Below are positions 1 to 64,000 of a stretch of 64,000 nt of DNA, piece by piece. Within the stretch, counting starts at the first letter, position 1. Each line of letters starts with the position of its first letter. The notes beneath the pieces were generated by a model that ran no database searches, was not told the origin of the DNA, and saw nothing but the letters and a program-made list of their open reading frames with translations. This DNA comes from Hyphomicrobiaceae bacterium (GTDB taxonomy: Bacteria; Pseudomonadota; Alphaproteobacteria; Rhizobiales; Hyphomicrobiaceae), in assembly GCA_030655135.1 (NCBI GenBank), contig JAURWC010000020.1:124001-188000 (forward strand), written 5' to 3'. The translations under genes and the position numbers were made by a program.

Positions 1-281
1 CCGAACCACCGCTTGCGTTGGAAGGCGCTGCCGATCGCTTCAATCATCGCGACGGTAACGACGACTACATCCAGCCGGGCAATCTATTCCGGCTGCTGAA
101 GCCGAATGCCAAGGAGCGGCTGATGGACAACATCGCTGCGGCCATGCAAGGCGTGCCGAAGGAGATCGTGGAACGGCAGGTGGTTCACTTCATGCGCGCG
201 GACCCGGCGTACGGCGCGGGCGTAGCCCAGCGCATGGGTGTTGCCGTGCCGGTCGAAGCACACAGAACAGCGGCGGAGTAA
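1..281 (+). CDS. katA: Catalase, C-terminal end (partial)
   Basis: The gene enters from before the window; the frame begins at base 3 and about 92 residues are visible. The stretch around residues 10-27, with [18 protein letters not shown], and the later PKEIVERQV match the C-terminal region of clade-3 type haem catalases, which break hydrogen peroxide down to water and oxygen. The haem-binding core and active-site histidine lie outside the window and cannot be checked. A strong hairpin follows the stop codon. The family call is firm; the exact symbol is by similarity. Confidence 0.9.
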
Positions 282-309
282 GGGGCAACCCTATCTCCCG
301 CCATTGTAG

Positions 310-353
310 CGCCCCGGGCTCGCCGCCGAACGAGCCTGGGGCGTTGTTATTTT
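310..353. terminator. Bidirectional intrinsic terminator
   Basis: A 12-bp stem pairs 311-322 (GCCCCGGGCTCG) with 331-342, with one wobble pair, and is followed by a T-rich tract (TTGTTATTTT). It lies between the catalase gene and the convergent GapR-family gene, so it can serve both. Confidence 0.8.
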
Positions 354-363
354 ACGGAAAGGT

Positions 364-672
364 CTACTCTGCCGCGATGATGTGGTGGGGGGCGTCGTCG
401 CCGCCGTTCATGGGCATGGGGTTGTCGTTTAGCATGCCCAGGGCGTGCATATAGACCTCGAGGATGCTTTCTTCCTCTTCGCGCTCTGTCTGGCTTTTCT
501 TGCGCATGCGAACGATCTCGCGCAGCGCCTTGACGTCAAAGCCGACGCCCTTGGCTTCCAGGTATTTGTCACGGATGTCAGACGCGAGCGCCTTCTTCTC
601 TTCTTCCAGCCGCTCGATCTGTTCAATGAATTGGCGCAGCTGGTTCTGGGCCGAAGCCTGGAGCGTCGTCAT
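364..672 (-). CDS. GapR-family DNA-binding protein (DUF2312)
   Basis: A 102-residue protein. Residues about 10-80 have the family pattern: NQLRQFIEQIERLEEEKK, then GFDVKALREIVRMRKK and an acidic REEEESILEVYMHALG helix. In Caulobacter GapR is a nucleoid-associated protein that prefers overtwisted DNA ahead of forks and polymerases. The C-terminal tail (rich in N, M, P, H) is longer than in the minimal family. It lies in the host segment, next to DUF1244 and pyruvate kinase genes, an arrangement I associate with Rhizobiales. Some phages also carry such genes, but this copy is outside the prophage borders. A paralogue rather than the main gapR cannot be excluded. Confidence 0.85.
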   Translation of the reverse strand: MTTLQASAQNQLRQFIEQIERLEEEKKALASDIRDKYLEAKGVGFDVKALREIVRMRKKSQTEREEEESILEVYMHALGMLNDNPMPMNGGDDAPHHIIAAE

Positions 673-891
673 CTTGTATACCCCACGTGTTACGGGCGCC
701 GGGTCCCTCTCGGCGCATCTGGCAAACGCTAGCGATCGGTCAGGGGGGCATCAAGGCCAGCAAAGAACCATCCAGAGGTATTTGGGCAACGGTTCCGGCC
801 TCCGCTCTATGGGTCGCTAAGCTCGCTCCCTTACATCCAGCAGGGATGGAGCAAGAGGGGACGAAATGACATCGAGAGGGAATTGCTAAGG

Positions 892-911
892 CTATACAAA
901 ATATTGTATAG
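892..911 (+). promoter_or_regulatory. Palindromic operator of the toxin-antitoxin operon
   Basis: CTATACAA and TTGTATAG form a perfect 8-bp inverted repeat around the 4-bp spacer AATA. It ends 7 bases before the toxin ATG at 919, so it overlaps the expected promoter and leader. Autoregulation by the antitoxin or the complex is the usual arrangement for this type of operon; here it is inferred from position. Confidence 0.65.
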
Positions 912-918
912 TTGAAGA

Positions 919-1260
919 ATGAGCGGAAGACGCCGCCTGATCGAATTCAGAGGAAGCGCCCTCGACGACTTGCGGTCGTTCCCTTCCGAGGCCCGGCAGG
1001 AAGCCGGCTATCAGCTCCACCGGGTGCAACAAGGCAACCACCCTAGTGACTGGAAGCCGATGACGTCAGTCGGCAAGGGTGTTTCCGAGATTCGGATCCG
1101 CGACGAGTCCGGCGCCTATCGGGTGTTGTATGTGACAAAGTTTGCGGCTGCCGTGTACGTGCTCCACTGTTTCGAGAAGAAAACTGAAAAGACACGGCAG
1201 CAGGACATCGACCTAGCGGCAAAGCGGTACCGCGAATTGGTGCAGGAATACAAACGATGA
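919..1260 (+). CDS. higB: HigB/RelE-like toxin (Gp49-type)
   Basis: A 113-residue protein of the RelE-superfamily, phage-derived Gp49/DUF891 type. Characteristic parts are the N-terminal REFRGS-like strand (RLIEFRGSALDDLRSFP), the GHxP-like segment NHPSDWKPM, the central VSEIRIRDESGAYRVLYV, and the closing VLHCFEKKTEKT. Such toxins cleave mRNA on the ribosome. The toxin gene precedes the antitoxin gene, as in HigBA systems, and overlaps it by ATGA. The pair sits between conserved host genes, so it may be a small acquired islet. Activity is inferred. Confidence 0.82.
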   Translation: MSGRRRLIEFRGSALDDLRSFPSEARQEAGYQLHRVQQGNHPSDWKPMTSVGKGVSEIRIRDESGAYRVLYVTKFAAAVYVLHCFEKKTEKTRQQDIDLAAKRYRELVQEYKR

Positions 1261-1538
1261 CCAAGAAAAAGTTCAACAGTGTTTGGGACGCGATCGAAGA
1301 TACGCCTGAGGCGGCAGAAAACATGAAGCTGCGTTCGATCCTTATGACGGCCCTTCAGAACCATATTTCGCGGGCTGACCTCAGCCAGGCGAACGCGGCC
1401 AAACTATTTGGCGTCACGCAGCCCCGCATCTCAGACCTCATGCGCGGAAAGATCAGTCTGTTTGGGCTCGATGCGCTGGTCAACATGGCAGCCGCGGCGG
1501 ACCTGAAAATCGAGCTCCGTATTTTGGAGAAGACCTAG
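1257..1538 (+). CDS. higA: HigA-like antitoxin, XRE-type HTH
   Basis: A 93-residue protein whose start overlaps the toxin stop (ATGA), implying translational coupling. Residues about 42-70 form a helix-turn-helix: LSQANAAKLFGVTQPRISDLMRG, the pattern of XRE/HTH_37 antitoxins paired with Gp49-type toxins. It should bind the toxin and the palindrome upstream of the operon. The N-terminal 30 residues (SVWDAIEDTPEAAENMK) are typical of this subfamily. Family confident, in vivo role inferred. Confidence 0.85.
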   Translation: MTKKKFNSVWDAIEDTPEAAENMKLRSILMTALQNHISRADLSQANAAKLFGVTQPRISDLMRGKISLFGLDALVNMAAAADLKIELRILEKT

Positions 1539-1542
1539 CCGC

Positions 1543-1851
1543 TCAATGCTCGTGCGGATTAGACTTGGCGAATGCAGCTTGCTGGCTGGCCGTCGCGTCG
1601 GTCTGATATTTGGCTTTCCACTCGGCGAAGGGCATGCCGTAGACGATTTCGCGGGCGTCATCCTTACTGAGGTTCAGGCCTTTGGCTTCGGCTGCTGCCT
1701 GATACCAGTTCGACAGGCAGTTCCGGCAGAAGCCGGCGAGGTTCATCATGTCGATGTTCTGCACGTCGGTGCGCGTGCGCAGGTGCTCTAGCAGGCGGCG
1801 GAAGGCGGCGGCCTCAAGCTCGGTTTGGGTTTGCTGGTCGAACTCAGCCAT
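1543..1851 (-). CDS. DUF1244 family protein
   Basis: A 102-residue protein with the DUF1244 pattern: AAAFRRLLEHLRTRTDVQNIDMMNLAGFCRNCLSNWYQAAA, then GLNLSKDDAREIVYGMPFAEWKAKYQ. Function unknown; the family is common in Alpha- and Gammaproteobacteria. The CRNC pair could bind metal. It converges on the antitoxin gene and is followed upstream by an N-formylglutamate amidohydrolase gene on the same strand. Confidence 0.88.
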   Translation of the reverse strand: MAEFDQQTQTELEAAAFRRLLEHLRTRTDVQNIDMMNLAGFCRNCLSNWYQAAAEAKGLNLSKDDAREIVYGMPFAEWKAKYQTDATASQQAAFAKSNPHEH

Positions 1852-1905
1852 TGCTGTTGTCCTTATCAGTAGACGGTGGCGGCATAACCGGACGTGAGCG
1901 CTTCT

Positions 1906-2739
1906 TTAATAGTGGCGGACTTGGCGAAGATCGGCACGCAGGTCCTCGCGCGCAAGGATCTGCGAAATAATGCGCGATAGCCGTTCGCCCCACGCAGCCT
2001 GACCGGCCGCATCGCCGATCAAATCCTGACGCACCTCGATGATGGCGTGCGGCAGGCCGCGCATCGAGCCGTGCTGCCACATGCAGTCGCCTTCGAGCGC
2101 GCCGTGGTAAGGCTCGTTGTCGCCGACGATGAGATCACCTTCGGCGGACAGGGCCTGCAGCAGCGGCACGGCAAAGCGTGGATCCTTGTCCCACAGGACA
2201 CTGACGTGCCACGGCCGCGGCACGCCTTTCCAATTGTCGGTAAAGGAATGCATGGAGACGAGAACTGGCGGCACACCCGCGGCGAGGAACGTCTCTAGGA
2301 GAGCGCTGATGCGCGTGTGGTAGGGCTCGTAATATGTTGCGAAACGCTTGTGGCGTTCGGCGGCATCCAGAATGCGGTTGCCGGGGATAACCGCGCCGTC
2401 CGACAGGCGCATGATCAACGTGGGATCATCGGCGCCGCGATTAGGATCGATCAGCAAGCGCGAATAGTGCGTGTGGATGGCGGGTGCGCCCAGCGCCTCG
2501 GCCATGTGGCGCGTCACAGATAGGGCGCCGATGTCGTAGGCGATGTGACGCTCAAGCTCGGCTTCAGGGAGGCCGAGCGTGCCGTAACCTGGCGGGAAGG
2601 CATTCGAAGCATGGTCGCAAAACAGTAAGGCGCCCGAGCCGATCGAGCCGGGCAGCACGGTGAACGCCTCCGTGCGATCGAATGCGACAATTGGCACCGG
2701 CCCGGCTCCGGGCGGCCGTTGAACGAAATGTTTCTGCAT
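1906..2739 (-). CDS. N-formylglutamate amidohydrolase family protein
   Basis: A 277-residue protein when started at the ATG at 2739; a longer frame to 2832 would overlap the divergent kinase leader and adds low-complexity sequence. Family motifs are FCDHASNAFP near residue 40, the HTHYSRLLIDPNR segment, VLVSMHSFTDNWKG, and a C-terminal HAIIEVRQDLI. The family is related to zinc carboxypeptidases; the classic member (HutG) releases glutamate from N-formylglutamate in histidine breakdown, but many alphaproteobacterial paralogues have unproven substrates. A second family member lies at 52552-53448, beside cpdR. Confidence 0.87.
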   Translation of the reverse strand: MQKHFVQRPPGAGPVPIVAFDRTEAFTVLPGSIGSGALLFCDHASNAFPPGYGTLGLPEAELERHIAYDIGALSVTRHMAEALGAPAIHTHYSRLLIDPNRGADDPTLIMRLSDGAVIPGNRILDAAERHKRFATYYEPYHTRISALLETFLAAGVPPVLVSMHSFTDNWKGVPRPWHVSVLWDKDPRFAVPLLQALSAEGDLIVGDNEPYHGALEGDCMWQHGSMRGLPHAIIEVRQDLIGDAAGQAAWGERLSRIISQILAREDLRADLRQVRHY

Positions 2740-2864
2740 TGCCAGACTTATAGCCAGCCCTGCGGCGGTCGGCCAGTGGCGTGGCAAGGAGGTGCTTGAC
2801 CGCGTACCGCCCATCCCCCAAACCACTAGCAAAGAACAAGATGCCTAGGGAGCAATGTCGCGAC

Positions 2865-4160
2865 ATGGCCAGCCTCGATCCGACCCGCCAACGCCAACTC
2901 ATGCGCGCCATGTACGATAAGGCGGTTTCCGCCGCTCACCCCGCAACTTGTGTCCCCCCGCACCTGCCCAACGTGCCGGAGGGGGGCCGTATCATCATCG
3001 TCGGCGCCGGCAAGGCATCGGCGGCCATGGCGCAGGCCGCTGAGCGTCATTACACCAGCAAGGGCGAAGCCAGCCGGATCACGGGCGCGATCACGACGCG
3101 CCACGGCTACGGATTGCCGACGGACACCCTGCCGATCATCGAAGCCGGGCACCCGGTGCCGGACGCCAATTCCATTGCATCAGCCAAGCTTGCCGTCTCA
3201 CTCGCGAAGACGGCCGGGCCAAACGATCTGGTTTTGTGCCTGCTCTCGGGTGGAGCGTCGGCGTTGTGGTCGGCGCCGGTCGAGGGCGTGTCCTTCGCCG
3301 ACAAGGCGGCGCTGACGAAGCAACTACTGAAGTCGGGTGCGCGGATATCGGAGATGAACTGCGTGCGCAAACATCTGTCTCGCATCAAGGGTGGGCGGCT
3401 TGCGGCGGCATCGTACCCGGCGAAGCTGATCACGCTCTCCATCTCCGACGTGCCGGGTGACGATCCCGATGCGATCGGTTCGGGCCCGACCGTGGGCGAT
3501 CCCACGACGCTGGCGGACGCCTTGGCCGTGCTGCAAGCCTACAAGATTTCGCCCCCGGCCTCGGTGCTGGCGGCGCTGGCGCAATCGCAGAACGAAACCG
3601 TTAAGCCTGGTTCGCCGGAGCTTGCGGCAAGCACCTACATCATGACGGCGACGCCGCGCATGTCGATCGAAGCGGCTGCCGACCTAGCACGGTCGGAAGG
3701 CTATCGCGTCGAGGTTCTCGGAGACAGCCTGGAAGGAGAGGCCCGCGATGTCGGAGCGGCCCACGCCAAGCTGGCACTGGATGCCAAGGCGCGTGGCGAA
3801 CGGCTCGCGATCCTGTCGGGCGGCGAATTCACCGTGACGGTGCGCGGCAACGGCGCAGGCGGGCCCAACCAGGAGTATGCCATGGGCCTGGCGATCGCGT
3901 TGGGCGGCGCAAGCGGCATCGCGGCGCTCGCCGGCGATACCGACGGCATCGACGGCGGCGGTGGGAATGCCGACGATCCGGCGGGTGCGATCGTCATGCC
4001 GGACACACTGGCGCGGGCAAATGCGCTCAATCTCAATGCCGCCGCTTTGTTGGCCAACAACGACTCGACGGGGTTCTTCCGTCAACTCGGCGACTTGCTC
4101 GAGTGTGGTCCAACGCAAACCAACGTCAACGACTTCCGCGTCATTTTGGTCGATCCTTGA
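2865..4160 (+). CDS. gckA: Glycerate 2-kinase (MOFRL family)
   Basis: A 431-residue protein of the DUF4147 plus MOFRL type, close to the usual length. Visible features are the N-terminal IIIVGAGKASAAMAQA, the serine-rich LCLLSGGASALWSAP, the loop ISEMNCVRKHLSRIKGGRLA, SDVPGDDPDAIGSGPTV, and the C-terminal MOFRL part with LSGGEFTVTVRG and AGDTDGIDG. It phosphorylates D-glycerate to 2-phosphoglycerate, joining the serine cycle or tartrate/glyoxylate breakdown. The ATG at 2865 is preferred (AGGGAG 12 bases before it); 2841 is possible. The same family has often been annotated as hydroxypyruvate reductase (TtuD). Confidence 0.88.
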   Translation: MASLDPTRQRQLMRAMYDKAVSAAHPATCVPPHLPNVPEGGRIIIVGAGKASAAMAQAAERHYTSKGEASRITGAITTRHGYGLPTDTLPIIEAGHPVPDANSIASAKLAVSLAKTAGPNDLVLCLLSGGASALWSAPVEGVSFADKAALTKQLLKSGARISEMNCVRKHLSRIKGGRLAAASYPAKLITLSISDVPGDDPDAIGSGPTVGDPTTLADALAVLQAYKISPPASVLAALAQSQNETVKPGSPELAASTYIMTATPRMSIEAAADLARSEGYRVEVLGDSLEGEARDVGAAHAKLALDAKARGERLAILSGGEFTVTVRGNGAGGPNQEYAMGLAIALGGASGIAALAGDTDGIDGGGGNADDPAGAIVMPDTLARANALNLNAAALLANNDSTGFFRQLGDLLECGPTQTNVNDFRVILVDP

Positions 4161-4244
4161 CCATGGGCGTTCCGGCCTTGCGGGAAAGCCGGTAGGCTCA
4201 AGCTTGCGCGGTGGGGTGGCCGTTCGCAGCTCAATCGGACGTGA

Positions 4245-4721
4245 ATGCCTAAGCAAAGTCCAAACAGTTCGGCACGCCTGAGCCGGCCGTGGGCCTACGC
4301 ACTGTCGTGCGGGCTGACGCTGCTGGTCAGCGCGACTGCGGCGCACGCCGATCTACGGTTGTGCAATTCCACGTCCAGCCGTATCGGCGTGGCCATTGGC
4401 TATCAGGACGTCAACGGATGGGCGACGGAGGGCTGGTGGAACATCGCGTCGCACACCTGCGAAACCCTTTTGAAAGGCTCGGTCCCTAGCCGATACCTAT
4501 ACGTGCATGCGGTGGACTACGATCGTGGCGGCGAATGGGCCGGCGAGAGTTTCATGTGCACTACTGACAAGTCGTTCGCAATCCGGGGGGTGCAGGACTG
4601 CCCCAAACGTGGCTATAAGCGAACCGGATTTTTTCAAGTTGATACAGGAGAGGCGAACGAGTGGACGATCCGCTTGACCGATCCGGGAGATGGGAGCCGT
4701 AAGGCGGATGAAACGCAATAG
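4245..4721 (+). CDS. DUF1036 family exported protein
   Basis: A 158-residue protein with an N-terminal signal sequence (hydrophobic core ALSCGLTLLVSATAAHA, likely cleavage near residue 35). The mature part begins DLRLCNSTSSRIGVAIGYQD, followed by GWWNIASHTCETLL and CTTDKSFAIRG, the DUF1036 pattern with conserved Trp and paired cysteines. Role unknown; predicted periplasmic. It overlaps the pyruvate kinase start by 14 bases, and this neighbourhood is common in Rhizobiales. Confidence 0.88.
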   Translation: MPKQSPNSSARLSRPWAYALSCGLTLLVSATAAHADLRLCNSTSSRIGVAIGYQDVNGWATEGWWNIASHTCETLLKGSVPSRYLYVHAVDYDRGGEWAGESFMCTTDKSFAIRGVQDCPKRGYKRTGFFQVDTGEANEWTIRLTDPGDGSRKADETQ

Positions 4722-6195
4722 ACGCATGAAGCTGGTGGCGACGCTTGGGCCCGCCTCGCAGCCGCCTGATATGATGGAGCGCCTGTTCATCGCCGGTGTG
4801 GACGTGTTCCGCATCAACATGAGCCACTCGTCTCACGAACTTGCCACCGAGCTGTGCAATTCTGTCCGCGCCGTCGGCAAGAAGCACCGCCATGCCATCG
4901 GCGTGCTGGCAGACTTGCAGGGGCCGAAGTTCCGTCTCGGCGAATTTCACTCTGGCCGCGTGTTCGTCAACGACAGCGCCATTTTCCATTTCGACCGCGA
5001 CGAGAGCCTCGGCAATGCCGAGCGCGTGTTCCTGCCGCATCCCCAGATTTTTGAAAGCGTCAAGCCGGGCCACCTGCTGTTGCTCGACGACGGCAAGATC
5101 CGCATGCGCGTGATCGAGACCAAGAAGGATCGCATCTCCGCCCAGGTGCTGACCGGCGGCGCGCTCGCCAGCCGCAAGGGCATCTCGATGCCCGAGACGA
5201 TCCTGCCGGTCGGGCCGCTGACCGACAAGGACCGGCTGGATCTCGACTGCGCACTGCGTATCAAAGCGGATTGGATCGCCCTGTCGTTCGTGCAGCGGCA
5301 CGAGGACGTCGAGGAGGTCAAGAAGATCGTCGACGGGCGCGCGGCGATCATGGTGAAGATCGAAAAGCCCTCGGCGATCGATGATCTGGAGAAGATTATC
5401 GCGGCGGGCGATGGCTTCATGGTGGCTCGTGGCGATCTTGGCGTTGAACTTCCCGTCGAGCGGGTGCCGAGCCTGCAGAAGCAGATCGTGCGTCAGGCGC
5501 GAGCGGCCGGCAAGCCGGTGGTTGTTGCGACGCAGATGCTGGAGAGCATGATCTCTTCACCGGTGCCGACGCGCGCTGAAGTGTCCGACGTCGCCACTGC
5601 CGTGTTCGACGGCGCCGACGCGGTGATGCTGTCTGCCGAGTCTGCCGTTGGCCAGTATCCCGTCGAAGCCATCGAAGTGATGAACCGAATCGCCATCGAG
5701 GTCGAGAACGATGCCAGCTACGACGCCATGGTGCACGCCGTGGATCTGGCGCCATTGCCGACAGGTGCTGATGCGATCGCAGCCGCCTCGCACGCGATTG
5801 CTGACACGTTGGAACTGGGCGCCATCGTTTGCTACACCGCCACCGGCTCCACGGCGCTGCGCGTTGCGCGCGAACGGCCGGGCGTGACCGTGATCGGGCT
5901 GACGCCGATCGAGGAAACGGCACAGCGCTTGTCCATGGTCTGGGGCATCCAGACGGTTCTGACCGGTGACCCAAAGGATCTCGCCGACATGGTGCGCAAG
6001 GCGTGCCGCATCTCGTTCGACGAGGGCTTCGTGAAGGCGGGCCAGGGCATGGTCATCACGGCCGGCGTGCCGCTGGGCTCGCCGGGCGCCACCAACATGA
6101 TCCGCATTGCCTATCTCAACGAAGACGGCCTGCCGGACGGCCATACGTCTGAAGGCCCGATCCGCCGCGCGCCGGGACGCAGGGCGCAAGGCTAA
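4708..6195 (+). CDS. pyk: Pyruvate kinase
   Basis: A 495-residue enzyme starting MKRNRRMKLVATLGPAS, transferring phosphate from phosphoenolpyruvate to ADP. Landmarks are FRINMSHSS near residue 33, DLQGPKFRLG, the catalytic MVKIEKPSAIDDLE, the metal-binding MVARGDLGVE, and VATQMLESMISSPVPTRAEVSDVA. The C-terminal allosteric domain carries the nucleotide/effector region around GSTALRVARERPGV. I chose ATG 4708 because the aligned family begins a few residues before the KLVATLGPAS strand; 4690 is an in-frame alternative. Confidence 0.96.
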   Translation: MKRNRRMKLVATLGPASQPPDMMERLFIAGVDVFRINMSHSSHELATELCNSVRAVGKKHRHAIGVLADLQGPKFRLGEFHSGRVFVNDSAIFHFDRDESLGNAERVFLPHPQIFESVKPGHLLLLDDGKIRMRVIETKKDRISAQVLTGGALASRKGISMPETILPVGPLTDKDRLDLDCALRIKADWIALSFVQRHEDVEEVKKIVDGRAAIMVKIEKPSAIDDLEKIIAAGDGFMVARGDLGVELPVERVPSLQKQIVRQARAAGKPVVVATQMLESMISSPVPTRAEVSDVATAVFDGADAVMLSAESAVGQYPVEAIEVMNRIAIEVENDASYDAMVHAVDLAPLPTGADAIAAASHAIADTLELGAIVCYTATGSTALRVARERPGVTVIGLTPIEETAQRLSMVWGIQTVLTGDPKDLADMVRKACRISFDEGFVKAGQGMVITAGVPLGSPGATNMIRIAYLNEDGLPDGHTSEGPIRRAPGRRAQG

Positions 6196-6276
6196 GCATT
6201 GCACGCGCGCGGCTATCCAGGCACCTTCGAATCGGTGATGCATTCGTAGCGATATGCTCTGCCTGGAGATGTCACG

Positions 6277-7137
6277 ATGGCGATGGTTGCACTGCGGCTC
6301 GGCACGATTGTCGTTGCGATGTGCGGTGCCTCGTCTGCTGCGTTTGCGGGCGATGCGGGGGCGGACAAGAGCCAGTACACGCTTTTCAACCCGGCACCCG
6401 GCAGCGCGATGCGCGAGATGAGTACGGACCGGCCGGACAAGACGGAGAGCCCGTACACCGTCGACGCGGGGCATATCCAGATCGAGACCGACCTCGTCGC
6501 CTACACGCGCGACACGGAAGACGGCGTGACGACCGAAACGCTGGACGTGGTGCCGTTCAACTTCAAGGTCGGGCTGACTAACTCGTCCGACGTGCAGTTC
6601 GTCTACGGCAGCTTCAGCCGTGTACGCGTCGAGGGGCCCGGCGGCTTCAAGGACAACGAGAGCGGCGCGGGTGATCTCGTGATCCGCTACAAGCAGAATT
6701 TTTGGGGCAACGACGGCGGCAAGACCGCTTTCGGCATCATGCCGTTCGTGAAGATCCCCACGAGCACGTTCGACGACGCCAACGATGACGTCGAGGGCGG
6801 CGTCATCCTGCCGCTGGCGATCGACTTGGGTAACGGCATGGGGCTCGGGCTCATGACGGAGGTCGATATTCTGCGCGATGGGGCGAGGCGCGGGTACGAG
6901 CCGACGTTCATCAATTCGGCGACGCTGAGCTTTGAGCTGACGAAAAAGCTCGGGCTTTACACCGAGGTCTACACCGAGCGAAGTGCCGAGGATGGCGCTG
7001 AGACGGTAGTGACGCTCGACGCCGGCCTCACGTACGCGATGACCGACAACCTCCAACTGGATACGGGCGTCAACGTCGGCGTGACTGATGCGGCCGACGA
7101 TTTGAACATCTTCGCGGGGCTATCACGCAGGTTCTAA
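6277..7137 (+). CDS. Outer-membrane beta-barrel protein (Phenol_MetA_deg-like)
   Basis: A 286-residue protein with a signal peptide of about 24 residues ending near SSAAFAGDAG. The mature part starts with STDRPDKTESPYTVDAGHIQIETD, the mark of the family of transporter-like barrels named after a phenol meta-pathway protein (PF13557). Alternating hydrophobic strands with GMGLGLMTEVDIL and a final aromatic residue (LSRRF) fit an outer-membrane barrel. The substrate is unknown. It runs into a convergent TPR gene with only 24 bases between. Confidence 0.78.
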   Translation: MAMVALRLGTIVVAMCGASSAAFAGDAGADKSQYTLFNPAPGSAMREMSTDRPDKTESPYTVDAGHIQIETDLVAYTRDTEDGVTTETLDVVPFNFKVGLTNSSDVQFVYGSFSRVRVEGPGGFKDNESGAGDLVIRYKQNFWGNDGGKTAFGIMPFVKIPTSTFDDANDDVEGGVILPLAIDLGNGMGLGLMTEVDILRDGARRGYEPTFINSATLSFELTKKLGLYTEVYTERSAEDGAETVVTLDAGLTYAMTDNLQLDTGVNVGVTDAADDLNIFAGLSRRF

Positions 7138-7161
7138 TGAAGCCTCAGGCCGGGAGCGCGG

Positions 7162-7779
7162 TTAAATGCCCTGCCCCTCGACGTCGCGCACGAGTTCGTC
7201 ATGCGCCTGCTGTACGCCGGGCGCCAGCGGGTAGACTTCCAGCAGCTTCTTCATGGCGGTCAGCGCCGCTTTTTTCTGCCCCTGCTCGCGCAGAATGTTG
7301 GACAGGCCCTCGAGCGCCTTGAAGTGCTGGGGATCGAGGGCCAGGACGCGGCGCAGATCGCCCACGGCGCGTTCGATCTGATTGGTCGAGTAGAAGACCA
7401 CGGCGCGCCGGTTCCAGGCCTCGGCGAAATCCGGTTGCAGTTCGACGGCGACGGTCAGGAACTTGAGTGCGAGATCATTCTTGTTCTGCGCCATGGCGGT
7501 CGCCGATCGCTCCATCAGCACCATCGACGTGTCGGTTCCGGCATGGGCCCACAGACGCTCGATACTGGCAGCGACTTTGGCTGCCGATTCCGCGTCTGGC
7601 GCGGTCGCCAGCTTGGCGTGCATGTCGGCCAGCATTTTGCTGATCTGGTCGGGAGTGGCTGGCGCAGCATTCGGCCCGGGTGGGGCCGTCAGCCCCTTGC
7701 CGGCCGTTTGCGCAAACGCAGACGCAGCGGCGCAAGCTGCGGCCACCGCGACTAATAGGTAAACTTTGGATCTCATCAT
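7162..7779 (-). CDS. Exported TPR-repeat protein
   Basis: A 205-residue protein with a signal peptide (LLVAVAAACAAASAFA, cleavage near residue 24). Residues about 85-170 contain tetratricopeptide repeats, for example LALKFLTVAVELQPDFAEAWNRRAVVFY and AVGDLRRVLALDPQHFKALEGLSNILREQG. TPR units build protein-protein contact surfaces; a periplasmic partner cannot be named. Alphaproteobacteria often have one such gene near central metabolism genes. Confidence 0.8.
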   Translation of the reverse strand: MMRSKVYLLVAVAAACAAASAFAQTAGKGLTAPPGPNAAPATPDQISKMLADMHAKLATAPDAESAAKVAASIERLWAHAGTDTSMVLMERSATAMAQNKNDLALKFLTVAVELQPDFAEAWNRRAVVFYSTNQIERAVGDLRRVLALDPQHFKALEGLSNILREQGQKKAALTAMKKLLEVYPLAPGVQQAHDELVRDVEGQGI

Positions 7780-7792
7780 GCGCCTAAGATAG

Positions 7793-7808
7793 AAGGCCGA
7801 TTGGCCTT
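7793..7808 (-). terminator. Probable terminator after rpmJ
   Basis: AAGGCC (7793-7798) pairs perfectly with GGCCTT (7803-7808); on the minus strand it is followed by the T-rich CTATCTT. It lies 20 bases after the rpmJ stop. Stem is short, so strength is uncertain. Confidence 0.5.
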
Positions 7809-7828
7809 CGTCAAAGGCAACAAGGGGC

Positions 7829-7954
7829 TTAGCCCTGGCGTGCCTTGAAGCGGCGGTGCGTCTTGTTGATGACGTACAGGCGGCCCTTGCGGCGAACGAC
7901 GCGGTTGTCGCGATGGCGCGACCGCAGCGACTTGAGGGAATTTTTGACTTTCAT
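7829..7954 (-). CDS. rpmJ: 50S ribosomal protein bL36
   Basis: A 41-residue protein: it starts [17 protein letters not shown] and ends with [12 protein letters not shown]. This is the longer, cysteine-poor bL36 type (C-minus paralogue) found in many Proteobacteria, lacking the zinc-binding Cys-His set of the classic 37-38 residue form. It is a component of the large ribosomal subunit. The zinc-free form is often induced under zinc limitation in bacteria with both copies; whether a second copy exists here cannot be seen. Confidence 0.93.
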
Positions 7955-8060
7955 TTGCGTGCCATTCGTAAAACATGAGGCCGCGCCACCGAACCGATCG
8001 TCCGGGGCTGCGCCCTGCCAATTTCATGCCGGGTGTATAACCGCGGCCGGGCGGCAGAAC

Positions 8061-8080
8061 AAGCCCCAAAAGTGGGGCTT
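8061..8080. terminator. Hairpin downstream of the sugar transferase gene
   Basis: AAGCCCC (8061-8067) and GGGGCTT (8074-8080) form a perfect 7-bp stem, 19 bases after the stop of the minus-strand sugar transferase gene. No clear T-run follows, so termination is only suggested. Confidence 0.4.
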
Positions 8081-8098
8081 AAGCGCCTGTTCAGGCGT

Positions 8099-8689
8099 TC
8101 AGGGGGCCGTTTTCACCAGATCCTTCCAGCGCAGCACGCTGGAGACGGTGTTGAACAGAATTTTCAGATCTGTCCGTGCGTTAACGTGTCCGAGGTAGGT
8201 CGCGTCGACATTGGCAAGTTTCACCGGCGTCGACATATCGATGTGCAGGGTCTGCGAGATGCCGGTAATGCCTGGGTAGAGCTGGTCAACCCCCCGCTCG
8301 CGGCGCGCTGAAATCAGTTCGGTTTGCGTCGGCAGGCATGGGCGGGGGCCGACTAGGCGCATGTCGTTGCGCAGTACGTTCCAAAGCTGAGGGATCTCGT
8401 CGATACGCAGGCGACGGAGCCATTTGCCGGTTGCCGTCACCCCGCTGGGCGGAGCTTCGTGCGTGGGCAGGTGCGGGGTGTCGACGTACATCGTGCGCAC
8501 CTTGTAGCAAGTGAACGGCTGGCCGTTGCGGCCGACACGGGTCTGCTTGAAAATTGCCGGGCCGGGCGACTCGCGCCGCACGGCGACAACCGCAAGCGCG
8601 AGAAACGGCAACCCAGCCAGAAGCCCGAGGCCGGCCAGCGAAAAATTCAAGATTTCGCGAGGCGCTGTCATCGGTGAGCCCACTGTCAT
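8099..8689 (-). CDS. Bacterial sugar transferase (polyprenyl-phosphate sugar-1-P transferase)
   Basis: A 196-residue protein of the bacterial sugar transferase family (PF02397) that loads the first sugar of a surface polysaccharide repeat onto undecaprenyl phosphate. It has one N-terminal hydrophobic segment (LNFSLAGLGLLAGLPFLALAVV) and the catalytic domain with KQTRVGRNGQPFTCYKVRTM, KWLRRLRIDEIPQLWNVLRNDM and LVGPRPCLP. The ATG at 8671 is an equally good start. It lacks the large N-terminal membrane part of WbaP-type enzymes. It lies directly beside attL; before phage insertion its upstream neighbour would have been tRNA-Val. Confidence 0.9.
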   Translation of the reverse strand: MTVGSPMTAPREILNFSLAGLGLLAGLPFLALAVVAVRRESPGPAIFKQTRVGRNGQPFTCYKVRTMYVDTPHLPTHEAPPSGVTATGKWLRRLRIDEIPQLWNVLRNDMRLVGPRPCLPTQTELISARRERGVDQLYPGITGISQTLHIDMSTPVKLANVDATYLGHVNARTDLKILFNTVSSVLRWKDLVKTAP

Positions 8690-8712
8690 CGGTGACTTAC
8701 TGGGGCCGGCCG

Positions 8713-8763
8713 ATGGTGGGCACTACAGGGATCGAACCTGTGACCCCTACCATGTCAAGGTAG
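8713..8763. repeat. attL: duplicated 3' part of tRNA-Val
   Basis: This 51-bp stretch is identical to 51736-51786 and contains the anticodon arm, T-arm and 3' CCA end of a minus-strand tRNA-Val. It lacks the 5' part, so it is not a working tRNA. It marks the left prophage border and represents the original chromosomal 3' end displaced by integration. Confidence 0.95.
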
Positions 8764-8872
8764 CTGCCTGACCGTTTTCTAGTGTTGCAGCGTGGTTTTA
8801 ATGGCTTATCCAGTGGCGTCAAGCGGCGTAACCTTTCGTGAACATCCACATCAAAAGACACGGGTGTGACTT

Positions 8873-9286
8873 ATGATCCTAACGCCTCCAGAGACGGTAC
8901 GTATAGGCAACCTGGATGTCCCGAAGTCGTTTGGCCGGTCGCCTTCAAAGTCGGCAAGCTACAGGGCCGCGCGCATGTCGTTGTACGTCTGCGGATACGT
9001 CCACGGCGGAAAGCCCAAGACGAAGGTGGGCATCGCCCGAAATCTACGGCAACGCTTCGAGGGGCTGTGCGCTGCCTCTCCGGTCCACCTTGAGGCTTAT
9101 CGCGCATTCGACGTGCCCGACTTCGCCGCCCGCTGGATGGAGCGGGAGGCGCATCGCATGTTGTCCCCCTGGAGGTCACACGGGGAATGGTTCGACTGCG
9201 ATCGCAGATTGGCGATCGATGCTTGTGAGATAGCGGTCAGCTTCGAGGAAGCCGCGGAGGCGTTCTGGCGCAAGCGGCTGGATTAG
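8873..9286 (+). CDS. GIY-YIG-like nuclease domain protein (T5orf172/MUG113 type)
   Basis: A 137-residue protein; the conserved part begins at MSLYVCGYVHGGKPKTKVGIA (residue 35; ATG 8975 is an alternative start). The pattern of a YVxGY-like strand, a KVGIARNLRQRFEGL helix and a later WMEREAHRMLSPWRSHGEWFDC, with its conserved E and W-F, fits the T5orf172/MUG113 branch of the GIY-YIG superfamily. Members occur in phages and may nick DNA. It is the first gene inside attL, a typical place for cargo. Catalytic activity is uncertain. Confidence 0.6.
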   Translation: MILTPPETVRIGNLDVPKSFGRSPSKSASYRAARMSLYVCGYVHGGKPKTKVGIARNLRQRFEGLCAASPVHLEAYRAFDVPDFAARWMEREAHRMLSPWRSHGEWFDCDRRLAIDACEIAVSFEEAAEAFWRKRLD

Positions 9287-9354
9287 TTATACAACACGAG
9301 TTGCATTAAAAAGCCCCCGGCGCGAGGCGACCGAAGGCGGAAAGGAAAAATGAA

Positions 9355-9618
9355 ATGCGGGAAGTGAACTGGAAGCCGCTGAGCGCCGCGCCGAAGGACG
9401 GGACTGCGTTCCTCGCTTACATCCCAGGCATGGCGGCCGACTTGATGACACGAGGCATCACGACGATGCACTGGTCAGGCTGGGGTGGCGGCGTATGGGA
9501 ATATGCAAACCGCCATCGCCCATTGGAGCACGAAGTGGCGAACGCGGTATGGACTGAACTCGACGTGCTGGCGATGAGCGGCAAGCAAGCGTCTGAACCT
9601 GTCGGCAAAACCGAATAG
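9355..9618 (+). CDS. DUF551-like small protein
   Basis: An 87-residue protein starting MREVNWKPLSAAPKDGTAFLAYIPG, with later HWSGWGGGVWEYAN. The W-x-P-L-S-A-A-P-K-D-G-T signature followed by a Trp-rich second half is typical of DUF551-like phage proteins. Function unknown. It has an upstream AGGAAA and lies in a run of small plus-strand genes at the left end of the prophage. Confidence 0.6.
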   Translation: MREVNWKPLSAAPKDGTAFLAYIPGMAADLMTRGITTMHWSGWGGGVWEYANRHRPLEHEVANAVWTELDVLAMSGKQASEPVGKTE

Positions 9619-9687
9619 CTCAGACACGTCTCTAGGATATGTCTAAAGGAACGGCATGTCCCAGTATCTATAGAGAGGGAAGGAAAA

Positions 9688-9942
9688 ATGGCGGATACGG
9701 TGGAAGTTCTACGGAAGTCTTACCCGTACTACGACTACGCGCAGCACATTGCGAAGCGGGTTGGTCTGACCAACAAGATGGGCGTACTCACGTTGGCTTC
9801 TGAAATTGCGATGCTGATTGAGGAGGAACGCGAGGCCTGCGCGATACTGGCGGAAACCTGCGAGGCCGATGCTGCCGCCATGGCCATCCGTCACAGTCCA
9901 GCATACGACCCCTATCGACCAGAAAAAGCTGCCGCAGAATGA
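9688..9942 (+). CDS. Hypothetical phage protein
   Basis: An 84-residue acidic, mostly helical protein (EIAMLIEEEREACAILAETCEADAAAMAI). A purine-rich ribosome site (AGGGAAGGA) lies just upstream. It overlaps the next small gene by ATGA. No family recognised. Confidence 0.6.
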   Translation: MADTVEVLRKSYPYYDYAQHIAKRVGLTNKMGVLTLASEIAMLIEEEREACAILAETCEADAAAMAIRHSPAYDPYRPEKAAAE

Positions 9943-10112
9943 GTGACATGGTGGTGCCTGTAGACGACATCGACCAAGCGGCGCTTGAGCACGTCGCCGT
10001 GCGGATCGAAAAGCAGTTCCCAGCCGAAGCAGCGGACATAAGGAAGGTCGTGGCCGATATGCGGAAGGCAGCACGCCCCAGACCGCACCCGCTTTATGCA
10101 CCTAGTGTCTAG
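9939..10112 (+). CDS. Hypothetical small phage protein
   Basis: A 57-residue protein starting MSDMVVPVDDIDQAALEHVA, sharing an ATGA overlap with the preceding gene. It is acidic at the N-terminus and basic at the C-terminus (RKAARPRPHP). No family recognised; support is the start-stop coupling and strand. Confidence 0.5.
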   Translation: MSDMVVPVDDIDQAALEHVAVRIEKQFPAEAADIRKVVADMRKAARPRPHPLYAPSV

Positions 10113-10147
10113 TCTCCCCCATCACGTTGAACCATAGAGGAAACAAA

Positions 10148-10342
10148 ATGACACCTGATGGCGAAGCCAAAATGATCAAGTTGCTAGAAGACATTTCCCG
10201 CAAACTGACCCAACTGCAACACATCACACAAGGAACCGGCCGCGTTACTTCACCTATTTACGTGGACGGCGAGGGTGGTTCCGGTGGCACGCTACCGCAA
10301 GGTGGTGGGCAAGTGATGCACTCTTTCAGTGACAGTCAGTGA
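10148..10342 (+). CDS. Hypothetical small phage protein
   Basis: A 64-residue protein started at 10148, after AGAGGAAAC; an in-frame ATG at 10127 lacks such a site. It has an N-terminal helix (MIKLLEDISRKLTQLQHI) and a glycine-rich tail (GEGGSGGTLPQGGG). No known family. Confidence 0.5.
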   Translation: MTPDGEAKMIKLLEDISRKLTQLQHITQGTGRVTSPIYVDGEGGSGGTLPQGGGQVMHSFSDSQ

Positions 10343-10360
10343 ACCATAGAGAGGCGGAAA

Positions 10361-10537
10361 ATGGACCAGCGGCTAGCAGACGGGATCTTGGGAGCGGCTT
10401 TGGGAGTGCTTATAAGCAGGTTCCTTGATTGGCAGCTAGGCGCCCCATCTCCGGGCACGGCTGTTTTGGCCAGCTTGCTATTCGTTGTGGGAGCCTTTGT
10501 GATCTGCAGGGCGCTTGAAAAATCGCCTCCCGCCTAA
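10361..10537 (+). CDS. Small membrane protein with two hydrophobic segments
   Basis: A 58-residue protein beginning MDQRLADGILGAALGVLISR. The second hydrophobic stretch is AVLASLLFVVGAFVICRAL. An AGAGAGGCGG ribosome site precedes it. A small two-helix membrane protein in a prophage could be a holin-like or superinfection protein, but position far from the lysis cassette gives no support for either. Confidence 0.5.
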   Translation: MDQRLADGILGAALGVLISRFLDWQLGAPSPGTAVLASLLFVVGAFVICRALEKSPPA

Positions 10538-10600
10538 CCCCCTAGACAGAGAGTAGGCCCCCGCGTAATTTCATGCCGATTTTTTCTCAAGGATTTTCCG

Positions 10601-10792
10601 ATGAGCGAAGTTTCAAGCGACGTTGCCCAACCCGTCCTGCTCAATAAAGCTGGGTACCTTGCCATCTCAACCCTTGTTGCGCTGGTTGTCAGCGCGCACG
10701 TCTATTCTTTCGCTTGGGTCTCCGGGTATAAGCACGGGTTCGCGTGCGGGCAGCAGCCGGTTGAACTCAGGGCCGAGGATTGCCGGAATTAA
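10601..10792 (+). CDS. Small single-pass membrane protein
   Basis: A 63-residue protein with one membrane segment (AGYLAISTLVALVVSAHVYSFAWV) and a short C-terminal part with two cysteines (FACGQQ, EDCRN). It ends one base before the convergent esterase gene. A good AAGGAT-like site lies upstream. Function unknown. Confidence 0.5.
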   Translation: MSEVSSDVAQPVLLNKAGYLAISTLVALVVSAHVYSFAWVSGYKHGFACGQQPVELRAEDCRN

Positions 10793-10793
10793 A

Positions 10794-11528
10794 TTAGCGC
10801 AGGACCGGAGACGGCGACATCGCCAAGCGGCCGGCGATGATCTTAGGGCCGGTCAGGCGTGAGTACGCGTTCCAATACCCTTCATAGCCGAATTGATACA
10901 ACCCCGGTCCCGTAAAGTGCGTCCCGTCGTAATCGGCGTAAGGCGTGTCAGACGCATACTCGATCAGCGCGTTTTCACTGGCGAGGTTCTGCAGGAACGC
11001 ATCCGAGCCTGGATAGCGCAGCCCGCCAACGATCTGCTGTGCGTCTGATTTCAGATACCCCGCCGAAACGAGCGCTGCGATCAGCGCGAGAAACGCCGCC
11101 TTGTAGGTTGCCTCTGCCGTCCCTGCTAAAATATCATCCTCGCCCTGATGCCACAGGAAAATGTCGGCAGGCCCCGCGGCAGCCGCAGTGCAAACCGCAG
11201 CGATTTCGGACCATTGCTCGCCCGGTGTCGTGGGCGACCAAGCCGAGATCGGGAGCCCGCCCTTGCAAACCAGTATCAACTTGACCGGCTCTCCCGTCTC
11301 AAAGGCAAGGCGATGACAGAACCACGCGGCGAGGTTGTTGCCACCGGATACGTCCCATGGCGGACTAGTGGCCGCTGGCGGTGACACGAAAGCTGTGCCG
11401 TTTGCACCGCCCTCGTTTGTGTTGTTCCAAACGGTGACGTTTCTCATGCCGCTAAACGCAGGGCCGCCTGTGCTGCCGGCGCCGCCTCGCATGTTGGATT
11501 GACCGCACGCCAAAACAAGTTTTGTCAT
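10794..11528 (-). CDS. SASA-type carbohydrate esterase (SGNH-like) of the tail region
   Basis: A 244-residue protein with the catalytic blocks of the sialate O-acetylesterase/CE6 family: GQSNM at residues 9-13 (nucleophile Ser11), WHQGEDD at 126-132 and DGTHF at 201-205 (Asp201, His204). Such enzymes remove acetyl groups from sugars. It is the last gene of the late operon and overlaps the tail-fibre stop by ATGA, so it probably acts on the host's acetylated surface polysaccharide during adsorption, as a free or fibre-bound esterase. No signal peptide is seen, consistent with virion assembly. Substrate is inferred. Confidence 0.8.
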   Translation of the reverse strand: MTKLVLACGQSNMRGGAGSTGGPAFSGMRNVTVWNNTNEGGANGTAFVSPPAATSPPWDVSGGNNLAAWFCHRLAFETGEPVKLILVCKGGLPISAWSPTTPGEQWSEIAAVCTAAAAGPADIFLWHQGEDDILAGTAEATYKAAFLALIAALVSAGYLKSDAQQIVGGLRYPGSDAFLQNLASENALIEYASDTPYADYDGTHFTGPGLYQFGYEGYWNAYSRLTGPKIIAGRLAMSPSPVLR

Positions 11529-13198
11529 GAGTAGATGTTCTCTGTCACAAGCACGAGGCCAGGCGCACCAGCGCCGCCGGCACCACCCACCGCCGCGTTG
11601 ACTTCATATGCACCGCCGCCGCCGGCCCCGTAGCCACCACCAGCAAAGCCCGTGAACGATGTGGGACCACCCGCGCCATACGGCGAGTCAGCCCCCATCC
11701 CAATTCTGTAGGCAACTGTGCCAGAAACCCGGATGCTGCGGGTCGACCAATTCCCCGTTATGTTGATGTCGCCACCCGTGCCAGAGCCGCCGCCCCAGCC
11801 TGCCGTCACTGCATCAGTTGTGCCTGCGGCAAGCGTCCCGCCACCGTTACCGCCGGTCGCGGAACAGTAGCCACCAAACGAGGATGTGCCCCCGGTGCCG
11901 CCGCTTGTCGGTGTTGCAGCGCCGGCCGTCCCGCCCGCACCAACGGTGACAGGGCAGGACACGAAGTCGATCGTGCCGCCAGAACTGTACGCGCCATACC
12001 CCGTCGAGTTGATGCCGGACAGCTGGAATGTGTTGGTCGTGGCGCCGGCAACTGTGTAGGTGTTGCCGTTTAGGTTTGTCATCCCGACGACATTGTTGAT
12101 CTGAACAACATCGCTGTTCTGGAAGCCGTGACCGTTCGAAGTGATGACGCACGGGTTAGCCTGTGTGGCGCCGGTAATCGTGCGCTGAACGAAGTCGATG
12201 TGCCTAAAAGACTGCCCGGCGCCGCCCCCGCAGTCGCCAATGCTGATCTGGCCGACCGCACCTTTTGCCCCACCGCCGCCCCCGCCGCCAGCAAGCACCA
12301 TGACGTCCACAGAGCGGCAACCCGCCGTTCGCGTATACGTGCCGGATGCCGTGAATTTCTGGCCAACCTGCGAAAACGCAGTCGCGCCCGCACCGATCTC
12401 AGTCTCAGCGCCCGTGCTGTCCTTGGTATACAACTTCGAAATGCCACTGCCGTTATCTTTGGCGTAGAGGCGGATATGATCGGCGGCTGGCGTAGACGGC
12501 GCCGCAGCCTCCGGGAGGTCGTGGAACCCGTTAGTCCCCAGCGCGAGGCTTATAACGCCAGACACGTTGTTGCTGTCGTCAACGACAACTCCTGAGGTCT
12601 GGAGCGCGCCCGCTGTGCCGTCGTAGCGGGGTAGCGTGTTGTCTACGGTCGTCGTCGGGATGCCCACGGCACCACGCAGGGCAGCCACGTTTGCAAGCGC
12701 CAGCAGCGCTCGCCCGTAACTCGTAGTCGTCAATGCGGCGATGGCCGTCAGATCGCTGTCGAGAGGTTGATAGGCCGCGTTCCCTTCGGCCGGCGTCAGA
12801 AAAAAGCTGTCAACCTCCGCGGCTAGAGCCGTCGCATTCGCCAAGGCGAGGAGCCCCCGCCCATAGGCCGCCGTCGTAACCGCAGCAATCGCAGTGAGAT
12901 CCGCGTCGAGTGGCTGGTAAGCAGCGTTGCCTTCGGCAGGCGTCAGGAAGGAACTGTCCACGAGCGCTGCCAAAGCCGCCCCGTTCGCCAGTTCCAACAG
13001 TGCGCGGCCGTATGACGTCGTCGTGAGCGCGGCGATGGCGGTCAGGTCGGCATCTAGTGGCTGATATGGCCCTCCCACGAGACCGGCGACGGCTTCGATC
13101 GCGCGCTGCACGTCCGTCTGCGGGATGGTAGCAGAAGGCGCGAACGGAACGGCGACCGCTTCAGAGTGCGCGCCGACTTCGGTTTTCAGTGCGGTCAT
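11525..13198 (-). CDS. Tail fibre / receptor-binding protein, glycine-rich
   Basis: A 557-residue protein. Residues 46-179 hold three copies of a 49-residue repeat (QPLDADLTAIAALTTTSYGR...), common in phage fibre shafts. Then comes a domain with ASGTYTR and VDVMVLAGGGGGGG, and a long Gly-rich tail (GGTGGTSSFGGYC, GAGGGGAYEVN) as in distal fibre tips that bind receptors. A 76-residue module is inserted between two copies of the peptide IDFV. Role as receptor-binding fibre is inferred from composition and position between lysis genes and an esterase. Confidence 0.75.
   Translation of the reverse strand: MTALKTEVGAHSEAVAVPFAPSATIPQTDVQRAIEAVAGLVGGPYQPLDADLTAIAALTTTSYGRALLELANGAALAALVDSSFLTPAEGNAAYQPLDADLTAIAAVTTAAYGRGLLALANATALAAEVDSFFLTPAEGNAAYQPLDSDLTAIAALTTTSYGRALLALANVAALRGAVGIPTTTVDNTLPRYDGTAGALQTSGVVVDDSNNVSGVISLALGTNGFHDLPEAAAPSTPAADHIRLYAKDNGSGISKLYTKDSTGAETEIGAGATAFSQVGQKFTASGTYTRTAGCRSVDVMVLAGGGGGGGAKGAVGQISIGDCGGGAGQSFRHIDFVQRTITGATQANPCVITSNGHGFQNSDVVQINNVVGMTNLNGNTYTVAGATTNTFQLSGINSTGYGAYSSGGTIDFVSCPVTVGAGGTAGAATPTSGGTGGTSSFGGYCSATGGNGGGTLAAGTTDAVTAGWGGGSGTGGDINITGNWSTRSIRVSGTVAYRIGMGADSPYGAGGPTSFTGFAGGGYGAGGGGAYEVNAAVGGAGGAGAPGLVLVTENIYS
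11961..12199 (-). repeat. In-frame module insertion flanked by 11-bp direct repeats
   Basis: ACGAAGTCGAT occurs at 11961-11971 and 12189-12199, exactly 228 bp (76 codons) apart. Between them lies a beta-rich module (ITGATQANPCVITSNGHGF ... TNTFQLSGINSTGY) seen as an independent unit in many phage proteins. Removing one repeat plus the module would rejoin the glycine-rich domain in frame. Confidence 0.65.
12662..13063 (-). repeat. Three tandem 147-bp repeats in the tail-fibre gene
   Basis: Each unit encodes about 49 residues that start QPLDADLTAIAA and end LTPAEGNAAY; the third unit is cut short after about 36 residues. The DNA copies differ at many third positions, so they are not a very recent duplication. 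Confidence 0.8.
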
Positions 13199-13208
13199 GG
13201 GTCAACCC

Positions 13209-13583
13209 TCAAAAGATGGAGCCGGTCTCTTTCGGCTTCGCGGCAGGTCTACGCACGGACGCGCGACGTTTGTTCTCGTCTTCAATGGCCTTCAGGCAGG
13301 CGGTTGACGTCGCTGCAGCCGCCACCGTGGCGACGTCCTCGACGCGGCGCGCCGTCTTTTCACCGAACCCCTTGGTCATGACCTCGACGGCCTCGCGGGC
13401 CGCCATCATCCGGGCATCACCAACGGCGACGTCCTTTTGCAGACTGGTCACAAACCATGTCCCTGCACCCACGATGACTGCAGACGCCGTTGCGCTGGCG
13501 ATCCGGCCGGTTACCCACGGCTTCGCCGCGTCCCATACTTTCGCGAGCAGAGATTTCGTGTTGTCGTTCGCCACCGTGACCAT
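13209..13583 (-). CDS. Membrane protein of the lysis region
   Basis: A 124-residue protein with one hydrophobic segment near residues 30-50 (IASATASAVIVGAGTWFVTSL) followed by a charged helical part rich in Ala, Glu and Lys. It lies downstream of the endolysin and spanin genes on the same strand. A holin role is possible from its place, but one central membrane segment and a long charged tail are not diagnostic. Confidence 0.5.
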   Translation of the reverse strand: MVTVANDNTKSLLAKVWDAAKPWVTGRIASATASAVIVGAGTWFVTSLQKDVAVGDARMMAAREAVEVMTKGFGEKTARRVEDVATVAAAATSTACLKAIEDENKRRASVRRPAAKPKETGSIF

Positions 13584-13637
13584 GCGATCCCCCTCAGATA
13601 TGAAAAACGAACGTCCACCCGATAAACGCGATCAATG

Positions 13638-14006
13638 CTAGCGCTCCGACGAAGTTTGAGCGGGATAGGCCACTGGCAATTTGACACTGCCGCCAAAGAG
13701 ATTGCTCATCACGGTCGCTGCGAACACCAGCCAGAGCCAGTGCTCCTTGAACTTTTCCAGCGTCATCACCTTTGGGCTCCGGCGCTTCGCCAAGGCTCCG
13801 ACTTCCCCCTTCAGATCGGCGATGTCCCTGCGGCTCGTTTCGATCTGCTCTTGCATCGCCGGGATGTGGCGAACCTCGCCCTTGATCTCGTGCAGCATGC
13901 CCGTCTGGTCGAGCAGCTGTTCCATGATCAAGTGCTCGAAGCCTCCGGATGACCGCATCCAGTGCGGCGGTTGGCTCATCGATCGGTTCCAGTAGTCGTC
14001 GGACAT
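13638..14006 (-). CDS. Coiled-coil membrane protein, holin candidate
   Basis: A 122-residue protein with a central coiled coil (MQEQIETSRRDIADLKGEVGALAK), then a hydrophobic segment near residues 88-105 (HWLWLVFAATVMSNLFGG) and a short tail. It follows the spanin pair. This arrangement resembles small phage membrane proteins of lysis cassettes. An overlapping frame on the same strand (13594-14013) is Arg- and Pro-rich and was judged not to be a gene. Confidence 0.55.
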   Translation of the reverse strand: MSDDYWNRSMSQPPHWMRSSGGFEHLIMEQLLDQTGMLHEIKGEVRHIPAMQEQIETSRRDIADLKGEVGALAKRRSPKVMTLEKFKEHWLWLVFAATVMSNLFGGSVKLPVAYPAQTSSER

Positions 14007-14028
14007 CGCTCATGTTCCGTCTCGCGGG

Positions 14029-14220
14029 TCAGTGGCAGATGGTGTCAAACACCTGATTGTGCGCCACCACCTGGCGCTTGGTTGCGGGGGTGTCCAGTGT
14101 GGAGCCCCGAATGGGTTTGAATGAACTGCAGGATGTGTCAGTCACGGAAGTAAGTGTCCCGCAACCGCCCATCAGGCAGCTTATCGACAGAGCGCCGAAC
14201 AGCTTCAGCTTTGCGTGCAT
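14029..14220 (-). CDS. Rz1-like outer-membrane spanin (lipoprotein)
   Basis: A 63-residue protein from ATG 14220: signal sequence, then a lipobox (LMGGC) at about residue 20. The mature part with SCSSFKPIRGSTLDTPATKR and VVAHNQVFDTIC matches Rz1-like o-spanins (KPI...DTP.T...HN). It should be lipid-anchored in the outer membrane and join with the inner-membrane spanin to fuse the membranes at lysis. It starts inside the i-spanin gene in another frame and overlaps it by 83 bases, a classic Rz/Rz1 layout. Confidence 0.82.
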   Translation of the reverse strand: MHAKLKLFGALSISCLMGGCGTLTSVTDTSCSSFKPIRGSTLDTPATKRQVVAHNQVFDTICH

Positions 14221-14386
14221 TTTTAGCCCCCGCTTCGATTGCCTGTGCGTGCACCCCTGCGCGCACTCCGGCGTCATGTGAAATCAGCCACGCACTGAAC
14301 AGAGCAGCTAGCCCGAGGCCACCTACGACAAACTTCCCGAGAGGGTTGTCAAAAACGAACGATAGGACTGTGGTTATGATGGTCAT
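14138..14386 (-). CDS. Rz-like inner-membrane spanin
   Basis: An 82-residue protein from ATG 14386, overlapping the endolysin stop (ATGA). It has an N-terminal membrane segment (FVVGGLGLAALFSAWLI) and a periplasmic helix (AQAIEAGAKNARKAEAVRRSVDKL). Together with the lipoprotein gene nested in it, it makes a two-component spanin. The helix is shorter than in lambda Rz. Confidence 0.75.
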   Translation of the reverse strand: MTIITTVLSFVFDNPLGKFVVGGLGLAALFSAWLISHDAGVRAGVHAQAIEAGAKNARKAEAVRRSVDKLPDGRLRDTYFRD

Positions 14387-15171
14387 GTCGTCCACCCCAA
14401 GTGAGCATCCTGCAGCCGTGCGGCTGCGATTTTCATTGATCCCCAATAGGCGCGACCGTAGTAGAAGCCCGCGATACAGAGCGCGATCCAAAACCAGTTG
14501 GAGCCGATAAAGCCGCCGAAGTCCGCGCCATAGTTGGCTACGCCCTTCGCCCAAGTCACATCTCCTAGGAGACCGTCAACACTCTCGCGAATGCCCTTAG
14601 GGGGTGATGGTAGGACGTGCTCCGCAGGGGACGACCCGCTGAAGCCGTTGCCCTTCTGAAGGTCTTTCTTTTGCTGCTCAGCAGCCGCGGCGATGCGAGA
14701 TGTTTGCGCAAGTTCCTTTGGCGCCATCAACGGCACGGGCCAGCGGTAGCCGAGCGGTTTGTTCGGGCCAGTCCTGTTGAAACGTGACGTCTTGATAGCG
14801 TCGCCCTGATTGCCTCCGATGCAGTACAGGTTGTTCTCATCGAACGACTTCACGCAGGTCACGTGATGCCCGCCGGGGCGCTTGAACACGGCGATCGCGC
14901 CGACGCGCGGCCCGTCGAGCTTCGTGGGCAGGTTCAGCCAGTTGATTGCACCGAGCGGGTCTTTCGGAATGCTCTCGCTCAACCCGCACTCAGCCATCAT
15001 GCCGGCCATAGAGCCACCGCACCACGGAACGGCGTCATTCTTGACCCATGCACCTTGGCCGGGCCCCTGCATCCAGGCCACGATTTTCGGGTTGGAAGCC
15101 TTGCCAGGCACCTCGGCGAAACCTTCCGCCTCGTAGTGCTCTAGCCGCTCTAGCCATGCCGGTCTGGTCAT
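14383..15171 (-). CDS. Endolysin, TIGR02594-like (NlpC/P60-type), with C-terminal membrane segment
   Basis: A 262-residue protein from ATG 15171, which overlaps the collar-fibre stop (TGATG). Residues 25-125 match the TIGR02594 peptidase family: NPKIVAWMQG, WCGGSMAGMMAECG (Cys51 as nucleophile), GAIAVFKRPGGHHVTCV (His102/103) and IGGNQGD. It should cut peptidoglycan peptides. There is no N-terminal signal; a hydrophobic segment lies near residues 225-243 (WFWIALCIAGFYYG), so it may be held at the inner membrane by its C-terminus. It starts the lysis cassette. Confidence 0.8.
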   Translation of the reverse strand: MTRPAWLERLEHYEAEGFAEVPGKASNPKIVAWMQGPGQGAWVKNDAVPWCGGSMAGMMAECGLSESIPKDPLGAINWLNLPTKLDGPRVGAIAVFKRPGGHHVTCVKSFDENNLYCIGGNQGDAIKTSRFNRTGPNKPLGYRWPVPLMAPKELAQTSRIAAAAEQQKKDLQKGNGFSGSSPAEHVLPSPPKGIRESVDGLLGDVTWAKGVANYGADFGGFIGSNWFWIALCIAGFYYGRAYWGSMKIAAARLQDAHLGWTT

Positions 15172-16220
15172 CACAGCACCCGAATAATAAAAGGAAGGAC
15201 GAGGCACGGCGGGATCTTGCTAACGGTCGTCTGCGTGACGCCGCCGTTCAGTGCAACCGTATGGTCATGCGCCCCGGCCGATTGGCTTAGGCCCAATGTT
15301 GCGGATGTCGCCGAGCCCGCAATCGTGTATGCAGGCGTGGGGCTGACGGTGTTTGAGACAGCCGGAACGTTGGAAGCCGTCAGCGCGTTCGACGTCGTGA
15401 TGTCCCCAAACAAAAGATGTTGGTGTGCGCCGTTACTTGAAGATGTGATGCTGACGTTCGGCAGGTTTGCGCGCGCTAGGGTGACGTTTTGCGCCCCGCC
15501 GTAGGTGCCCCAAACAGACCCGTCGACACCTGATCCGCTGGTCGTAAGAACATTCGCGGCAGACCCGCCCATGTTATCCAGGCCAAAGATTGCGCGCCCG
15601 CGCAGGTCGGGCACCTGGAACGTCGTTGAGCCGTCGCCCGCCCCGAACCTTGCGCTAACCATGTTGAAGTACGTTGCGTAGGTGGTGCGTGAGATCGCCT
15701 GGCCATAGGCCAGCACAAAGTTGCTGTTGGGCGCTACATTGTTGGTATAGGGGAGCACGCCGCCGATCGGGATCGTCGTCGGCTCGTTGCGATAGCCATG
15801 GATAAGCCACTCCGTTTTATCGGCACTCAGCAAGGCAACGTAAGGCGTGCCCTCAATTAGGACGCCGGCCCCCAGAGCGACACCGGAAGCCCCTCGCAAC
15901 GGGAGAGCCCCGCCACTGTCAACATTGAGCGTGGGGCTTGCAGCGTTCGTCGCGTGCGGCACGAAGGCGACGCAGACGTTGTCGAAATAGTCGGTATTGG
16001 CATCGACAAGGCCGCTGTTGGTCGCGAGGGTGTAAGCAGAGTTTGCTCCGGCAGTTTCAAGTGCTCCGGACATATCATCGCGATAGTCGGCTAGGCCCGA
16101 CATGATCGCGCGACCGCTGTTTTTGACTTGGCTGGGCGCCATGCCTTGACGCCAGTTTATCGACGGGTCCGCGACGTCGTTTGACGCCGGGGTTTTAGAC
16201 CACTTCCAAAAGTCACCCAT
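15171..16220 (-). CDS. Tail collar fibre protein
   Basis: A 349-residue protein. Residues about 153-220 form a phage tail collar domain (PF07484): GGVLPYTNNVAPNSNFVLAYGQAISR, then FGAGDGSTTFQVPDLRGRAIFG. The N-terminus (MGDFWKWSKTPASNDVADPSINW) is typical of podovirus tail proteins that anchor to the tail machine. The C-terminal part is a Ser/Thr/Ala-rich receptor-type domain with HQH and HDH motifs that may hold metal. It follows the M15 peptidase gene without a gap. Confidence 0.85.
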   Translation of the reverse strand: MGDFWKWSKTPASNDVADPSINWRQGMAPSQVKNSGRAIMSGLADYRDDMSGALETAGANSAYTLATNSGLVDANTDYFDNVCVAFVPHATNAASPTLNVDSGGALPLRGASGVALGAGVLIEGTPYVALLSADKTEWLIHGYRNEPTTIPIGGVLPYTNNVAPNSNFVLAYGQAISRTTYATYFNMVSARFGAGDGSTTFQVPDLRGRAIFGLDNMGGSAANVLTTSGSGVDGSVWGTYGGAQNVTLARANLPNVSITSSSNGAHQHLLFGDITTSNALTASNVPAVSNTVSPTPAYTIAGSATSATLGLSQSAGAHDHTVALNGGVTQTTVSKIPPCLVLPFIIRVL

Positions 16221-16886
16221 TTAAACCCCCAGGCGCGTGCGGTTGGAAAGGATGGACGCGAGACGGGACATATCGATTGGCTGCTGGCCCTGGCCGCCCA
16301 TCTGCATGGGTTGCTGGGCCTGCATGGGCTTCATGACCTGGGCGAGCATGTTGGGATCGCCAGAGATGAGGCCGCCGCCTGCAGGAGTGCCGCCGGGGGC
16401 CGCAGCGGGCGCCTGCCCGGCTCCGCCGCCCAGCGTCTTGCTGATCATTGCAAGCCAGCCCATGTCGCCTCCTTGAGCCGGCACCGCGGCCTGCTGCTGT
16501 GGTGCCGAGGTCTCGCCTTCGACGTGCACGTGGCCAGGCTGGCCGTGGGCGACTTCGAAGTGCATCGGGTCAGGGTTTTTCCAGTCTCCGCCCCAGGTCA
16601 TGCCGTGGCGGGCCGCAAGCTCGCGCGCGAGTGCCGGGTCAATGTCGCCCTTGGAGCCGCGGGCGTTTTTCGACCAGTTCACGTCCACCGCATTGCCGTG
16701 GGCATGCTCGGACAGCTTGTTGGTCCCGGCGATATTTCGGTAGTTGTATCCGCCGGACTGCTTGCCATCGATCGCATAGCCCTTGGCCTCAAGATCGTTG
16801 AGGAGGGCTTGGAACCGGGCGCCATGCTCCGCGTTAACGGTGAACTTGGCGCCACCGTTCGTTGCAAATGTTGTTAGCTTGGTCAC
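16221..16886 (-). CDS. M15-type peptidoglycan peptidase, virion-associated
   Basis: A 221-residue protein with the M15 (VanY/extensin-like) metal site: SEHAHGNAVDVN with His61/His63 and Asp68, and WGGDWKNPDPMHFE with His109. These residues bind zinc and cut D-Ala links of peptidoglycan. The C-terminal half is low complexity (Gln, Ala, Gly, Pro; runs such as QAQQPMQMGGQGQQPIDM), as in structural proteins. Position between the internal virion protein and tail fibre genes suggests a virion lysin that opens the wall during DNA entry. Confidence 0.8.
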   Translation of the reverse strand: MTKLTTFATNGGAKFTVNAEHGARFQALLNDLEAKGYAIDGKQSGGYNYRNIAGTNKLSEHAHGNAVDVNWSKNARGSKGDIDPALARELAARHGMTWGGDWKNPDPMHFEVAHGQPGHVHVEGETSAPQQQAAVPAQGGDMGWLAMISKTLGGGAGQAPAAAPGGTPAGGGLISGDPNMLAQVMKPMQAQQPMQMGGQGQQPIDMSRLASILSNRTRLGV

Positions 16887-16935
16887 AGCCGCCCCCCGCT
16901 TGTCCGAGCCTGTGGTTCAGCGTATGGTGGCGCCC

Positions 16936-17166
16936 ATGGACCTGACGACTGTTCCAGCATCGGCAAAAGCGAAAGCTGCCCTGAAAGCCGCGCTTCAAAG
17001 CGCTGGCGAGGGGTTAAGCAGAGGCGACCGCTTGCTCCTCTTAGAAGGAGCCATGTATGGCGCAGGAGAGGTCGAGAGCGGTGTGGAAGCGCCGCCGACA
17101 GGGCTTGATCTCCTTGGGCCTTTTTTCGTGCAAGGCCGCGATCTGGCTGTGAAGACATTGCGCTAA
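16936..17166 (+). CDS. Possible small gene opposite to the late operon
   Basis: A 76-residue frame starting MDLTTVPASAKAKAALKAAL on the plus strand in a gap between late minus-strand genes; 16924 is another possible start. Its composition (Ala, Leu, Glu, few Arg) looks more like a protein than the competing minus-strand frame at 16883-17158, which is Arg/Pro/Leu-rich. No good ribosome site is seen. It could be a moron gene, or the gap may be non-coding. Confidence 0.3.
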   Translation: MDLTTVPASAKAKAALKAALQSAGEGLSRGDRLLLLEGAMYGAGEVESGVEAPPTGLDLLGPFFVQGRDLAVKTLR

Positions 17167-20100
17167 TCCCCCTTGCCCAAGATGATCTTGTTCAAGCGCG
17201 TGATGACGCTTTGCAATTGGACCGCCTTCTCGTTTGCAGCCTTCAACTCGCCCTTCAATTTCGCCGTTGCGCCCTCGGACTTCGCGACCTTCTTTTCCTC
17301 GTTCAGCCGCGCAATTTGCTGGCGGGTGTCGTCAAAGGCTTCCCGCACCGCTTTTTGATAATCGAGCGGATCGCGGCCCCATGGTCCCGGCGGGAGAGAG
17401 CCCCCTGCTTTGTAGAAGCGCTCAATTGCCTCTAGCTCCTCTTTCTTTTTGGGTAGTCCCTGCTTCCCCGGTACGGCCTTGACGAAGGGGTTGTCCTTCG
17501 CCTGCTGCATGAGTTCGTCGCGCTCTCCGGAAATGTCGCGGATCTTCGGTGTGGTCGGCATGTCCGGGGCTTTGGCAAGCGCACCTTCCCGGCTGGATAC
17601 GGCCGAGCGCAGTTCTTCCAATGTCTGCTGTTCGCCCTTCAGAACCTCATCGGCCGGGGTTCCCGGGCGAGCCTTGGGGGCAACGAAGTCCTTGCCGAAC
17701 AGTTGGCGGTAGCGCCCTGACAGGCTTTCAATTTCGCTCGCAACCGAGGCCAAGGCTTCGTCTGCGCCTTGGCTGCCGCGGCCGAAGCGCTTCATGATGC
17801 CGTTCAGCAGAGGTACTGAAGCCCCTGTGGGGGAGTTGGAGTAGAGAGTGCCGGGGTGGATAGGTTCACCAAGCGGGGTTTGCCGCGCGCTATCTGCTAC
17901 TTTGGCAACGTCATCCCTAAATTCAGAAACCAGCGTGGCGCTTGCGCGCCCAAGACGTTGCGCTGCTTGGGCCCTGTCAGCGAACCTGTCCCCGAAAACA
18001 AAACCGTCTGTGGCGTTGTCAAGAAGCTGATGAAACTGATCGTCGCTGACGCCCAGCATGTTCTGCGCTTTCTCAAGCGCAAGGGTGTGGTTGTCGCCTG
18101 TGAAAATATTGCCGCCTATCTTCACAGCGGCCTTTGGCTGGGCGTTGCGATCTGGCGCAACAGAATGACCGTTCGGCTTCAGCGGGATGCCGTCTAAGTT
18201 TTGCGCCTGCCGACGGCTGTTAAATACCGCCTCTTGCCGGGCGGCGGCTTCAGCTTCCGATCGAAGCATGTCATCGGTTTTAGCGGCGGCAACAGGCATA
18301 AAACCTAGCTGCTGTTCGCTACGCCCGCCAAACAGCCCTTTAATCCTTGCTCCAATCCCATTAGCAGCAACAGCACCTTCTGGGACGGCGCCCATAACGC
18401 CTGCTGCAACGCCACCGGTCATCGCGCCACCGGCCGCCGCCGCCGTGTCATCCGCGAGCCGCATCACAGCCTCGGGGTCGCGAGGGTCAGGGAAGCCCTC
18501 GCTCGCAAGCTTCTCCTGCGCCCGCCAGAAGCCGGGAAGGCCCGCCATTTCTGGGACGGCCAGGTGGTAGGAGCCGTCCTCGTATTGGGCGAACGGGGCC
18601 ACGAGGCCCCGTGTTTCTTCTTTGATCGGCTGCTTTGTGTCGTCCCATGCCTGCTTGATACGCCCCGCGATCGCGAGGGGATTGATCATCATCCCGCCGG
18701 ATGCGCCGCCACCCGTGTATTCGCGCTCTTGATCGCCGTGGAGCCTCTGCGCATAGGCGGTCGCGGCCGCTGGACTGTCGAACATACCGAGATGACGCCC
18801 TGTCCTCTCGTATTGCCGGATGGCCTCGTCATCGCTCATCACGCGGCCGTCGTCGCTGACCGTGGGCAACAGGACTTCTCGGCCGTCGATGTTAGCCGAC
18901 ATTGACCGAACCGTGCTGATCGATCCGTCCGCGTTCTTCACCTTCGGCCGGTTGTGGAGGTTGATGTTCCCAGGCTGCAGCAAACCGCGTATGTTGCCGC
19001 CATGATTTGGCGCTGCACCGCTATTGCTGCTCTGGTTGCCATCGCCTTTGCCGGGGGCGGTCCGGCCCTGTTCCTGTTGGCCCTGTTGCTCGGGTCCTTG
19101 GCCGACCCCATCTTCCGCCGATGAATTGCGAAGCTGCTGGAGAATAGGTTGCAGCTGCGGGTCGTGTTGCGCCATCTGCGCGAGGCGATTGACCTGCACG
19201 GCGAGAGCGGCGTCGACGGCCTTGGGCGCGGCCGCGGTCTGTGATTTCAGCTTGAGGTATTGCGCCGTCCATTTGGCATAGGCGGGCCGCGACAGGAGGT
19301 AGGCCAGGCCCCAGCTTCCGGCCGCCGCGCCGGCGACTGGTGCCACGCTTCCCGTCGCCACCGATCCGAGCAACGCGAACACACCACCGACGTTGATGGC
19401 GTGCGTCCCGCTACGGGAAACGTTGCCCATCGCATCAACGTTGGACAGCCGGTTGGAAACCGCCACGATGTCGTCAATGGCCTGCTTGTGCTCGCCGTCG
19501 AATAGCAGCGCCTTGGCCTCGGGGCTCATCTTGTTCCAAGACGTCGTGAAGGTGTTGGGAGAGAACGCCATCTCCTCTGCCGAGCCCCGCGCCGAAGCGA
19601 CCGGCTTGCCCAGCTTGGAGAAGATCATCGACCGTACTTCGCCCATTTCATCAGGGCGCAGGGTCTTGGCCAAAGTCTGCAGCATCTCGATATTGCCGCG
19701 CCCGCCACCCAGTGCTGCGTTGGTGATGTTGCGGGCCAAAGCCTCGCCTGTGTCGGCATTGAACAGCTTCTCGATGCGCTCCATGCGCTCGATCGACAGG
19801 CGTGTGTATTTGTCGGCCTGCGAAAACTCCTTGATGGCGCGCTCAAAGCCCTCGGCTTTCTTCCACGCAGCAACCTCGGCCACCGTGTCGGCCTTGCCGA
19901 AGGCCTCGCGGGCCGTCGTCTTCCAAGCTTCGGCGTTGCGCTGAAGCTGGGCCACCATGTCTTGCGTGATGGCCGATTGAATGCGCTGCAGGTCGCTCTC
20001 TTTGAGAACGTTCTTTTCGGTATCGCCCATGCCGGACGCGAGACGGCGCATCTCCGAGCGCATGTTGCGCATCGTCTGGAGGTTGGCCGTCCAGTTCTTG

Positions 20101-21368
20101 CTCCGGATCGCATCGAGCATCCGGCCGAGCTGGCCCCCGGCTATCGGTGGCGCCTCGCCTTGCGACTTGTTCACCATCCGGTTGTTGCGGGAGACGATGT
20201 CCTCAACGACTTCGCGTGCGTGCGTTGGGTTACCCATTACGCGGGTTTCGCCCTTAACAGATGCCCCCTTCTGCATGTCCTCAGGGATCAGCCGCCAGGC
20301 GCGTTCGTAAAGCGCTCCCTGCTTCGTCTTGAATGACGTTTCAGCAGTCGGCGCGAGAATGATCTGCGATAGGCGGTTGTCGTCTAGCTGCTTGATCCCG
20401 TCCTCAACCACGTCGGCGGGGCGCGCGTCCTTGAAGCGCTCGATGCCGCCGCGAACCGTGACGCCTGCCTGCTGCTCGTTGGGCTTCGATCCGAAGCGGC
20501 CAGCGATGTCGTCAACACGCTCCGATGCAGCCTTCGCCGAGGCATCTGCAGCGTTTGCCAAGGGCTTGCCAACGAACGGCGTGTCGGCGAGCGACTTTGC
20601 CAGCCCGCGGCCGGGGCCGTCCGAGAATGCCGGGGCATAGACAGGGACGCCGGAGCGGTCGAACGCGGCGAGGTCTTCCGTTGCCTTGGCGGCGCGCTCC
20701 GCGGGGAGAGAACCCGCAGCCTCGTTGACCAGCGTGGTTGCGCGCCCGGCACCTGTAAGCGGCCCCGTGAGCATGCCCTGCGTCATCACCCGGGCCGCGC
20801 CCGTGATGCCCATTTCATCCGACTGCTTGGACCGGGAGTAGGCCATCAGCTTGCCGGTGTTCGGATCTTTCAGGACGACGTGGTGATCCGGGTTGATGAG
20901 ATCGCCGTTGCCGTACATCCAGGCGCCGCCGGCGTCCTGAAACGCTTCGCCCAACACGTTCTGTTCCGGCTGGGCGTTGGGGTTGGTGCCTTGGCCGGCG
21001 CCGCGCATGACGTTCTCGAAGCCTTCGAGCATCTGCGTTGGCGCAGAGCGCGTCGGCGGGCTCATCTTCTCGCGCGCTGCGGCGTCGGCCCATGCGTTGC
21101 CGACTGCGATGCCGGGGATATAGCCCGCAGCGTTGCCGAGGGTTTCGCCCAGGGCCGCCTTCAGGCCTGCGTTGACGGCATCAGACGGCATAGCTTGGTG
21201 GCGGAGGCCGTTCGTTGTGTCCGCGGAGTTGCGGAACGACGGCACGCCCTCGCCCTGTCCTGGCTGCTTCGGGATCAGGTCATCAAACGTCCCGGAGCCG
21301 GGCGCCCTTTGCGCGGGAGCGGCGGCCGGTGCGCGAAACTTCGGGATCAGATCGTCAAAGGCTCCCAT
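17163..21368 (-). CDS. Very large internal virion (ejection) protein
   Basis: A 1,401-residue protein. The N-terminus carries two copies of FDDLIPK (residues about 4-10 and 28-34), a short motif that recurs in podovirus internal proteins. Residues about 210-780 are mostly helical with long charged stretches (for example AWKKAEGFERAIKEFSQADKYTR), and a hydrophobic Ala/Gly segment lies near residue 660. Around residues 800-880 is a separate phage module (NADGSISTVRSMSANIDGRE ... HLGMFDSPAAATAYAQRLH). The C-terminus ends in a coiled coil. Size and place suggest a protein carried in the head and ejected to help DNA cross the envelope. No enzyme motif was recognised. Confidence 0.7.
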   Translation of the reverse strand: MGAFDDLIPKFRAPAAAPAQRAPGSGTFDDLIPKQPGQGEGVPSFRNSADTTNGLRHQAMPSDAVNAGLKAALGETLGNAAGYIPGIAVGNAWADAAAREKMSPPTRSAPTQMLEGFENVMRGAGQGTNPNAQPEQNVLGEAFQDAGGAWMYGNGDLINPDHHVVLKDPNTGKLMAYSRSKQSDEMGITGAARVMTQGMLTGPLTGAGRATTLVNEAAGSLPAERAAKATEDLAAFDRSGVPVYAPAFSDGPGRGLAKSLADTPFVGKPLANAADASAKAASERVDDIAGRFGSKPNEQQAGVTVRGGIERFKDARPADVVEDGIKQLDDNRLSQIILAPTAETSFKTKQGALYERAWRLIPEDMQKGASVKGETRVMGNPTHAREVVEDIVSRNNRMVNKSQGEAPPIAGGQLGRMLDAIRSKNWTANLQTMRNMRSEMRRLASGMGDTEKNVLKESDLQRIQSAITQDMVAQLQRNAEAWKTTAREAFGKADTVAEVAAWKKAEGFERAIKEFSQADKYTRLSIERMERIEKLFNADTGEALARNITNAALGGGRGNIEMLQTLAKTLRPDEMGEVRSMIFSKLGKPVASARGSAEEMAFSPNTFTTSWNKMSPEAKALLFDGEHKQAIDDIVAVSNRLSNVDAMGNVSRSGTHAINVGGVFALLGSVATGSVAPVAGAAAGSWGLAYLLSRPAYAKWTAQYLKLKSQTAAAPKAVDAALAVQVNRLAQMAQHDPQLQPILQQLRNSSAEDGVGQGPEQQGQQEQGRTAPGKGDGNQSSNSGAAPNHGGNIRGLLQPGNINLHNRPKVKNADGSISTVRSMSANIDGREVLLPTVSDDGRVMSDDEAIRQYERTGRHLGMFDSPAAATAYAQRLHGDQEREYTGGGASGGMMINPLAIAGRIKQAWDDTKQPIKEETRGLVAPFAQYEDGSYHLAVPEMAGLPGFWRAQEKLASEGFPDPRDPEAVMRLADDTAAAAGGAMTGGVAAGVMGAVPEGAVAANGIGARIKGLFGGRSEQQLGFMPVAAAKTDDMLRSEAEAAARQEAVFNSRRQAQNLDGIPLKPNGHSVAPDRNAQPKAAVKIGGNIFTGDNHTLALEKAQNMLGVSDDQFHQLLDNATDGFVFGDRFADRAQAAQRLGRASATLVSEFRDDVAKVADSARQTPLGEPIHPGTLYSNSPTGASVPLLNGIMKRFGRGSQGADEALASVASEIESLSGRYRQLFGKDFVAPKARPGTPADEVLKGEQQTLEELRSAVSSREGALAKAPDMPTTPKIRDISGERDELMQQAKDNPFVKAVPGKQGLPKKKEELEAIERFYKAGGSLPPGPWGRDPLDYQKAVREAFDDTRQQIARLNEEKKVAKSEGATAKLKGELKAANEKAVQLQSVITRLNKIILGKGD

Positions 21369-22573
21369 TACTGAGCCCCCCGCCGCGCGAACAGGCGCTT
21401 ACCCAAGCCTTCAGGATTGACGCCGCTCTCCTGCAGCCGTTTCAGAACTGCGGTGCGGTCAGCACCCTTGGCGATCGCGTCCACGGCATCGTCTAGGAGC
21501 TGCCCGCGCCCGCCAACGTCGTCTGGGTTTTCGAGGATGACGTTGCGGGTATCTACTTCCAGACGCTTGCCAACCTCGTCGTAGCTCTTGAGGGATTGGC
21601 GATAGCGCTCGGCCTGGGCGTTAGCGATCTTACCCGCCTGGTTAAGGAAGTCCTTTCGCTGCCCATCAGATAGGCGCTCGCCTTCGAGCACACGCTTCCA
21701 GACATTCCTTATTCCCTCGGGGACGCCGCGCGCGTTCTCGGCGTTGGCATATTCCGTCTCGCGCACGACTGATGCCGGGTCGAGCAGCTTCATGTAACCG
21801 AAGATCAGCGCCATATCGCCCGCCGCTGATGGGTCATTGGCGGCGAGCTTGATCTTGTTGGCCGCATCACGAATGACCGGCCAGTCCTTGTTGACGGCCG
21901 TGATTTCCTTGCGAAGCCCCTCCTCGACGTCGGCTTTCTGCTTAAGGTCTTTGTAGGGGCCGGATATACCCCCACCCCCCTGTGCTTCTTCGCCGCCGAC
22001 CGGGATGTAGCTGCCTGACATTTTGTCGACGGATGCGAGTTGCTTTCTGCCTGTCTTCTCGTTGAAAATTTCCTTCAGTTCACGCTCGGGCTGCTTCATC
22101 TTTGACGTGAGGACGTCGTTCAAAAGCTTCTTGTCCTGGACGAGAAGCATCGCTTCCTCTGGAGCGAAGCCCATCTTGCCGGTGAGGGCCTGATAGGTTT
22201 GGTTCGTCTGGGCTTGGGCCTGGCGCTTTGCCTCCACGGCGCGATCCGGCGCCATAAACGGGGCTGTTAGCGCGCCGACAATGCCCCCTTCGCGGTACCC
22301 CTCCCCGCTGGCAGCCAGACGATCCAAGAACGATGGTTCGGGCACGCTCGGCTGCTGTATCGCGGCCGGCGCCGAGGAAGGCGCAGGAGCGGCGTTTGCC
22401 GGCGGCAAATTCGCCTGTGTGACGCGATTTGAGTCCGCGCGGGGCATTTGCATGGGGGTTTGTGTCTGCGGGGCGCCCAGTGACTTCAAGATGAGGTCAT
22501 TCGGCGTTGGTCCCGAAGGTTGCATTTGCCCCGGCCCCTGCATCAGCCCGGCGATGAGATCCTGAAGCGTCAT
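21368..22573 (-). CDS. Putative internal virion / DNA transfer protein
   Basis: A 401-residue protein from ATG 22573, which overlaps the preceding stop (TGATG). A Pro/Gln/Ala-rich N-terminus (residues 10-90) is followed by helices and a conserved phage segment, DMALIFGYMKLLDPASVVRETEYA, found in many podovirus structural proteins next to large internal proteins. The C-terminus has a basic end (GLGKRLFARRGAQ). It lies between two other putative ejection proteins. Function inferred from context. Confidence 0.65.
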   Translation of the reverse strand: MTLQDLIAGLMQGPGQMQPSGPTPNDLILKSLGAPQTQTPMQMPRADSNRVTQANLPPANAAPAPSSAPAAIQQPSVPEPSFLDRLAASGEGYREGGIVGALTAPFMAPDRAVEAKRQAQAQTNQTYQALTGKMGFAPEEAMLLVQDKKLLNDVLTSKMKQPERELKEIFNEKTGRKQLASVDKMSGSYIPVGGEEAQGGGGISGPYKDLKQKADVEEGLRKEITAVNKDWPVIRDAANKIKLAANDPSAAGDMALIFGYMKLLDPASVVRETEYANAENARGVPEGIRNVWKRVLEGERLSDGQRKDFLNQAGKIANAQAERYRQSLKSYDEVGKRLEVDTRNVILENPDDVGGRGQLLDDAVDAIAKGADRTAVLKRLQESGVNPEGLGKRLFARRGAQ

Positions 22574-23400
22574 CACTTACCCCCATAGGTGGCGCTGATG
22601 CCCCAGTTCGACCCCTTCTGCGTGCCAGAGCCCTTTTCCTGTCCGCCGAGCTGGCCAATTGAGCCGAGGATCGCCGCCAGCTTCGACAGGTAGTCGACCG
22701 GCATTTCCTTCTGCTGCTGCTCAAGGTTGAGGATGGCGTTGGGGCCGTAGTTCTGCGCGTCGAGCGCGGCTTGCCCGACCTCAATTCCCTTTGCGCGCTG
22801 ATCCTGCGCGGCCGCGTCAAGACCTTGGACAGCGCCGGCCGTCGTGCCGGACGCGTCAAACAGAGAGCGCGCGGCAGCATCGGTGCGGCCTTGCTCCTGG
22901 TTGTACTGGCTGAGCAGGAGCGGAAGCTGGGCCTGCGTCACACCGCGCGAAACCGATGTCTGGTTGGCGCCGGAGCCGGTCCGGCCGCCCGCGGCGAACG
23001 AGGCATTCACCCGGCTTGCTGCGTCATCGCCGACCTGCTGCAGCATCGCGGCAAGCTGGGGGTTGTTCATGATGTCGAGGTTGGCGCCGTCCGCCGTTGG
23101 GTTGAGGCGGCGCTGCAGGTCAGCATACCCGTTCGTCACGGTGCCCGACTGGCTCTGCGTGTTGAGCATGTCGTCGGCAAGCTGACCGATCTGCCCCGCG
23201 TTCGGGTTCCCGGCGGCAGCATTCTGTTTCAACTGCTCGAAGGCCGCGGTCTGGTTTGCCGTGACGCCGGAGCCGCCACCGTTTACGAGATCCGTGACCT
23301 TGCCGGTCAAGGCCGTAAGCCCTGGGATGGCAACGTCCCACGGGTCTTTCTGGCTTTTCTGCGTCGATTTCTGTTTCGACCCACCCAATCCGAAGCTCAT
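22573..23400 (-). CDS. Putative internal virion protein
   Basis: A 275-residue Gln/Ala/Gly-rich helical protein starting MSFGLGGSKQKSTQKSQKDPW. The pattern ASRVNASFAAGGRTGSGANQ and PVDYLSKLAAILGSIGQ recurs in podovirus proteins encoded beside the ejection genes. It overlaps the GNAT-like gene at its start. A structural or ejection role is inferred from neighbourhood. Confidence 0.6.
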   Translation of the reverse strand: MSFGLGGSKQKSTQKSQKDPWDVAIPGLTALTGKVTDLVNGGGSGVTANQTAAFEQLKQNAAAGNPNAGQIGQLADDMLNTQSQSGTVTNGYADLQRRLNPTADGANLDIMNNPQLAAMLQQVGDDAASRVNASFAAGGRTGSGANQTSVSRGVTQAQLPLLLSQYNQEQGRTDAAARSLFDASGTTAGAVQGLDAAAQDQRAKGIEVGQAALDAQNYGPNAILNLEQQQKEMPVDYLSKLAAILGSIGQLGGQEKGSGTQKGSNWGISATYGGK

Positions 23401-23840
23401 AGCGCCCTCTCATAGACCTGGTGGCCGAGACGCTGGCCGATCACGCGGTAGTCAGGAAGCACGCGAGACCAGGCTTCCCGGCCCGCAAAGCGAACGGACT
23501 TGGCCCCCTGCGATTTCGCGAACTTCTGCATCGTGTCGTTGATGGCGGAGCTCCATTCGGGGAGGTGTTCGCCGCCGAGCGCGTAGACCCCGAGGAATAC
23601 CCCGCCGCTTTCATGCTCATAGAGCGAGGTCAGGAAGGCGCCGCGCACTTCGCCGGGTGCTGCGATCGCCCAAAGGTCCGCCTCGCCCGTCTTTAGATCG
23701 TGGTGGATACTCACCATCGACAGGTCCGTGGCGGCCGTCAGGCCCTTGCTCAGCCACGGCTCGACAAGCGGCCACATGCCAGGAAGCCAGCCTGCCGAGA
23801 TCCTGATGATTTTGACGTTAGCCGATGATGGCATAGCCAA
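23397..23840 (-). CDS. GNAT-like phage protein
   Basis: A 147-residue protein. The order of strands and helices (MVSIHHDLKTGEADLWAIA, GAFLTSLYEHESGGVFLGVYALGG, SSAINDTMQKFAKSQGAKSVRFAG, then GYxxxGQRLGHQVYERAL) resembles the acetyltransferase-fold protein often found in podovirus virion operons. The acetyl-CoA loop is not clearly conserved, so it may be a structural relic. It overlaps the preceding gene by 23 bases. Confidence 0.5.
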   Translation of the reverse strand: MAMPSSANVKIIRISAGWLPGMWPLVEPWLSKGLTAATDLSMVSIHHDLKTGEADLWAIAAPGEVRGAFLTSLYEHESGGVFLGVYALGGEHLPEWSSAINDTMQKFAKSQGAKSVRFAGREAWSRVLPDYRVIGQRLGHQVYERAL

Positions 23841-24132
23841 ATGTCCTGTCCGTCTGTGCGTTGTTGGCGTGATGGATGACGAATTGCCCTTCGACCGTCG
23901 TGGCCTTAGGAATGTACGTGGTCCCGAGTGCCGCAGCCGCGTTGGCCGTGCGGGGTGTCAATGCGATGCGGCTATCGGGGCCGCAGTTCGTCGCCAGAAC
24001 TGTCGTCGTGGTGGCGCTTGCGCCCAGCGTCAGTTCGTTGACGGCGGCCGAGCGGCCGAAGAACAGATCGCGCACGCCCGCAACCACCTTGGAGATGTTG
24101 GTTTCGTTCTGGCTGGGGATGCGGCCGGACAT
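23818..24132 (-). CDS. Phage virion protein, small beta-rich
   Basis: A 104-residue protein starting MSGRIPSQNETNISKVVAGVRDLFFG, with a Thr/Ala-rich middle (SATTTTVLATNCGPDSRIALTP) and FVIHHANNAQTDRTFGYAIIG at the end. The beta-rich pattern and place after the gp10-like gene suggest a head or neck component. No named family. Confidence 0.55.
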   Translation of the reverse strand: MSGRIPSQNETNISKVVAGVRDLFFGRSAAVNELTLGASATTTTVLATNCGPDSRIALTPRTANAAAALGTTYIPKATTVEGQFVIHHANNAQTDRTFGYAIIG

Positions 24133-25863
24133 CTAGAATTCCCCCGCTGGATAGACTTCGGGGTCGACGCCGGTTGCAAAGCTCCAATCCGTTCCCGCAG
24201 GAATGCGCATCTTGGCCCGCGCATACCGGGTTTCATCGAGCATGGGGCAGCGGCCGTCAGCGTCGATCAGGCTTTCATCGCCCTCCGTCGCCTCGCCGTT
24301 GAGCTTGTCGCGCTTCTGCAGCGCGCAGTAGGCGGTGTCTGCATCCGTGATCGGCCACAGCGCATCGACGTTCATGCGCCGCATGCCCAAGGCCTGCTCC
24401 GAGGTCGTCATCTCAGCTTCGAGGTTATCGCCCGTGAAGAACCCGAGACGGTGCGCGGTATCGAATGCCGCCAGCGCAGGAAGCGTCGCCGTTGAGATGT
24501 CATCGAGAGAAAACGTCATGGCATCGAGCGACCCGGCAACCACGCCGCCCGAGGTATAGACGCCAGCAAATGTCGAGGCCTGCAGATCAAACGTCGTGCC
24601 GTTGATGACCGTGATTGTCCAACTGCCGTTTGCGGCCACCACGCCTCCGACGCCGGAGATCGTCTTGTAATCGCCTGTCGCTAGCGAGGCCGTCGAGGCG
24701 ACCGTGATGCGGATGAGGCCCGACCCGTTGTTAGCGGCCCCTGTGATGGGGAGCGCGCCCGGCGCGATCGCGTCAAGGGCCTCCAGCGTTAACCCCGGCT
24801 GGGATACCTGCAGTACGCCTTCCCCGCTGAATTGCAGGGGAGACCAGCGCTGCAGCGTCGTGTGGTAGGCCATCACCCGGTCAAAGGCGCCCTCGGCCCC
24901 GCCCTGGCTCTTGTATGGCCACAGGATGATGGGCCGGTTAGGGTCTCCCGCGGCGGCGACGAGCTGGGGGTTTGCTTCGTCGTAGGCAGCGGCACCAACA
25001 GCCGCGGGAGCCGATGCGCCATGCTGGCCGAGGAACGTCCGATTAACGCGTTCCTCGCCGATGGGTGTAATTGCGCCCTCTGCCGTGATGCAGATGAAGC
25101 CGCGTGAACTCAGGCAATAAACCCCGCCCAGTGCCGTGATGGCCGAATAAGGGGCGAGAATGCCGTCTGCGTTCTCAATCTTGTCGATCAGAAATACGCG
25201 CTCATCGCCCGCGGCCCACGCCATGCGGCGCACGGCGCTGTCTTGGAAGATCAGCCCGACGTCACCGCCGGCAGAGATGACGCAACGCGCGCGGCCACCA
25301 TCTGCGAGATCCTGAAAGTCGCTTGAGTTGGTGCCGTCCCACGTTTCGATAGCGTTAAGCCCGCACCACTGGACCCGGCCGGGGTCGTCCACGAGATCGG
25401 AGAGAACGACGAACGGCCCAACAATAACCACGTCGCCTGCTTGAGGTGGAGAGCCGCCGAGATCTTCGAACTCCGCTGAAGTCGTAATGTCAAATTTCTG
25501 GGGGACAGCGCCCTTCTGGGTAGCGATGATGATGTTGTTGAACTGGGCAAAGCGCCAGTTGGCGTCCGCAGAGAGCGTGCCATAGGGATCACCGTTCTGG
25601 CTGACGTCGACCCAAGCCAACGTCGTGTTGTCGAGCTGATAGAGCCGCGTATCTGTTGCCGCAAAGATGAAAACCGTACTGTCTGGAAGACGCGCAACGA
25701 TGCCTCCGCGGAACGTACCAGGCAGCGCGTCCGTAAAGGACTGCAGCGACCGCATCGGGCCGTAACCGTCGCCGCGCGGCAGCACGTTGCTCAACAGGCG
25801 GGTGTATTCCGAGTTCAAATCGGAGACGTCAGGCCTGTACTCAAGAAAATTCAACCTAGGCAT
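24133..25863 (-). CDS. Packaged-DNA stabilisation / tail hub protein (P22 gp10-like)
   Basis: A 576-residue protein. Its N-terminal two thirds show repeating strands of a beta-propeller (FIFAATDTRLYQLDNTTLAWVDVS, WRFAQFNNIIIATQKGAVPQKFD, RVQWCGLNAIETWDGTNSSDFQDL, GLIFQDSAVRRMAWAAGDERVFLI), typical of tail-hub/stabilisation proteins of short-tailed phages. Residues about 370-450 carry a small module (GAANNGSGLIRITVASTAS ... TSGGVVAG) related in style to the module inserted in the tail fibre. It would close the head and form the tail nozzle. Confidence 0.75.
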   Translation of the reverse strand: MPRLNFLEYRPDVSDLNSEYTRLLSNVLPRGDGYGPMRSLQSFTDALPGTFRGGIVARLPDSTVFIFAATDTRLYQLDNTTLAWVDVSQNGDPYGTLSADANWRFAQFNNIIIATQKGAVPQKFDITTSAEFEDLGGSPPQAGDVVIVGPFVVLSDLVDDPGRVQWCGLNAIETWDGTNSSDFQDLADGGRARCVISAGGDVGLIFQDSAVRRMAWAAGDERVFLIDKIENADGILAPYSAITALGGVYCLSSRGFICITAEGAITPIGEERVNRTFLGQHGASAPAAVGAAAYDEANPQLVAAAGDPNRPIILWPYKSQGGAEGAFDRVMAYHTTLQRWSPLQFSGEGVLQVSQPGLTLEALDAIAPGALPITGAANNGSGLIRITVASTASLATGDYKTISGVGGVVAANGSWTITVINGTTFDLQASTFAGVYTSGGVVAGSLDAMTFSLDDISTATLPALAAFDTAHRLGFFTGDNLEAEMTTSEQALGMRRMNVDALWPITDADTAYCALQKRDKLNGEATEGDESLIDADGRCPMLDETRYARAKMRIPAGTDWSFATGVDPEVYPAGEF

Positions 25864-26521
25864 TGCGTCCTCCGCTCAGTGCGAAGGCTATTGCTGCCTC
25901 ATGATCCCAACCTGCAACGATGCGCTTCCTCGCCCTTTGGTATTCAGCGGAATGGCCGCCCATAGGTATAAATTCCACCAGCGGGCCCCTGCGTCCGAAG
26001 GCGGACACGATCAGGTTGTTCCTGGTGTTCCGGTTCTGTTGGGCTGAGGTTGCCCATCGGCAGTTTTCCGGTGAGTAGCCCTTGCTGTTGTCTTCCCTAT
26101 CTATGCTATGCGCCGGGCTGGGGCGGCGGCCCATGTCCGCTAGGAAACATGTGAAATCTTCCCAGCGAGCACACACGGTGATGCCTCGGCCACCCCAATT
26201 CGCGAAGTCTTTATCATTCGGATTGCCGCAGCGCTGGCGCATGATTTGCCAGGCCTTGTATTCGGGGGTTTTTGTCTCGCCGTGCGTCCTTTTGGAGCGC
26301 CCAGACGCCGCGCGCGCCTCGTTTTGCAGGCACCCGCACGACTTGACGGCCCCGCACCGAAGTTGGGATCCAACGGCAATTTTCTCCCCGCCGCATTCGC
26401 AAACGCAGCGCCAGCGGACTAGCCGCACGCGGCCTTCGCCAACATAATCGTACGGCCCGACGGCGACCAATCGGCCGAAGGCCTGCCCCGTGATGTCTTT
26501 CGCGCTTTGACCAATCTGCAT
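25856..26521 (-). CDS. HNH-type homing endonuclease (free-standing)
   Basis: A 221-residue protein from ATG 26521. The N-terminal zinc-finger-like part is GQAFGRLVAVGPYDY, then CVCECGGEKIAVGSQLRCGAVKSCGCLQNEA. The C-terminal nuclease part is HGETKTPEYKAWQIMRQRCGNPN, YGGRGI-like WGGRGITVCARW, DMGRRPSPAHSIDREDNSKGYSPENCRWAT. This matches phage and prophage HNH endonucleases that copy themselves into phage genomes. It is fitted between two neck genes with a TAATG overlap before and an 8-base overlap after. Confidence 0.82.
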   Translation of the reverse strand: MQIGQSAKDITGQAFGRLVAVGPYDYVGEGRVRLVRWRCVCECGGEKIAVGSQLRCGAVKSCGCLQNEARAASGRSKRTHGETKTPEYKAWQIMRQRCGNPNDKDFANWGGRGITVCARWEDFTCFLADMGRRPSPAHSIDREDNSKGYSPENCRWATSAQQNRNTRNNLIVSAFGRRGPLVEFIPMGGHSAEYQRARKRIVAGWDHEAAIAFALSGGRNA

Positions 26522-27174
26522 TACCAGCACGTGGGCGTAACGAGATAGCCCCCCTGCTGCGTCAGGTCATTGGTGCGGTTCTTGAGGTTCCGCATGGCGA
26601 TCGCGGTCGGGCTGGTGGGGTTCTCGGGCGAGAACATCAGCGCCTTGTCGGGGTCCATCAGGACATTCGAATAGAGTTCCCACTTGGCATAGGAGCGCAC
26701 GAGCTTTTCAGCCTTCACCATCCACGGGTTGTTGGCTTCGGTGTCATCGGCGGGCGCCGGCATCTTCACCAGTGCGGCGACGCGGATCTCATATGCGGTA
26801 TCAGGCACGTAGGAGAGGCGGATCTGCTCGCCGTAGTAGCAGTAGGACAGCGGCATGCCGCGCGAAGTGGAGTTCTGGTTGAGCCATTCGATGCGCTCGG
26901 GCGGCTCCACCCCAAGGGTAAAGATGTTGTCGCCCTGGGCGATCTTCACGTAGTCGAATTTGAGGATGCGCGGAATGAACGCGCTGTCGTCGCCGTCGTA
27001 GATGTCCTGGCCGTCCACCGTGTTAAAGGTGAAGTCGCGACTTTCGTTGAAGTACCAGCGTTCGGCCTCAAGCTGGTTGATGGCGGTGTTGATCGCGTCA
27101 GCAATCTGCGACGTGATGTTCGTGCGCCTGAGTTCTGACGCGATCCGGGCCTTCATGATTGCTAATGTCGACAC
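26521..27174 (-). CDS. Head-tail adaptor (P22 gp4-like)
   Basis: A 217-residue protein starting MSTLAIMKARIASELRRTNITSQIADAINTAINQLEAERWYFNESRDFTF (first segment helical). The following strands (FDYVKIAQGDNIFTLGVEPP, GMPLSYCYYGEQIRLSYVPDTAYEIRV) match the phage adaptor family. It should bind below the portal. The nuclease gene directly after it separates it from its usual partner, the gp10-like gene. Confidence 0.75.
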   Translation of the reverse strand: MSTLAIMKARIASELRRTNITSQIADAINTAINQLEAERWYFNESRDFTFNTVDGQDIYDGDDSAFIPRILKFDYVKIAQGDNIFTLGVEPPERIEWLNQNSTSRGMPLSYCYYGEQIRLSYVPDTAYEIRVAALVKMPAPADDTEANNPWMVKAEKLVRSYAKWELYSNVLMDPDKALMFSPENPTSPTAIAMRNLKNRTNDLTQQGGYLVTPTCW

Positions 27175-27203
27175 GACTGCCCCCGCGTTCGTGGATGGAA
27201 AGA

Positions 27204-27227
27204 GAGGGGCGAGTTTCCCCGCCCCTC
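27204..27227 (-). terminator. Hairpin terminator inside the late operon
   Basis: GAGGGGCG (27204-27211) pairs perfectly with CGCCCCTC (27220-27227). On the minus strand the stem is followed by TCTTTCC. It lies 11 bases after the stop of the head-decoration gene, so it may lower expression of the genes after the capsid. Confidence 0.6.
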
Positions 27228-27237
27228 AAGGTGGAGC

Positions 27238-27642
27238 CTATGAGCGGCCCGGGAGAACGTAGGCGAGCAACGCCACGCCAGCGCCGGTCGTGGCTGCGGT
27301 GCCTGACAGGGCAAGCGAGGCCGTAACCGTCGTATCGGCGGCGACGCTCATCGACACAGCTTCGTCCAAGGGAACGAAGGTCGCGGTAGTGAGCGACATG
27401 ACCGTGCCAAAAAAGTCGTCGTCTGCAGCGGTGCCGAAGTTGATCAGGTTGTTGGTGCCCGAGTTGAACACCGTGTTGACCTGAACGCCGGACATCGGCT
27501 TGATGATCATTGCTCCCGCGGGAAGAACACCCAACGTGTAGACGTTGGTCGCCCCGTCCGCGTAGCTGATTGCCTTGGCCAGGTAGTGCACCTGATCCGT
27601 GTGGTAGAGCTTGGCAGACGTGCCAGCTGTTCCAGTAGCCAT
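27238..27642 (-). CDS. Head decoration-like structural protein
   Basis: A 134-residue Ala/Thr/Val-rich protein without charged clusters: DQVHYLAKAISYADGATNVYTLGVLPAGAMI, then SMSVAADTTVTASLALSGTAATTGAGVALLAYVLPG. It lies 13 bases after the capsid gene and before a terminator. The composition and place fit a decoration or head-stabilising protein. Family not named. Confidence 0.6.
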   Translation of the reverse strand: MATGTAGTSAKLYHTDQVHYLAKAISYADGATNVYTLGVLPAGAMIIKPMSGVQVNTVFNSGTNNLINFGTAADDDFFGTVMSLTTATFVPLDEAVSMSVAADTTVTASLALSGTAATTGAGVALLAYVLPGRS

Positions 27643-27655
27643 GTCTTAGCCCTCC

Positions 27656-28741
27656 TTAGCTGGCGCGCGCGGCATACGACGCGATCGTGATCGTGCCGAA
27701 GTCGACTGAGTTGAAGACGGTCTTTTTCATGCCCCACATGGCCCATGCGGAGACCTCAAGCTCGCGGTCATGGTCGAGCATTTCTTCAGACCAGCGGTAG
27801 GTCGTGCCGCCGGACTTGGAGTTGCCGTAGGCCAGCATTGCCGCCTGGCAGCCGAGCAGGACCGCACGGCGCACCGTTGAAATGGCAGCGCCGGTCGAGC
27901 CGTTGACACCCTGCGACACGTCCTGGGACTTGCGCAGAATGCAGCTGTTGTATTCGCCGATGGCGCCCGTATAGAGCGGGTTGTCCTTGATCTTGCCGCC
28001 AGCCATCGCCTGTTTGGCGTAGTCCACCCACGAACCCGTTGCCGTGTTCGTGCGCAGGCTCGTGACCTGTGCCGGATCAAGATAGACGACGTACTTGTGC
28101 TCACCCTTGAGCGGGCGGACGATGTTGTTGCCCGTCGAGGCCATTTCTACGGCCTTGTCGATCAACTGCAGCGTGAAGGTGTCGTTGGACGTGATGGCCT
28201 GGTCCGATGCGGCAGCAGCAGCACGGACAAGGCGCGTTGCGGTCGGGGCCGACACGGTGTTGAAGCCGGTATAGACCGCGCCCGAGGTTGCACCTTCGGT
28301 GTTGGCCGGCGTGTAGCCGCACACCTGATTGAAGAACGAAACCGTCTTGCGTTCCGTCCACCACTCGACAAGGCCGTCCTTGGCCTGTTCGCGCAGGTTG
28401 AAGGGGACGCGCTGAGTGTCGATCGTGTTCTTCGACTTGACGCCGACGTTGGCGCCCAGTTCGTTGATGATCACGCTGTCAGAGTAGTGGGTGAGGGCTT
28501 CGGCGTTACCAATGGCTTTCTGGCCTTCGGTGATGCCCTTCTGAGCAAGGCGTGTGCGCAGAGAGAAGGTGATCTTGTCGCCGCCTTCCTTGGCGGTGTC
28601 GGTCTTCTCTTGGATGATGGAGTTTTCATCTTCGCCGATAAGCGGCTCGATTTCGAGCGTATCGCGCTCGGCCGTGATGGTCTGCTTGGCCCAAAGCTTC
28701 TTGGCCATGGCGTCGTTGACGCCAAAGGACGTTGTAGACAT
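27656..28741 (-). CDS. Major capsid protein, N4-gp56 family
   Basis: A 361-residue protein near the family's usual length. Landmarks are MAKKLWAKQTITAERDTLEIEPLIG at the N-terminus, GGDKITFSLRTRLAQKGITEG, YSDSVIINELGANVGVKSKNTIDTQ, EHKYVVYLDPAQVTSLR and GAIGEYNSCILRKS. This is the family of N4-gp56-type HK97-fold capsid proteins. It is separated from the scaffold gene by a small membrane gene and about 250 untranslated bases. Confidence 0.9.
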   Translation of the reverse strand: MSTTSFGVNDAMAKKLWAKQTITAERDTLEIEPLIGEDENSIIQEKTDTAKEGGDKITFSLRTRLAQKGITEGQKAIGNAEALTHYSDSVIINELGANVGVKSKNTIDTQRVPFNLREQAKDGLVEWWTERKTVSFFNQVCGYTPANTEGATSGAVYTGFNTVSAPTATRLVRAAAAASDQAITSNDTFTLQLIDKAVEMASTGNNIVRPLKGEHKYVVYLDPAQVTSLRTNTATGSWVDYAKQAMAGGKIKDNPLYTGAIGEYNSCILRKSQDVSQGVNGSTGAAISTVRRAVLLGCQAAMLAYGNSKSGGTTYRWSEEMLDHDRELEVSAWAMWGMKKTVFNSVDFGTITIASYAARAS

Positions 28742-28997
28742 GAGAATGCCCCTCTATGCCGTTCCTGGTTTTTGGAGATGCGCGGGAAGTCGTTCGCGCA
28801 ACGGGGCAGCTATCGAGGCTGTCCAACCGGAACGGCCGATGACGGGGCCGGGAGTACGGAACGACGTTAACGACTGTCGTTCAGAGCGGAACTGCGTTTG
28901 GGGGCAGCAGGGGCGCCAACGCGCTACATCTGGTATTGAAGGTGTGTTGATTTGCAGAATGCGTCAACACGGTGGTGAAATTATTTCTTCGCTGCGG
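28742..28997 (-). other. Untranslated leader of the capsid gene
   Basis: No gene was found in these 256 bases. Two inverted repeats are present: GAACGAC (28859-28865) with GTCGTTC (28876-28882), and GTGTTGA (28943-28949) with TCAACAC (28963-28969). On the minus strand the second pair contains TTGACG, a possible -35 element, but no convincing -10 follows. An extra promoter or mRNA-stabilising leader for capsid is plausible. Confidence 0.35.
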
Positions 28998-29117
28998 CTA
29001 GAAAATTTGCGCGAGTGACGCGGCGATCTCAGGTTGGCCCGTAAGAGCCATCCCGAGAAGCACGACAACACCCGCGGTGAAGATGATCAGGCACATATAG
29101 TCGAACCATCCCAGCAT
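28998..29117 (-). CDS. Small single-pass membrane protein
   Basis: A 39-residue protein starting MLGWFDYMCLIIFTAGVVVL, with a membrane helix over residues 8-25. Its ATG overlaps the scaffold stop (TGATG), and a GGAGGGCC site lies just before it, so it is probably translated by coupling. Its position between scaffold and capsid is unusual. No family recognised. Confidence 0.5.
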   Translation of the reverse strand: MLGWFDYMCLIIFTAGVVVLLGMALTGQPEIAASLAQIF

Positions 29118-30112
29118 CACCGGCCCTCCATGAGCTTGCCCCACGCTGCACGCCCGTGCTTTGCGATGTACTCCTTACGCGCGTTGCCGAAGTCGCTGTC
29201 TGACATCTGCACAAGGCGCTCAACGGTCAGTTGCTCGACGCCCCCGCTTGAGCCTGAGCCGCGCAACGTCTGCGACGCCGCCTTGCCCTTGTTGATGCGC
29301 TCGATTTCAGCAGCAGCGTTGGGGTCGACGGCGGGCTTGGGCGGTTCGGGCTGTGCACCTTGGTAGCCGAACGCCTCAGCCATCGTGTAGACCGTCTCAG
29401 CCCAAGATTTCTTGTTGGCGTAGCCGTCTTTGATGAGGTCTTGGATCTCTCCGACGATCATCTCTTGGCGCTTGGCCGGGTCAGCAACGCCACGTGCCTG
29501 CAGGATCTTGTCCTGCACCATCGTCGCGTGCTGCAGGGCCTTCTCAAAGTCGGGCTTGGCCTGTGTGAAGCGGGCCAAGTCCTGCTGGTAATACTCGTTG
29601 GTCGCCCGGGCTTCGAACTGCGCTTTCGTCTCGCTGCTCGTTTTGGCGATTTCTTCCTTCGCCGCCTTCAGTTCCTCTTGCAGGTAAGTGAAGGCCCCGA
29701 AGATGTCCTCTGTTGGGTCAACCGGCTTGCGCGGCTCGATCACCTGTTCGTTGGCAGGCTTCTGCGGCGCATACTCGTTGAAGATCGCGTTGCGCTCGCG
29801 CGCGCGGATCAGTTCGGCCGAGATCGCGTTCAGCTTCTCTCTCGTCTCGTTGCGCTCGGTTTTCAACCGCTGTGCATACGAGTGCGGGACATAGCGCCCA
29901 TTGGTCTTGTTGCGGGCAATGCCGTCCTCGCCGATCTCGATCGTGTCGACGTCGAGATCGTCATCGTTGGCGGCTGGCGCCTGTTGCTGTGCCGGTGCTG
30001 ACGATGGTGCGGGCTCGGCGGCCGGTGGCGTTACGCTCTCCCCCCGGCTGCTGATGTAGGCCTGTTCTTCCGGCGTAAACGCATCGCCGCTCGATGCTAG
30101 GTCCGTGCTCAT
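29117..30112 (-). CDS. Scaffolding protein
   Basis: A 331-residue acidic protein with a disordered N-terminus rich in Ala, Pro, Gln and Asp (residues 20-60), a coiled-coil middle (YAQRLKTERNETREKLNAISAELIRARERN, then LQEELKAAKEEIAKTSSETKAQFE) and a small folded C-terminus (VERLVQMSDSDFGNARKEYI). This is the pattern of podovirus scaffolds that guide capsid assembly. It lies between portal and capsid genes, as expected. Confidence 0.75.
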   Translation of the reverse strand: MSTDLASSGDAFTPEEQAYISSRGESVTPPAAEPAPSSAPAQQQAPAANDDDLDVDTIEIGEDGIARNKTNGRYVPHSYAQRLKTERNETREKLNAISAELIRARERNAIFNEYAPQKPANEQVIEPRKPVDPTEDIFGAFTYLQEELKAAKEEIAKTSSETKAQFEARATNEYYQQDLARFTQAKPDFEKALQHATMVQDKILQARGVADPAKRQEMIVGEIQDLIKDGYANKKSWAETVYTMAEAFGYQGAQPEPPKPAVDPNAAAEIERINKGKAASQTLRGSGSSGGVEQLTVERLVQMSDSDFGNARKEYIAKHGRAAWGKLMEGR

Positions 30113-32281
30113 TTAGAAACCCCCGTTTCCGTTAAGTCCGCCGGGCGGCACGATGCCCCCGAGCCCTTCCGGCGGCAGTGATTGCTGTGGTTCTTGGTCA
30201 AACATCTGTGGAAGCTGCTGCATGGGCGACGCACCCTGCCGCGCTCTATCTGGCCCGATGATCTCCGCATCGTCTGCCTCACGGCTCGGCGGCTTGCCCA
30301 TCATCTTTGAGAAGTAATCTTTGAGCCCGGTTAGAAGCTCTGCTTCGCGCGCCTTTGCGTTGGCCTCCGTGGCGCGTGCCAGGTTGAGCACGGCCGCAGT
30401 GTTGGACTGCTGCGCCGATCCCTTGTCCTTCTCGATCTGGGCAACAGCGCCTTCCTTAGCGAGGGCTGCCTGCTCATCCGCACCGGGCTTGGGCTGGGTA
30501 AGCGCCTTCTTGAAGGCCTCCTGCAGTTTCGTTGGCAGGCCCGGGATGAAATCAATGATCTCCGCGGCCAAGTCCGGCGTCATCGAGCCTTGCTCAATGA
30601 AGAACGGCAGCACCGGCTGCAATGCCACCCATGCCCGTTCCTTCGTGTCGGGTGCGCTCGGCGCGTCACCAACGATCGTATCGTATTTCCCGCCCACGTC
30701 GTTTGCCGTCAGCTTCTTGGCGACAGGCCCATCCTTGCCGTCGATCCTGATCCAGCGCTCATCGCTCATGAGGTGGTTCTGCAGGAAATAGAGCTTGGTG
30801 CGGCCGACGTTCTTTTTCATCAGCGAGCGCGCGTCAAAGATCGTTGCAAGAATGGTCATTGCCGACTGCTTGCGCTGCGCTTCCAAAACGCCCGCCTGTT
30901 CGCGATCGGCCATGCCCATCAGCTCAAGGTTCATGCCGGTGACGTCGGGGAACGCTGCGTCTGCACGTTCCAGCAGGCCCGCCACGCCGGCCGTGATCGC
31001 GCCGCCTGGCTTGGCCATCACCTTGCCCTTGGCGATCGCGCCGTCTTCAAGGATCGTCACGCCGTTGGGCTTGCCGTAGTTGGCCATGGCCGCCTTGACG
31101 TCGGCGAACGCGCCGCGCTCGGCCATGATCCCGCCCTTCGCGGACGAGTTGATGATGTGCATCATCTGGGAGAAGAACTTGTTAGACCACTTCTGCGGGT
31201 CTTTCAGCAGATCCACCAACGAATAGAACGAGCCGTCTTCATCATCGGGCTCGGCCGTCACGAAGTTGAACGTGAACCCGTCTGGGCGAGGTGCAGGCCC
31301 CTCCTGCAGAAGCTTGCCCCCAATGAAGGCCTGCTTGAACACCTTGCGGCGCAGCTTTGACGACGGCAGATCCTCGCCCATGATGTTGCGGGGGTCGGCT
31401 TTGAACTGCTCGTTGAGCAGCTTGAACTGCTCCGGGTCCATGTCCTTATGTTTGGGCTCTGGTGACCCGTCTTCCTTCGGCATGCCAGCGTTCGGATTGA
31501 CCGCGCGCACGTACGCCTCGTATTCCCACCACTGGATTTGCACGATCTTGACGTTGCGCTTGGGGTCGTTGTCGTCGGCGCGGCTTTCGTCCCTGCGTTC
31601 CTTTTGCTTCTGCGTCTTGGGGTCGCCCTTGTTCGTGGCGCCGACGTCCTCAGCCCATGAGGCATCGAGATCTTCAACCGTCATGGTGCTCGTCACGCCG
31701 GGGATCAGCTCGCGGGCTTCCTTGAGCGACATCTGGCGAATGCGGCCGACGCGCTTGGCGTCCTCGAAATTCTGATCGCGTGAGTTCTTGTCCCAGAACA
31801 TCTCGCGTGGGTAGATGCGCTCCTCGATATAGAGGCCTTCGGGATCGTCATCATAGGAGATGGAGCTTTCGGTGCAGCCGACACCGCAGATATTGGCGTC
31901 CCTGAAAGCGCGCGACTGATGACGGGGCGCGTCGCTGGTTTCGTCCATCCACGAGGCACCATCCGAGAGCAGTTCGTTGGCCTTTACCTCGCCGGCGTTG
32001 TCGGGCTCGCGCGGGACGTAGCTGGTCTGCAGCCGGTTGTTCACCTCGATGCCGCATATTGCGCGCAGGAACTTGTTCGTCTTGTTGAACGAGATGATCG
32101 GGCGCATCTGCTCGGTAAGCTCGGACTTTTCCTCCTCAGTCCACTGCCCCCACGGGGTAATAAAGCGGAAGTTCTCCTTGGCGCGCGTCTGCCAGGCCCG
32201 ATAGCCGGGGGCGGAGATATCCTCCTGAACCCAGCCCTTGAGCGTTTCAAACAGGTCTTCCTCGGTGCTTTTGCGCGCCAT
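30113..32281 (-). CDS. Portal protein (P22-like)
   Basis: A 722-residue protein from ATG 32281. The N-terminal segment (YRAWQTRAKENFRFITPWGQWTEEE), PIISFNKTNKFLRAICGIEVNN, the acidic ICGVGCTESSISYDDDPEGLYIEERIYPREMFWDKNSR and the later KGDP-like charged stretch fit P22-type portals, which are of similar length. The dodecamer forms the DNA entry vertex. A Gln/Ala/Glu-rich helix (residues about 610-670) would form the barrel inside the head. Confidence 0.87.
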   Translation of the reverse strand: MARKSTEEDLFETLKGWVQEDISAPGYRAWQTRAKENFRFITPWGQWTEEEKSELTEQMRPIISFNKTNKFLRAICGIEVNNRLQTSYVPREPDNAGEVKANELLSDGASWMDETSDAPRHQSRAFRDANICGVGCTESSISYDDDPEGLYIEERIYPREMFWDKNSRDQNFEDAKRVGRIRQMSLKEARELIPGVTSTMTVEDLDASWAEDVGATNKGDPKTQKQKERRDESRADDNDPKRNVKIVQIQWWEYEAYVRAVNPNAGMPKEDGSPEPKHKDMDPEQFKLLNEQFKADPRNIMGEDLPSSKLRRKVFKQAFIGGKLLQEGPAPRPDGFTFNFVTAEPDDEDGSFYSLVDLLKDPQKWSNKFFSQMMHIINSSAKGGIMAERGAFADVKAAMANYGKPNGVTILEDGAIAKGKVMAKPGGAITAGVAGLLERADAAFPDVTGMNLELMGMADREQAGVLEAQRKQSAMTILATIFDARSLMKKNVGRTKLYFLQNHLMSDERWIRIDGKDGPVAKKLTANDVGGKYDTIVGDAPSAPDTKERAWVALQPVLPFFIEQGSMTPDLAAEIIDFIPGLPTKLQEAFKKALTQPKPGADEQAALAKEGAVAQIEKDKGSAQQSNTAAVLNLARATEANAKAREAELLTGLKDYFSKMMGKPPSREADDAEIIGPDRARQGASPMQQLPQMFDQEPQQSLPPEGLGGIVPPGGLNGNGGF

Positions 32282-32285
32282 GGTC

Positions 32286-32564
32286 CTAGTCCTTCTTGAA
32301 GGTGTTGACGACGCCTGCACCTGACTTGGTGGCACTCTTGGTCAACTGGACCTGTATTGCGCTGAGGCGCTGGTTGTAGCGCTCAGCGACCTGCATCAGC
32401 AGTTGCGCGTTGACCGGGTTGGTCTGAGCCACGGCCCCGGTCGTGAGGTCGTTCATGGCCTGCTCCATCGCCATCGACATGCCGAGGAGCACCAAGCCAT
32501 CACGTGACAGCTTGGTTTGGTCGATGTCTACGAATGCGCCTTGGCCTTCGAGCGGCTGGCTCAT
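32286..32564 (-). CDS. Hypothetical phage protein before portal
   Basis: A 92-residue helical protein from ATG 32564 (MSQPLEGQGAFVDIDQTKLS). Its start overlaps the stop of the exported-protein gene upstream (ATGA). It contains Gln- and Met-rich helices (LLGMSMAMEQAMNDL, LLMQVAERYNQRLSAIQVQL). Position before portal suggests a head-assembly accessory. Family unknown. Confidence 0.5.
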   Translation of the reverse strand: MSQPLEGQGAFVDIDQTKLSRDGLVLLGMSMAMEQAMNDLTTGAVAQTNPVNAQLLMQVAERYNQRLSAIQVQLTKSATKSGAGVVNTFKKD

Positions 32565-32878
32565 GGCGCCCAATCCTGCGGGCACGCCTGGGCACGGATG
32601 CGGCACTGCCAGTTGACGTTGCGCAGCACGCCGGACCCAACCCGCTTGCACTTGTAGGTGTCGCCCTTCATGTTGTCGGCGGCCTCCGCGGAAACCTGTG
32701 ACGCTGCATCGGTGCGCCAGGCAACGCGCGCATCGTACTTGGCTTTCTCCTCCGTCACGCCGTAGCTGCCCGCAGCCTCAATCGTGGTGCAAGCGCTCTT
32801 GCGGGGCCTGGCGAACGCCTCAATCGACAGGCCGATAAACAGGCCCACTGCAAGGAACACGATGGAAAATAGCTTCAT
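32561..32878 (-). CDS. Exported protein encoded in the head operon
   Basis: A 105-residue protein with a clear signal peptide (LFSIVFLAVGLFIGLSIEAFA, cleavage near residue 23). The mature part has Cys residues (SACTTIEAAGSYG, YKCKRVG, WQCRIRAQAC) that could form disulphides in the periplasm. An exported protein has no obvious place in capsid assembly, so it may be a moron that alters the lysogen's envelope. No family name is offered. Confidence 0.6.
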   Translation of the reverse strand: MKLFSIVFLAVGLFIGLSIEAFARPRKSACTTIEAAGSYGVTEEKAKYDARVAWRTDAASQVSAEAADNMKGDTYKCKRVGSGVLRNVNWQCRIRAQACPQDWAP

Positions 32879-32887
32879 GACCGCCTC

Positions 32888-33145
32888 CTAGAAGTTGAGC
32901 CCACGAATGAGCGTCGCTGTGGTGCTGGTGCTCATGATCTTCGTCGCGGCGATCGGGTAAATCTGGCCGATGATTACCGCCGTGAACGTGACGACGTTGC
33001 CAGCAAGATCAGTGATCGCGACGTTTCCAGCGCCGCCGACGACAAAGCCATCAAGCGGTGGGTTGTAGACCGTGCTGTCTGACGTCGTGATTGCCGTAAC
33101 CTTGCCGTAAGGCGCAGCGTTCGTGAGCATGCCGGACTGGGCCAT
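32888..33145 (-). CDS. Small beta-rich virion protein
   Basis: An 85-residue protein starting MAQSGMLTNAAPYGKVTAIT, with strands VYNPPLDGFVVGGAGNVAITD and VVTFTAVIIGQIYPIAATKIM. This type of small beta protein recurs in podovirus head operons. Family not named; a structural role is inferred. Confidence 0.5.
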   Translation of the reverse strand: MAQSGMLTNAAPYGKVTAITTSDSTVYNPPLDGFVVGGAGNVAITDLAGNVVTFTAVIIGQIYPIAATKIMSTSTTATLIRGLNF

Positions 33146-33148
33146 GTC

Positions 33149-33424
33149 TCAAGCTCCTGTGTTGGCGGCGCGCTGCCGCAGGTTCATCCACCAGCACATC
33201 ACGCGGACCGTCAAATGCGTCCAAGGCCCCCGATAGGCTATGCGCATGCATGCCCCTTCGAAGCGAGCAAGCGGCAGACGCTTAAGGCGAGCGCGGGCCT
33301 CATCCTCAGAGCGAGCACAAATCTCGAAGCCGTACTTATGGCCCTCCCAATCGTAGGAGAAGCTGTAGTCGTACCAAGCGACACCATCGATCACGGCGGC
33401 TGGCTTAACGGACGGAGCGACCAT
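33149..33424 (-). CDS. Hypothetical phage protein
   Basis: A 91-residue protein. Aromatic strands (GVAWYDYSFSYDWEGHKYGFEICA) lead into a helix (SEDEARARLKRL) and a second strand pair. The stop of the Lys-rich gene upstream overlaps its start by one base. Function unknown. Confidence 0.5.
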   Translation of the reverse strand: MVAPSVKPAAVIDGVAWYDYSFSYDWEGHKYGFEICARSEDEARARLKRLPLARFEGACMRIAYRGPWTHLTVRVMCWWMNLRQRAANTGA

Positions 33425-33693
33425 CAGACTGCCTCCTCGGCTTCAGTGTCGGCTTTCTTCTTGGCCTTCTTGGCGGGCTTCGGGGCTTCCTCGGCTTCGT
33501 CCTCGACCTTGGGGGTGCGCTTGCCAACCTGGCTGATGAGGTAGTCCTGCAGTTCGTTGGGCGATACGCGCTGCTCGATGACGACCTGCACAACGCCGCG
33601 GCGCGCGTGGACGCTATCGGGGGCGCCGGCGCGGAGACGCTGCTCCTCGTACTTGCTCAGCGCTGCTGAGACTTCCTGCTCAACCTTGGTCAT
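33424..33693 (-). CDS. Hypothetical phage protein with Lys/Glu-rich tail
   Basis: An 89-residue protein from ATG 33693, which has AGGAGGCCAGGAC upstream. A helix (KVEQEVSAALSKYEEQRLRAG) and a central strand (RRGVVQVVIEQRVSPNELQDYLI) are followed by a disordered tail rich in Lys, Ala and Glu. Function unknown. Confidence 0.5.
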   Translation of the reverse strand: MTKVEQEVSAALSKYEEQRLRAGAPDSVHARRGVVQVVIEQRVSPNELQDYLISQVGKRTPKVEDEAEEAPKPAKKAKKKADTEAEEAV

Positions 33694-33764
33694 GTCCTGG
33701 CCTCCTAGCCGGGGTTGTGGTCGGTACAGACTGATCAACTCGGGACGCAACGAAGGCGGGACGA

Positions 33765-34004
33765 TCACGCTTTCAGCTTCTCTGCGATATAGTCCCAGTC
33801 GCTATCATCAAGAGCGCCGCTCCAATCCCTCGCGATCGTAAGGATTGTGCCCCTGCCGTTCAGCCAAATTCCAATTTCGACGCCGCCGTGGGGTCGCGGA
33901 TGACCTAAGACCGGCTGCGACTTGACATCGGCACCTGGGTGTCGCCTCTCCATCTCTGATTTTATCGAGGCAATTTGAACCTCCCACTCCCTGTCGCTTT
34001 TCAT
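33765..34004 (-). CDS. Hypothetical phage protein
   Basis: A 79-residue protein from ATG 34004, overlapping the terminase stop (ATGA). It contains VEIGIWLNGRGTILTIARDWSG and a helical end (DSDWDYIAEKLKA). No family recognised. Confidence 0.5.
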   Translation of the reverse strand: MKSDREWEVQIASIKSEMERRHPGADVKSQPVLGHPRPHGGVEIGIWLNGRGTILTIARDWSGALDDSDWDYIAEKLKA

Positions 34005-35473
34005 GCCGTCATCCACGAACCCTTGGCGGGCTCGGATACTCGATGATGTGGGTTGGAACGCGGGTGGATGCCGGCGGCCAGCGACAGCAGGAACGCATCG
34101 GCAAGGTTCGGGGAGTGAACCCCACGCTTTTTCATGTCGTCCTTGCTCTCGACCTTGCGCTTGCCGAGAGACGTGAAATCGTAGGTCGGTGCCGTCAGTT
34201 CAGCGATGAGCTTTTCGATCATCGCGTGCCCGTCCTCGGCAATGAGGATGTTGGGCAGCTTGCAATCCTTGGCGGCAAACCACGCCCGGCCGCGGAACCA
34301 CAGTTCATCGCGCAGGCGGTGGTCCGTGTCGGAAATCGCCGCGCTCTCGGACACGTTGCAGCCGCGAACGATCTGAGCCACCGGCGAGCCCGGCAGCCGC
34401 ATAATGTCGTAGGCGCTGGCGCCATAGCCGATGATGTCGACCACGATTTCACGGGGGCGCTCATCGATGGGTGTGCGCATGTACTGGTCAATGACCTTGC
34501 CGGACACCTGGGCGCCGTCGAGGCCGTGCCATTCCATTGGGATGCCCAACAGCGTGTTGCCTTGGCGTTTGATTAGGGCCGTGCTGTCGTCACCGAAGCG
34601 GGCGACGTCGAGGCCCCACACCGGCCAGACATTCGAGGTGGCGATCTGGCGGCCCTTGGAGGCCAGCACGAGATCAAGCGGGATGACGGTCTCATCGTCC
34701 TGCGTGGGGAAGTTCCCTTCCACGCGCACCCGATACGCATTCGAATTGCGCCCGTAGCGCGCAATAATATCATCGATGTGACCGCGCGCGGTTGGCACGT
34801 CCTCGCTTGAGACGTGCATGCAGAACCAACGCTCGCGCAACAGATGGTGCGTGTCGAAAAAGAAGCCCGATGACTTGGTTGGGTTGCCAGCAAGAACGGC
34901 TAGGGCGCCCGGAGTTGAGAGGGCGCCCATGGCGACTTCATAGGCCGCTTCATGCACCGAGGATGCCTCATCAACGAGAAACATCAGGAAGGGCGAGTGA
35001 AATCCAGCCATCGCCTGTGGATTGTCTTTCGAGGCGGTTCGCGCGACCGCGAATGCCTCGTCTGGATGGCGAACGACTACCACCCGTTCCTTCTGGACGT
35101 CGATCTCGTCCTGAAGCGCCGGCGGCAGGCGACGACACCAAACCGCTATCTCTGGCCAGATCGTGTCTGACAACTGAGACTGAGCGCCGGCGACAACAGG
35201 GATCTTCGCATTGCGGTGCGTGAGTAGCCCCCAGATGACGAGGATTGAAAGCGTCGCTGATTTCTTGCAGCCGTGGCCAGACCGAATGGAGATGCGCTTG
35301 TTGCCGTCTCTAATGGCCTTGAACACGTTCGCTTGCCACGGCTCCATGGCGTGGAGGTCCCCCGCCGGCGGCGAGCCTGGCTCCGGAATACCCAGAACCC
35401 CCGTGGCGAACATATACGGATCATCGCGGCTAGCGAGCCAGGCGCGTTGCCAGTTTTCGATCTGCGGGCTCAT
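34001..35473 (-). CDS. Terminase large subunit
   Basis: A 490-residue protein. The ATPase has a Walker A-like SGHGCKKS at residues 65-72 and Walker B MFLVDEA at 164-170. The RNase H-like nuclease has GLDVARFGDD (Asp289, Asp295/296), IVVDIIGYG (Asp346) and SPNLADAFLLS near residue 462. It packages the genome into the prohead through the portal. Walker A departs from the textbook GxxGxGKT/S by a Cys-Lys-Lys end, a variant found among phage terminases. Confidence 0.9.
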   Translation of the reverse strand: MSPQIENWQRAWLASRDDPYMFATGVLGIPEPGSPPAGDLHAMEPWQANVFKAIRDGNKRISIRSGHGCKKSATLSILVIWGLLTHRNAKIPVVAGAQSQLSDTIWPEIAVWCRRLPPALQDEIDVQKERVVVVRHPDEAFAVARTASKDNPQAMAGFHSPFLMFLVDEASSVHEAAYEVAMGALSTPGALAVLAGNPTKSSGFFFDTHHLLRERWFCMHVSSEDVPTARGHIDDIIARYGRNSNAYRVRVEGNFPTQDDETVIPLDLVLASKGRQIATSNVWPVWGLDVARFGDDSTALIKRQGNTLLGIPMEWHGLDGAQVSGKVIDQYMRTPIDERPREIVVDIIGYGASAYDIMRLPGSPVAQIVRGCNVSESAAISDTDHRLRDELWFRGRAWFAAKDCKLPNILIAEDGHAMIEKLIAELTAPTYDFTSLGKRKVESKDDMKKRGVHSPNLADAFLLSLAAGIHPRSNPHHRVSEPAKGSWMTA

Positions 35474-35982
35474 GCGGCCCTCGCAGCGAATTCACCAAAA
35501 TATTCCCGCGCGGCTTTCTCGTAGGCGACCCGCGCATCCTCTTTGTCGGCATAGATGCCAAGGTATTTGCAGCGGTTGTTTATCGATATCTGGGCAACCC
35601 ATTTGCCCCGCGCTGCATGCCAGCGAACACCCTTTATGCCACTCGTGTTGTGATTTGGGATGCCGCTGTTGCCGTTATTCTGAACGCGGCTGGCTTCGCG
35701 CAGGTTCACGATGCGGTTGTCGGTGCGATCGCGGTTCACGTGATCCAGGTCAGCGGACGGCCAGCGACCATGCACCCAGAAGAAAGCCACACGGTGGGCT
35801 AAGTACTTCTTCCGGTCCACCCAGAACGCTAGGTAGCCGTTGCTATGCCGCGCGCCGGCGACGTCACCGGCCGAGTAAGGGTGCCTTTTTGCGTAAGGGC
35901 TTGAGTTCTGAAGCCAGCGGAATTCGCCAGTTTCTGAGTTGTAGGACACAACCTCACGCAATCGCTCTGGTGTGAGGGTCAC
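35470..35982 (-). CDS. HNH homing endonuclease with AP2-like domain, between the terminase genes
   Basis: A 170-residue protein. N-terminal part: VSYNSETGEFRWLQNSS, GYLAFWVDRKKYLAHRVAFFWVHGRWPS, then the HNH core DLDHVNRDRTDNRIVNLREAS with NNGNSG. C-terminal part: GIKGVRWHAARGKWVAQISINNRCKYLGIYADKEDARVAYEKAA, the AP2-like DNA-binding unit. It overlaps both terminase genes by ATGA, so it is set neatly into the operon. Confidence 0.88.
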   Translation of the reverse strand: MTLTPERLREVVSYNSETGEFRWLQNSSPYAKRHPYSAGDVAGARHSNGYLAFWVDRKKYLAHRVAFFWVHGRWPSADLDHVNRDRTDNRIVNLREASRVQNNGNSGIPNHNTSGIKGVRWHAARGKWVAQISINNRCKYLGIYADKEDARVAYEKAAREYFGEFAARAA

Positions 35983-36272
35983 TTGCGCCCCCCCTCACTA
36001 ATGAACGTCCAGATGTCGGAGAAGCCCTCGCCGGCGTTGATCGTGTTGTCGATGTTGGCTAGGCGGGGATGCGTGTACGGCGCTGCAGCCTTCGCGGCAT
36101 CCATGCGGACCGCCTCGGGCTTCTCCTCGTTGCGCATGATGTTGAGCAAGTAGGCCAACGGCGTCAGCCCATCGCCTACTGCCTCGACAGTGGCAGCGTT
36201 CGCAAGCTTGCGGTGAGTAGCAACGCTACCCTTTTTCCTGCCTGCATTTGTCCTTGTGCCGCCGCGTGCCAT
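35979..36272 (-). CDS. Terminase small subunit
   Basis: A 97-residue protein from ATG 36272. It starts MARGGTRTNAGRKKGSVATH, a basic head typical of small terminases, then helices (YLLNIMRNEEKPEAVRMDAAKAAAPYTHPRLANID). It recognises the packaging site. A TTG start at 36314 would add an (EIK)3-containing stretch encoded by three 9-bp repeats; neither start has a strong ribosome site, so the N-terminus is uncertain. Confidence 0.75.
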   Translation of the reverse strand: MARGGTRTNAGRKKGSVATHRKLANAATVEAVGDGLTPLAYLLNIMRNEEKPEAVRMDAAKAAAPYTHPRLANIDNTINAGEGFSDIWTFISEGGRK

Positions 36273-36275
36273 GGC

Positions 36276-36302
36276 TTTGATTTCTTTGATTTCTTTGATT
36301 TC
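36276..36302 (-). repeat. Three perfect 9-bp tandem repeats before the small terminase gene
   Basis: TTTGATTTC occurs three times without a break at 36276-36284, 36285-36293 and 36294-36302. On the coding strand it reads GAAATCAAA and would encode Glu-Ile-Lys if the upstream TTG start is used. It could instead be a binding or slippage-prone element. Confidence 0.7.
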
Positions 36303-36314
36303 TATTTCAAACAA

Positions 36315-36659
36315 TCAAACTTTTTCGAGCACGCTCAAGCGCCAGCCTTCACCCCAAGGGATAGTGTTGTTCCCTGAGGCGTACATGCTGGCTGATGTTG
36401 CAACGGCGAGGTCGGCGCCCTGAGGTGTCACCTCGTAGTAGACAGACTTGCCGGGCTCGACCTGGAAGTAGGCGATCTCTACGCCAGCCGGGGAAGCTGC
36501 GGCATCAGTTGTATCGGCGGCGGGCGACGTCGTTTCCAATACGTCCCGGCCGCGTGGCGGCTGCTTCAGATACAGCACGCTATCAAACGTCAGGTTGCGG
36601 CCCTGAACGGGCGCAGATACGAGGCTGTTGGCTGTGAAGAAATGGACTGTGGCGGTCAT
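36315..36659 (-). CDS. Hypothetical phage protein
   Basis: A 114-residue protein starting MTATVHFFTANSLVSAPVQG, with a Thr/Ala/Asp-rich linker and strands (GVEIAYFQVEPGKSVYYEVT). It overlaps the upstream small gene by ATGA. Role unknown; it lies just before small terminase. Confidence 0.5.
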   Translation of the reverse strand: MTATVHFFTANSLVSAPVQGRNLTFDSVLYLKQPPRGRDVLETTSPAADTTDAAASPAGVEIAYFQVEPGKSVYYEVTPQGADLAVATSASMYASGNNTIPWGEGWRLSVLEKV

Positions 36660-36823
36660 TCGGCTGCTCCCAGCTTTTCAGCAATGAGGGTGTCAAGCTG
36701 TTCGATTGCGTCGATAGGCCAAGCCGAGATTGGGATGGCCCGAAGATTGGGGCGCAGATCGCGCACCTCGTGGGCTGAGCACCGGCGGGCGAACTCGGTT
36801 GCCTTCTCCTGTGGGGTGCTCAT
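36656..36823 (-). CDS. Hypothetical small phage protein
   Basis: A 55-residue protein starting MSTPQEKATEFARRCSAHEV, coupled by ATGA overlaps at both ends. Helical; no known family. Confidence 0.45.
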   Translation of the reverse strand: MSTPQEKATEFARRCSAHEVRDLRPNLRAIPISAWPIDAIEQLDTLIAEKLGAAE

Positions 36824-37017
36824 TCGGCCTCCTTGGTCGGGTTGATCAACGCAAGACGGTCGAGAGTTTGCAGAACGATGAGGATTGACCCACTGGCCGG
36901 AGCTCCGGGGGAGCGGATCATGCTGACTAGGGCGTGCTCATGGGCTGCAATACAGGCGTCTAGCTCGGCCTGAGTAACAGGCACGGGCTTGGTCTGTGAT
37001 GTTGCGTCCTTAGCCAA
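36820..37017 (-). CDS. Hypothetical small phage protein, TTG start
   Basis: A 65-residue protein. The in-frame upstream part is Arg/Gln-rich and lacks a good site, whereas the TTG at 37017 has GGGGGAT five bases before it, so this start is preferred. The protein contains VTQAELDACIAAHEHALVSMI and a C-terminal NPTKEAE. It overlaps the next gene by ATGA. Family unknown. Confidence 0.5.
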   Translation of the reverse strand: MAKDATSQTKPVPVTQAELDACIAAHEHALVSMIRSPGAPASGSILIVLQTLDRLALINPTKEAE

Positions 37018-37154
37018 TTTTATCCCCCAAAAGTCCGCTGTCCGGCGCCGTGTACGCTGTTGAAATGCTCCGATGTCATTTGATGAGCGCTGAGCTTTAC
37101 AGGCTACGTGGTGCCTTATCGCGGACGGTTGATAGTCTGCCTGATTTGCAAGCC

Positions 37155-37541
37155 TCAACGTTCGAACTCTCCACAGATATGCGAGTTCTCCACAGCGTTG
37201 TATGCAACCAGCGCTGAGAAGCCTTGAATTGACCGTGATTTTTCAGCAGCCGCGATTTCCTGGGCGCGGATGGCGATGCGATCGCAGATGACACGCACGG
37301 CTGGATCGGCCTTCAACCGCTCTGCAACCTGCCTGCAGCCGTAAATTACCGTCGTGTGGTCCCTGTCGCCGAAGCGGTGGCCGATCTGCGGGTAGGACTG
37401 CAGCGTCAGTTCCCGGGCGATGTACATGGCCATCTGGCGGGGGTGGCAGACGTCCATGGCTCGGATCTGCGAAACCAGGACCGGGATGCGCACCCCTGTG
37501 ATTTCCGAGGTGGCCTGGATCACGTGGGAGATCTTGATCAT
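37155..37541 (-). CDS. Free-standing DnaA domain IV protein
   Basis: A 128-residue protein from ATG 37541. Residues about 34-80 are the DnaA C-terminal helix-turn-helix: HPRQMAMYIARELTLQSY, then PQIGHRFGDRDHTTVIYGC with the signature DHTTV at 61-65 that reads DnaA boxes. The AAA+ and oligomerisation domains of DnaA are missing. It lies in the replication part of the phage, overlapping the next gene by ATGA. It could mark the phage origin or compete with host DnaA. A longer frame to 37865 is Arg-rich and was not used. Confidence 0.85.
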   Translation of the reverse strand: MIKISHVIQATSEITGVRIPVLVSQIRAMDVCHPRQMAMYIARELTLQSYPQIGHRFGDRDHTTVIYGCRQVAERLKADPAVRVICDRIAIRAQEIAAAEKSRSIQGFSALVAYNAVENSHICGEFER

Positions 37542-38041
37542 CCCTGCCTCCCATAGCGGGCGTTCCAGAAGTTCTTGTCGGGCGTGATTTTCTTGAACGT
37601 GGTCGCTCTGCCGCCGTAGGTTTTCGATAGATAGGCGTCGACGGAGCCGTGCTGCTCGATCACCTTGTCCCGCCATTCCTCTGCCGATTTTGCTCGAGCG
37701 GCTTGCTGCCGCCAGTGCTCGATTGCCTCTCGGTCTTTCGGCATGAGGTCGCCAGCGATTATCCCTTTGAGGGATTTGCCCTCGATCAGTATGCGCTTGG
37801 CCGCGCCGACCATATGGGCGCGTAGGTCGCGGTCCCAGCCCTCGCTGATTGCCTCGCGGACCCATGGGTGCGTGTGAAAGCGCTCATGGAACTGGCCAAC
37901 GACAGGCTGCCATTCCCTCTCGTCAGGCTTTCCGCCTTTGACCTCGTAGAGCTTTTCACCTTGCACGTAGGACCGGGCGATGTGGTCAGCGACGCTCAAC
38001 CGCATGCCGAGGGGCACGCCATCTAGGCTTAGGGGGGTCAT
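37538..38041 (-). CDS. Hypothetical phage protein of the replication region
   Basis: A 167-residue protein with aromatic and charged helices (EWQPVVGQFHERFHTHPWVREAI, DREAIEHWRQQAARAKSAEEWRDKVIEQHG). ATGA overlaps tie it to the replication protein upstream and the DnaA-like gene downstream, so a replication accessory is likely. Family not recognised. Confidence 0.55.
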   Translation of the reverse strand: MTPLSLDGVPLGMRLSVADHIARSYVQGEKLYEVKGGKPDEREWQPVVGQFHERFHTHPWVREAISEGWDRDLRAHMVGAAKRILIEGKSLKGIIAGDLMPKDREAIEHWRQQAARAKSAEEWRDKVIEQHGSVDAYLSKTYGGRATTFKKITPDKNFWNARYGRQG

Positions 38042-38973
38042 ACGGTCACTCCGCGCTTGCGCCAGTATTCGATCTGCTCGAGTTCTTCCTTCGTGTAGGT
38101 CTTGCGGGGCGGCGGGGTGGGGGTGTCGGGAGGTTTGGCTTTGCTGGCCGCCGCCTTGGCGTAGCGGTCGTCCTTGTCCCGCTTATCGCGGACCATGCGC
38201 GCGAGTTGGGCGCTGACCTGCGCCTCGAGGGGCTTCAAACGGTTGTTCGGCTGGACGTAGCCGGCGGCCTGCTTCAGGGCCAAGCGCAGTTGCTGCTCGT
38301 CACCGAAGGCCTCGAGCCATTCGGTTCTGCACCCGTTAAACAGGACCAATTCGCCGTTGATGAAGGCGGCGCGATCGCCGACCGCGCGCTGCGGTTCATC
38401 CGAAGGCAAAGGGGCGTCGGGTTTTTTAGTTTGTTCCAGTGTTCCAGTGTTATCCTTATTATTGTTGTTGCTTGCATGTTGTGTGCTTGTTGATTGCGTG
38501 TTGTTTGCTTGTTGTTTTGCTTGTCGTGTGTAATCCTCGAGCACCTGATAAACGTCGAAATTACAGATGCTTACGACGGAAGCTTGCTTGCCAATTTGCT
38601 TGTTGCTTTCCGAGACACCCGGCTTTGCACGCTCGATCATCCCGTCATCCTCGAGCTTGTCGAGCCATGTGCGGACGGTCTGCGGGGTCCAGTTCCAGCG
38701 GTGCGCGAGATAAGAGACTGCGCCGACCAATTGGCCGGGGTGTATCTCCATTTTCCGGCCGCCGTTGTTGACGGTGCCGGCCTCGTAGCGACACTCCATG
38801 ATGAGGTCGATCCACGCTTCCGCTCGAGAGAGCGCCCCGCGATCTGGGTTGGCTGGCTTGACGGGTTGGCCAAAGCCGACAAGCCAGTGCTCGCGCATGG
38901 CTCTCGAGACAGCCACCCAGCCCTTCTTGCCTCGGTTAAGGGACGGCCCGCCGTTGTGTCCGATGCCGCTCAT
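38038..38973 (-). CDS. Phage replication protein, O-like
   Basis: A 311-residue protein from ATG 38973, starting MSGIGHNGGPSL, an N-terminal signature recurring in alphaproteobacterial phage proteins. Residues about 70-125 form a winged-helix-like region (QLVGAVSYLAHRWNWTPQTVRTWLDKLEDDGMIERA), as in phage initiator proteins. A low-complexity Gln/Asn/Thr linker (residues about 150-180) is encoded by AT-rich DNA with repeated CAAGCA words. The basic C-terminus (KTYTKEELEQIEYWRKRG) may contact a helicase. Initiator role inferred. Confidence 0.65.
   Translation of the reverse strand: MSGIGHNGGPSLNRGKKGWVAVSRAMREHWLVGFGQPVKPANPDRGALSRAEAWIDLIMECRYEAGTVNNGGRKMEIHPGQLVGAVSYLAHRWNWTPQTVRTWLDKLEDDGMIERAKPGVSESNKQIGKQASVVSICNFDVYQVLEDYTRQAKQQANNTQSTSTQHASNNNNKDNTGTLEQTKKPDAPLPSDEPQRAVGDRAAFINGELVLFNGCRTEWLEAFGDEQQLRLALKQAAGYVQPNNRLKPLEAQVSAQLARMVRDKRDKDDRYAKAAASKAKPPDTPTPPPRKTYTKEELEQIEYWRKRGVTV
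38430..38530. other. Candidate phage replication origin inside the replication gene
   Basis: GC content drops sharply in this stretch. GTTCCAGT is repeated in tandem at 38433-38448. TGCTTG words occur at about 38469, 38484, 38506 and 38518, and TTATCCTTA at 38450-38458 is two bases from a DnaA box. An origin within an initiator gene is known from lambdoid phages; here it is an inference from composition and repeats. Confidence 0.4.
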
Positions 38974-39126
38974 GCGACACCCAACATTCCACAGGTTTTG
39001 CACCTGTTATCCAACGCCCGGGCATTGCCGGAATAGGGCGAGTTGTGTATGGTCATAGTCGTTCCTGCGTATCTCTCTGCTCTGTAGTTCGCGTACCCCA
39101 CGGATCGCCCCCGATCCGACAATTCA

Positions 39127-39156
39127 GCGCCCCTCGACCTGCAAGTCCTGGGGCGC
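39127..39156. terminator. Hairpin between thyX and the replication gene
   Basis: GCGCCCC (39127-39133) pairs with GGGGCGC (39150-39156). It lies just after the thyX stop on the minus strand. No T-run follows, so it may pause or stabilise RNA instead of ending it. The rest of the 190 bases between the two genes shows nothing I can name. Confidence 0.4.
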
Positions 39157-39163
39157 TTCGCGT

Positions 39164-39904
39164 TTAGAATGGCGGGTCTGATTTGCCTTCCCAGGCGTCG
39201 ATCGACACCGGCACGACAGTGCGCGCTAGGGCCCTCATAGCTTCGGCATAAACCCGGATCTCATACTGGGCATGCGAGTGCACACGCAGCGACAGGAACT
39301 TCATCAGGTTCAAGAGATCGACGGTCGCGAACATATGGCTGTAGGTGGCGACCGGCAAGACGGAGCGCGCCAGCTCGCGCGGCCAGCCATCAGCCAGCAA
39401 ATCGCGATACAGCTGGAAGCAGCCCTCGCAGTAGTGGCGGACCTTTTTGGTCTGCTCCTCGCGGGCGCCCAGCACCTCGATCGACGTAATCGGATCGCGC
39501 GCTTGCTTGCTGCTGGCAGACTGGCTGCCGATTAGCACCGGGTCCGGGACATAGAACTCTTCCGGCAGTTCGCGGTAGCGCGCCGACAGTTCGTTGAATG
39601 ACCACGTCCGGTGACGATGCCACTGGCGGAAAACGAAGATCGGCGCCTTGACCTCGAAGGTGAATGTCACAGCCTCGAACGGCGTCGTGTGGTGGTTCTT
39701 CCATAGGTAATTGATCAGCTTGGTATCGCTGCCGCTATCCTCTCCTGCACGCCATGCGGCTTCGTAGGAAACGCGAGCGGCACGCACCACGGAGAGGTCT
39801 GACCCCATGCTGTCAACGAGACGGACATAGCCGTGATCTAAAACGTCGATCCTGTCGCCAGTTGATCGTCCCTCAGCTTCGAAATTTCGCGCTGCAAGTA
39901 CCAT
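39164..39904 (-). CDS. thyX: FAD-dependent thymidylate synthase
   Basis: A 246-residue protein from ATG 39904. The ThyX signature RHRTWSFNELSARY is at residues 97-110, preceded by TTPFEAVTFTFEVKAPIFVFRQW; the N-terminal VLDHGYVRLVDSMGSDLSVVRAARVS is also typical. It makes dTMP from dUMP using methylene-tetrahydrofolate and FADH2, serving phage DNA synthesis. Its start lies inside the DUF3310 gene, overlapping it by 67 bases. A longer frame to 40213 is Arg-rich and was not used. Confidence 0.93.
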   Translation of the reverse strand: MVLAARNFEAEGRSTGDRIDVLDHGYVRLVDSMGSDLSVVRAARVSYEAAWRAGEDSGSDTKLINYLWKNHHTTPFEAVTFTFEVKAPIFVFRQWHRHRTWSFNELSARYRELPEEFYVPDPVLIGSQSASSKQARDPITSIEVLGAREEQTKKVRHYCEGCFQLYRDLLADGWPRELARSVLPVATYSHMFATVDLLNLMKFLSLRVHSHAQYEIRVYAEAMRALARTVVPVSIDAWEGKSDPPF

Positions 39905-40080
39905 GCTGCCTTCTCCAAATCCTCGATGTGCTTCGCTGGGTCTTTCTTCCCGGCGCGCGAGATGTATTTGACGGCGTTGCCGTCGTTGAACCCTAGGCCC
40001 CAGGCCTCGATGACCTTGATCGCCTCGTAGGGATTGCTCTCGCCGCCGTAGTGCGATGGGTGATTGACGGCTTCGGCCAT
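39838..40080 (-). CDS. DUF3310 family protein
   Basis: An 80-residue protein with the full DUF3310 pattern: VNHPSHYGGESNPYEAIKVIEAWGL, then NAVKYISRAGKKDPAKHIEDLEKAAWYLQREIS. The family is widespread in phages, often beside nucleotide-metabolism genes, and has been called a nucleotide kinase-like protein without firm proof. It overlaps thyX and is coupled to the gene upstream by TAATG. Confidence 0.85.
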   Translation of the reverse strand: MAEAVNHPSHYGGESNPYEAIKVIEAWGLGFNDGNAVKYISRAGKKDPAKHIEDLEKAAWYLQREISKLRDDQLATGSTF

Positions 40081-40259
40081 TAATTGACCTCCTTCTCGTG
40101 TTTGCTGAGCACCAAGGCTCGGGCCTCATCCGCGTCGATACCCGCGAAAACAACGAGGTCTTCCCAGCCGAAGCCCTCGCTAGCCATCCACTCGGCGTGC
40201 TCGCGAGCCGCAATGCTGTCTTCCAGGTCGAGTTGCATGGCAGAGTGTGGCTGAGCCAT
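40080..40259 (-). CDS. Hypothetical small phage protein
   Basis: A 59-residue acidic protein starting MAQPHSAMQLDLEDSIAARE. Its stop overlaps the DUF3310 start (TAATG). No known family. Confidence 0.5.
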   Translation of the reverse strand: MAQPHSAMQLDLEDSIAAREHAEWMASEGFGWEDLVVFAGIDADEARALVLSKHEKEVN

Positions 40260-40261
40260 AG

Positions 40262-40885
40262 CTAAGCTGCCTTTCTGGTTGGGGTTTTGCGCTTTTTCTT
40301 AGGTCCGCGCCGGGCCTTTAATTTCTCTCGTGGCTCGAATGGCAGGGCACGTGGGGCGGCCGACAACCACGCAACCTCCATGGGATCACCACGGGTTGTA
40401 TCTGTCTGTTTTTCAGGGAAAATGTAGTAGACGACGGGCCTTGGGACGTATTTGCCCCGCGCCTGCATGCGTTCGAAGACAAAATCGTGGTCGTCGTCGT
40501 CCAAGGTTGAGATGCGGCGCTTTTCGACGTTGGGTTCGCGTTTGAAATACTCGCGGAATGTCCCGTAGGATGGCCGGCGAACGCGCTCTGAGGCGCACCA
40601 GTTGCGCAGAGCCGCGTCGACGTCATCAGGCAGCAGCGGGCGCACCGGGGCGTCCTTGCGGATCTTGATGATGTAGCGGGCGACCTCGCGGGTGATAACG
40701 AGGATATCCCGGTCTCGCAGCGGCGGCCGGTCATAGGAAGCGATGGCCTCCTCGATAGGAACGCTGACGGCCGGCAACTCGTGCATGACCTGCACAGGTT
40801 GGGAAACCGAACTCTCAAGCATTTCTTGCAAGTTGGGTGGGCGAACGATCTCACGCTGCCGCCCGAACCAGTCGAAAAGCATCAA
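40262..40885 (-). CDS. Hypothetical phage protein
   Basis: A 207-residue protein; starts at 40885 or the next codon (MMLFDWFGRQREIVRPPNLQ) overlap the GcrA stop. The middle (ITREVARYIIKIRKDAPVRPLLPDDVDAALRNWCASE) is helical; an acidic run (STLDDDDHDF) and a very basic C-terminus (RRGPKKKRKTPTRKAA) suggest nucleic-acid contact. No family recognised. Confidence 0.55.
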   Translation of the reverse strand: MMLFDWFGRQREIVRPPNLQEMLESSVSQPVQVMHELPAVSVPIEEAIASYDRPPLRDRDILVITREVARYIIKIRKDAPVRPLLPDDVDAALRNWCASERVRRPSYGTFREYFKREPNVEKRRISTLDDDDHDFVFERMQARGKYVPRPVVYYIFPEKQTDTTRGDPMEVAWLSAAPRALPFEPREKLKARRGPKKKRKTPTRKAA

Positions 40886-41445
40886 GCGTCCTCCATCAAA
40901 ATCTTGGACGTCATCAGAGGTGTTGCCGTGTACGTCTCCGGCGGGCGGGCGGTGACCTTGGGCGGCTGGAAACAGCGGCGCGCATGGTGCTCGCAGTAGG
41001 GGAGGCCCGGCACCTTGTCCTGGCCGCAGTAGCCATGCTCTGGCGTGCGAGGGTCGCCAATGACGTAGCGGCAGTGGTTGTCCTCGAGGTTGGCAAACGT
41101 CACGCGGGCAATGTCAGCGGCGGCGCGGGCCTCAATCGACAGCAACTCGTTGTCGGCGGTGAACTCCCGCTTCTCCCGGGCGTAGGCGTTCTGATTGATC
41201 TTGGTAAGTGTCGTGCGCAGGACGACACGGGCGGGGTTGCGCTTCTTGCTGGCGCGCAACCGGCCCTTGGGGTTGCGGGCGCCACGTAAGGCAAGGCCCT
41301 CGCGGTGCACCTTGCCGATGATGGCGTTGCGCGAAAATCGCGTGTGGAATTTGCTGTTGATCTGCTCCGCGGCCAGGGAGGCGCTAACGCCGGTTGCCCA
41401 AACCTTTTTGAGAAAATCAACCCTCTCATCGCTCCAACCGGACAT
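40882..41445 (-). CDS. GcrA-family cell-cycle regulator, phage-encoded
   Basis: A 187-residue protein. The N-terminal HTH of the GcrA family is clear: GWSDERVDFLKKVWATGVSA, then FSRNAIIGKVHREGLALRG (residues about 38-56). The C-terminal part has the family's cysteine cluster: NHCRYVIGDP, HGYCG, GLPYCEHHARRC. Host GcrA binds the main sigma factor and activates promoters with methylated GANTC sites. This copy lies in the early left operon after the Cro-like gene, so it may redirect host RNA polymerase. Slightly longer than typical GcrA. Confidence 0.88.
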   Translation of the reverse strand: MSGWSDERVDFLKKVWATGVSASLAAEQINSKFHTRFSRNAIIGKVHREGLALRGARNPKGRLRASKKRNPARVVLRTTLTKINQNAYAREKREFTADNELLSIEARAAADIARVTFANLEDNHCRYVIGDPRTPEHGYCGQDKVPGLPYCEHHARRCFQPPKVTARPPETYTATPLMTSKILMEDA

Positions 41446-41475
41446 AAAATCGCCCCCGCGAAATGCTGTGATCCC

Positions 41476-41555
41476 GAAAAGAGCCGACCCCGAAGGGCCG
41501 GCCAGGTCTCGGGAGGAAACGCCCAGTCGTATGGGCCGTGCTCTGCCATCGGCAG
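41476..41555 (-). ncRNA. suhB/MmgR-type small RNA carried by the prophage
   Basis: On the minus strand the order is a 5' hairpin (GCCCA with TGGGC, 41521-41536), the single-stranded motif CGTTTCCTCCC (complement of 41511-41521), and a terminator: GCCGGCCC (41495-41502) pairing with GGGTCGGC (41483-41490), followed by TCTTTT. The two host copies at 53.5 and 53.8 kb have the same order. The motif can pair with ribosome-binding sites. The 5' end is estimated; the family name (suhB, alpha-r14 or alpha-r8/MmgR) needs a covariance search. Confidence 0.75.
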
Positions 41556-41817
41556 GGCGCCAGCGTCAGGACCAAGGGAAGGAAGCTCACGTTTCTGAGA
41601 GCTATTCGTCTCGGCGGGCCAGGTCCGGGAGAACCTGCTGACGCTGGTGCGCTACTGAGGGCTTACGCGACGCAACTTGACGCTCTCGGCTCGGTGTGAT
41701 TGCCGCTAAGACCACCTCCGCAGAGGCCCCCGCCGGACGTCATCACACCTTGGTATGCAAGGCCTGCCGATCACAAAGGCCCCCTGGAAATGCGGGGAAC
41801 GCAAATCAACGAAACAC
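41556..41817. other. Untranslated stretch before the small RNA
   Basis: No gene seen. CCAGCGTCAG (41560-41569) and CTGACGCTGG (41638-41647) form a perfect 10-bp inverted repeat with a 68-base loop. The stretch follows the Cro-like gene in the direction of minus-strand transcription, so it could hold an antitermination or processing signal. Confidence 0.35.
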
Positions 41818-42084
41818 TTATGCTGCGCGCCCTTGGCCACTTCCCCGCTTCGGGCGGACGGGATAAGGTGCGCGCAGAGCGGCATTAGCCGCGTAAATTT
41901 CTTCGACACTCTTTCCAGTCAGCGACATCACCGTGGGCCAGTGGTCTTCAGGAATGCCGATGCGGGTCCATTTTTTGACCGCCTCGGTTCCAATCGGTTT
42001 CACCGACCTCTTGCTGGCGACCGAGATCGCCTCGGGGCCGCCCGCTGCCTTGATGATTGCGCGTATTTCGAGAGTGCTATCCAT
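41818..42084 (-). CDS. Cro/YdaS-like DNA-binding protein
   Basis: An 88-residue protein from ATG 42084 (MDSTLEIRAIIKAAGG). The pattern of a short helix, GGPEAISVASKRSVKPIGTEAVKKWTRIGIPEDHWPTV, with an EAVxKWxxxGIPxxHW recognition part, is that of YdaS/Cro-like proteins. It is divergent from the repressor gene and should be the lytic-side regulator. The promoter lies so close that the mRNA is probably leaderless. Confidence 0.72.
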   Translation of the reverse strand: MDSTLEIRAIIKAAGGPEAISVASKRSVKPIGTEAVKKWTRIGIPEDHWPTVMSLTGKSVEEIYAANAALRAPYPVRPKRGSGQGRAA

Positions 42085-42092
42085 GAAGCAGC

Positions 42093-42121
42093 AGTGTATG
42101 GAAGTAATTTCCACTTTTCAA
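42093..42121 (-). promoter_or_regulatory. Promoter of the Cro-like gene with built-in operator
   Basis: On the minus strand: -35 TTGAAA (42121-42116), a 17-base spacer, -10 TACACT (42098-42093). The start would be near 42086, two bases before the ATG. The spacer holds the operator GTGGAA-N5-TTCCAT (42098-42114), the same inverted repeat as at the rightward promoter. Confidence 0.7.
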
Positions 42122-42171
42122 GCACGTTTTTTCCATTTATGTGGAGGTGTGTCTTTCGGTAGGTTCCGGCC

Positions 42172-42795
42172 ATGAGCAAGCACTGGTCAGAACGTCTAAC
42201 CGACTGGACACTGGACAAAGGGTGGAGTTGGGCCGAACTAGCCCGGCGTACCGGCGTTCCTATTGATAGTATTCACAAGTACCGCAAGGGCGGGGTTGCT
42301 GCCCCCCGTGGTTCGATTATGGACGACCTCGCAAGGCCGTTCGGGAAGACTGGCGTAGAACTCCACTACGGCGTCCCGCGTGTTTCAGGAAACGCACAAA
42401 TCCCCTTGCTGGAGGCGAACGAAGTGGGAACAATCCAACCGTCAGATGTAATTCGTGACGTGTGGGGAGGCGTTCAAATGATGGCCGTTCCTGCCGAATT
42501 GGCAGAAAACACTTTTTCATTCAGGGTTTATGACGACGCGTGCGCACCAAAGTTCGAGGTGGGCGATATTGTGATCTGCGAGGAAGTCAGGACTGCAACC
42601 CCCGGTAAATTTGTTATCGCGAAAGTCAACGGGTTCCCTGAGGGGTTGCTGCGGCGTTACCGCCCACTGAACGCTGTGGATAACTCGCGTTTCGCCCTCA
42701 TCGCGACGAACGAGGACTTCCCGCCAATCGAAGTTGACACGAGCCATCCCGGATTTATCGTCGGACAGGTTCTCAAAGTAATAAAAGACGTTTGA
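42172..42795 (+). CDS. CI-like repressor with S24-type domain lacking the catalytic dyad
   Basis: A 207-residue protein. N-terminal HTH: WSWAELARRTGVPIDSIHKYRKG (residues 18-40). The C-terminal part matches the LexA/S24 fold: SFRVYDDACAPKFEVGDIVICE at 116-137, KFVIAKVNGFPEGLLRRYRP at 146-165. In active members the DDAC position holds Ser-Met and the LLRRY position holds Lys; here they are Ala123 and Arg161. Self-cleavage is therefore unlikely. It is divergent from the Cro-like gene, with 87 bases between. Confidence 0.85.
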   Translation: MSKHWSERLTDWTLDKGWSWAELARRTGVPIDSIHKYRKGGVAAPRGSIMDDLARPFGKTGVELHYGVPRVSGNAQIPLLEANEVGTIQPSDVIRDVWGGVQMMAVPAELAENTFSFRVYDDACAPKFEVGDIVICEEVRTATPGKFVIAKVNGFPEGLLRRYRPLNAVDNSRFALIATNEDFPPIEVDTSHPGFIVGQVLKVIKDV

Positions 42796-42850
42796 CTGTG
42801 CCAGCTTGATACGCTGACGCTCGCGGCCTAAAAGCCACAATACCAACAAA

Positions 42851-42867
42851 GTGGAATTGTCTTCCAC
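42851..42867. promoter_or_regulatory. Operator 1 of the rightward promoter
   Basis: GTGGAA TTGTC TTCCAC is a perfect inverted repeat with a 5-base spacer. It lies just before the -35 element at 42875 and is 40 bases, about four helix turns, from the second operator. Confidence 0.75.
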
Positions 42868-42874
42868 TTTTCTG

Positions 42875-42903
42875 TTGACGTATCCCTGAAGTGGAATTAT
42901 CTT
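42875..42903 (+). promoter_or_regulatory. Early rightward promoter
   Basis: TTGACG (42875-42880), a 17-base spacer and TATCTT (42898-42903). The -10 element is inside the second operator, so bound repressor would block it. It would drive the early genes from 43039 onward. Confidence 0.65.
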
Positions 42904-42907
42904 CCAC
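42891..42907. promoter_or_regulatory. Operator 2, overlapping the -10 element
   Basis: GTGGAA TTATC TTCCAC, a perfect inverted repeat with the same arms as operator 1 and nearly the same as the site at 42098-42114. The repeated design points to one regulator for all three sites. Confidence 0.75.
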
Positions 42908-43038
42908 ATTGTCCGACGCTGATGCGGCGCCACCAGAGGGCTCCGGTTAGGCGCCCCAGTTTGGCGGGGGTTGGGCACCGGCCGGGGAGGCTTCCTCCCG
43001 ATGCGCACCCCGGCCGGGCAACATTTCAGGAGCGGTCG

Positions 43039-43506
43039 ATGCAGACGAGCCAGGACATTGCAGACACGATGAAGGCGGGAATGGCCGCTTTCCGCACGGG
43101 CGTTCCTTCCGACTACTCAGACGACCAGGATTGGAAGTGGGGCTGGAAGGAAGCTGAGCGGCTTGCGCGCCCCACGGCTCGCCAGTCGGTTGACGCCATC
43201 ACGAACTCCGACGCCTTCAAGGCTGCCGCGACCAACTACTGGTCACACGCACCAAAGGCCAAGCCTGACCGTCGCGAAACCGAACTGCGCGGGCTGCGGG
43301 TCTTCACTGAGGCCCAGATCGCCGACAACTCACCCGCCGGCCATCGCGCAATCCTGGACGAACTGCAGCGCATCTTCGCCCGCATCGAGGAGTGGCGCAT
43401 GGAGCGGTCGGTTCATTTCTCGATGCCGGAGCGCACCTTCATTCTTGCTGCGCTCAACCGCGAGACGGCTCTGCTCGACCTCGCTGAAATCGTGGAGGGC
43501 GTGTGA
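43039..43506 (+). CDS. Hypothetical early phage protein
   Basis: A 155-residue protein from ATG 43039, with CAGGAGCGG upstream. It starts MQTSQDIADTMKAGMAAFRTG and contains SDDQDWKWGWKEAERLARP, a pattern like small phage proteins with a crossover-junction-type or ribosome modulation-like helix, and a C-terminal helical pair. First gene after the early promoter. Function unknown. Confidence 0.55.
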   Translation: MQTSQDIADTMKAGMAAFRTGVPSDYSDDQDWKWGWKEAERLARPTARQSVDAITNSDAFKAAATNYWSHAPKAKPDRRETELRGLRVFTEAQIADNSPAGHRAILDELQRIFARIEEWRMERSVHFSMPERTFILAALNRETALLDLAEIVEGV

Positions 43507-43802
43507 TGCAGCGCGCCCAAGAGGAAGACGGCCTCCAACACGTCAGCGACTACCGAGCCAACGCCTACCTGTCAAACATCGGACGCCAGCAACAGCAGCG
43601 CGCCTTGGCCCGCCTGATCGCGACGATGGCCCGCAACGACGACGCCGATATTCGCCGCCAGCAGCGCCGCAAGGCCCGTGAACTGCGCGGACGCGAGCGG
43701 GTCGCAGAGCACTGCCGCCTGATCAACGCGACCACCCGGGAAATCGACGCAGCCAACCGGCTTCTGGCGGCAACCGAAGAACGCTTTGCGAGGGCGTCAT
43801 GA
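43506..43802 (+). CDS. Hypothetical early phage protein, basic and helical
   Basis: A 98-residue protein, coupled to the preceding gene by TGATG. It is rich in Arg, Gln and Ala (RRQQRRKARELRGRERVAEHCR) and predicted helical. No family recognised. Confidence 0.5.
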   Translation: MQRAQEEDGLQHVSDYRANAYLSNIGRQQQQRALARLIATMARNDDADIRRQQRRKARELRGRERVAEHCRLINATTREIDAANRLLAATEERFARAS

Positions 43803-44089
43803 GCAACGTCGTTCAACTCCCCGGAACCGAGCGCCGCGAGCAAGGCGCGGTCATCATCCCCACCTTCAAGTGGAAGTCGTTCGCCGACTACCTGAAGCAG
43901 GCCAGCAAGGAAAAACTGACTGCCGACGACGCCAAGGCGAAAGCCGAGCGGCACCGCGCTTCGATGGTTGAACTCTTTGACCGTCTCAGCCGCGACCACA
44001 CGGCGCGCTCCATCGAGCAGATCGGAGCCGACGAAACCATCAAGCAACTGGAGGCAAGTCTGGCCTTCGCAAAGTCCCAACGCGGCTAA
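43799..44089 (+). CDS. Hypothetical early phage protein
   Basis: A 96-residue protein starting MSNVVQLPGTERREQGAVII, followed by FKWKSFADYLKQASKEKLTADDAKAKAERHR and a helical C-terminus. It overlaps the previous gene by ATGA. Unknown function. Confidence 0.55.
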   Translation: MSNVVQLPGTERREQGAVIIPTFKWKSFADYLKQASKEKLTADDAKAKAERHRASMVELFDRLSRDHTARSIEQIGADETIKQLEASLAFAKSQRG

Positions 44090-44104
44090 CCGGAACAGCA
44101 GTGC

Positions 44105-44254
44105 ATGCGTCCAACCTACGAGATCCCCGTCATGCACTTCGAAGACAACGCCAGACCCCCGGCGCCGATGTGGGTCAACGAACTCTACGCAGCCGCCGCG
44201 TTCTTCGGTTTCTGCGCCGCCCTTCTCACCGTCGTAACTTTAGCCGCTGGCTAG
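44105..44254 (+). CDS. Small membrane protein
   Basis: A 49-residue protein starting MRPTYEIPVMHFEDNARPPA, with one C-terminal membrane helix (LYAAAAFFGFCAALLTVVTLAAG). Good spacing to its neighbours; family unknown. Confidence 0.5.
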   Translation: MRPTYEIPVMHFEDNARPPAPMWVNELYAAAAFFGFCAALLTVVTLAAG

Positions 44255-44263
44255 GAGAGTACC

Positions 44264-44515
44264 GTGGATTTTTTCGAGCGCCGCATTGGACGATCAGCCA
44301 ACGATTTCCTCGTTGACCTGCTGGCAACCCTTGATGACCCGCGGCTCTACACCGTGGTTTGCGAGCAGGGCAAGGCATCGGTGAAGCTCAACATTGCGGG
44401 CTCAAAGTCCGTCGTCAATCTCGTCCACGGCTTGCTCAACGAGTTGGAGGCCTACGACGCCACCAACGCCATCCTCGAAAATATCCGCATCCGTAACCTG
44501 CAGGTGAAGTCATGA
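44264..44515 (+). CDS. Hypothetical early phage protein
   Basis: An 83-residue protein: MDFFERRIGRSANDFLVDLL at the start, a strand pair (LYTVVCEQGKASVKLNIAGS) and a helix (VNLVHGLLNELEAYDATNAIL). ATGA overlap with the next gene. Unknown function. Confidence 0.5.
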   Translation: MDFFERRIGRSANDFLVDLLATLDDPRLYTVVCEQGKASVKLNIAGSKSVVNLVHGLLNELEAYDATNAILENIRIRNLQVKS

Positions 44516-44964
44516 CAGACCCGTTCGCCTGGTACAAAGCAGCGCTACGCGGAGAGCGCCCGCCGATCCACGACGACCACCCTCAGTGCGGTCACTTTAA
44601 GACGCGCCGCAATCAGAACTCCCCGTGGGTGGCCGGCTCAATCTGGATGGACGTCGAAGGCAATTTAATCTGCCGCGTCGGCGACGAACTCAAAGACCCG
44701 CACGACACCTGGACCTGGCTCGCCAAGCGTCCGGTACCGCAAGCTGATGCCATGCACTGGTACAAACACAAGCGCTGGCCCGACCAGCCAGACATGGCGA
44801 CAAACACGCTCGTCGTGACCAGCATCACCAAGGCCATGAAGTCGCTCAAGGCAGAACCGGAAATCAGCGAACTGCTGACGGCGATCGCCGAGCGCGTCTA
44901 CGCCGAAACCGGGAAGCTGCCCGCCGGCTGTGAAATCAAATCTCTTGAGGAGTGCGCCGCATGA
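44512..44964 (+). CDS. Hypothetical protein before RecT
   Basis: A 150-residue protein with Trp- and Pro-rich first half (FAWYKAALRGERPPIHDDHPQCGHF, SIWMDVEGNLICRVGDELKDPHDTWTWL) and a helical C-terminus. ATGA overlap with recT suggests joint expression. Family not recognised. Confidence 0.5.
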   Translation: MTDPFAWYKAALRGERPPIHDDHPQCGHFKTRRNQNSPWVAGSIWMDVEGNLICRVGDELKDPHDTWTWLAKRPVPQADAMHWYKHKRWPDQPDMATNTLVVTSITKAMKSLKAEPEISELLTAIAERVYAETGKLPAGCEIKSLEECAA

Positions 44965-45719
44965 CCGGCAACGTCGTTGCATTGAAGGTTGGCGGCCCGA
45001 TCATGGGCATCGTTCCGCAGAACATTGACGAGATTTTCCGTCTCGCCACAGGCATCGCCAAGAGCGGCCTCGCGCCGCCGTCGATGGCGACCGCCGAGAA
45101 GCTGATGGTCGCCATCATGACCGGCCTGGAGTTGGGCCTGCCGCCGATGTTCGCGATCAACAAGATTGCTGTGATCAACGGAAAGCCGACGCTGTGGGGC
45201 GATGCAATTCCAGCGCTGCTTTGGTCGCGCGGGTTCAAGCTAAAAGAGTGGGGAGAAGGCGAAGGAAGCGGGTTGGCGGCAGTGTGCTCTGTGACGCGGC
45301 CAGATGGCTCGACAATCGAGCGGCGCTTCGACGTTCAAGATGCAATTGCAGCGGGCCTTTGGGGGAAGGCGGGGCCTTGGAAGCAGTACCCAGCGCGCAT
45401 GCTTCAGATGCGCGCCCGTGGCTTCGCAGCCCGTGACGGCGCCGCCGATGTCCTTGGCGGCCTCTATCTGCGCGAAGAACTCGAAGACGAGCAGATGAAG
45501 GACATCACACCGGCTCCGGCGGAAGTCCCGATGCCGCCCGAGATGCCGGACGAACCCGACACAGCCGAGGCCGAGTTCCTGTCCAAGCTTCGCACTGACG
45601 CCAACAACTGCGAGAGCGAGGCTGAGCTTATCCAGCTTGGCGTCAACCTGGCAGGTTCCATCAGCCAGCTTTCTGCAGACGGCCAAGCCGAGGCCGTGAA
45701 GATTTTAGCCGTCGAATAA
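44961..45719 (+). CDS. recT: RecT-like single-strand annealing protein
   Basis: A 252-residue protein from ATG 44961. The segment MTGLELGLPPMFAINKIAVINGKPTLWGDAIPALLWSRGF (residues about 50-90) and the later QYPARMLQMRARGFAARDGAADVLGGLYL are the hallmarks of phage RecT-family proteins, which anneal complementary single strands. The C-terminus is acidic and Pro-rich. No clear RecE-type exonuclease gene lies beside it; the gene downstream has an unknown role. Confidence 0.85.
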   Translation: MTGNVVALKVGGPIMGIVPQNIDEIFRLATGIAKSGLAPPSMATAEKLMVAIMTGLELGLPPMFAINKIAVINGKPTLWGDAIPALLWSRGFKLKEWGEGEGSGLAAVCSVTRPDGSTIERRFDVQDAIAAGLWGKAGPWKQYPARMLQMRARGFAARDGAADVLGGLYLREELEDEQMKDITPAPAEVPMPPEMPDEPDTAEAEFLSKLRTDANNCESEAELIQLGVNLAGSISQLSADGQAEAVKILAVE

Positions 45720-45723
45720 CGCG

Positions 45724-46194
45724 ATGCGGTCGGAGGGCGAGCAAATGCACTGTCCATCATGCGGAACTGTCTTCGAGGCCCCTAAGGGGAAGCGTCGCTC
45801 AAGGCCGCAAGAGTGCCGGCTGCATGCGCTCGCTCGCGCAGCTTTCCACCAGTGGCCGAGTGACCACGATTTCCGGCCAAAGACCGAGGACAATTTGCGC
45901 TACTGGCTCACCGTGCAGGCCGGACCGGCGTTCGTTGAGGTCGTTAAGCAACAGCGGCTTCCTGACTGGGCCGACGCCGACGAACTTGCCGCGTTCATGA
46001 CGGCGTTTATCCGCACGTCAACCGACGACAACCAGTTCGTTGACATCGACGGCCGCCTGGCAAGCACGCTCCGCGCCAAGAGCACAGCAACGATGGAGCA
46101 CCGCGAGTACAACGCGCTCTGCTCGGCCATTGACGACGTACTGAGTTCAATCGGGCTGCAATCTGACAAGCTTCTGTCCGAGAGGGCCGCCTGA
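45724..46194 (+). CDS. Hypothetical protein with N-terminal zinc-finger-like motif
   Basis: A 156-residue protein; ATG 45745 (MHCPSCGTVFEAPKG) is an equally good start. A CPSC pair and a later CRLH may bind zinc. Then HALARAAFHQWPSDHDFRPKTEDNLRYWLTVQAG and a helical C-terminus. It follows recT, so a recombination role is possible but unproven. Confidence 0.55.
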   Translation: MRSEGEQMHCPSCGTVFEAPKGKRRSRPQECRLHALARAAFHQWPSDHDFRPKTEDNLRYWLTVQAGPAFVEVVKQQRLPDWADADELAAFMTAFIRTSTDDNQFVDIDGRLASTLRAKSTATMEHREYNALCSAIDDVLSSIGLQSDKLLSERAA

Positions 46195-46412
46195 TGGCAG
46201 TCCCTCTGGACCAGCAAATCTCCGCGATCGAAGGCGCCATCAACGGCGAGATCTTCGACAAGGACGCGCTCAAGGCCGCCGCCCTGACTATTGGCGTGCT
46301 GCAGCGCGACCCCGTAGCGGCCAAGGCGTTCTTCCGCTTCCTGCTGTCGCCTGAGACAGTTTCAGCGGTGTTCCGTGAATTCCCTGAGGCACGAGTGGTG
46401 AGCGTCACATGA
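46194..46412 (+). CDS. Hypothetical small phage protein
   Basis: A 72-residue helical protein starting MAVPLDQQISAIEGAINGEI, with KAFFRFLLSPETVSAVFREFPE later. Overlaps the previous gene. Unknown function. Confidence 0.45.
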   Translation: MAVPLDQQISAIEGAINGEIFDKDALKAAALTIGVLQRDPVAAKAFFRFLLSPETVSAVFREFPEARVVSVT

Positions 46413-46416
46413 CCAC

Positions 46417-47034
46417 ATGGAACGCTCTGTCCCAGAGTGGATCGGGAAAATGAAATTTGCATTTGCAGACCCGCCCTACCTTGGCCGCGCGGAATACTAT
46501 CGTGCGCACCACGCAGACGCGATGATTTGGGACGACCCCGAGACACATCGCAGCCTGATTGCGCGCCTGCAGGCGGAATATCCGGACGGCTGGGTTCTTT
46601 GTTTGCAAGAGCGGAGCCTTCGCACAATACTCCCTATGTGCCCCACAGACGCACGCACCGCGGCCTGGATCACAGACCGCGCACGCTACGCCGGTAGAGC
46701 CGTAGCCGTGCGCCGGCACTTCGAGCCCGTCATATTCTGGCGAGGCCGTGGTGGTCCCAACCGCGCCGCCGATTTTGTCTTCACCGGGCAAGAGCCTATG
46801 CCTGCGGGCACTCAGCGCTACGCAATGAACAAAAGCGCCATTCGCGCTGGCGAAGCGTTCCTTGGACGCAAGCCGGCCGCGTTTTGCCGCTGGGTGCTCG
46901 ACCTATTGGGTTACGAGCGCGGAGATCAAGTCGACGACCTTTTTCCTGGCACGGGGGCTATGGGTCGTGTCATCGACGGCTTGAACTCAACTGGTCACCA
47001 GACACTGCCGATGTTCGCGGAGAAAGTGTCATGA
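46417..47034 (+). CDS. Phage DNA methyltransferase (DPPY type)
   Basis: A 205-residue protein with the amino-methyltransferase catalytic motif DPPY at residues 18-21 and an AdoMet-binding segment DDLFPGTGAMGRV near 171-183; catalytic motif before AdoMet motif is the beta-class order. It probably methylates adenine or cytosine N-atoms in DNA; the target is unknown and it is much smaller than CcrM. ATG 46450 is another start. The first residues (SVPEWIG) come from a 23-bp repeat shared with the HNH gene that follows. Confidence 0.78.
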   Translation: MERSVPEWIGKMKFAFADPPYLGRAEYYRAHHADAMIWDDPETHRSLIARLQAEYPDGWVLCLQERSLRTILPMCPTDARTAAWITDRARYAGRAVAVRRHFEPVIFWRGRGGPNRAADFVFTGQEPMPAGTQRYAMNKSAIRAGEAFLGRKPAAFCRWVLDLLGYERGDQVDDLFPGTGAMGRVIDGLNSTGHQTLPMFAEKVS

Positions 47035-47083
47035 GCCAGCGCCTCATCCCCCAAGACACGCGCTCTGTCCCAGAGTGGATCGG
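46422..47083 (+). repeat. 23-bp direct repeats at the starts of the methyltransferase and HNH genes
   Basis: CGCTCTGTCCCAGAGTGGAT plus CGG occurs at 46422-46444 and 47061-47083, encoding SVPEWIG in both genes. The repeat copies frame the methyltransferase gene. Confidence 0.8.
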
Positions 47084-47435
47084 TCGCAGTCCAGATAGCG
47101 CCATCCCGCCGCGCGTGAAGCTGCGGATTATCGAACGCTACGGCCGGCGTTGTTATTTGACGGGCGACGTCCTGGTGCCTGGCCAGATCGAATTCGAACA
47201 CGTCATTGCGATCGTAAACGGCGGAACTAATCGAGAGAGCAACATCGCTCCTGCCAACCGTCCCGCCCACCAGATCAAAACCCGCGCTGACACAGCCATC
47301 AAAACCAAGCGCGCCAAGTCACTCAAGAAACGATACGGGCTGACAAAGCCAAAACGTCCGATGGACGGCAGCAAAGCCAGCCCCTTCAAGAAGCATATGG
47401 ACGGTTCGGTATCGATGCGGGAGCCCAAGCAATGA
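47031..47435 (+). CDS. HNH endonuclease
   Basis: A 134-residue protein from ATG 47031. The core is IERYGRRCYLTGDVLVPGQ, then EFEHVIAIVNGGTNRESNIAPANRPAHQIKT with His57, Asn71 and His80 as the HNH set. C41 lacks a close CxxC partner, so it is the zinc-light form. The C-terminus is basic (KTKRAKSLKKRYGLTKPKRP). Such phage HNH proteins act in packaging or as nucleases of the early region. It overlaps the methyltransferase by ATGA; a restriction-modification pair is possible but unproven. Confidence 0.8.
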   Translation: MSQRLIPQDTRSVPEWIGRSPDSAIPPRVKLRIIERYGRRCYLTGDVLVPGQIEFEHVIAIVNGGTNRESNIAPANRPAHQIKTRADTAIKTKRAKSLKKRYGLTKPKRPMDGSKASPFKKHMDGSVSMREPKQ

Positions 47436-47800
47436 CACCTGAAATACTGAAAGACCTGCTGGAGAAGGTGCGGGCTCTCGACGCGCCGAATATGCACGTT
47501 GAGGCAGACATCGCACGTGGTGTGCTGGGGTGGATCAAAGACGGCGACGTCTGGAGAGACAAGCGCGGCAATGGTTTCACAGATACCAAACGCTTCACAT
47601 CCTCCCTAGACGCCTGCCTCTCCCTGCTGGGGCAGGTGCTGCCGAAAGCAGAGTGGACACGTAACCGCTATGGGCGATTTTCTATCCTTTATGGCGCCCA
47701 CTGCTGGAACAGCCATGCCGACAGCGGCGACTGCACCGCCCTTCTCGACTGCATTCTTCAGGCTCTCCTATCTCAGCAAGCAGTAAAGGAAACAACGTGA
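47432..47800 (+). CDS. Phage ABA-sandwich-like protein
   Basis: A 122-residue protein with FTSSLDACLSLLGQVLPKAEW, resembling the SxDAALxL-x-P segment of the phage ABA sandwich family, followed by ILYGAHCWNSHADSGDCTALLDCILQALL. Function unknown; such proteins are common in early phage operons. Confidence 0.55.
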   Translation: MTPEILKDLLEKVRALDAPNMHVEADIARGVLGWIKDGDVWRDKRGNGFTDTKRFTSSLDACLSLLGQVLPKAEWTRNRYGRFSILYGAHCWNSHADSGDCTALLDCILQALLSQQAVKETT

Positions 47801-47967
47801 TGGGGTCCATCGACCGAGATGCGCTGACAATCCACGAAGCGCTCAAGGAATTCCAGGCGGCTTGCGTTCGGGTCGGGGTCAGCAAGCACCTCATCAAAGA
47901 ACTGGAGCAGAACCAGTTGGGTTTCTACGACATAATTTGCCGCCTTCACCACGAGGAGCCCACCTAA
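47800..47967 (+). CDS. Hypothetical small phage protein
   Basis: A 55-residue protein starting MGSIDRDALTIHEALKEFQA, with TGATG and TAATG overlaps at its two ends. Helical; no known family. Confidence 0.45.
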   Translation: MGSIDRDALTIHEALKEFQAACVRVGVSKHLIKELEQNQLGFYDIICRLHHEEPT

Positions 47968-48278
47968 TGCCATCAGTAGATGTGAGCAGTGAAGATTTGG
48001 TTCAAGCGACCGTCGAACCTTCGGCAGTCGTGCTTGATCTGATCGAGCGCATCGAAGGATGCGTCGACACTGACGGCGAATGCGGGTTCACGACTTCTCG
48101 CAAAGACACGAGTGCCCTCCACACCCTTCTCTCAGAACGCAACCGTATGAGAGAAGCGCTGGAGAAGATCGAGGACATCACCAAAGACGAAGAACACTCA
48201 GAGTTTTACCACAGGCAGGACTTGCCCCGCTTCCGCGTTCTAGCCATCGCCCGCCAAGCCTTAGGGACAGAGACATGA
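47967..48278 (+). CDS. Hypothetical phage protein
   Basis: A 103-residue acidic helical protein from ATG 47967 (MPSVDVSSEDLVQATVEPSA). It contains HTLLSERNRMREALEKIEDITKDEEH and ends with LAIARQALGTET. ATGA overlap with the next gene. Part of a set of small helical proteins with related LREAL/MREAL segments. Confidence 0.45.
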   Translation: MPSVDVSSEDLVQATVEPSAVVLDLIERIEGCVDTDGECGFTTSRKDTSALHTLLSERNRMREALEKIEDITKDEEHSEFYHRQDLPRFRVLAIARQALGTET

Positions 48279-48550
48279 CGGACATCATTGAACGGCTGGA
48301 TCAACTGGACCGCTATTCAGAGAATGACAACAACCTGTTTCACGAGGCCGCAGAAACTATCCGTTCCTTACGGGAAGCGTTGGAGCCGTTTGCGGAAGTA
48401 GGGCGCCACATGAAGTTCACGCCCGGCAAGCGTGACGCTGCGGTGGTTTACACAGCAGTCGAGATGGACGGCTTAAATTCCAGTGGCAAATCCACCCTCA
48501 AAGTCTCGAACTTCCACGGCGCCCGTGAAATCCTGGAGCGGCTCAAATGA
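48275..48550 (+). CDS. Hypothetical phage protein with duplicated helix segment
   Basis: A 91-residue protein from ATG 48275 (MTDIIERLDQLDRYSENDN). Residues about 28-42 (ETIRSLREALEPFA) are encoded by a 36-bp stretch identical to one in the next gene. The second half is a strand-rich segment. Unknown function. Confidence 0.5.
   Translation: MTDIIERLDQLDRYSENDNNLFHEAAETIRSLREALEPFAEVGRHMKFTPGKRDAAVVYTAVEMDGLNSSGKSTLKVSNFHGAREILERLK
48359..48394 (+). repeat. Exact 36-bp repeat, copy 1 (copy 2 at 48676-48711)
   Basis: The stretch starting ATCCGTTCCTTACGGGAAGC is identical in both places and encodes IRSLREALEPFA in each gene. Perfect identity over 36 bases suggests recent duplication or exchange between neighbours. 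Confidence 0.85.
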
Positions 48551-49017
48551 AGCACATCATCGAACGGTTAGAAGATGTCCGCTGCGACCGCCAGCCATTC
48601 ACGCCCGACCATGCCAAGTGCATTTGCAGGCTGACGAACGAGGCCGCCAAGGACATTGCCGAGCGTGAAGAAACCATCCGTTCCTTACGGGAAGCGTTGG
48701 AGCCGTTTGCGAAAGCGCACAACAATTATGGGGCGTTAGACGCTCTGCGTCCGCGCGACTACGAGCGCGCCCGTGCAGCCCTAGAGCGTTTTAAATCTCC
48801 CGCTCTCCTGGAAAAGGATGATCCGCCTCCGCGCTCGCCATACGCCTGCGTTGCCGCCGCTGTAGCTTTGATGGACGAGGCGGGCACGCACACTGTGCCT
48901 GACTACCCAAGCCTGATGGGGAGTTGGCGCGCCGCCGACAGCCGCCTGCGCGACCTAAAGGGCTGCATGGAACGCTACGGCCTATGCCCCGCTCTACCAG
49001 CAGAGGGAGGGGAGTGA
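48547..49017 (+). CDS. Hypothetical phage protein sharing a helix with its neighbour
   Basis: A 156-residue protein starting MKHIIERLEDVRCDRQPFTP. Residues about 42-55 repeat the ETIRSLREALEPFA helix. The C-terminal half (ACVAAAVALMDEAGTHTVPDYPSLM) is unrelated to the neighbour. ATGA and TGATG overlaps. Unknown function. Confidence 0.5.
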   Translation: MKHIIERLEDVRCDRQPFTPDHAKCICRLTNEAAKDIAEREETIRSLREALEPFAKAHNNYGALDALRPRDYERARAALERFKSPALLEKDDPPPRSPYACVAAAVALMDEAGTHTVPDYPSLMGSWRAADSRLRDLKGCMERYGLCPALPAEGGE

Positions 49018-49190
49018 TGGTGGGCACGGGCTGGAAACTTGAAGAGACCGAGGGCGGCTGGGTCGCGGCCCGCGTCGATGGCAACCCGAAGTTCTGCCTG
49101 TTCGGCAAAACAATGGAAGAGGCCGCTGACCTCGCGAAGCAAGCTATGGAATTTTACGCTAGCCGCGCCAAGCAGAAGGACGCGGAGTAG
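49017..49190 (+). CDS. Hypothetical small phage protein
   Basis: A 57-residue protein from ATG 49017, with GGGAGGGGAG upstream. MVGTGWKLEETEGGWVAARV leads into a helix (TMEEAADLAKQAMEFYASRAK). Predicted small alpha-beta fold; family unknown. Confidence 0.5.
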   Translation: MVGTGWKLEETEGGWVAARVDGNPKFCLFGKTMEEAADLAKQAMEFYASRAKQKDAE

Positions 49191-49382
49191 ATGGCTGACG
49201 ATGGAGCGAAAGCAGCCATGGCGGACGGATACGAGCAGGCAAAAGCCGAGATGGACGCTGCGGCTCGCGCAGTGCGCGACGCAGAGGACCGGTACATCAA
49301 AGCGGAGCGGCGCATGCGCCGCGTGTCTCGGGATTTCTGGACGGATTATTCAGCCTTGGCCCAGCAGGGAGAGATAGAGTGA
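49191..49382 (+). CDS. Small coiled-coil phage protein
   Basis: A 63-residue protein, almost all helix (YEQAKAEMDAAARAVRDAED, then KAERRMRRVSRDFW). It starts right after the previous stop. Function unknown. Confidence 0.45.
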   Translation: MADDGAKAAMADGYEQAKAEMDAAARAVRDAEDRYIKAERRMRRVSRDFWTDYSALAQQGEIE

Positions 49383-49627
49383 CGCCCTGCGAAAACTGCA
49401 AGCAACCAGCCCCCAAGCTAATGCGGGTCGTTGGCGGCCCACATCCCGTCAACGTAGGGGGCTGCTGTCTGTGGATGTACGTCGACCCACCCGACCCGGC
49501 CGACGTCCTGCCGCAAATACTCGGCATAGTCAACTCGCCAGAAGACCCGTTAACGCGCGTGTTGAAGATTAGAGATCTCGCGCGGGGTTACGACAAGCAG
49601 AAGGACACCCCTCCCCATGGGAAATGA
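49379..49627 (+). CDS. Hypothetical phage protein, Cys-rich N-terminus, GTG start
   Basis: An 82-residue protein starting at GTG in a GTGA overlap. CENC near residue 4-7 and GGCC near 28 may bind metal. A Pro/Asp-rich middle follows. Unknown function. Confidence 0.45.
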   Translation: MTPCENCKQPAPKLMRVVGGPHPVNVGGCCLWMYVDPPDPADVLPQILGIVNSPEDPLTRVLKIRDLARGYDKQKDTPPHGK

Positions 49628-49937
49628 TGACAGACCCACCATGGATAAGGCAGCAGGCAGCGGTTGGATGCCGGAAGACGTGGAGGCGTTGGCAATTGCT
49701 ATCCGCCGCGTTGAGACGCGCCTGCCGGGTTGGTGGTGGCGCGTCGGCGCCTGTCACGTATCTGCAGACGCTACGCTGGCCCCGGACAGCAAAGGCCCAG
49801 ACGCGCACCTTGCCGAGTACGGCAACAACTTTGACGGTGGGTTTGATTGCGATTTGGCTCAGCCAGCCACATGCGCGCAGGCTTTGAATCAGTGCATCGA
49901 CATGGCCTTAGCAGCGAAGGAAGCGCTCAATGTTTGA
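49617..49937 (+). CDS. Hypothetical phage protein, ABA-sandwich-like
   Basis: A 106-residue protein; ATG 49641 (MDKAAGSGWM) is an alternative. RRVETRLPGWWWRVGACHVSADATLAPDS and FDCDLAQPATCAQALNQCIDMALAAKEAL resemble phage ABA sandwich proteins. Unknown function. Confidence 0.5.
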   Translation: MGNDDRPTMDKAAGSGWMPEDVEALAIAIRRVETRLPGWWWRVGACHVSADATLAPDSKGPDAHLAEYGNNFDGGFDCDLAQPATCAQALNQCIDMALAAKEALNV

Positions 49938-50115
49938 GGTTTTGATGACGGGCCGCATGAGCAAGGCGATCTCGTTCCAACTGCTGACGTATGGCGGCAA
50001 GGTAACGAGCGCCGAGATGCGCAAGCTGATTACGCTGCTTAATGTCCAGGCGGAGATCATGGCTGAGTTTGAAGCCGAAGCTGATCTTCCTGCCTCACCG
50101 GAGGCCCAGCCATGA
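49930..50115 (+). CDS. Hypothetical small phage protein
   Basis: A 61-residue protein: MFEVLMTGRMSKAISFQLLT, then SAEMRKLITLLNVQAEIMAEFEAEA. It overlaps both neighbours by a few bases. Unknown function. Confidence 0.45.
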   Translation: MFEVLMTGRMSKAISFQLLTYGGKVTSAEMRKLITLLNVQAEIMAEFEAEADLPASPEAQP

Positions 50116-50342
50116 ACGTTAAAGACGACGCGCCGATAGACGGTGGGCCTGCGCCAGATCCACGCGACGCACAGATAGCAGACCTTAAGGAAGCGCTGCA
50201 AATGGTGATCGAAGACATCGAAGACTACCAGCGCAGAAACAACCTCAGTCCGTCGCCAGGGAAGACGGACTGCTGGCAATCCGTGACACACGCCAAGGAA
50301 GTTCTCCGCCGCGCACGTTCTGCTCATGAGGGGAAGACATAA
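50112..50342 (+). CDS. Hypothetical small phage protein
   Basis: A 76-residue acidic helical protein (DAQIADLKEALQMVIEDIEDYQRRN). It overlaps the previous gene by ATGA and precedes the excisionase candidate. Unknown function. Confidence 0.45.
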   Translation: MNVKDDAPIDGGPAPDPRDAQIADLKEALQMVIEDIEDYQRRNNLSPSPGKTDCWQSVTHAKEVLRRARSAHEGKT

Positions 50343-50343
50343 A

Positions 50344-50676
50344 ATGGGGGAGACCATGAGAATGGAGCCTTCGGAAATCGACGCCTCCAAGATCTACACC
50401 GTTAGCGGTGCGGCCCAGGCTCTCGGGATGGGCGAAGGGTTCATCCGAAAGCAGATACGAGAGAACGCGCTGCGGGCGCACCGCCTCGGTAAACGGGTTT
50501 TGAAGATCAAGGGGAGCGACCTGCAGTCATGGTTCGACGCGCAACAGATACCATCGGACGGTACGGGCTTATGCCTACCGACGACGGGTGGTTCGTCTTC
50601 TGGTACGAGCCCGACGAGCACGGCAAGCCGCGCCGCAGCCGCCGGCGCCTCGGCCTTAAGAAATCTACGCCAGTAA
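50344..50676 (+). CDS. Excisionase-like HTH protein
   Basis: A 110-residue protein from ATG 50344 (SD GGGGAAG); 50356 is another start with GGGGGAG before it. Residues about 18-60 form a MerR-type winged helix: YTVSGAAQALGMGEGFIRKQIRENALRAHRLGKRVLKIKGSDLQSWF. The C-terminal 40 residues are Ser/Ala/Thr-rich and overlap the integrase start. Next to int it is a candidate recombination directionality factor. Confidence 0.7.
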   Translation: MGETMRMEPSEIDASKIYTVSGAAQALGMGEGFIRKQIRENALRAHRLGKRVLKIKGSDLQSWFDAQQIPSDGTGLCLPTTGGSSSGTSPTSTASRAAAAGASALRNLRQ

Positions 50677-51716
50677 GCCAGGCCAAGGCGACCTTCAGGC
50701 TGTGGGTCCGATCGTTCGACGCAGCGATCAGCCAAGACCAGAAGATGACGATCGGCGTGATTGTCGCGCTCTACATCGAAAGCAAGCGCAAGGAAGGCAA
50801 GAAGCACCGCAAGATGGAATGGCAGTGGGTGCCGATGCGCGAGAAGTTCGCGGACCTGCAGCCGGCCGACCTTGAGACACCGATCGAAGTAGATGGTGAG
50901 GTCCGCACTATCTGTCACGAGTATGCGGTTGAGCGCGAAGCGGCCGGGATGGCCCGCGACACCATACACAGCGAACTCTCTTTGCTCCGCACCGCCATGC
51001 GGTGGGCCGAGAAGCGCCGAAAAGTGCCAGAGGTCTACGTGTGGGTGCCGTCGCCCGGCAAGGGTCGCAAGACAGCCCTTACGGAAGATCAACTCGTCCG
51101 TCTTCTGGGCGCAATCGTTGAGGCGCCCCCACACATCAAACTGGCGTTCCTGATTGCGCTAGCAACCGGTGCACGCAAACAGGCCATTATCGAATTGACC
51201 TGGCCTCGGGTCGACCTCGTGTTCCGCCGCATCGATTTCAACAACGGCTTGGAACGGCCCATCCTCGACACCGGCCACGGGAAGGGTCGCGCGATCGTGG
51301 ACATCAGCGACGGGCTCTATGATGCGCTCGTGCTCGCCAAAGAGTTCGCGAGTTGCGATTGGGTAATCGAATGGCGCGGCGGTCCGGTGCAGGACATCAA
51401 GAAGGGCGTCAGGGCGGTGTTCGTCGCGGCAGGCCTTGGGAAGCGCTACATGGGATTGCACGTCCTGCGCCACACGCTGGCGACCGCAGCAGCTGAACTC
51501 GGGATCGATATGCGCAAGATCCAGGTCATGCTCGGGCACGACGACATCAACACCACTGAAAAGATCTACGTCGAGTTCCGGCGTGGATATGTGCGCGACG
51601 TGGCCCAGGTTGCTGATGCCCACATTCAGCGCGTAAACGACCCGAAATACGATCAGAAGTCACATCCGTGTCTATTGATCGATGGTAGTGAGAAAACCAG
51701 CATTCTAGATGACTGA
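50529..51716 (+). CDS. int: Tyrosine integrase
   Basis: A 395-residue protein with the catalytic set of tyrosine recombinases: Arg216 (ATGARKQAI), Lys near 252, His311 and Arg314 (HVLRH), His337 (LGH) and Tyr347 (EKIYVEF). The N-terminal part has a Trp/Tyr-rich arm-binding domain (GWFVFWYEPDEHGKPRRSRRR) and a core-binding helix region. It lies 20 bases from attR and acts on the 3' part of tRNA-Val. It overlaps the excisionase-like gene by 148 bases in another frame, so ATG 50571 or another inner start is possible. Confidence 0.93.
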   Translation: MVRRATDTIGRYGLMPTDDGWFVFWYEPDEHGKPRRSRRRLGLKKSTPVSQAKATFRLWVRSFDAAISQDQKMTIGVIVALYIESKRKEGKKHRKMEWQWVPMREKFADLQPADLETPIEVDGEVRTICHEYAVEREAAGMARDTIHSELSLLRTAMRWAEKRRKVPEVYVWVPSPGKGRKTALTEDQLVRLLGAIVEAPPHIKLAFLIALATGARKQAIIELTWPRVDLVFRRIDFNNGLERPILDTGHGKGRAIVDISDGLYDALVLAKEFASCDWVIEWRGGPVQDIKKGVRAVFVAAGLGKRYMGLHVLRHTLATAAAELGIDMRKIQVMLGHDDINTTEKIYVEFRRGYVRDVAQVADAHIQRVNDPKYDQKSHPCLLIDGSEKTSILDD

Positions 51717-51735
51717 ACAATTTCAATCTGCTAGA

Positions 51736-51786
51736 ATGGTGGGCACTACAGGGATCGAACCTGTGACCCCTACCATGTCAAGGTAG
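51736..51786. repeat. attR: phage-borne 3' part of tRNA-Val
   Basis: Identical to 8713-8763 over 51 bp. It completes the intact tRNA-Val gene after integration, so the host keeps a working tRNA. Confidence 0.95.
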
Positions 51787-51811
51787 TGCTCTACCGCTGA
51801 GCTAAGTGCCC
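51737..51811 (-). tRNA. tRNA-Val (GAC)
   Basis: Read on the minus strand, 75 nt begin GGGCACT and end AGTGCCC-ACCA, with acceptor arms that pair fully, a D-arm (GCTCAGCGGTAGAGC), an anticodon arm CTACCTTGACATGGTAG with anticodon GAC, and a T-arm GGTTCGATCC. CCA is encoded. The 3' 50 bases come from the phage. Confidence 0.95.
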
Positions 51812-51913
51812 TTCCCGTCCACGGACCGGAAAAGAGAGCCTCCTATACTGGCATCGTTCCGCGGACGCAAGCGCCCTTCAAGCGCAATTCGAACAGGCGA
51901 AGCGATGCGGCAA

Positions 51914-52273
51914 TCAGGCGGCGAGGAGACGTTCAACTTCTCGCACAAGATCCTTCAAATGGAAGGGCTTGGAGAGGACGCGGGCATCTTTCGGCGCAGC
52001 CATGTCGTTGTTGAGGACGACGGCTGCAAAACCGGTGATGAACATGATTTTGAGATCTGGATCCAACTCGCTGGCGCGGCGGGCCAGTTCAATGCCGTCC
52101 ATCTGCGGCATGACGATGTCGGTCAGAAGCAAGGTAAACGGTTCTTCCTTGAGACGCTCGTATGCCTCGGCGCCGTTATCGAAGGCGATAACGTCAAAGC
52201 CGGCCTTGCCAAGGGCGCGCTCTAGAAACCCCCGCATTGAATCGTCATCTTCGGCGAGAAGAATGCGGTACAT
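51914..52273 (-). CDS. cpdR: CpdR-type single-domain response regulator
   Basis: A 119-residue receiver domain from ATG 52273. Phosphorylation residues are in place: Asp9/Asp10, Asp52 (LLLTDIVMP), Thr80 (FITGF) and Lys102 (SKPF). There is no output domain. In Caulobacter and Rhizobiales, unphosphorylated CpdR brings substrates such as CtrA regulators to ClpXP. Its place beside tRNA-Val and an N-formylglutamate amidohydrolase gene fits the usual alphaproteobacterial cpdR setting. A generic receiver is the alternative. Confidence 0.8.
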   Translation of the reverse strand: MYRILLAEDDDSMRGFLERALGKAGFDVIAFDNGAEAYERLKEEPFTLLLTDIVMPQMDGIELARRASELDPDLKIMFITGFAAVVLNNDMAAPKDARVLSKPFHLKDLVREVERLLAA

Positions 52274-52551
52274 TGGGACTCGTGACGGCTTCGCAGTCAT
52301 AGGGTTACTTACCGTTCTACCTTAGCTGGACAGTCGCAGGCTGCCAGATGATTCTGGCGTGACTTTAGTAAATGGACCATGAAGCATAGCGCGGAAGCCG
52401 TGCTTTTCAGAAAATTGTGCGTCATCACGGCACTGGCGCCAAGTTGGCATGAAGACCATGACTGCTGTGCGCGGCTGCTCGCCGCAGCGTGGACTTTGTG
52501 CGGGCGGGACGGCACTATCGTCCACTGTGCGTGAGAGAACAACTGGGCCCG

Positions 52552-53448
52552 ATGTCTATTCTACCCGCAGATCCACTGGAAGACCTGCTGCCGCCGTTCG
52601 AACTGGTGTCGACGAAAGAGCAGACGGTGCCGTTTGTTTTCTGCTCGCCGCACTCGGGGCGCATCTATCCGAACTCTTTCCTGGCGCAGTCGCGGCTTGA
52701 TGCGCTGTCGCTGCGCAAGAGCGAGGATTGCTTCGTCGACCAGTTGTTTGCCGGCGTTGCAGACATGGGTGCGCCGCTCATTGCCGCACGCTTTCCCCGC
52801 GCCTTCATCGACGCGAACCGCGAGCCGTTCGAACTCGATCCCAGTTTGTTCAACGAACCGCTGCCGGACTATGCGAATGCCCAGACGGCGCGCGTTGTCG
52901 GTGGACTGGGCACCATTCCGCGCATCGTGGCGGATGGGGAAGACATCTATGAGCGCCGCATTCCGCTCAGCGAAGCAATGGATCGCATCGACCGCTTGTA
53001 CAAGCCGTTTCACGCGATGCTGGCGTCGTTGATCGAAAACACGCGCCGGCGGTTCGGCTATGCGATCCTCATCGATTGCCATTCGATGCCGTCGACGCTG
53101 GTGGCTCAGCCGAGTTCAGCCCGGCCGGACTTCGTGATCGGAGATCGTTATGGGTCGTCGTCAGACCCGCGGCTCGTTCGCTGCCTGCGCGACGCGATCG
53201 GCGGGGTAGGGTACGATTCGCAAGCGAACAGGCCCTACGCGGGCGGGTTTATCACCGAATATTACGGGCGGCCGGCCCGAGGGGTGCACGCGATCCAGGT
53301 GGAGATCAATCGCGGGCTCTACCTCGACGAAGCCAGCATCGTGCCGACGGCGGGCTTCGAACACCTGAAAGCGGATCTGATGGATTTAGCAGCCCAGATT
53401 TTCATGGACATGCCTCGACTTATGGAGCGGCGCGCGGCTGCGGAATAG
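52552..53448 (+). CDS. N-formylglutamate amidohydrolase family protein (second copy)
   Basis: A 298-residue protein from ATG 52552 (MSILPADPLEDLLPP). Motifs: VFCSPHSGRIYP near residue 32, RFPRAFIDANREPFELDP, ILIDCHSMPST, and ITEYYGRP with HAIQVEINRGLYLDE. The metal-binding His/Glu set of the family is present. Divergent from cpdR. It shares the family but little close sequence with the copy at 1906-2739, so the two probably have different substrates. Confidence 0.87.
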   Translation: MSILPADPLEDLLPPFELVSTKEQTVPFVFCSPHSGRIYPNSFLAQSRLDALSLRKSEDCFVDQLFAGVADMGAPLIAARFPRAFIDANREPFELDPSLFNEPLPDYANAQTARVVGGLGTIPRIVADGEDIYERRIPLSEAMDRIDRLYKPFHAMLASLIENTRRRFGYAILIDCHSMPSTLVAQPSSARPDFVIGDRYGSSSDPRLVRCLRDAIGGVGYDSQANRPYAGGFITEYYGRPARGVHAIQVEINRGLYLDEASIVPTAGFEHLKADLMDLAAQIFMDMPRLMERRAAAE

Positions 53449-53490
53449 TTGTAGCGCGCCGAGGACGCAGTCGATGCCCCCCGCAGACAA

Positions 53491-53570
53491 GAAAAAAGGG
53501 CCATCCAGGAGTCTGGACGGCCCAAGTCTAGGGAGGAAACGCCCAAGGAGGGCTACGATACCGACGAGAA
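53491..53570 (-). ncRNA. suhB/MmgR-type small RNA, host copy 1
   Basis: Minus strand: 5' hairpin GCCC/GGGC (53541-53553), the motif CGTTTCCTCCCTAGAC (complement of 53526-53541), then terminator GGGCCGTCC with GGATGGCCC (53498-53523) and a T6 run (53492-53497). The order and motif are those of alphaproteobacterial suhB-type RNAs, about 75-80 nt long. The 5' end is estimated. Confidence 0.8.
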
Positions 53571-53619
53571 CTCGTCGATGTCGCACCGCAACAATAGCGC
53601 GTGCGTTGCACCATTCTCA

Positions 53620-53636
53620 ATTGCAAATTTTGCAAT
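53620..53636. promoter_or_regulatory. 17-bp palindrome upstream of small RNA copy 1
   Basis: ATTGCAAA-T-TTTGCAAT is a perfect inverted repeat with one central base, 50 bases before the estimated start of the first small RNA. It looks like a regulator-binding site; the regulator is unknown. Confidence 0.5.
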
Positions 53637-53740
53637 GCAGCTAGAACCAGGAGGACGAGGTAAATTTTACAGACCACCGGCCGCTAAAGCATGCCGTTGC
53701 CAAGATCTTCGTAGAACGAAGCAGCTTGCGAGTGGCTGAA

Positions 53741-53815
53741 TAAAAGAGGCCGCTCGCGAGCGAACGGCCCAAGTCTAGGGAGGAAACGCCCGTATGGGCT
53801 GCGGGTGAGATGAAG
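53741..53815 (-). ncRNA. suhB/MmgR-type small RNA, host copy 2
   Basis: Minus strand: hairpin GCCC-ATAC-GGGC (53788-53797), the same CGTTTCCTCCCTAGAC motif (complement of 53773-53788), and a terminator with arms in 53748-53769 followed by TCTTTTA. It shares an exact 28-bp core with copy 1 (53517-53544 and 53764-53791). It lies upstream of an inositol-phosphatase-family gene on the other strand, the gene neighbourhood that gave suhB RNA its name. Confidence 0.8.
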
Positions 53816-54012
53816 CGTCATCGCAACCGCAAACTATGTATGCGCCTGTTCGGATGGGCGAGCAATTCACACAACTGACATCGACTTCAAATGAAGTGGA
53901 TATGGTGCGGAGTCGCCACATCAACCGTAGGTCATGTATCCCATTTGCTCTAGTTGACTGTATCAATGCGACGTCTAATCAGCCTGTTCACCACGAATAA
54001 CTACAAAAGTAG

Positions 54013-54828
54013 ATGCTTATGCGCGCAACAAAACAGTCACGACCGAGCGATAAGGCCCTAATCGACTTCGCTCATCTACTGGCGGATCATGCAGCGAAAG
54101 CAACGCTCTCGCATTTTCGCAAGGTTATCCAGGTGCAGGACAAGGGGTCAGCCGAGGATTTCGATCCCGTGACGGTGGCCGACCGGAACGCCGAACGCGT
54201 GATGTCGAAGCTCATCGGCAAGCATTATCCGGATCACGGGTTGATCGGCGAGGAGTTCGGCACGCGCAATGAAGCGGCCCGCCTGCAGTGGGTGCTGGAT
54301 CCCATCGACGGCACGCGCGCCTTCATCATGGGGCAGCCGTTGTGGGGCACCTTGATCGGGCTGATCGACGGGCAGGCGCCGGCCGTGGGGCTGATGGCCC
54401 AGCCGTTCACGCAGGAGCGGTTCTGGGGCAGTTCGGCCGGGGCGTTCTGGCGGCGAGCCGATGGGCCTGCGCGGCGTATCAAGACGCGGACGGGCCTGAA
54501 AATCGGCGACGCCATCCTGGCTTCGACGGCGCCGAATATGCTCAAGGGCCATGAGAGCGCCTTTGACCGGGTGAGTACGGCGGCGCGCATGACGCGATTT
54601 GGGGGTGACTGCTACAATTACTGCCTGCTCGCCTCCGGCTTCGTCGACGTCATCATCGAGGCCGGGCTGAAGACGTACGATGTCGTCGCGCTCATCCCCA
54701 TCATCGAGAAGGCCGGCGGGGTGATCACCACGTGGGACGGCAAGCCGGCCACGGATGGGGGCAGCATCGTCGCGACCGGAGATCCCCGCCTGCACGATCA
54801 GGTGCTGAAGCTTCTGGCGAAGGGATGA
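54013..54828 (+). CDS. hisN: Histidinol-phosphatase / inositol monophosphatase family enzyme
   Basis: A 271-residue protein with the metal-dependent phosphatase motifs: GEEFG at 79-83, WVLDPIDGTRAF at 93-104 (Asp96, Asp99), and a C-terminal YDVVALIPIIEKAGG. Sequence style (DHAAKATLSHFRKV, DFDPVTVADRNAERVM) is that of HisN-type histidinol-phosphate phosphatases, which complete a step in histidine synthesis, but inositol- or other sugar-phosphate activity cannot be excluded. ATG 54019 is an alternative start. Confidence 0.85.
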   Translation: MLMRATKQSRPSDKALIDFAHLLADHAAKATLSHFRKVIQVQDKGSAEDFDPVTVADRNAERVMSKLIGKHYPDHGLIGEEFGTRNEAARLQWVLDPIDGTRAFIMGQPLWGTLIGLIDGQAPAVGLMAQPFTQERFWGSSAGAFWRRADGPARRIKTRTGLKIGDAILASTAPNMLKGHESAFDRVSTAARMTRFGGDCYNYCLLASGFVDVIIEAGLKTYDVVALIPIIEKAGGVITTWDGKPATDGGSIVATGDPRLHDQVLKLLAKG

Positions 54829-54844
54829 ACTCGTGGGCCAGCTG

Positions 54845-55807
54845 TCAGGCGGCCGCTTCGGTCACGCCGAGGTAAGCGTCGAAGGCTGCCCAGAAGCGCT
54901 GCCGGATCGGATCGACCTCTTGTAGGATCTCATGGCGGGAGCCTGGCAGGAGAATATGGGTGCCGATCTTGAGGCGGACGCCGAACTCTTCGATGGCGCG
55001 CGTGGAGACGATGCGATCATTGCCGGCCGCGAGCAGCAGCATCGGCACCTCGACACGCGCGGCAAAGTCGCTTTCGCGTAACCGGGCGGTGGCGCGGTAG
55101 GCAGCGCGCAGCCAGCCGACGGTAGCGGAACCCAAGCCGAGATTTGGTGCGACCTCGAGTACCGACTTGTTCCGCATGAAGCGCTCCTTGTCGGACGTCA
55201 GCTCATTGCTTTCGAAGGCTTGGCGTTCGGCGGCAAGGTCGTTGCCGCCGGGCACGTAGGCCGAGCCGAGCCCAACAAGGCAAGCCGTCTCGGCATAGGT
55301 GCGCACGGCCCAATCCGGATATCCGGCCTTGCGCGAGTCTATGGCGATCATCGGCGCCAGCAAAATCATGCGCTCGAACCACGAGCCCCGTTGGCCGGCG
55401 TTGCGCAGCATGATCGCACCACCCATCGAGTGGGCCAGTGCTATGAACGGTGGCGGGCAATCGGGAAGCACGACATCCTTCATGAAGCGCGCGACGTCTT
55501 TGTCGTATTCGGCAAAGTCCCAGACATGGCCCTTGAAGGGATTGGGCAGCGCGCGCGACGAGCCGCCCTGCCCGCGCCAGTCGAACGTCGCGACGGCAAA
55601 GCCGCGGCGGCGCAGATCGGAAATGACCTCGAAGTACTTTTCGATGTATTCGCCGCGGCCTTGAAACAGGCAAACCGTACCGCGCCTCGGGCCGCGCGTT
55701 GCACCCCAGCGCGCGAAGCGCATGATGCGGCCGTCATAGCCCGGCATTTCGCCGACGAACGCGCCACCGGGGACAGGGTTCTTAGCGAGCGAAATTAGAT
55801 CCATCAC
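54845..55807 (-). CDS. Lysophospholipase-like alpha/beta hydrolase (PldB type)
   Basis: A 320-residue protein. Nucleophile elbow AHSMGG (Ser near 128), oxyanion region LFQGRGEYIEKYFEVI, FDWRGQGGSSR, and a late GSRHEIL holding the catalytic His; an Asp is expected in LLLAAGNDRIVS. This pattern marks serine aminopeptidase S33/PldB-like lipases. No signal peptide, so cytoplasmic or membrane-edge. It converges on hisN. Confidence 0.83.
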   Translation of the reverse strand: MMDLISLAKNPVPGGAFVGEMPGYDGRIMRFARWGATRGPRRGTVCLFQGRGEYIEKYFEVISDLRRRGFAVATFDWRGQGGSSRALPNPFKGHVWDFAEYDKDVARFMKDVVLPDCPPPFIALAHSMGGAIMLRNAGQRGSWFERMILLAPMIAIDSRKAGYPDWAVRTYAETACLVGLGSAYVPGGNDLAAERQAFESNELTSDKERFMRNKSVLEVAPNLGLGSATVGWLRAAYRATARLRESDFAARVEVPMLLLAAGNDRIVSTRAIEEFGVRLKIGTHILLPGSRHEILQEVDPIRQRFWAAFDAYLGVTEAAA

Positions 55808-55843
55808 ATCGTCGCGCCTGCCGGCGTCCTCCGCAAACGCGAT

Positions 55844-55896
55844 ACGGCCGCGTCCATGATTCCCTTGAATGCCAAGGTATCACGGCACGCGGCCGT
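55844..55896. repeat. Nested hairpin between hydrolase and secreted-protein genes
   Basis: ACGGCCGCGT (55844-55853) and ACGCGGCCGT (55887-55896) form a perfect 10-bp stem, and inside it CCTTG (55863-55867) pairs with CAAGG (55873-55877). It lies after the stop of the minus-strand gene at 55935; no T-run is seen. Could be a terminator or an mRNA-stability element. Confidence 0.45.
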
Positions 55897-55934
55897 ACCA
55901 AATGGTAGCGGCTGTGGCGCTGACCGCGAAGCGA

Positions 55935-56351
55935 TCAATCGCGGTAGTCGCGGCCCCGCGGACGGTATTCGCCGTAGACCGCATCGCGCGACTTGCGCGC
56001 GTCGATGACCTCGCCGTTGCAGCGGTCGACCTTGAGATCGAAGACTTGGCCGTTCGGGCGTTCCGCCGTCAGGATCACGTTGGCGCCACGAACATCGACA
56101 CGCTGAATGTCGCGCCAGCCGTCATCGCGCAAGCGTTGACGGATCGCTTGACGCGGCAGGCAGCCGCCACGATCGTCGTAGTAGCCCTCGTCACGCTCCG
56201 TGCGTTCATGCACGACACGCTCCGAATAGCGTTCGGTCTCTGTGTAGCTGTGCCGATCCTCGGGGTAGTCCAGATCCGCGGCGGCCAGCGGTGAAGCACC
56301 GGCCATGGAAATCGCGGCAAAGGCAGTTGCCGCCAACGTACGCGCTGACAT
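55935..56351 (-). CDS. Small exported protein, PepSY-like
   Basis: A 138-residue protein from ATG 56351, with GAGGAGGAC before it. Signal peptide to about residue 24 (TLAATAFAAISMAGASPLAAA). A charged, Tyr-rich linker (residues 28-60) leads to CLPRQAIRQRLRDDGWRDIQRVDVRGANVILTAERPNGQVFDLKVDRCNGEVID, a PepSY-type alpha-beta fold. Predicted periplasmic. Function unknown. Confidence 0.72.
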   Translation of the reverse strand: MSARTLAATAFAAISMAGASPLAAADLDYPEDRHSYTETERYSERVVHERTERDEGYYDDRGGCLPRQAIRQRLRDDGWRDIQRVDVRGANVILTAERPNGQVFDLKVDRCNGEVIDARKSRDAVYGEYRPRGRDYRD

Positions 56352-56648
56352 GAAGTCGTCCTCCTCAGTCGTTGTCGCGGAACCGTGCCAACCCTTCACG
56401 TCGCGAATGGCCGGATCGTGGTCCCGGGGACATGAACGGCGCATGAAGGAGATTGGTTTCATGTGGCCGGACAGGGACTTGTGACCTTCCCGCATCAGCG
56501 CGACAACGCGTGGTGCGCATCGCCGGAAAAGCGCCGTATTCGCGCTGAGCGCGGCACGGCCAGCTTAGAATAAGGCGTCATATTGATCCGACGTGACTCT
56601 CCCTCCGGCCGTGATCTGATGCCGCATTCATCACGCGGAGTACAAATA

Positions 56649-57581
56649 ATGCCGTGCAAAAGCTTCATTGCCATCTGTGTTTTCATCGCATCGGCCGGCT
56701 CAAGCCAAGCCCAAGGCGGATACCTGAAATTCGAACGGAGTATCGGCTTGTCGGAACCCGACATCATCGAAATGGAAGCGCAGACCCCCAGCATACTAAA
56801 AGGGGCGCCTCCCAGTTCTGCCGCTGAGAAAAGCATGAATGCGGAAGATCTGCGATTTGATCCTAAAATTGTAGGCGGCACGCCTTTTCCAAAAATTACT
56901 GATCATCCCTGGCAGGTCGCATTGATATTCGGATCGGGTCCTGAGCCCATTCGGGTTCAGTTTTGTGGTGGTTCCTTAGTCGGCCCCGGTTGGGTCATCA
57001 CCGCTGCACACTGCGTCGACAACGGCACAAAGCCGGAAGACGTCGACATTGTTCTTGGAACTGCGTTCTACAAGAATCTCGGCGAGCGTATGAAGGTGAA
57101 GCAGGTCATCGTTCACGAGAATTGGAACAGCGAGACGATGGAGAACGATGTCGCTCTGCTCGAGCTGGAAGGAAGTGCCACGCAGGGCAAGTCGATCGAA
57201 CTGGTGTCTGCGAGTTATGCAATCGATCCTGGCACGAAACTGCGCGTCACTGGCTGGGGCGCCTTATCGGAGGGCGGCAGAGGATCTGAAATCCTGATGG
57301 GTGCCGATATCCCTGCGGTCAGCACGGAGGTGTGCAAGGCCGCTGAAAGTTACGGCAGCCGGATCAAGGCCGGGATGATCTGCGCAGGTTTACGTGGCGG
57401 CGGGCTAGACTCGTGCCAGGGCGACAGCGGCGGTCCCGCGGTGGCGACGACAGGCGAGGGCAAGAACGTTTTGGCCGGGATCGTCAGTTGGGGCTCGGGG
57501 TGCGCTCGCCGGCTCAAGTACGGCATCTACACGAGCGTTGCGGTCTACAGGCCGTGGATCGATGGGAAGATGAAGCCTTAA
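56649..57581 (+). CDS. Trypsin-like serine protease (S1 family), exported
   Basis: A 310-residue protein from ATG 56649. Signal peptide to about residue 20 (FIAICVFIASAGSSQAQ), a propeptide to Lys73, then the activation site IVGG at 74-77. Catalytic triad: His121 (TAAHC), Asp167 (NDVALL) and Ser260 (GDSGGP); Asp254 in DSCQGDSGG is at the trypsin specificity position, so cleavage after Lys/Arg is expected. Cys pairs fit S1 disulphides. True trypsin-type proteases are uncommon in alphaproteobacteria; a role in predation, symbiosis or feeding cannot be told. Confidence 0.88.
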   Translation: MPCKSFIAICVFIASAGSSQAQGGYLKFERSIGLSEPDIIEMEAQTPSILKGAPPSSAAEKSMNAEDLRFDPKIVGGTPFPKITDHPWQVALIFGSGPEPIRVQFCGGSLVGPGWVITAAHCVDNGTKPEDVDIVLGTAFYKNLGERMKVKQVIVHENWNSETMENDVALLELEGSATQGKSIELVSASYAIDPGTKLRVTGWGALSEGGRGSEILMGADIPAVSTEVCKAAESYGSRIKAGMICAGLRGGGLDSCQGDSGGPAVATTGEGKNVLAGIVSWGSGCARRLKYGIYTSVAVYRPWIDGKMKP

Positions 57582-57632
57582 AATCGCGGCGGTCGGTGGC
57601 CTTGAAAGCTGGATAGCGCCTACTAAGTCTCG

Positions 57633-57727
57633 TGGGCGCACGCCAATGATGGGTGCGCCAACGTTGCTGGTCCGGCCCCGGAACGGGCGGACCATTCCAT
57701 GTCGCTTCTCAACGGAGGATATGTCCC
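57633..57727 (+). promoter_or_regulatory. ROSE-like RNA thermometer of hsp20
   Basis: Three hairpins in the leader: 57633-57660 (TGGGCGCAC with GTGCGCCA), 57669-57693 (GGTCCG with CGGACC), and a 3' hairpin from 57698 in which TCGCTTCTC pairs with GGAGGA (57714-57719), the ribosome site 8 bases before the ATG. TCGCT fits the ROSE consensus U(U/C)GCU opposite the ribosome site. Heat would melt this pairing. Confidence 0.72.
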
Positions 57728-58186
57728 ATGCGACACTTCGATTTTGCTCCCCTTTATCGGTCCACCATCGGCTTTGATCGCCTTGCCCAGCTGTTTGACA
57801 GCGCCAGCGGCCTGGAAAGCGAAGGCGGTTATCCGCCCTATAATATCGAGCGTGTGGCCGAGAACGAATACCGCATCACTATGGCCGTCGCCGGCTTCAC
57901 CGAAGACGAGATCAACATCGAGGTGAAGGACACCTCGTTGCTCGTCAAAGGGGAAAAGAAAGCCGAAGACGCCGAGCGCCAGTACCTGCATCGCGGGATT
58001 GCCGGACGGTCCTTCGAGCGCCGCTTCCAGCTTGCCGACTTTGTCGAGGTCAAGGGTGCCGGTTTGAAGGACGGGCTGCTTAGCGTCGACCTTCAGCGCA
58101 ATATTCCAGAGCGCATGAAGCCGCGCACGATCGCCATTACGAATGGCACGACAAGCAGCACAGAGACCAAGCAACTCGCTAATTGA
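57728..58186 (+). CDS. Small heat-shock protein Hsp20 (IbpA-like)
   Basis: A 152-residue protein. It starts MRHFDFAPLYRSTIGFDRLAQLFD, the class A rhizobial small heat-shock N-terminus, and has the alpha-crystallin domain from NIERVAENEYRITMAVAGFTEDEINIEVKDTSLLVKGEK to the conserved FERRFQLADFVEVKGAGLKDGLLSVDL. It holds unfolding proteins during heat stress. The ROSE-like leader gives heat control at translation. A strong terminator follows. Confidence 0.93.
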   Translation: MRHFDFAPLYRSTIGFDRLAQLFDSASGLESEGGYPPYNIERVAENEYRITMAVAGFTEDEINIEVKDTSLLVKGEKKAEDAERQYLHRGIAGRSFERRFQLADFVEVKGAGLKDGLLSVDLQRNIPERMKPRTIAITNGTTSSTETKQLAN

Positions 58187-58216
58187 TCCTGGCGTCTGAC
58201 GTCCCTTAACTTTGTG

Positions 58217-58249
58217 CGGGCGGTCGCGATGAGTGGCCGCCCGTTTTTT
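58217..58249 (+). terminator. Intrinsic terminator after hsp20
   Basis: CGGGCGGTC (58217-58225) pairs with GGCCGCCCG (58235-58243), one wobble, followed by T6 (58244-58249). The 190 bases between it and gltB hold no gene that I can see. Confidence 0.85.
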
Positions 58250-58437
58250 GACCGGCCGCTGTCTGTCAAAGCACCTTGTGTCTGCTGAAAAAATCTGCGA
58301 AATTCGACGGAAAGGTCAGCAATCCTGTCCTTTATGCGCGACGGCACGGGACCGTTGCGGCGCAAGCTTTTGCATAATTTGCTGCCGCATCAGACACATA
58401 CGCCATATTTGCGCAATAAGGCATCTTGAGGTCGACG

Positions 58438-63141
<4,704 letters not shown>

Positions 63142-63210
63142 TCAACAAGACCGATATGCGGGCCAGTATTGTCCGCGGGACAGACAGCGAAAGACGAGAA
63201 CGAGACGACA

Positions 63211-64000
63211 ATGGGCAAGCCGACCGGGTTTCTTGAGATTGATCGCGCCGACCGGAAGTACAAGCCGGTCGAAGAGCGCGTGCAGCACTGGAAAGAGTTT
63301 GTCGTGCCGCTGGCGGAGCCCGAGGTGCGTGAGCAGGCGGCCCGGTGCATGGACTGCGGCATTCCGTATTGTCACAACGGCTGCCCGGTGAACAACCAGA
63401 TCCCGGACTGGAACGACCTCGTCTATCACGCCGACTGGAAGATCGCTGCCGACAACCTGCACTCCACGAACAACTTCCCCGAAGTGACGGGACGCATCTG
63501 CCCGGCGCCATGCGAAGCGTCATGCACGCTCAACATCGACGACAAGCCGGTGACGATCAAAACGATCGAGTGCTCGATCGCGGATCGCGCCTGGGCCGAG
63601 GGCTGGGTCGTTCCGCTGCCGCCGGAAACCAAGACCGGCAAGAAGATCGCTATTGTCGGCTCGGGCCCTGCCGGGCTCGCTGCTGCACAGCAGCTCGGCC
63701 GTGCGGGACATGACGTCCATGTCTACGAGAAGGCGCCGAAGCCGGGTGGCCTGCTGGTTTACGGCATCCCGGACTTCAAGATGGAAAAGGGCGTGATCGA
63801 ACGCCGCGTGAAGCAGATGGAAGCCGAGGGCGTGACGTTCCATTGCAACGTGCATGTGGGCAAGGATGTGACGGCCAAGCAACTCGAAGAGACGCACGAC
63901 GCGCTGCTGCTGGCGGGCGGCTCTGAACATCCGTTCGACTTCTTCGCCAAGTCGCCGGGCCGCGATCTCGACGGCATCCACTACGCCATGGATTTCTTGC
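63211..64000 (+). CDS. gltD: Glutamate synthase, small subunit (partial)
   Basis: The first 263 residues from ATG 63211; the gene runs off the window. N-terminal cysteine clusters ([33 protein letters not shown]) bind 4Fe-4S centres, and [19 protein letters not shown] near residue 147 binds [25 protein letters not shown] is also typical. It passes electrons from NADPH to GltB. It follows gltB by 69 bases, as one operon. Confidence 0.95.

Follow-up and report, generated by a model that had tools for sequence, protein, structure and literature searches.

A class of phages carries small RNAs of the ar8 type, and this class constitutes the larger finding beyond the single copy located in the window (the whole stretch of 64,000 nucleotides that was analysed). 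As judged from sequence and predicted structure, the window RNA is a divergent ar8 (suhB/MmgR/SisA)-like RNA borne by a prophage, and ar8-type copies are, by the same measures, widespread in viral genomes. The evidence suggests that phages use the RNA as a switch, perhaps also to influence the host. The reading we favour, and regard as probable, is that phages employ ar8-type RNAs as leaders that end in a terminator and stand before gated operons, and that an anti-Shine-Dalgarno sRNA is set free when transcription terminates. If correct, a family of sRNAs that occurs across most alphaproteobacterial orders would gain a widespread branch in phages and a link to a NusG-paralog antitermination switch. 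The reading would also offer a direct test of how phages share, mimic, or compete with a riboregulatory network of the host for which both targets and sponge have been described in Caulobacter.

The ar8 sRNAs of bacterial hosts (RF00519 suhB; MmgR in Sinorhizobium, SisA-D in Caulobacter) share with the phage RNAs a weak hairpin, a putatively single-stranded UUUCCUCCC, and a terminator-like hairpin followed by a U-tract. The phage copies differ from them in being phage-borne and often placed in front of phage operons. Excerpts of PMC12559287 describe the four Caulobacter RNAs SisA-D as having UUUCCUCCCU in common and as forming Hfq-assisted duplexes with the sponge RNA CrfA; the common 10-mer is probably what SisA uses to repress its many mRNA targets. 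According to excerpts of PMC7143759, MmgR of Sinorhizobium is Hfq-dependent and tied to storage granules, and its direct target is not known. Linkage to the N-formylglutamate amidohydrolase (FGase) gene is likewise known for the ar8 family (PMC12559287, excerpts). The two host copies in the window lie between the FGase and inositol monophosphatase genes and thus have this neighbour beside them. RF00519 scores above its cut-off in 49 of 60 related genomes. Only 1.7 kb separates the host pair from the prophage. Plasmids carry ar8-like sequence too: at E <= 0.1, 72 records match, among them 21 from Azospirillum and 19 from Methylobacterium.

The sequence-only reading had placed the 14-mer GGGAGGAAACGCCC at 41511-41524, 53531-53544, and 53778-53791, where it is indeed present, and had described a common layout that all three minus-strand copies display (hairpin, UUUCCUCCC, hairpin, U-tract; Table 1). 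A search for the 14-mer allowing up to two mismatches returned three matches in the window, all exact. Shuffled windows gave a mean of 0.99 under the same tolerance and 9 of 100 reached three, so that the count alone is only mild evidence. The pattern TTTCCTCCCNAGAC occurs at exactly these three sites in the whole 4.06-Mb genome, with no occurrence of the reversed control pattern. Stems of the prophage copy differ from the host stems with pairing kept, again in line with the earlier claim. The U that had been read at the end of the window 10-mer is in fact a G (UUUCCUCCCG), and nine of its ten bases agree with UUUCCUCCCU.

Table 1. Features of the window discussed in the text (positions in the window; RF00519 cut-off, 41 bits).
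Feature	Position	Strand	Basis
Prophage ar8/MmgR-like RNA	41477..41560	-	RF00519 35.0 bits; viral model R2 40.3 bits, E 8.3e-11 in window; fold energy z = -3.09 against shuffles
Hairpin P1, GGCCC...GGGC	41521..41537	-	Sequence and fold
Anti-Shine-Dalgarno core UUUCCUCCCG (host version UUUCCUCCCU)	41510..41519	-	Sequence; motif described in excerpts of PMC12559287
Terminator-like GC-rich hairpin, UUCG loop	41482..41503	-	Fold and sequence
U-tract, four U	41477..41480	-	Sequence
51-bp tRNA-Val repeat (att), left copy	8713..8763		Repeat of tRNA-Val(gac)
51-bp tRNA-Val repeat, right copy, at tRNA-Val(gac) 51737-51811	51736..51786		Repeat
Prophage integrase gene, beside right repeat	50529..51716	+	phrog_1 7.6e-43, PF00589
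gcrA-like gene	40882..41445	-	PF07750 110.7 bits
cro-like DNA-binding protein gene, upstream of RNA	41818..42114	-	phrog_8008 E 4.5e-4; beside cI
Candidate pR-like promoter	42093..42121	-	9/12 consensus bases, consensus scan only
cI/LexA-type repressor gene, divergent	42172..42795	+	phrog_4 E 1.9e-17, PF00717, PF01381
Host ar8 RNA copy 1	53483..53560	-	RF00519 68.1 bits
Host ar8 RNA copy 2	53732..53806	-	RF00519 56.7 bits
Host N-formylglutamate amidohydrolase gene, known ar8 neighbour	52489..53448	+	PF05013 249 bits

The 5' limit given for the window RNA is provisional; the segment folded was 41474-41560. The predicted structure of lowest energy joins the end of the core to bases at and behind the U-tract, part of which the terminated RNA would not contain. 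On this prediction, termination might leave the core more accessible than read-through does. The 3' end combines a strong GC hairpin with only four U, and a simple terminator scan made no call there; a consensus scan likewise called no promoter of the RNA's own. When 120 nt upstream are included (41470-41680), the fold on this strand is a long structured arm that contains the RNA (z -4.63). Compared with host ar8 RNAs, the window copy falls below the Rfam cut-off, carries G as the tenth base of its core, has a short U-tract, and is found without an FGase neighbour.

Assignment to the suhB/MmgR type, which the sequence-only reading had proposed together with an Rfam covariance search, is upheld by covariance models in kind but not in strength, since the copy matches RF00519 with 35.0 bits against a gathering score of 41. 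The match has E 8.3e-6 in a 301-base search and is the third best RF00519 site in the 4.06-Mb genome. RF00519 finds a match at E <= 10 in all 14 control genomes and at E <= 0.01 in two of them (Caulobacter, Thermus), so that the genome-wide E of 2.7e-5 for the window copy is meaningful without being overwhelming. A second model, R2, was built from 49 viral copies, none of them from the window. It scores the three ar8 copies at 71.1, 54.8, and 40.3 bits, and these values owe part of their size to the core itself because R2 was seeded by copies with an exact core match. The next best site (11.8 bits, 47600-47638) was rejected, as it reads as coding sequence. Another model, R1, was discarded for a wrong consensus structure with four pairs inside the core. 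A coding explanation was also considered, given that an ORF at 41100-41549 spans the RNA; the stem covariation reported below argues against it. By DNA similarity, phage records returned no match at 1e-5 to the window gene plus RNA, and when the RNA by itself was searched up to E 10, no match was better than E 0.9. A neighbouring 207-aa prophage protein has no relative in 397 genomes, and comparison of the 381-bp leader region with the same genomes showed mainly the RNA core to be shared, plus short scattered matches.

That the RNA resides in a prophage, as had been read from the sequence, is confirmed by the integrase, the 51-bp tRNA-Val repeat at both ends, and genes for terminase, portal, and cI. 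The element spans ~8.7-51.8 kb, about 43 kb, and has the terminase large subunit, portal, and DnaD-like loader genes between the repeats. In its early region, the order is cI < > cro - RNA - gcrA, which gives the RNA the position that we take to be that of lambda tR1. The distance from its U-tract to the gcrA ATG is 31 nt. The product of the cro-like gene has no Pfam match. The neighbours, cro-like and gcrA without FGase, set the window copy apart from ar8s1, the ar8 subfamily that accompanies N-formylglutamate amidohydrolase. A search of the window for a NusG-like gene found none, and the 300 nt preceding the RNA contain no GCGGTAG. Duplex energies of the core were computed against 35 guessed prophage start sites, four of which lie at or below the background 5% mark of -20.0 kcal/mol. 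The best site reaches -22.2 and gcrA -19.7 kcal/mol, with the background 1% mark at -22.5 kcal/mol; the energies do not stand apart from background, and thus the target search within the prophage provides no evidence. As a further observation, the prophage has its own gene for a GcrA-family cell-cycle regulator directly 3' of the RNA. It also contains a thymidylate synthase-like frame (39164-40213; phrog_85 1.9e-61).

An exact-motif scan of IMG/VR with GGGCGTTTCCTCCCNAGAC yielded at least 120 stretches with at least 121 copies. Among the matches listed, the 3' part folds better than the mean of its own shuffles in 115 of 121 viral copies, the first hairpin is more stable than the mean of its shuffles in 114, and TTT follows 20-82 nt behind the core in 120; all three layout checks are passed by 108 of these 121. 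R2 matches all 120 viral loci among the matches listed (the weakest, L030, with 33.2 bits), a figure to be read in light of the 49 copies that built R2 and of the core that all loci hold by selection. On the first 40 of the at least 120 records, RF00519 matches every one at E <= 0.01 and 33 above the cut-off. In viral contig L047, two ar8 copies (348-435, 1425-1509) lie ~1.1 kb apart, each before a reading frame.

Five phage records match R2 as well, with 40.0-67.3 bits. They comprise two Bradyrhizobium phages (62.4 and 41.6 bits), in both of which packaging genes adjoin the RNA, two phages named after Microcystis (67.3 and 40.3 bits), and Bradyrhizobium phage BDU-MI-1 (40.0 bits). By BLAST, OM681334 and KY940711 among these are weak (E 0.02-0.09).

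The earlier view that selection acts on the structure of the RNA gains support from covariation in 99 aligned viral copies. In this model-based alignment, which was fitted to the structure, 119 cells hold double changes vs 40.5 in shuffles, and the covariation score is 0.350 vs 0.145 in shuffles and at most 0.145 when pairing partners are slid. Of the 74 non-redundant copies other than the 37 late-type ones described below, 57 were used, and alignment A8 took 49 of the 57.

Clustering of neighbouring frames disclosed a recurrent order: NusG-like gene, RNA, HNH endonuclease, TerS or an uncharacterised gene, TerL, and portal, the last cluster being named from its place and the annotation of OP596612 and OP596613. 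In both of these records, the RNA stands directly before HNH and terminase genes. Of the 120 loci among the matches listed, 40 have a NusG-like gene upstream of the RNA and in the same orientation. The two groups of NusG-like proteins are related to each other (hhalign 98.9%). One member scores 44.9 bits against PF02357 and another 21.7 (cut-off 22.2), and a joint profile of 16 members matches solved NusG (3.7e-29) and RfaH (1.2e-15) over most of its length. The gene is annotated as 'ABC transporter substrate-binding protein' in OP596613 and as 'hypothetical protein' in OP596612; our naming rests on the clusters, PF02357, and the profile comparison instead of these annotations. Packaging genes follow downstream in at least 33 of 120 loci among the matches listed. 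Among the 79 listed loci with at least 2.5 kb downstream, the packaging cluster is present in 25 and absent in 54, a count that is a lower bound because NusG-linked loci within the 54 have HNH or terminase genes outside the clusters. Many of the 54 are flanked by phage genes of other kinds (head, neck, portal, ParB-like, and repressor families), as read from 40 upstream and 43 downstream frames. The use of phrog_6386 as a genome marker was dropped, given matches in 135 of 150 genomes of the order and 11 of 14 controls; the best matches across the order resemble housekeeping NusG. At 1e-6, this family has no match in the window's own genome, and the housekeeping NusG may be missing from the assembly.

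Late leaders contain TAGGnTGTGCGGTAGCG and its pairing partner ahead of the core. The motif GCGGTAG, which we take to be bases 2-8 of the RfaH ops element, occurs up to 80 nt upstream of 31 of 121 listed viral copies vs 0.635 in shuffles, mostly 32-36 nt ahead of the core motif, and before none of 56 host occurrences (54 distinct contexts). Where the sequence extends 1 kb or more upstream of the copy (96 copies), 19 have both the NusG-like gene and GCGGTAG, 17 the gene only, 5 GCGGTAG only, and 55 neither. The association is marked (p 3.3e-6), with the reservation that related phages are not independent; 17 of the 36 NusG-linked copies in this set do without an exact GCGGTAG. The leader hairpin also covaries, with 15 cells of double changes vs 4.4 when shuffled (sliding by -3 still gives 11) and a score of 0.292 vs at most 0.125 when slid, for 31 of 37 late-type copies. 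The pairing of 96.5% in this alignment (A7) is flattering, as six copies (L026, L090, L110, L119, L124, and L132) were left out, partly for a hairpin that looked absent or long. Since the leader hairpin covaries, its recognition as RNA is possible too. For the ops element, a pair C3:G8 and a loop G4-A7 are described in excerpts of PMC5995543. No canonical promoter was recognised by eye before the late leaders.

A set of 30 viral loci was found via NusG-like proteins, with no use of the motif. The core TTCCTCCC lies within 1.1 kb downstream on the same strand in 26 of the 30, a proportion that is favoured by close relatives and is not bias-free, as the NusG seeds stem from ar8 loci. The longer forms TTTCCTCCC and TTTCCTCCCT occur in 25 and 24 of the loci, respectively. 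Control blocks of the same loci contain the core in 2 of 138 cases and the opposite strand in 0 of 30. After removal of redundancy, 23 of 27 loci have the core, as do 13 of 17 outside the first scan. The stretch from core to terminator varies in length (e.g., L187, L201, L205, L210, and L211). Four loci lack the core (L192, L195, L196, and L199). In L196, ~200-250 nt behind the NusG-like gene, the terminator and CCTAGACTGG are kept and the anti-Shine-Dalgarno core is lost.

Retention of the core at such loci speaks for an action in trans, and so does the behaviour of host ar8 RNAs, which pair via the core and are titrated by a sponge RNA in Caulobacter (PMC12559287, excerpts). Competition with or mimicry of the host RNAs, the function suggested by the sequence-only reading, is conjectural. 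An action in trans alone would mean that the phage RNA is transcribed by itself, shares targets, Hfq, or the sponge with host ar8 RNAs as a mimic or competitor, and stands before gcrA incidentally. We consider this unlikely, because a free-standing sRNA would not be expected to recur between a NusG-like gene and packaging genes, and because the window offered neither a promoter of its own nor an outstanding target among the prophage start sites. The opposite extreme, a conditional terminator or antiterminator-loading leader whose released RNA has no function, agrees with the ops-like leader hairpin, the NusG-like gene, the terminator shortly before the operon, and the L196 locus with its terminator at the same place. 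It is improbable to a greater degree, given that 26 of 30 loci chosen without the core have it nonetheless, although linker and stems change, and that host ar8 copies sit elsewhere and act in trans. Passive pick-up of a functionless host fragment, to which the nearby host copies (1.7 kb from the prophage), the short U-tract, and the altered tenth base might point, is very improbable in view of pairing kept despite changed stems, the presence of such RNAs in numerous viral contigs, and a location in the middle of the prophage instead of at its end.

The leader reading accommodates both sides of this evidence: viral copies often stand at operon gates beside a NusG-like gene, which suggests a role in cis as well as in trans. 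Polymerase that stops at the terminator would release a short hairpin RNA whose anti-Shine-Dalgarno core is single-stranded; like host SisA or MmgR, this RNA could pair with ribosome-binding sites. Polymerase that reads through would allow expression of the genes behind the RNA. The commonest viral form provides the anatomy for such a choice, in that the RNA follows the gene of a NusG-family antiterminator, precedes HNH-TerS-TerL genes, and has ahead of it a covarying hairpin that often contains the ops-like GCGGTAG; the corresponding actions are those these parts would be expected to exert. In the window, the RNA would gate gcrA and the genes after it within an early operon. Counting against the reading for the window copy are the missing NusG-like gene and GCGGTAG, the score below the Rfam cut-off, the altered last base of the 10-mer, the short U-tract, and the lack of a called terminator or promoter of its own.

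A more specific version of the leader reading is possible, if short of probable. Here, a phage NusG/RfaH-like antiterminator acting on the ops-like hairpin would pick between the ar8 sRNA and the long late mRNA, and an early gate behind cro would operate elsewhere, the window included. The short ar8 sRNA would then reprogram translation by anti-Shine-Dalgarno pairing in a large phage group, two members of which are known from Bradyrhizobium. Among the open-access literature matches listed, neither ar8 RNAs in phages nor a NusG-like late switch of such phages is described.

Precedents for the double use of a leader RNA exist in other phages, as excerpts on StxS and IsrK indicate (PMC7873438, PMC12197685, PMC4825925). 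StxS of Stx phages is a short RNA that runs from the late promoter to tR' and is able to act in trans (PMC7873438, excerpts). It resembles the phage ar8 RNAs in arrangement, as a terminator-ended short leader before an antiterminated phage operon, with no evident kinship in sequence. The antiterminator of Stx phages is of the Q type. The place of StxS is late, whereas that of the window RNA is early; compared with a StxS or lambda 6S-type leader, the window presents the short RNA, the terminator-like hairpin, and the operon, and a NusG-like antiterminator gene was not found in it. IsrK of the Gifsy-1 prophage exists in two forms, produced by termination or read-through, with an antiterminator gene upstream (PMC4825925, excerpts). 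The comparison again concerns arrangement; AntQ of the IsrK system is Q-like, not NusG-like. The RfaH-ops system shares a NusG-family protein and GCGGTAG with the late type, the latter as an enriched sequence. The phage system differs in that the protein is phage-encoded and adjoins its presumed target, and in that GCGGTAG lies inside a longer RNA hairpin and is absent from the window. Read-through of intrinsic terminators is described for the NusG paralog LoaP in excerpts of PMC7819879.

An early context such as that of the window was rejected as a general rule. Ten viral records found via the window GcrA gave two weak RF00519 matches (27.9 and 21.2 bits) and none above the cut-off, so that a gcrA neighbour is not general. 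Arrangements like that of the window do recur, though rarely among these loci. Only L053 among the 120 loci listed has a strong match to the window cI, with divergent cI (2.2e-24 to that of the window) and cro (6.9e-13) genes directly before the RNA. In L113, the RNA comes after a gene for a cI-like repressor (phrog_4 5.5e-15) and a small frame, and a DnaD-like gene follows it. In L062 and L065, gcrA- and DnaD-like genes lie behind the RNA, and the sequence around the RNA is common to both.
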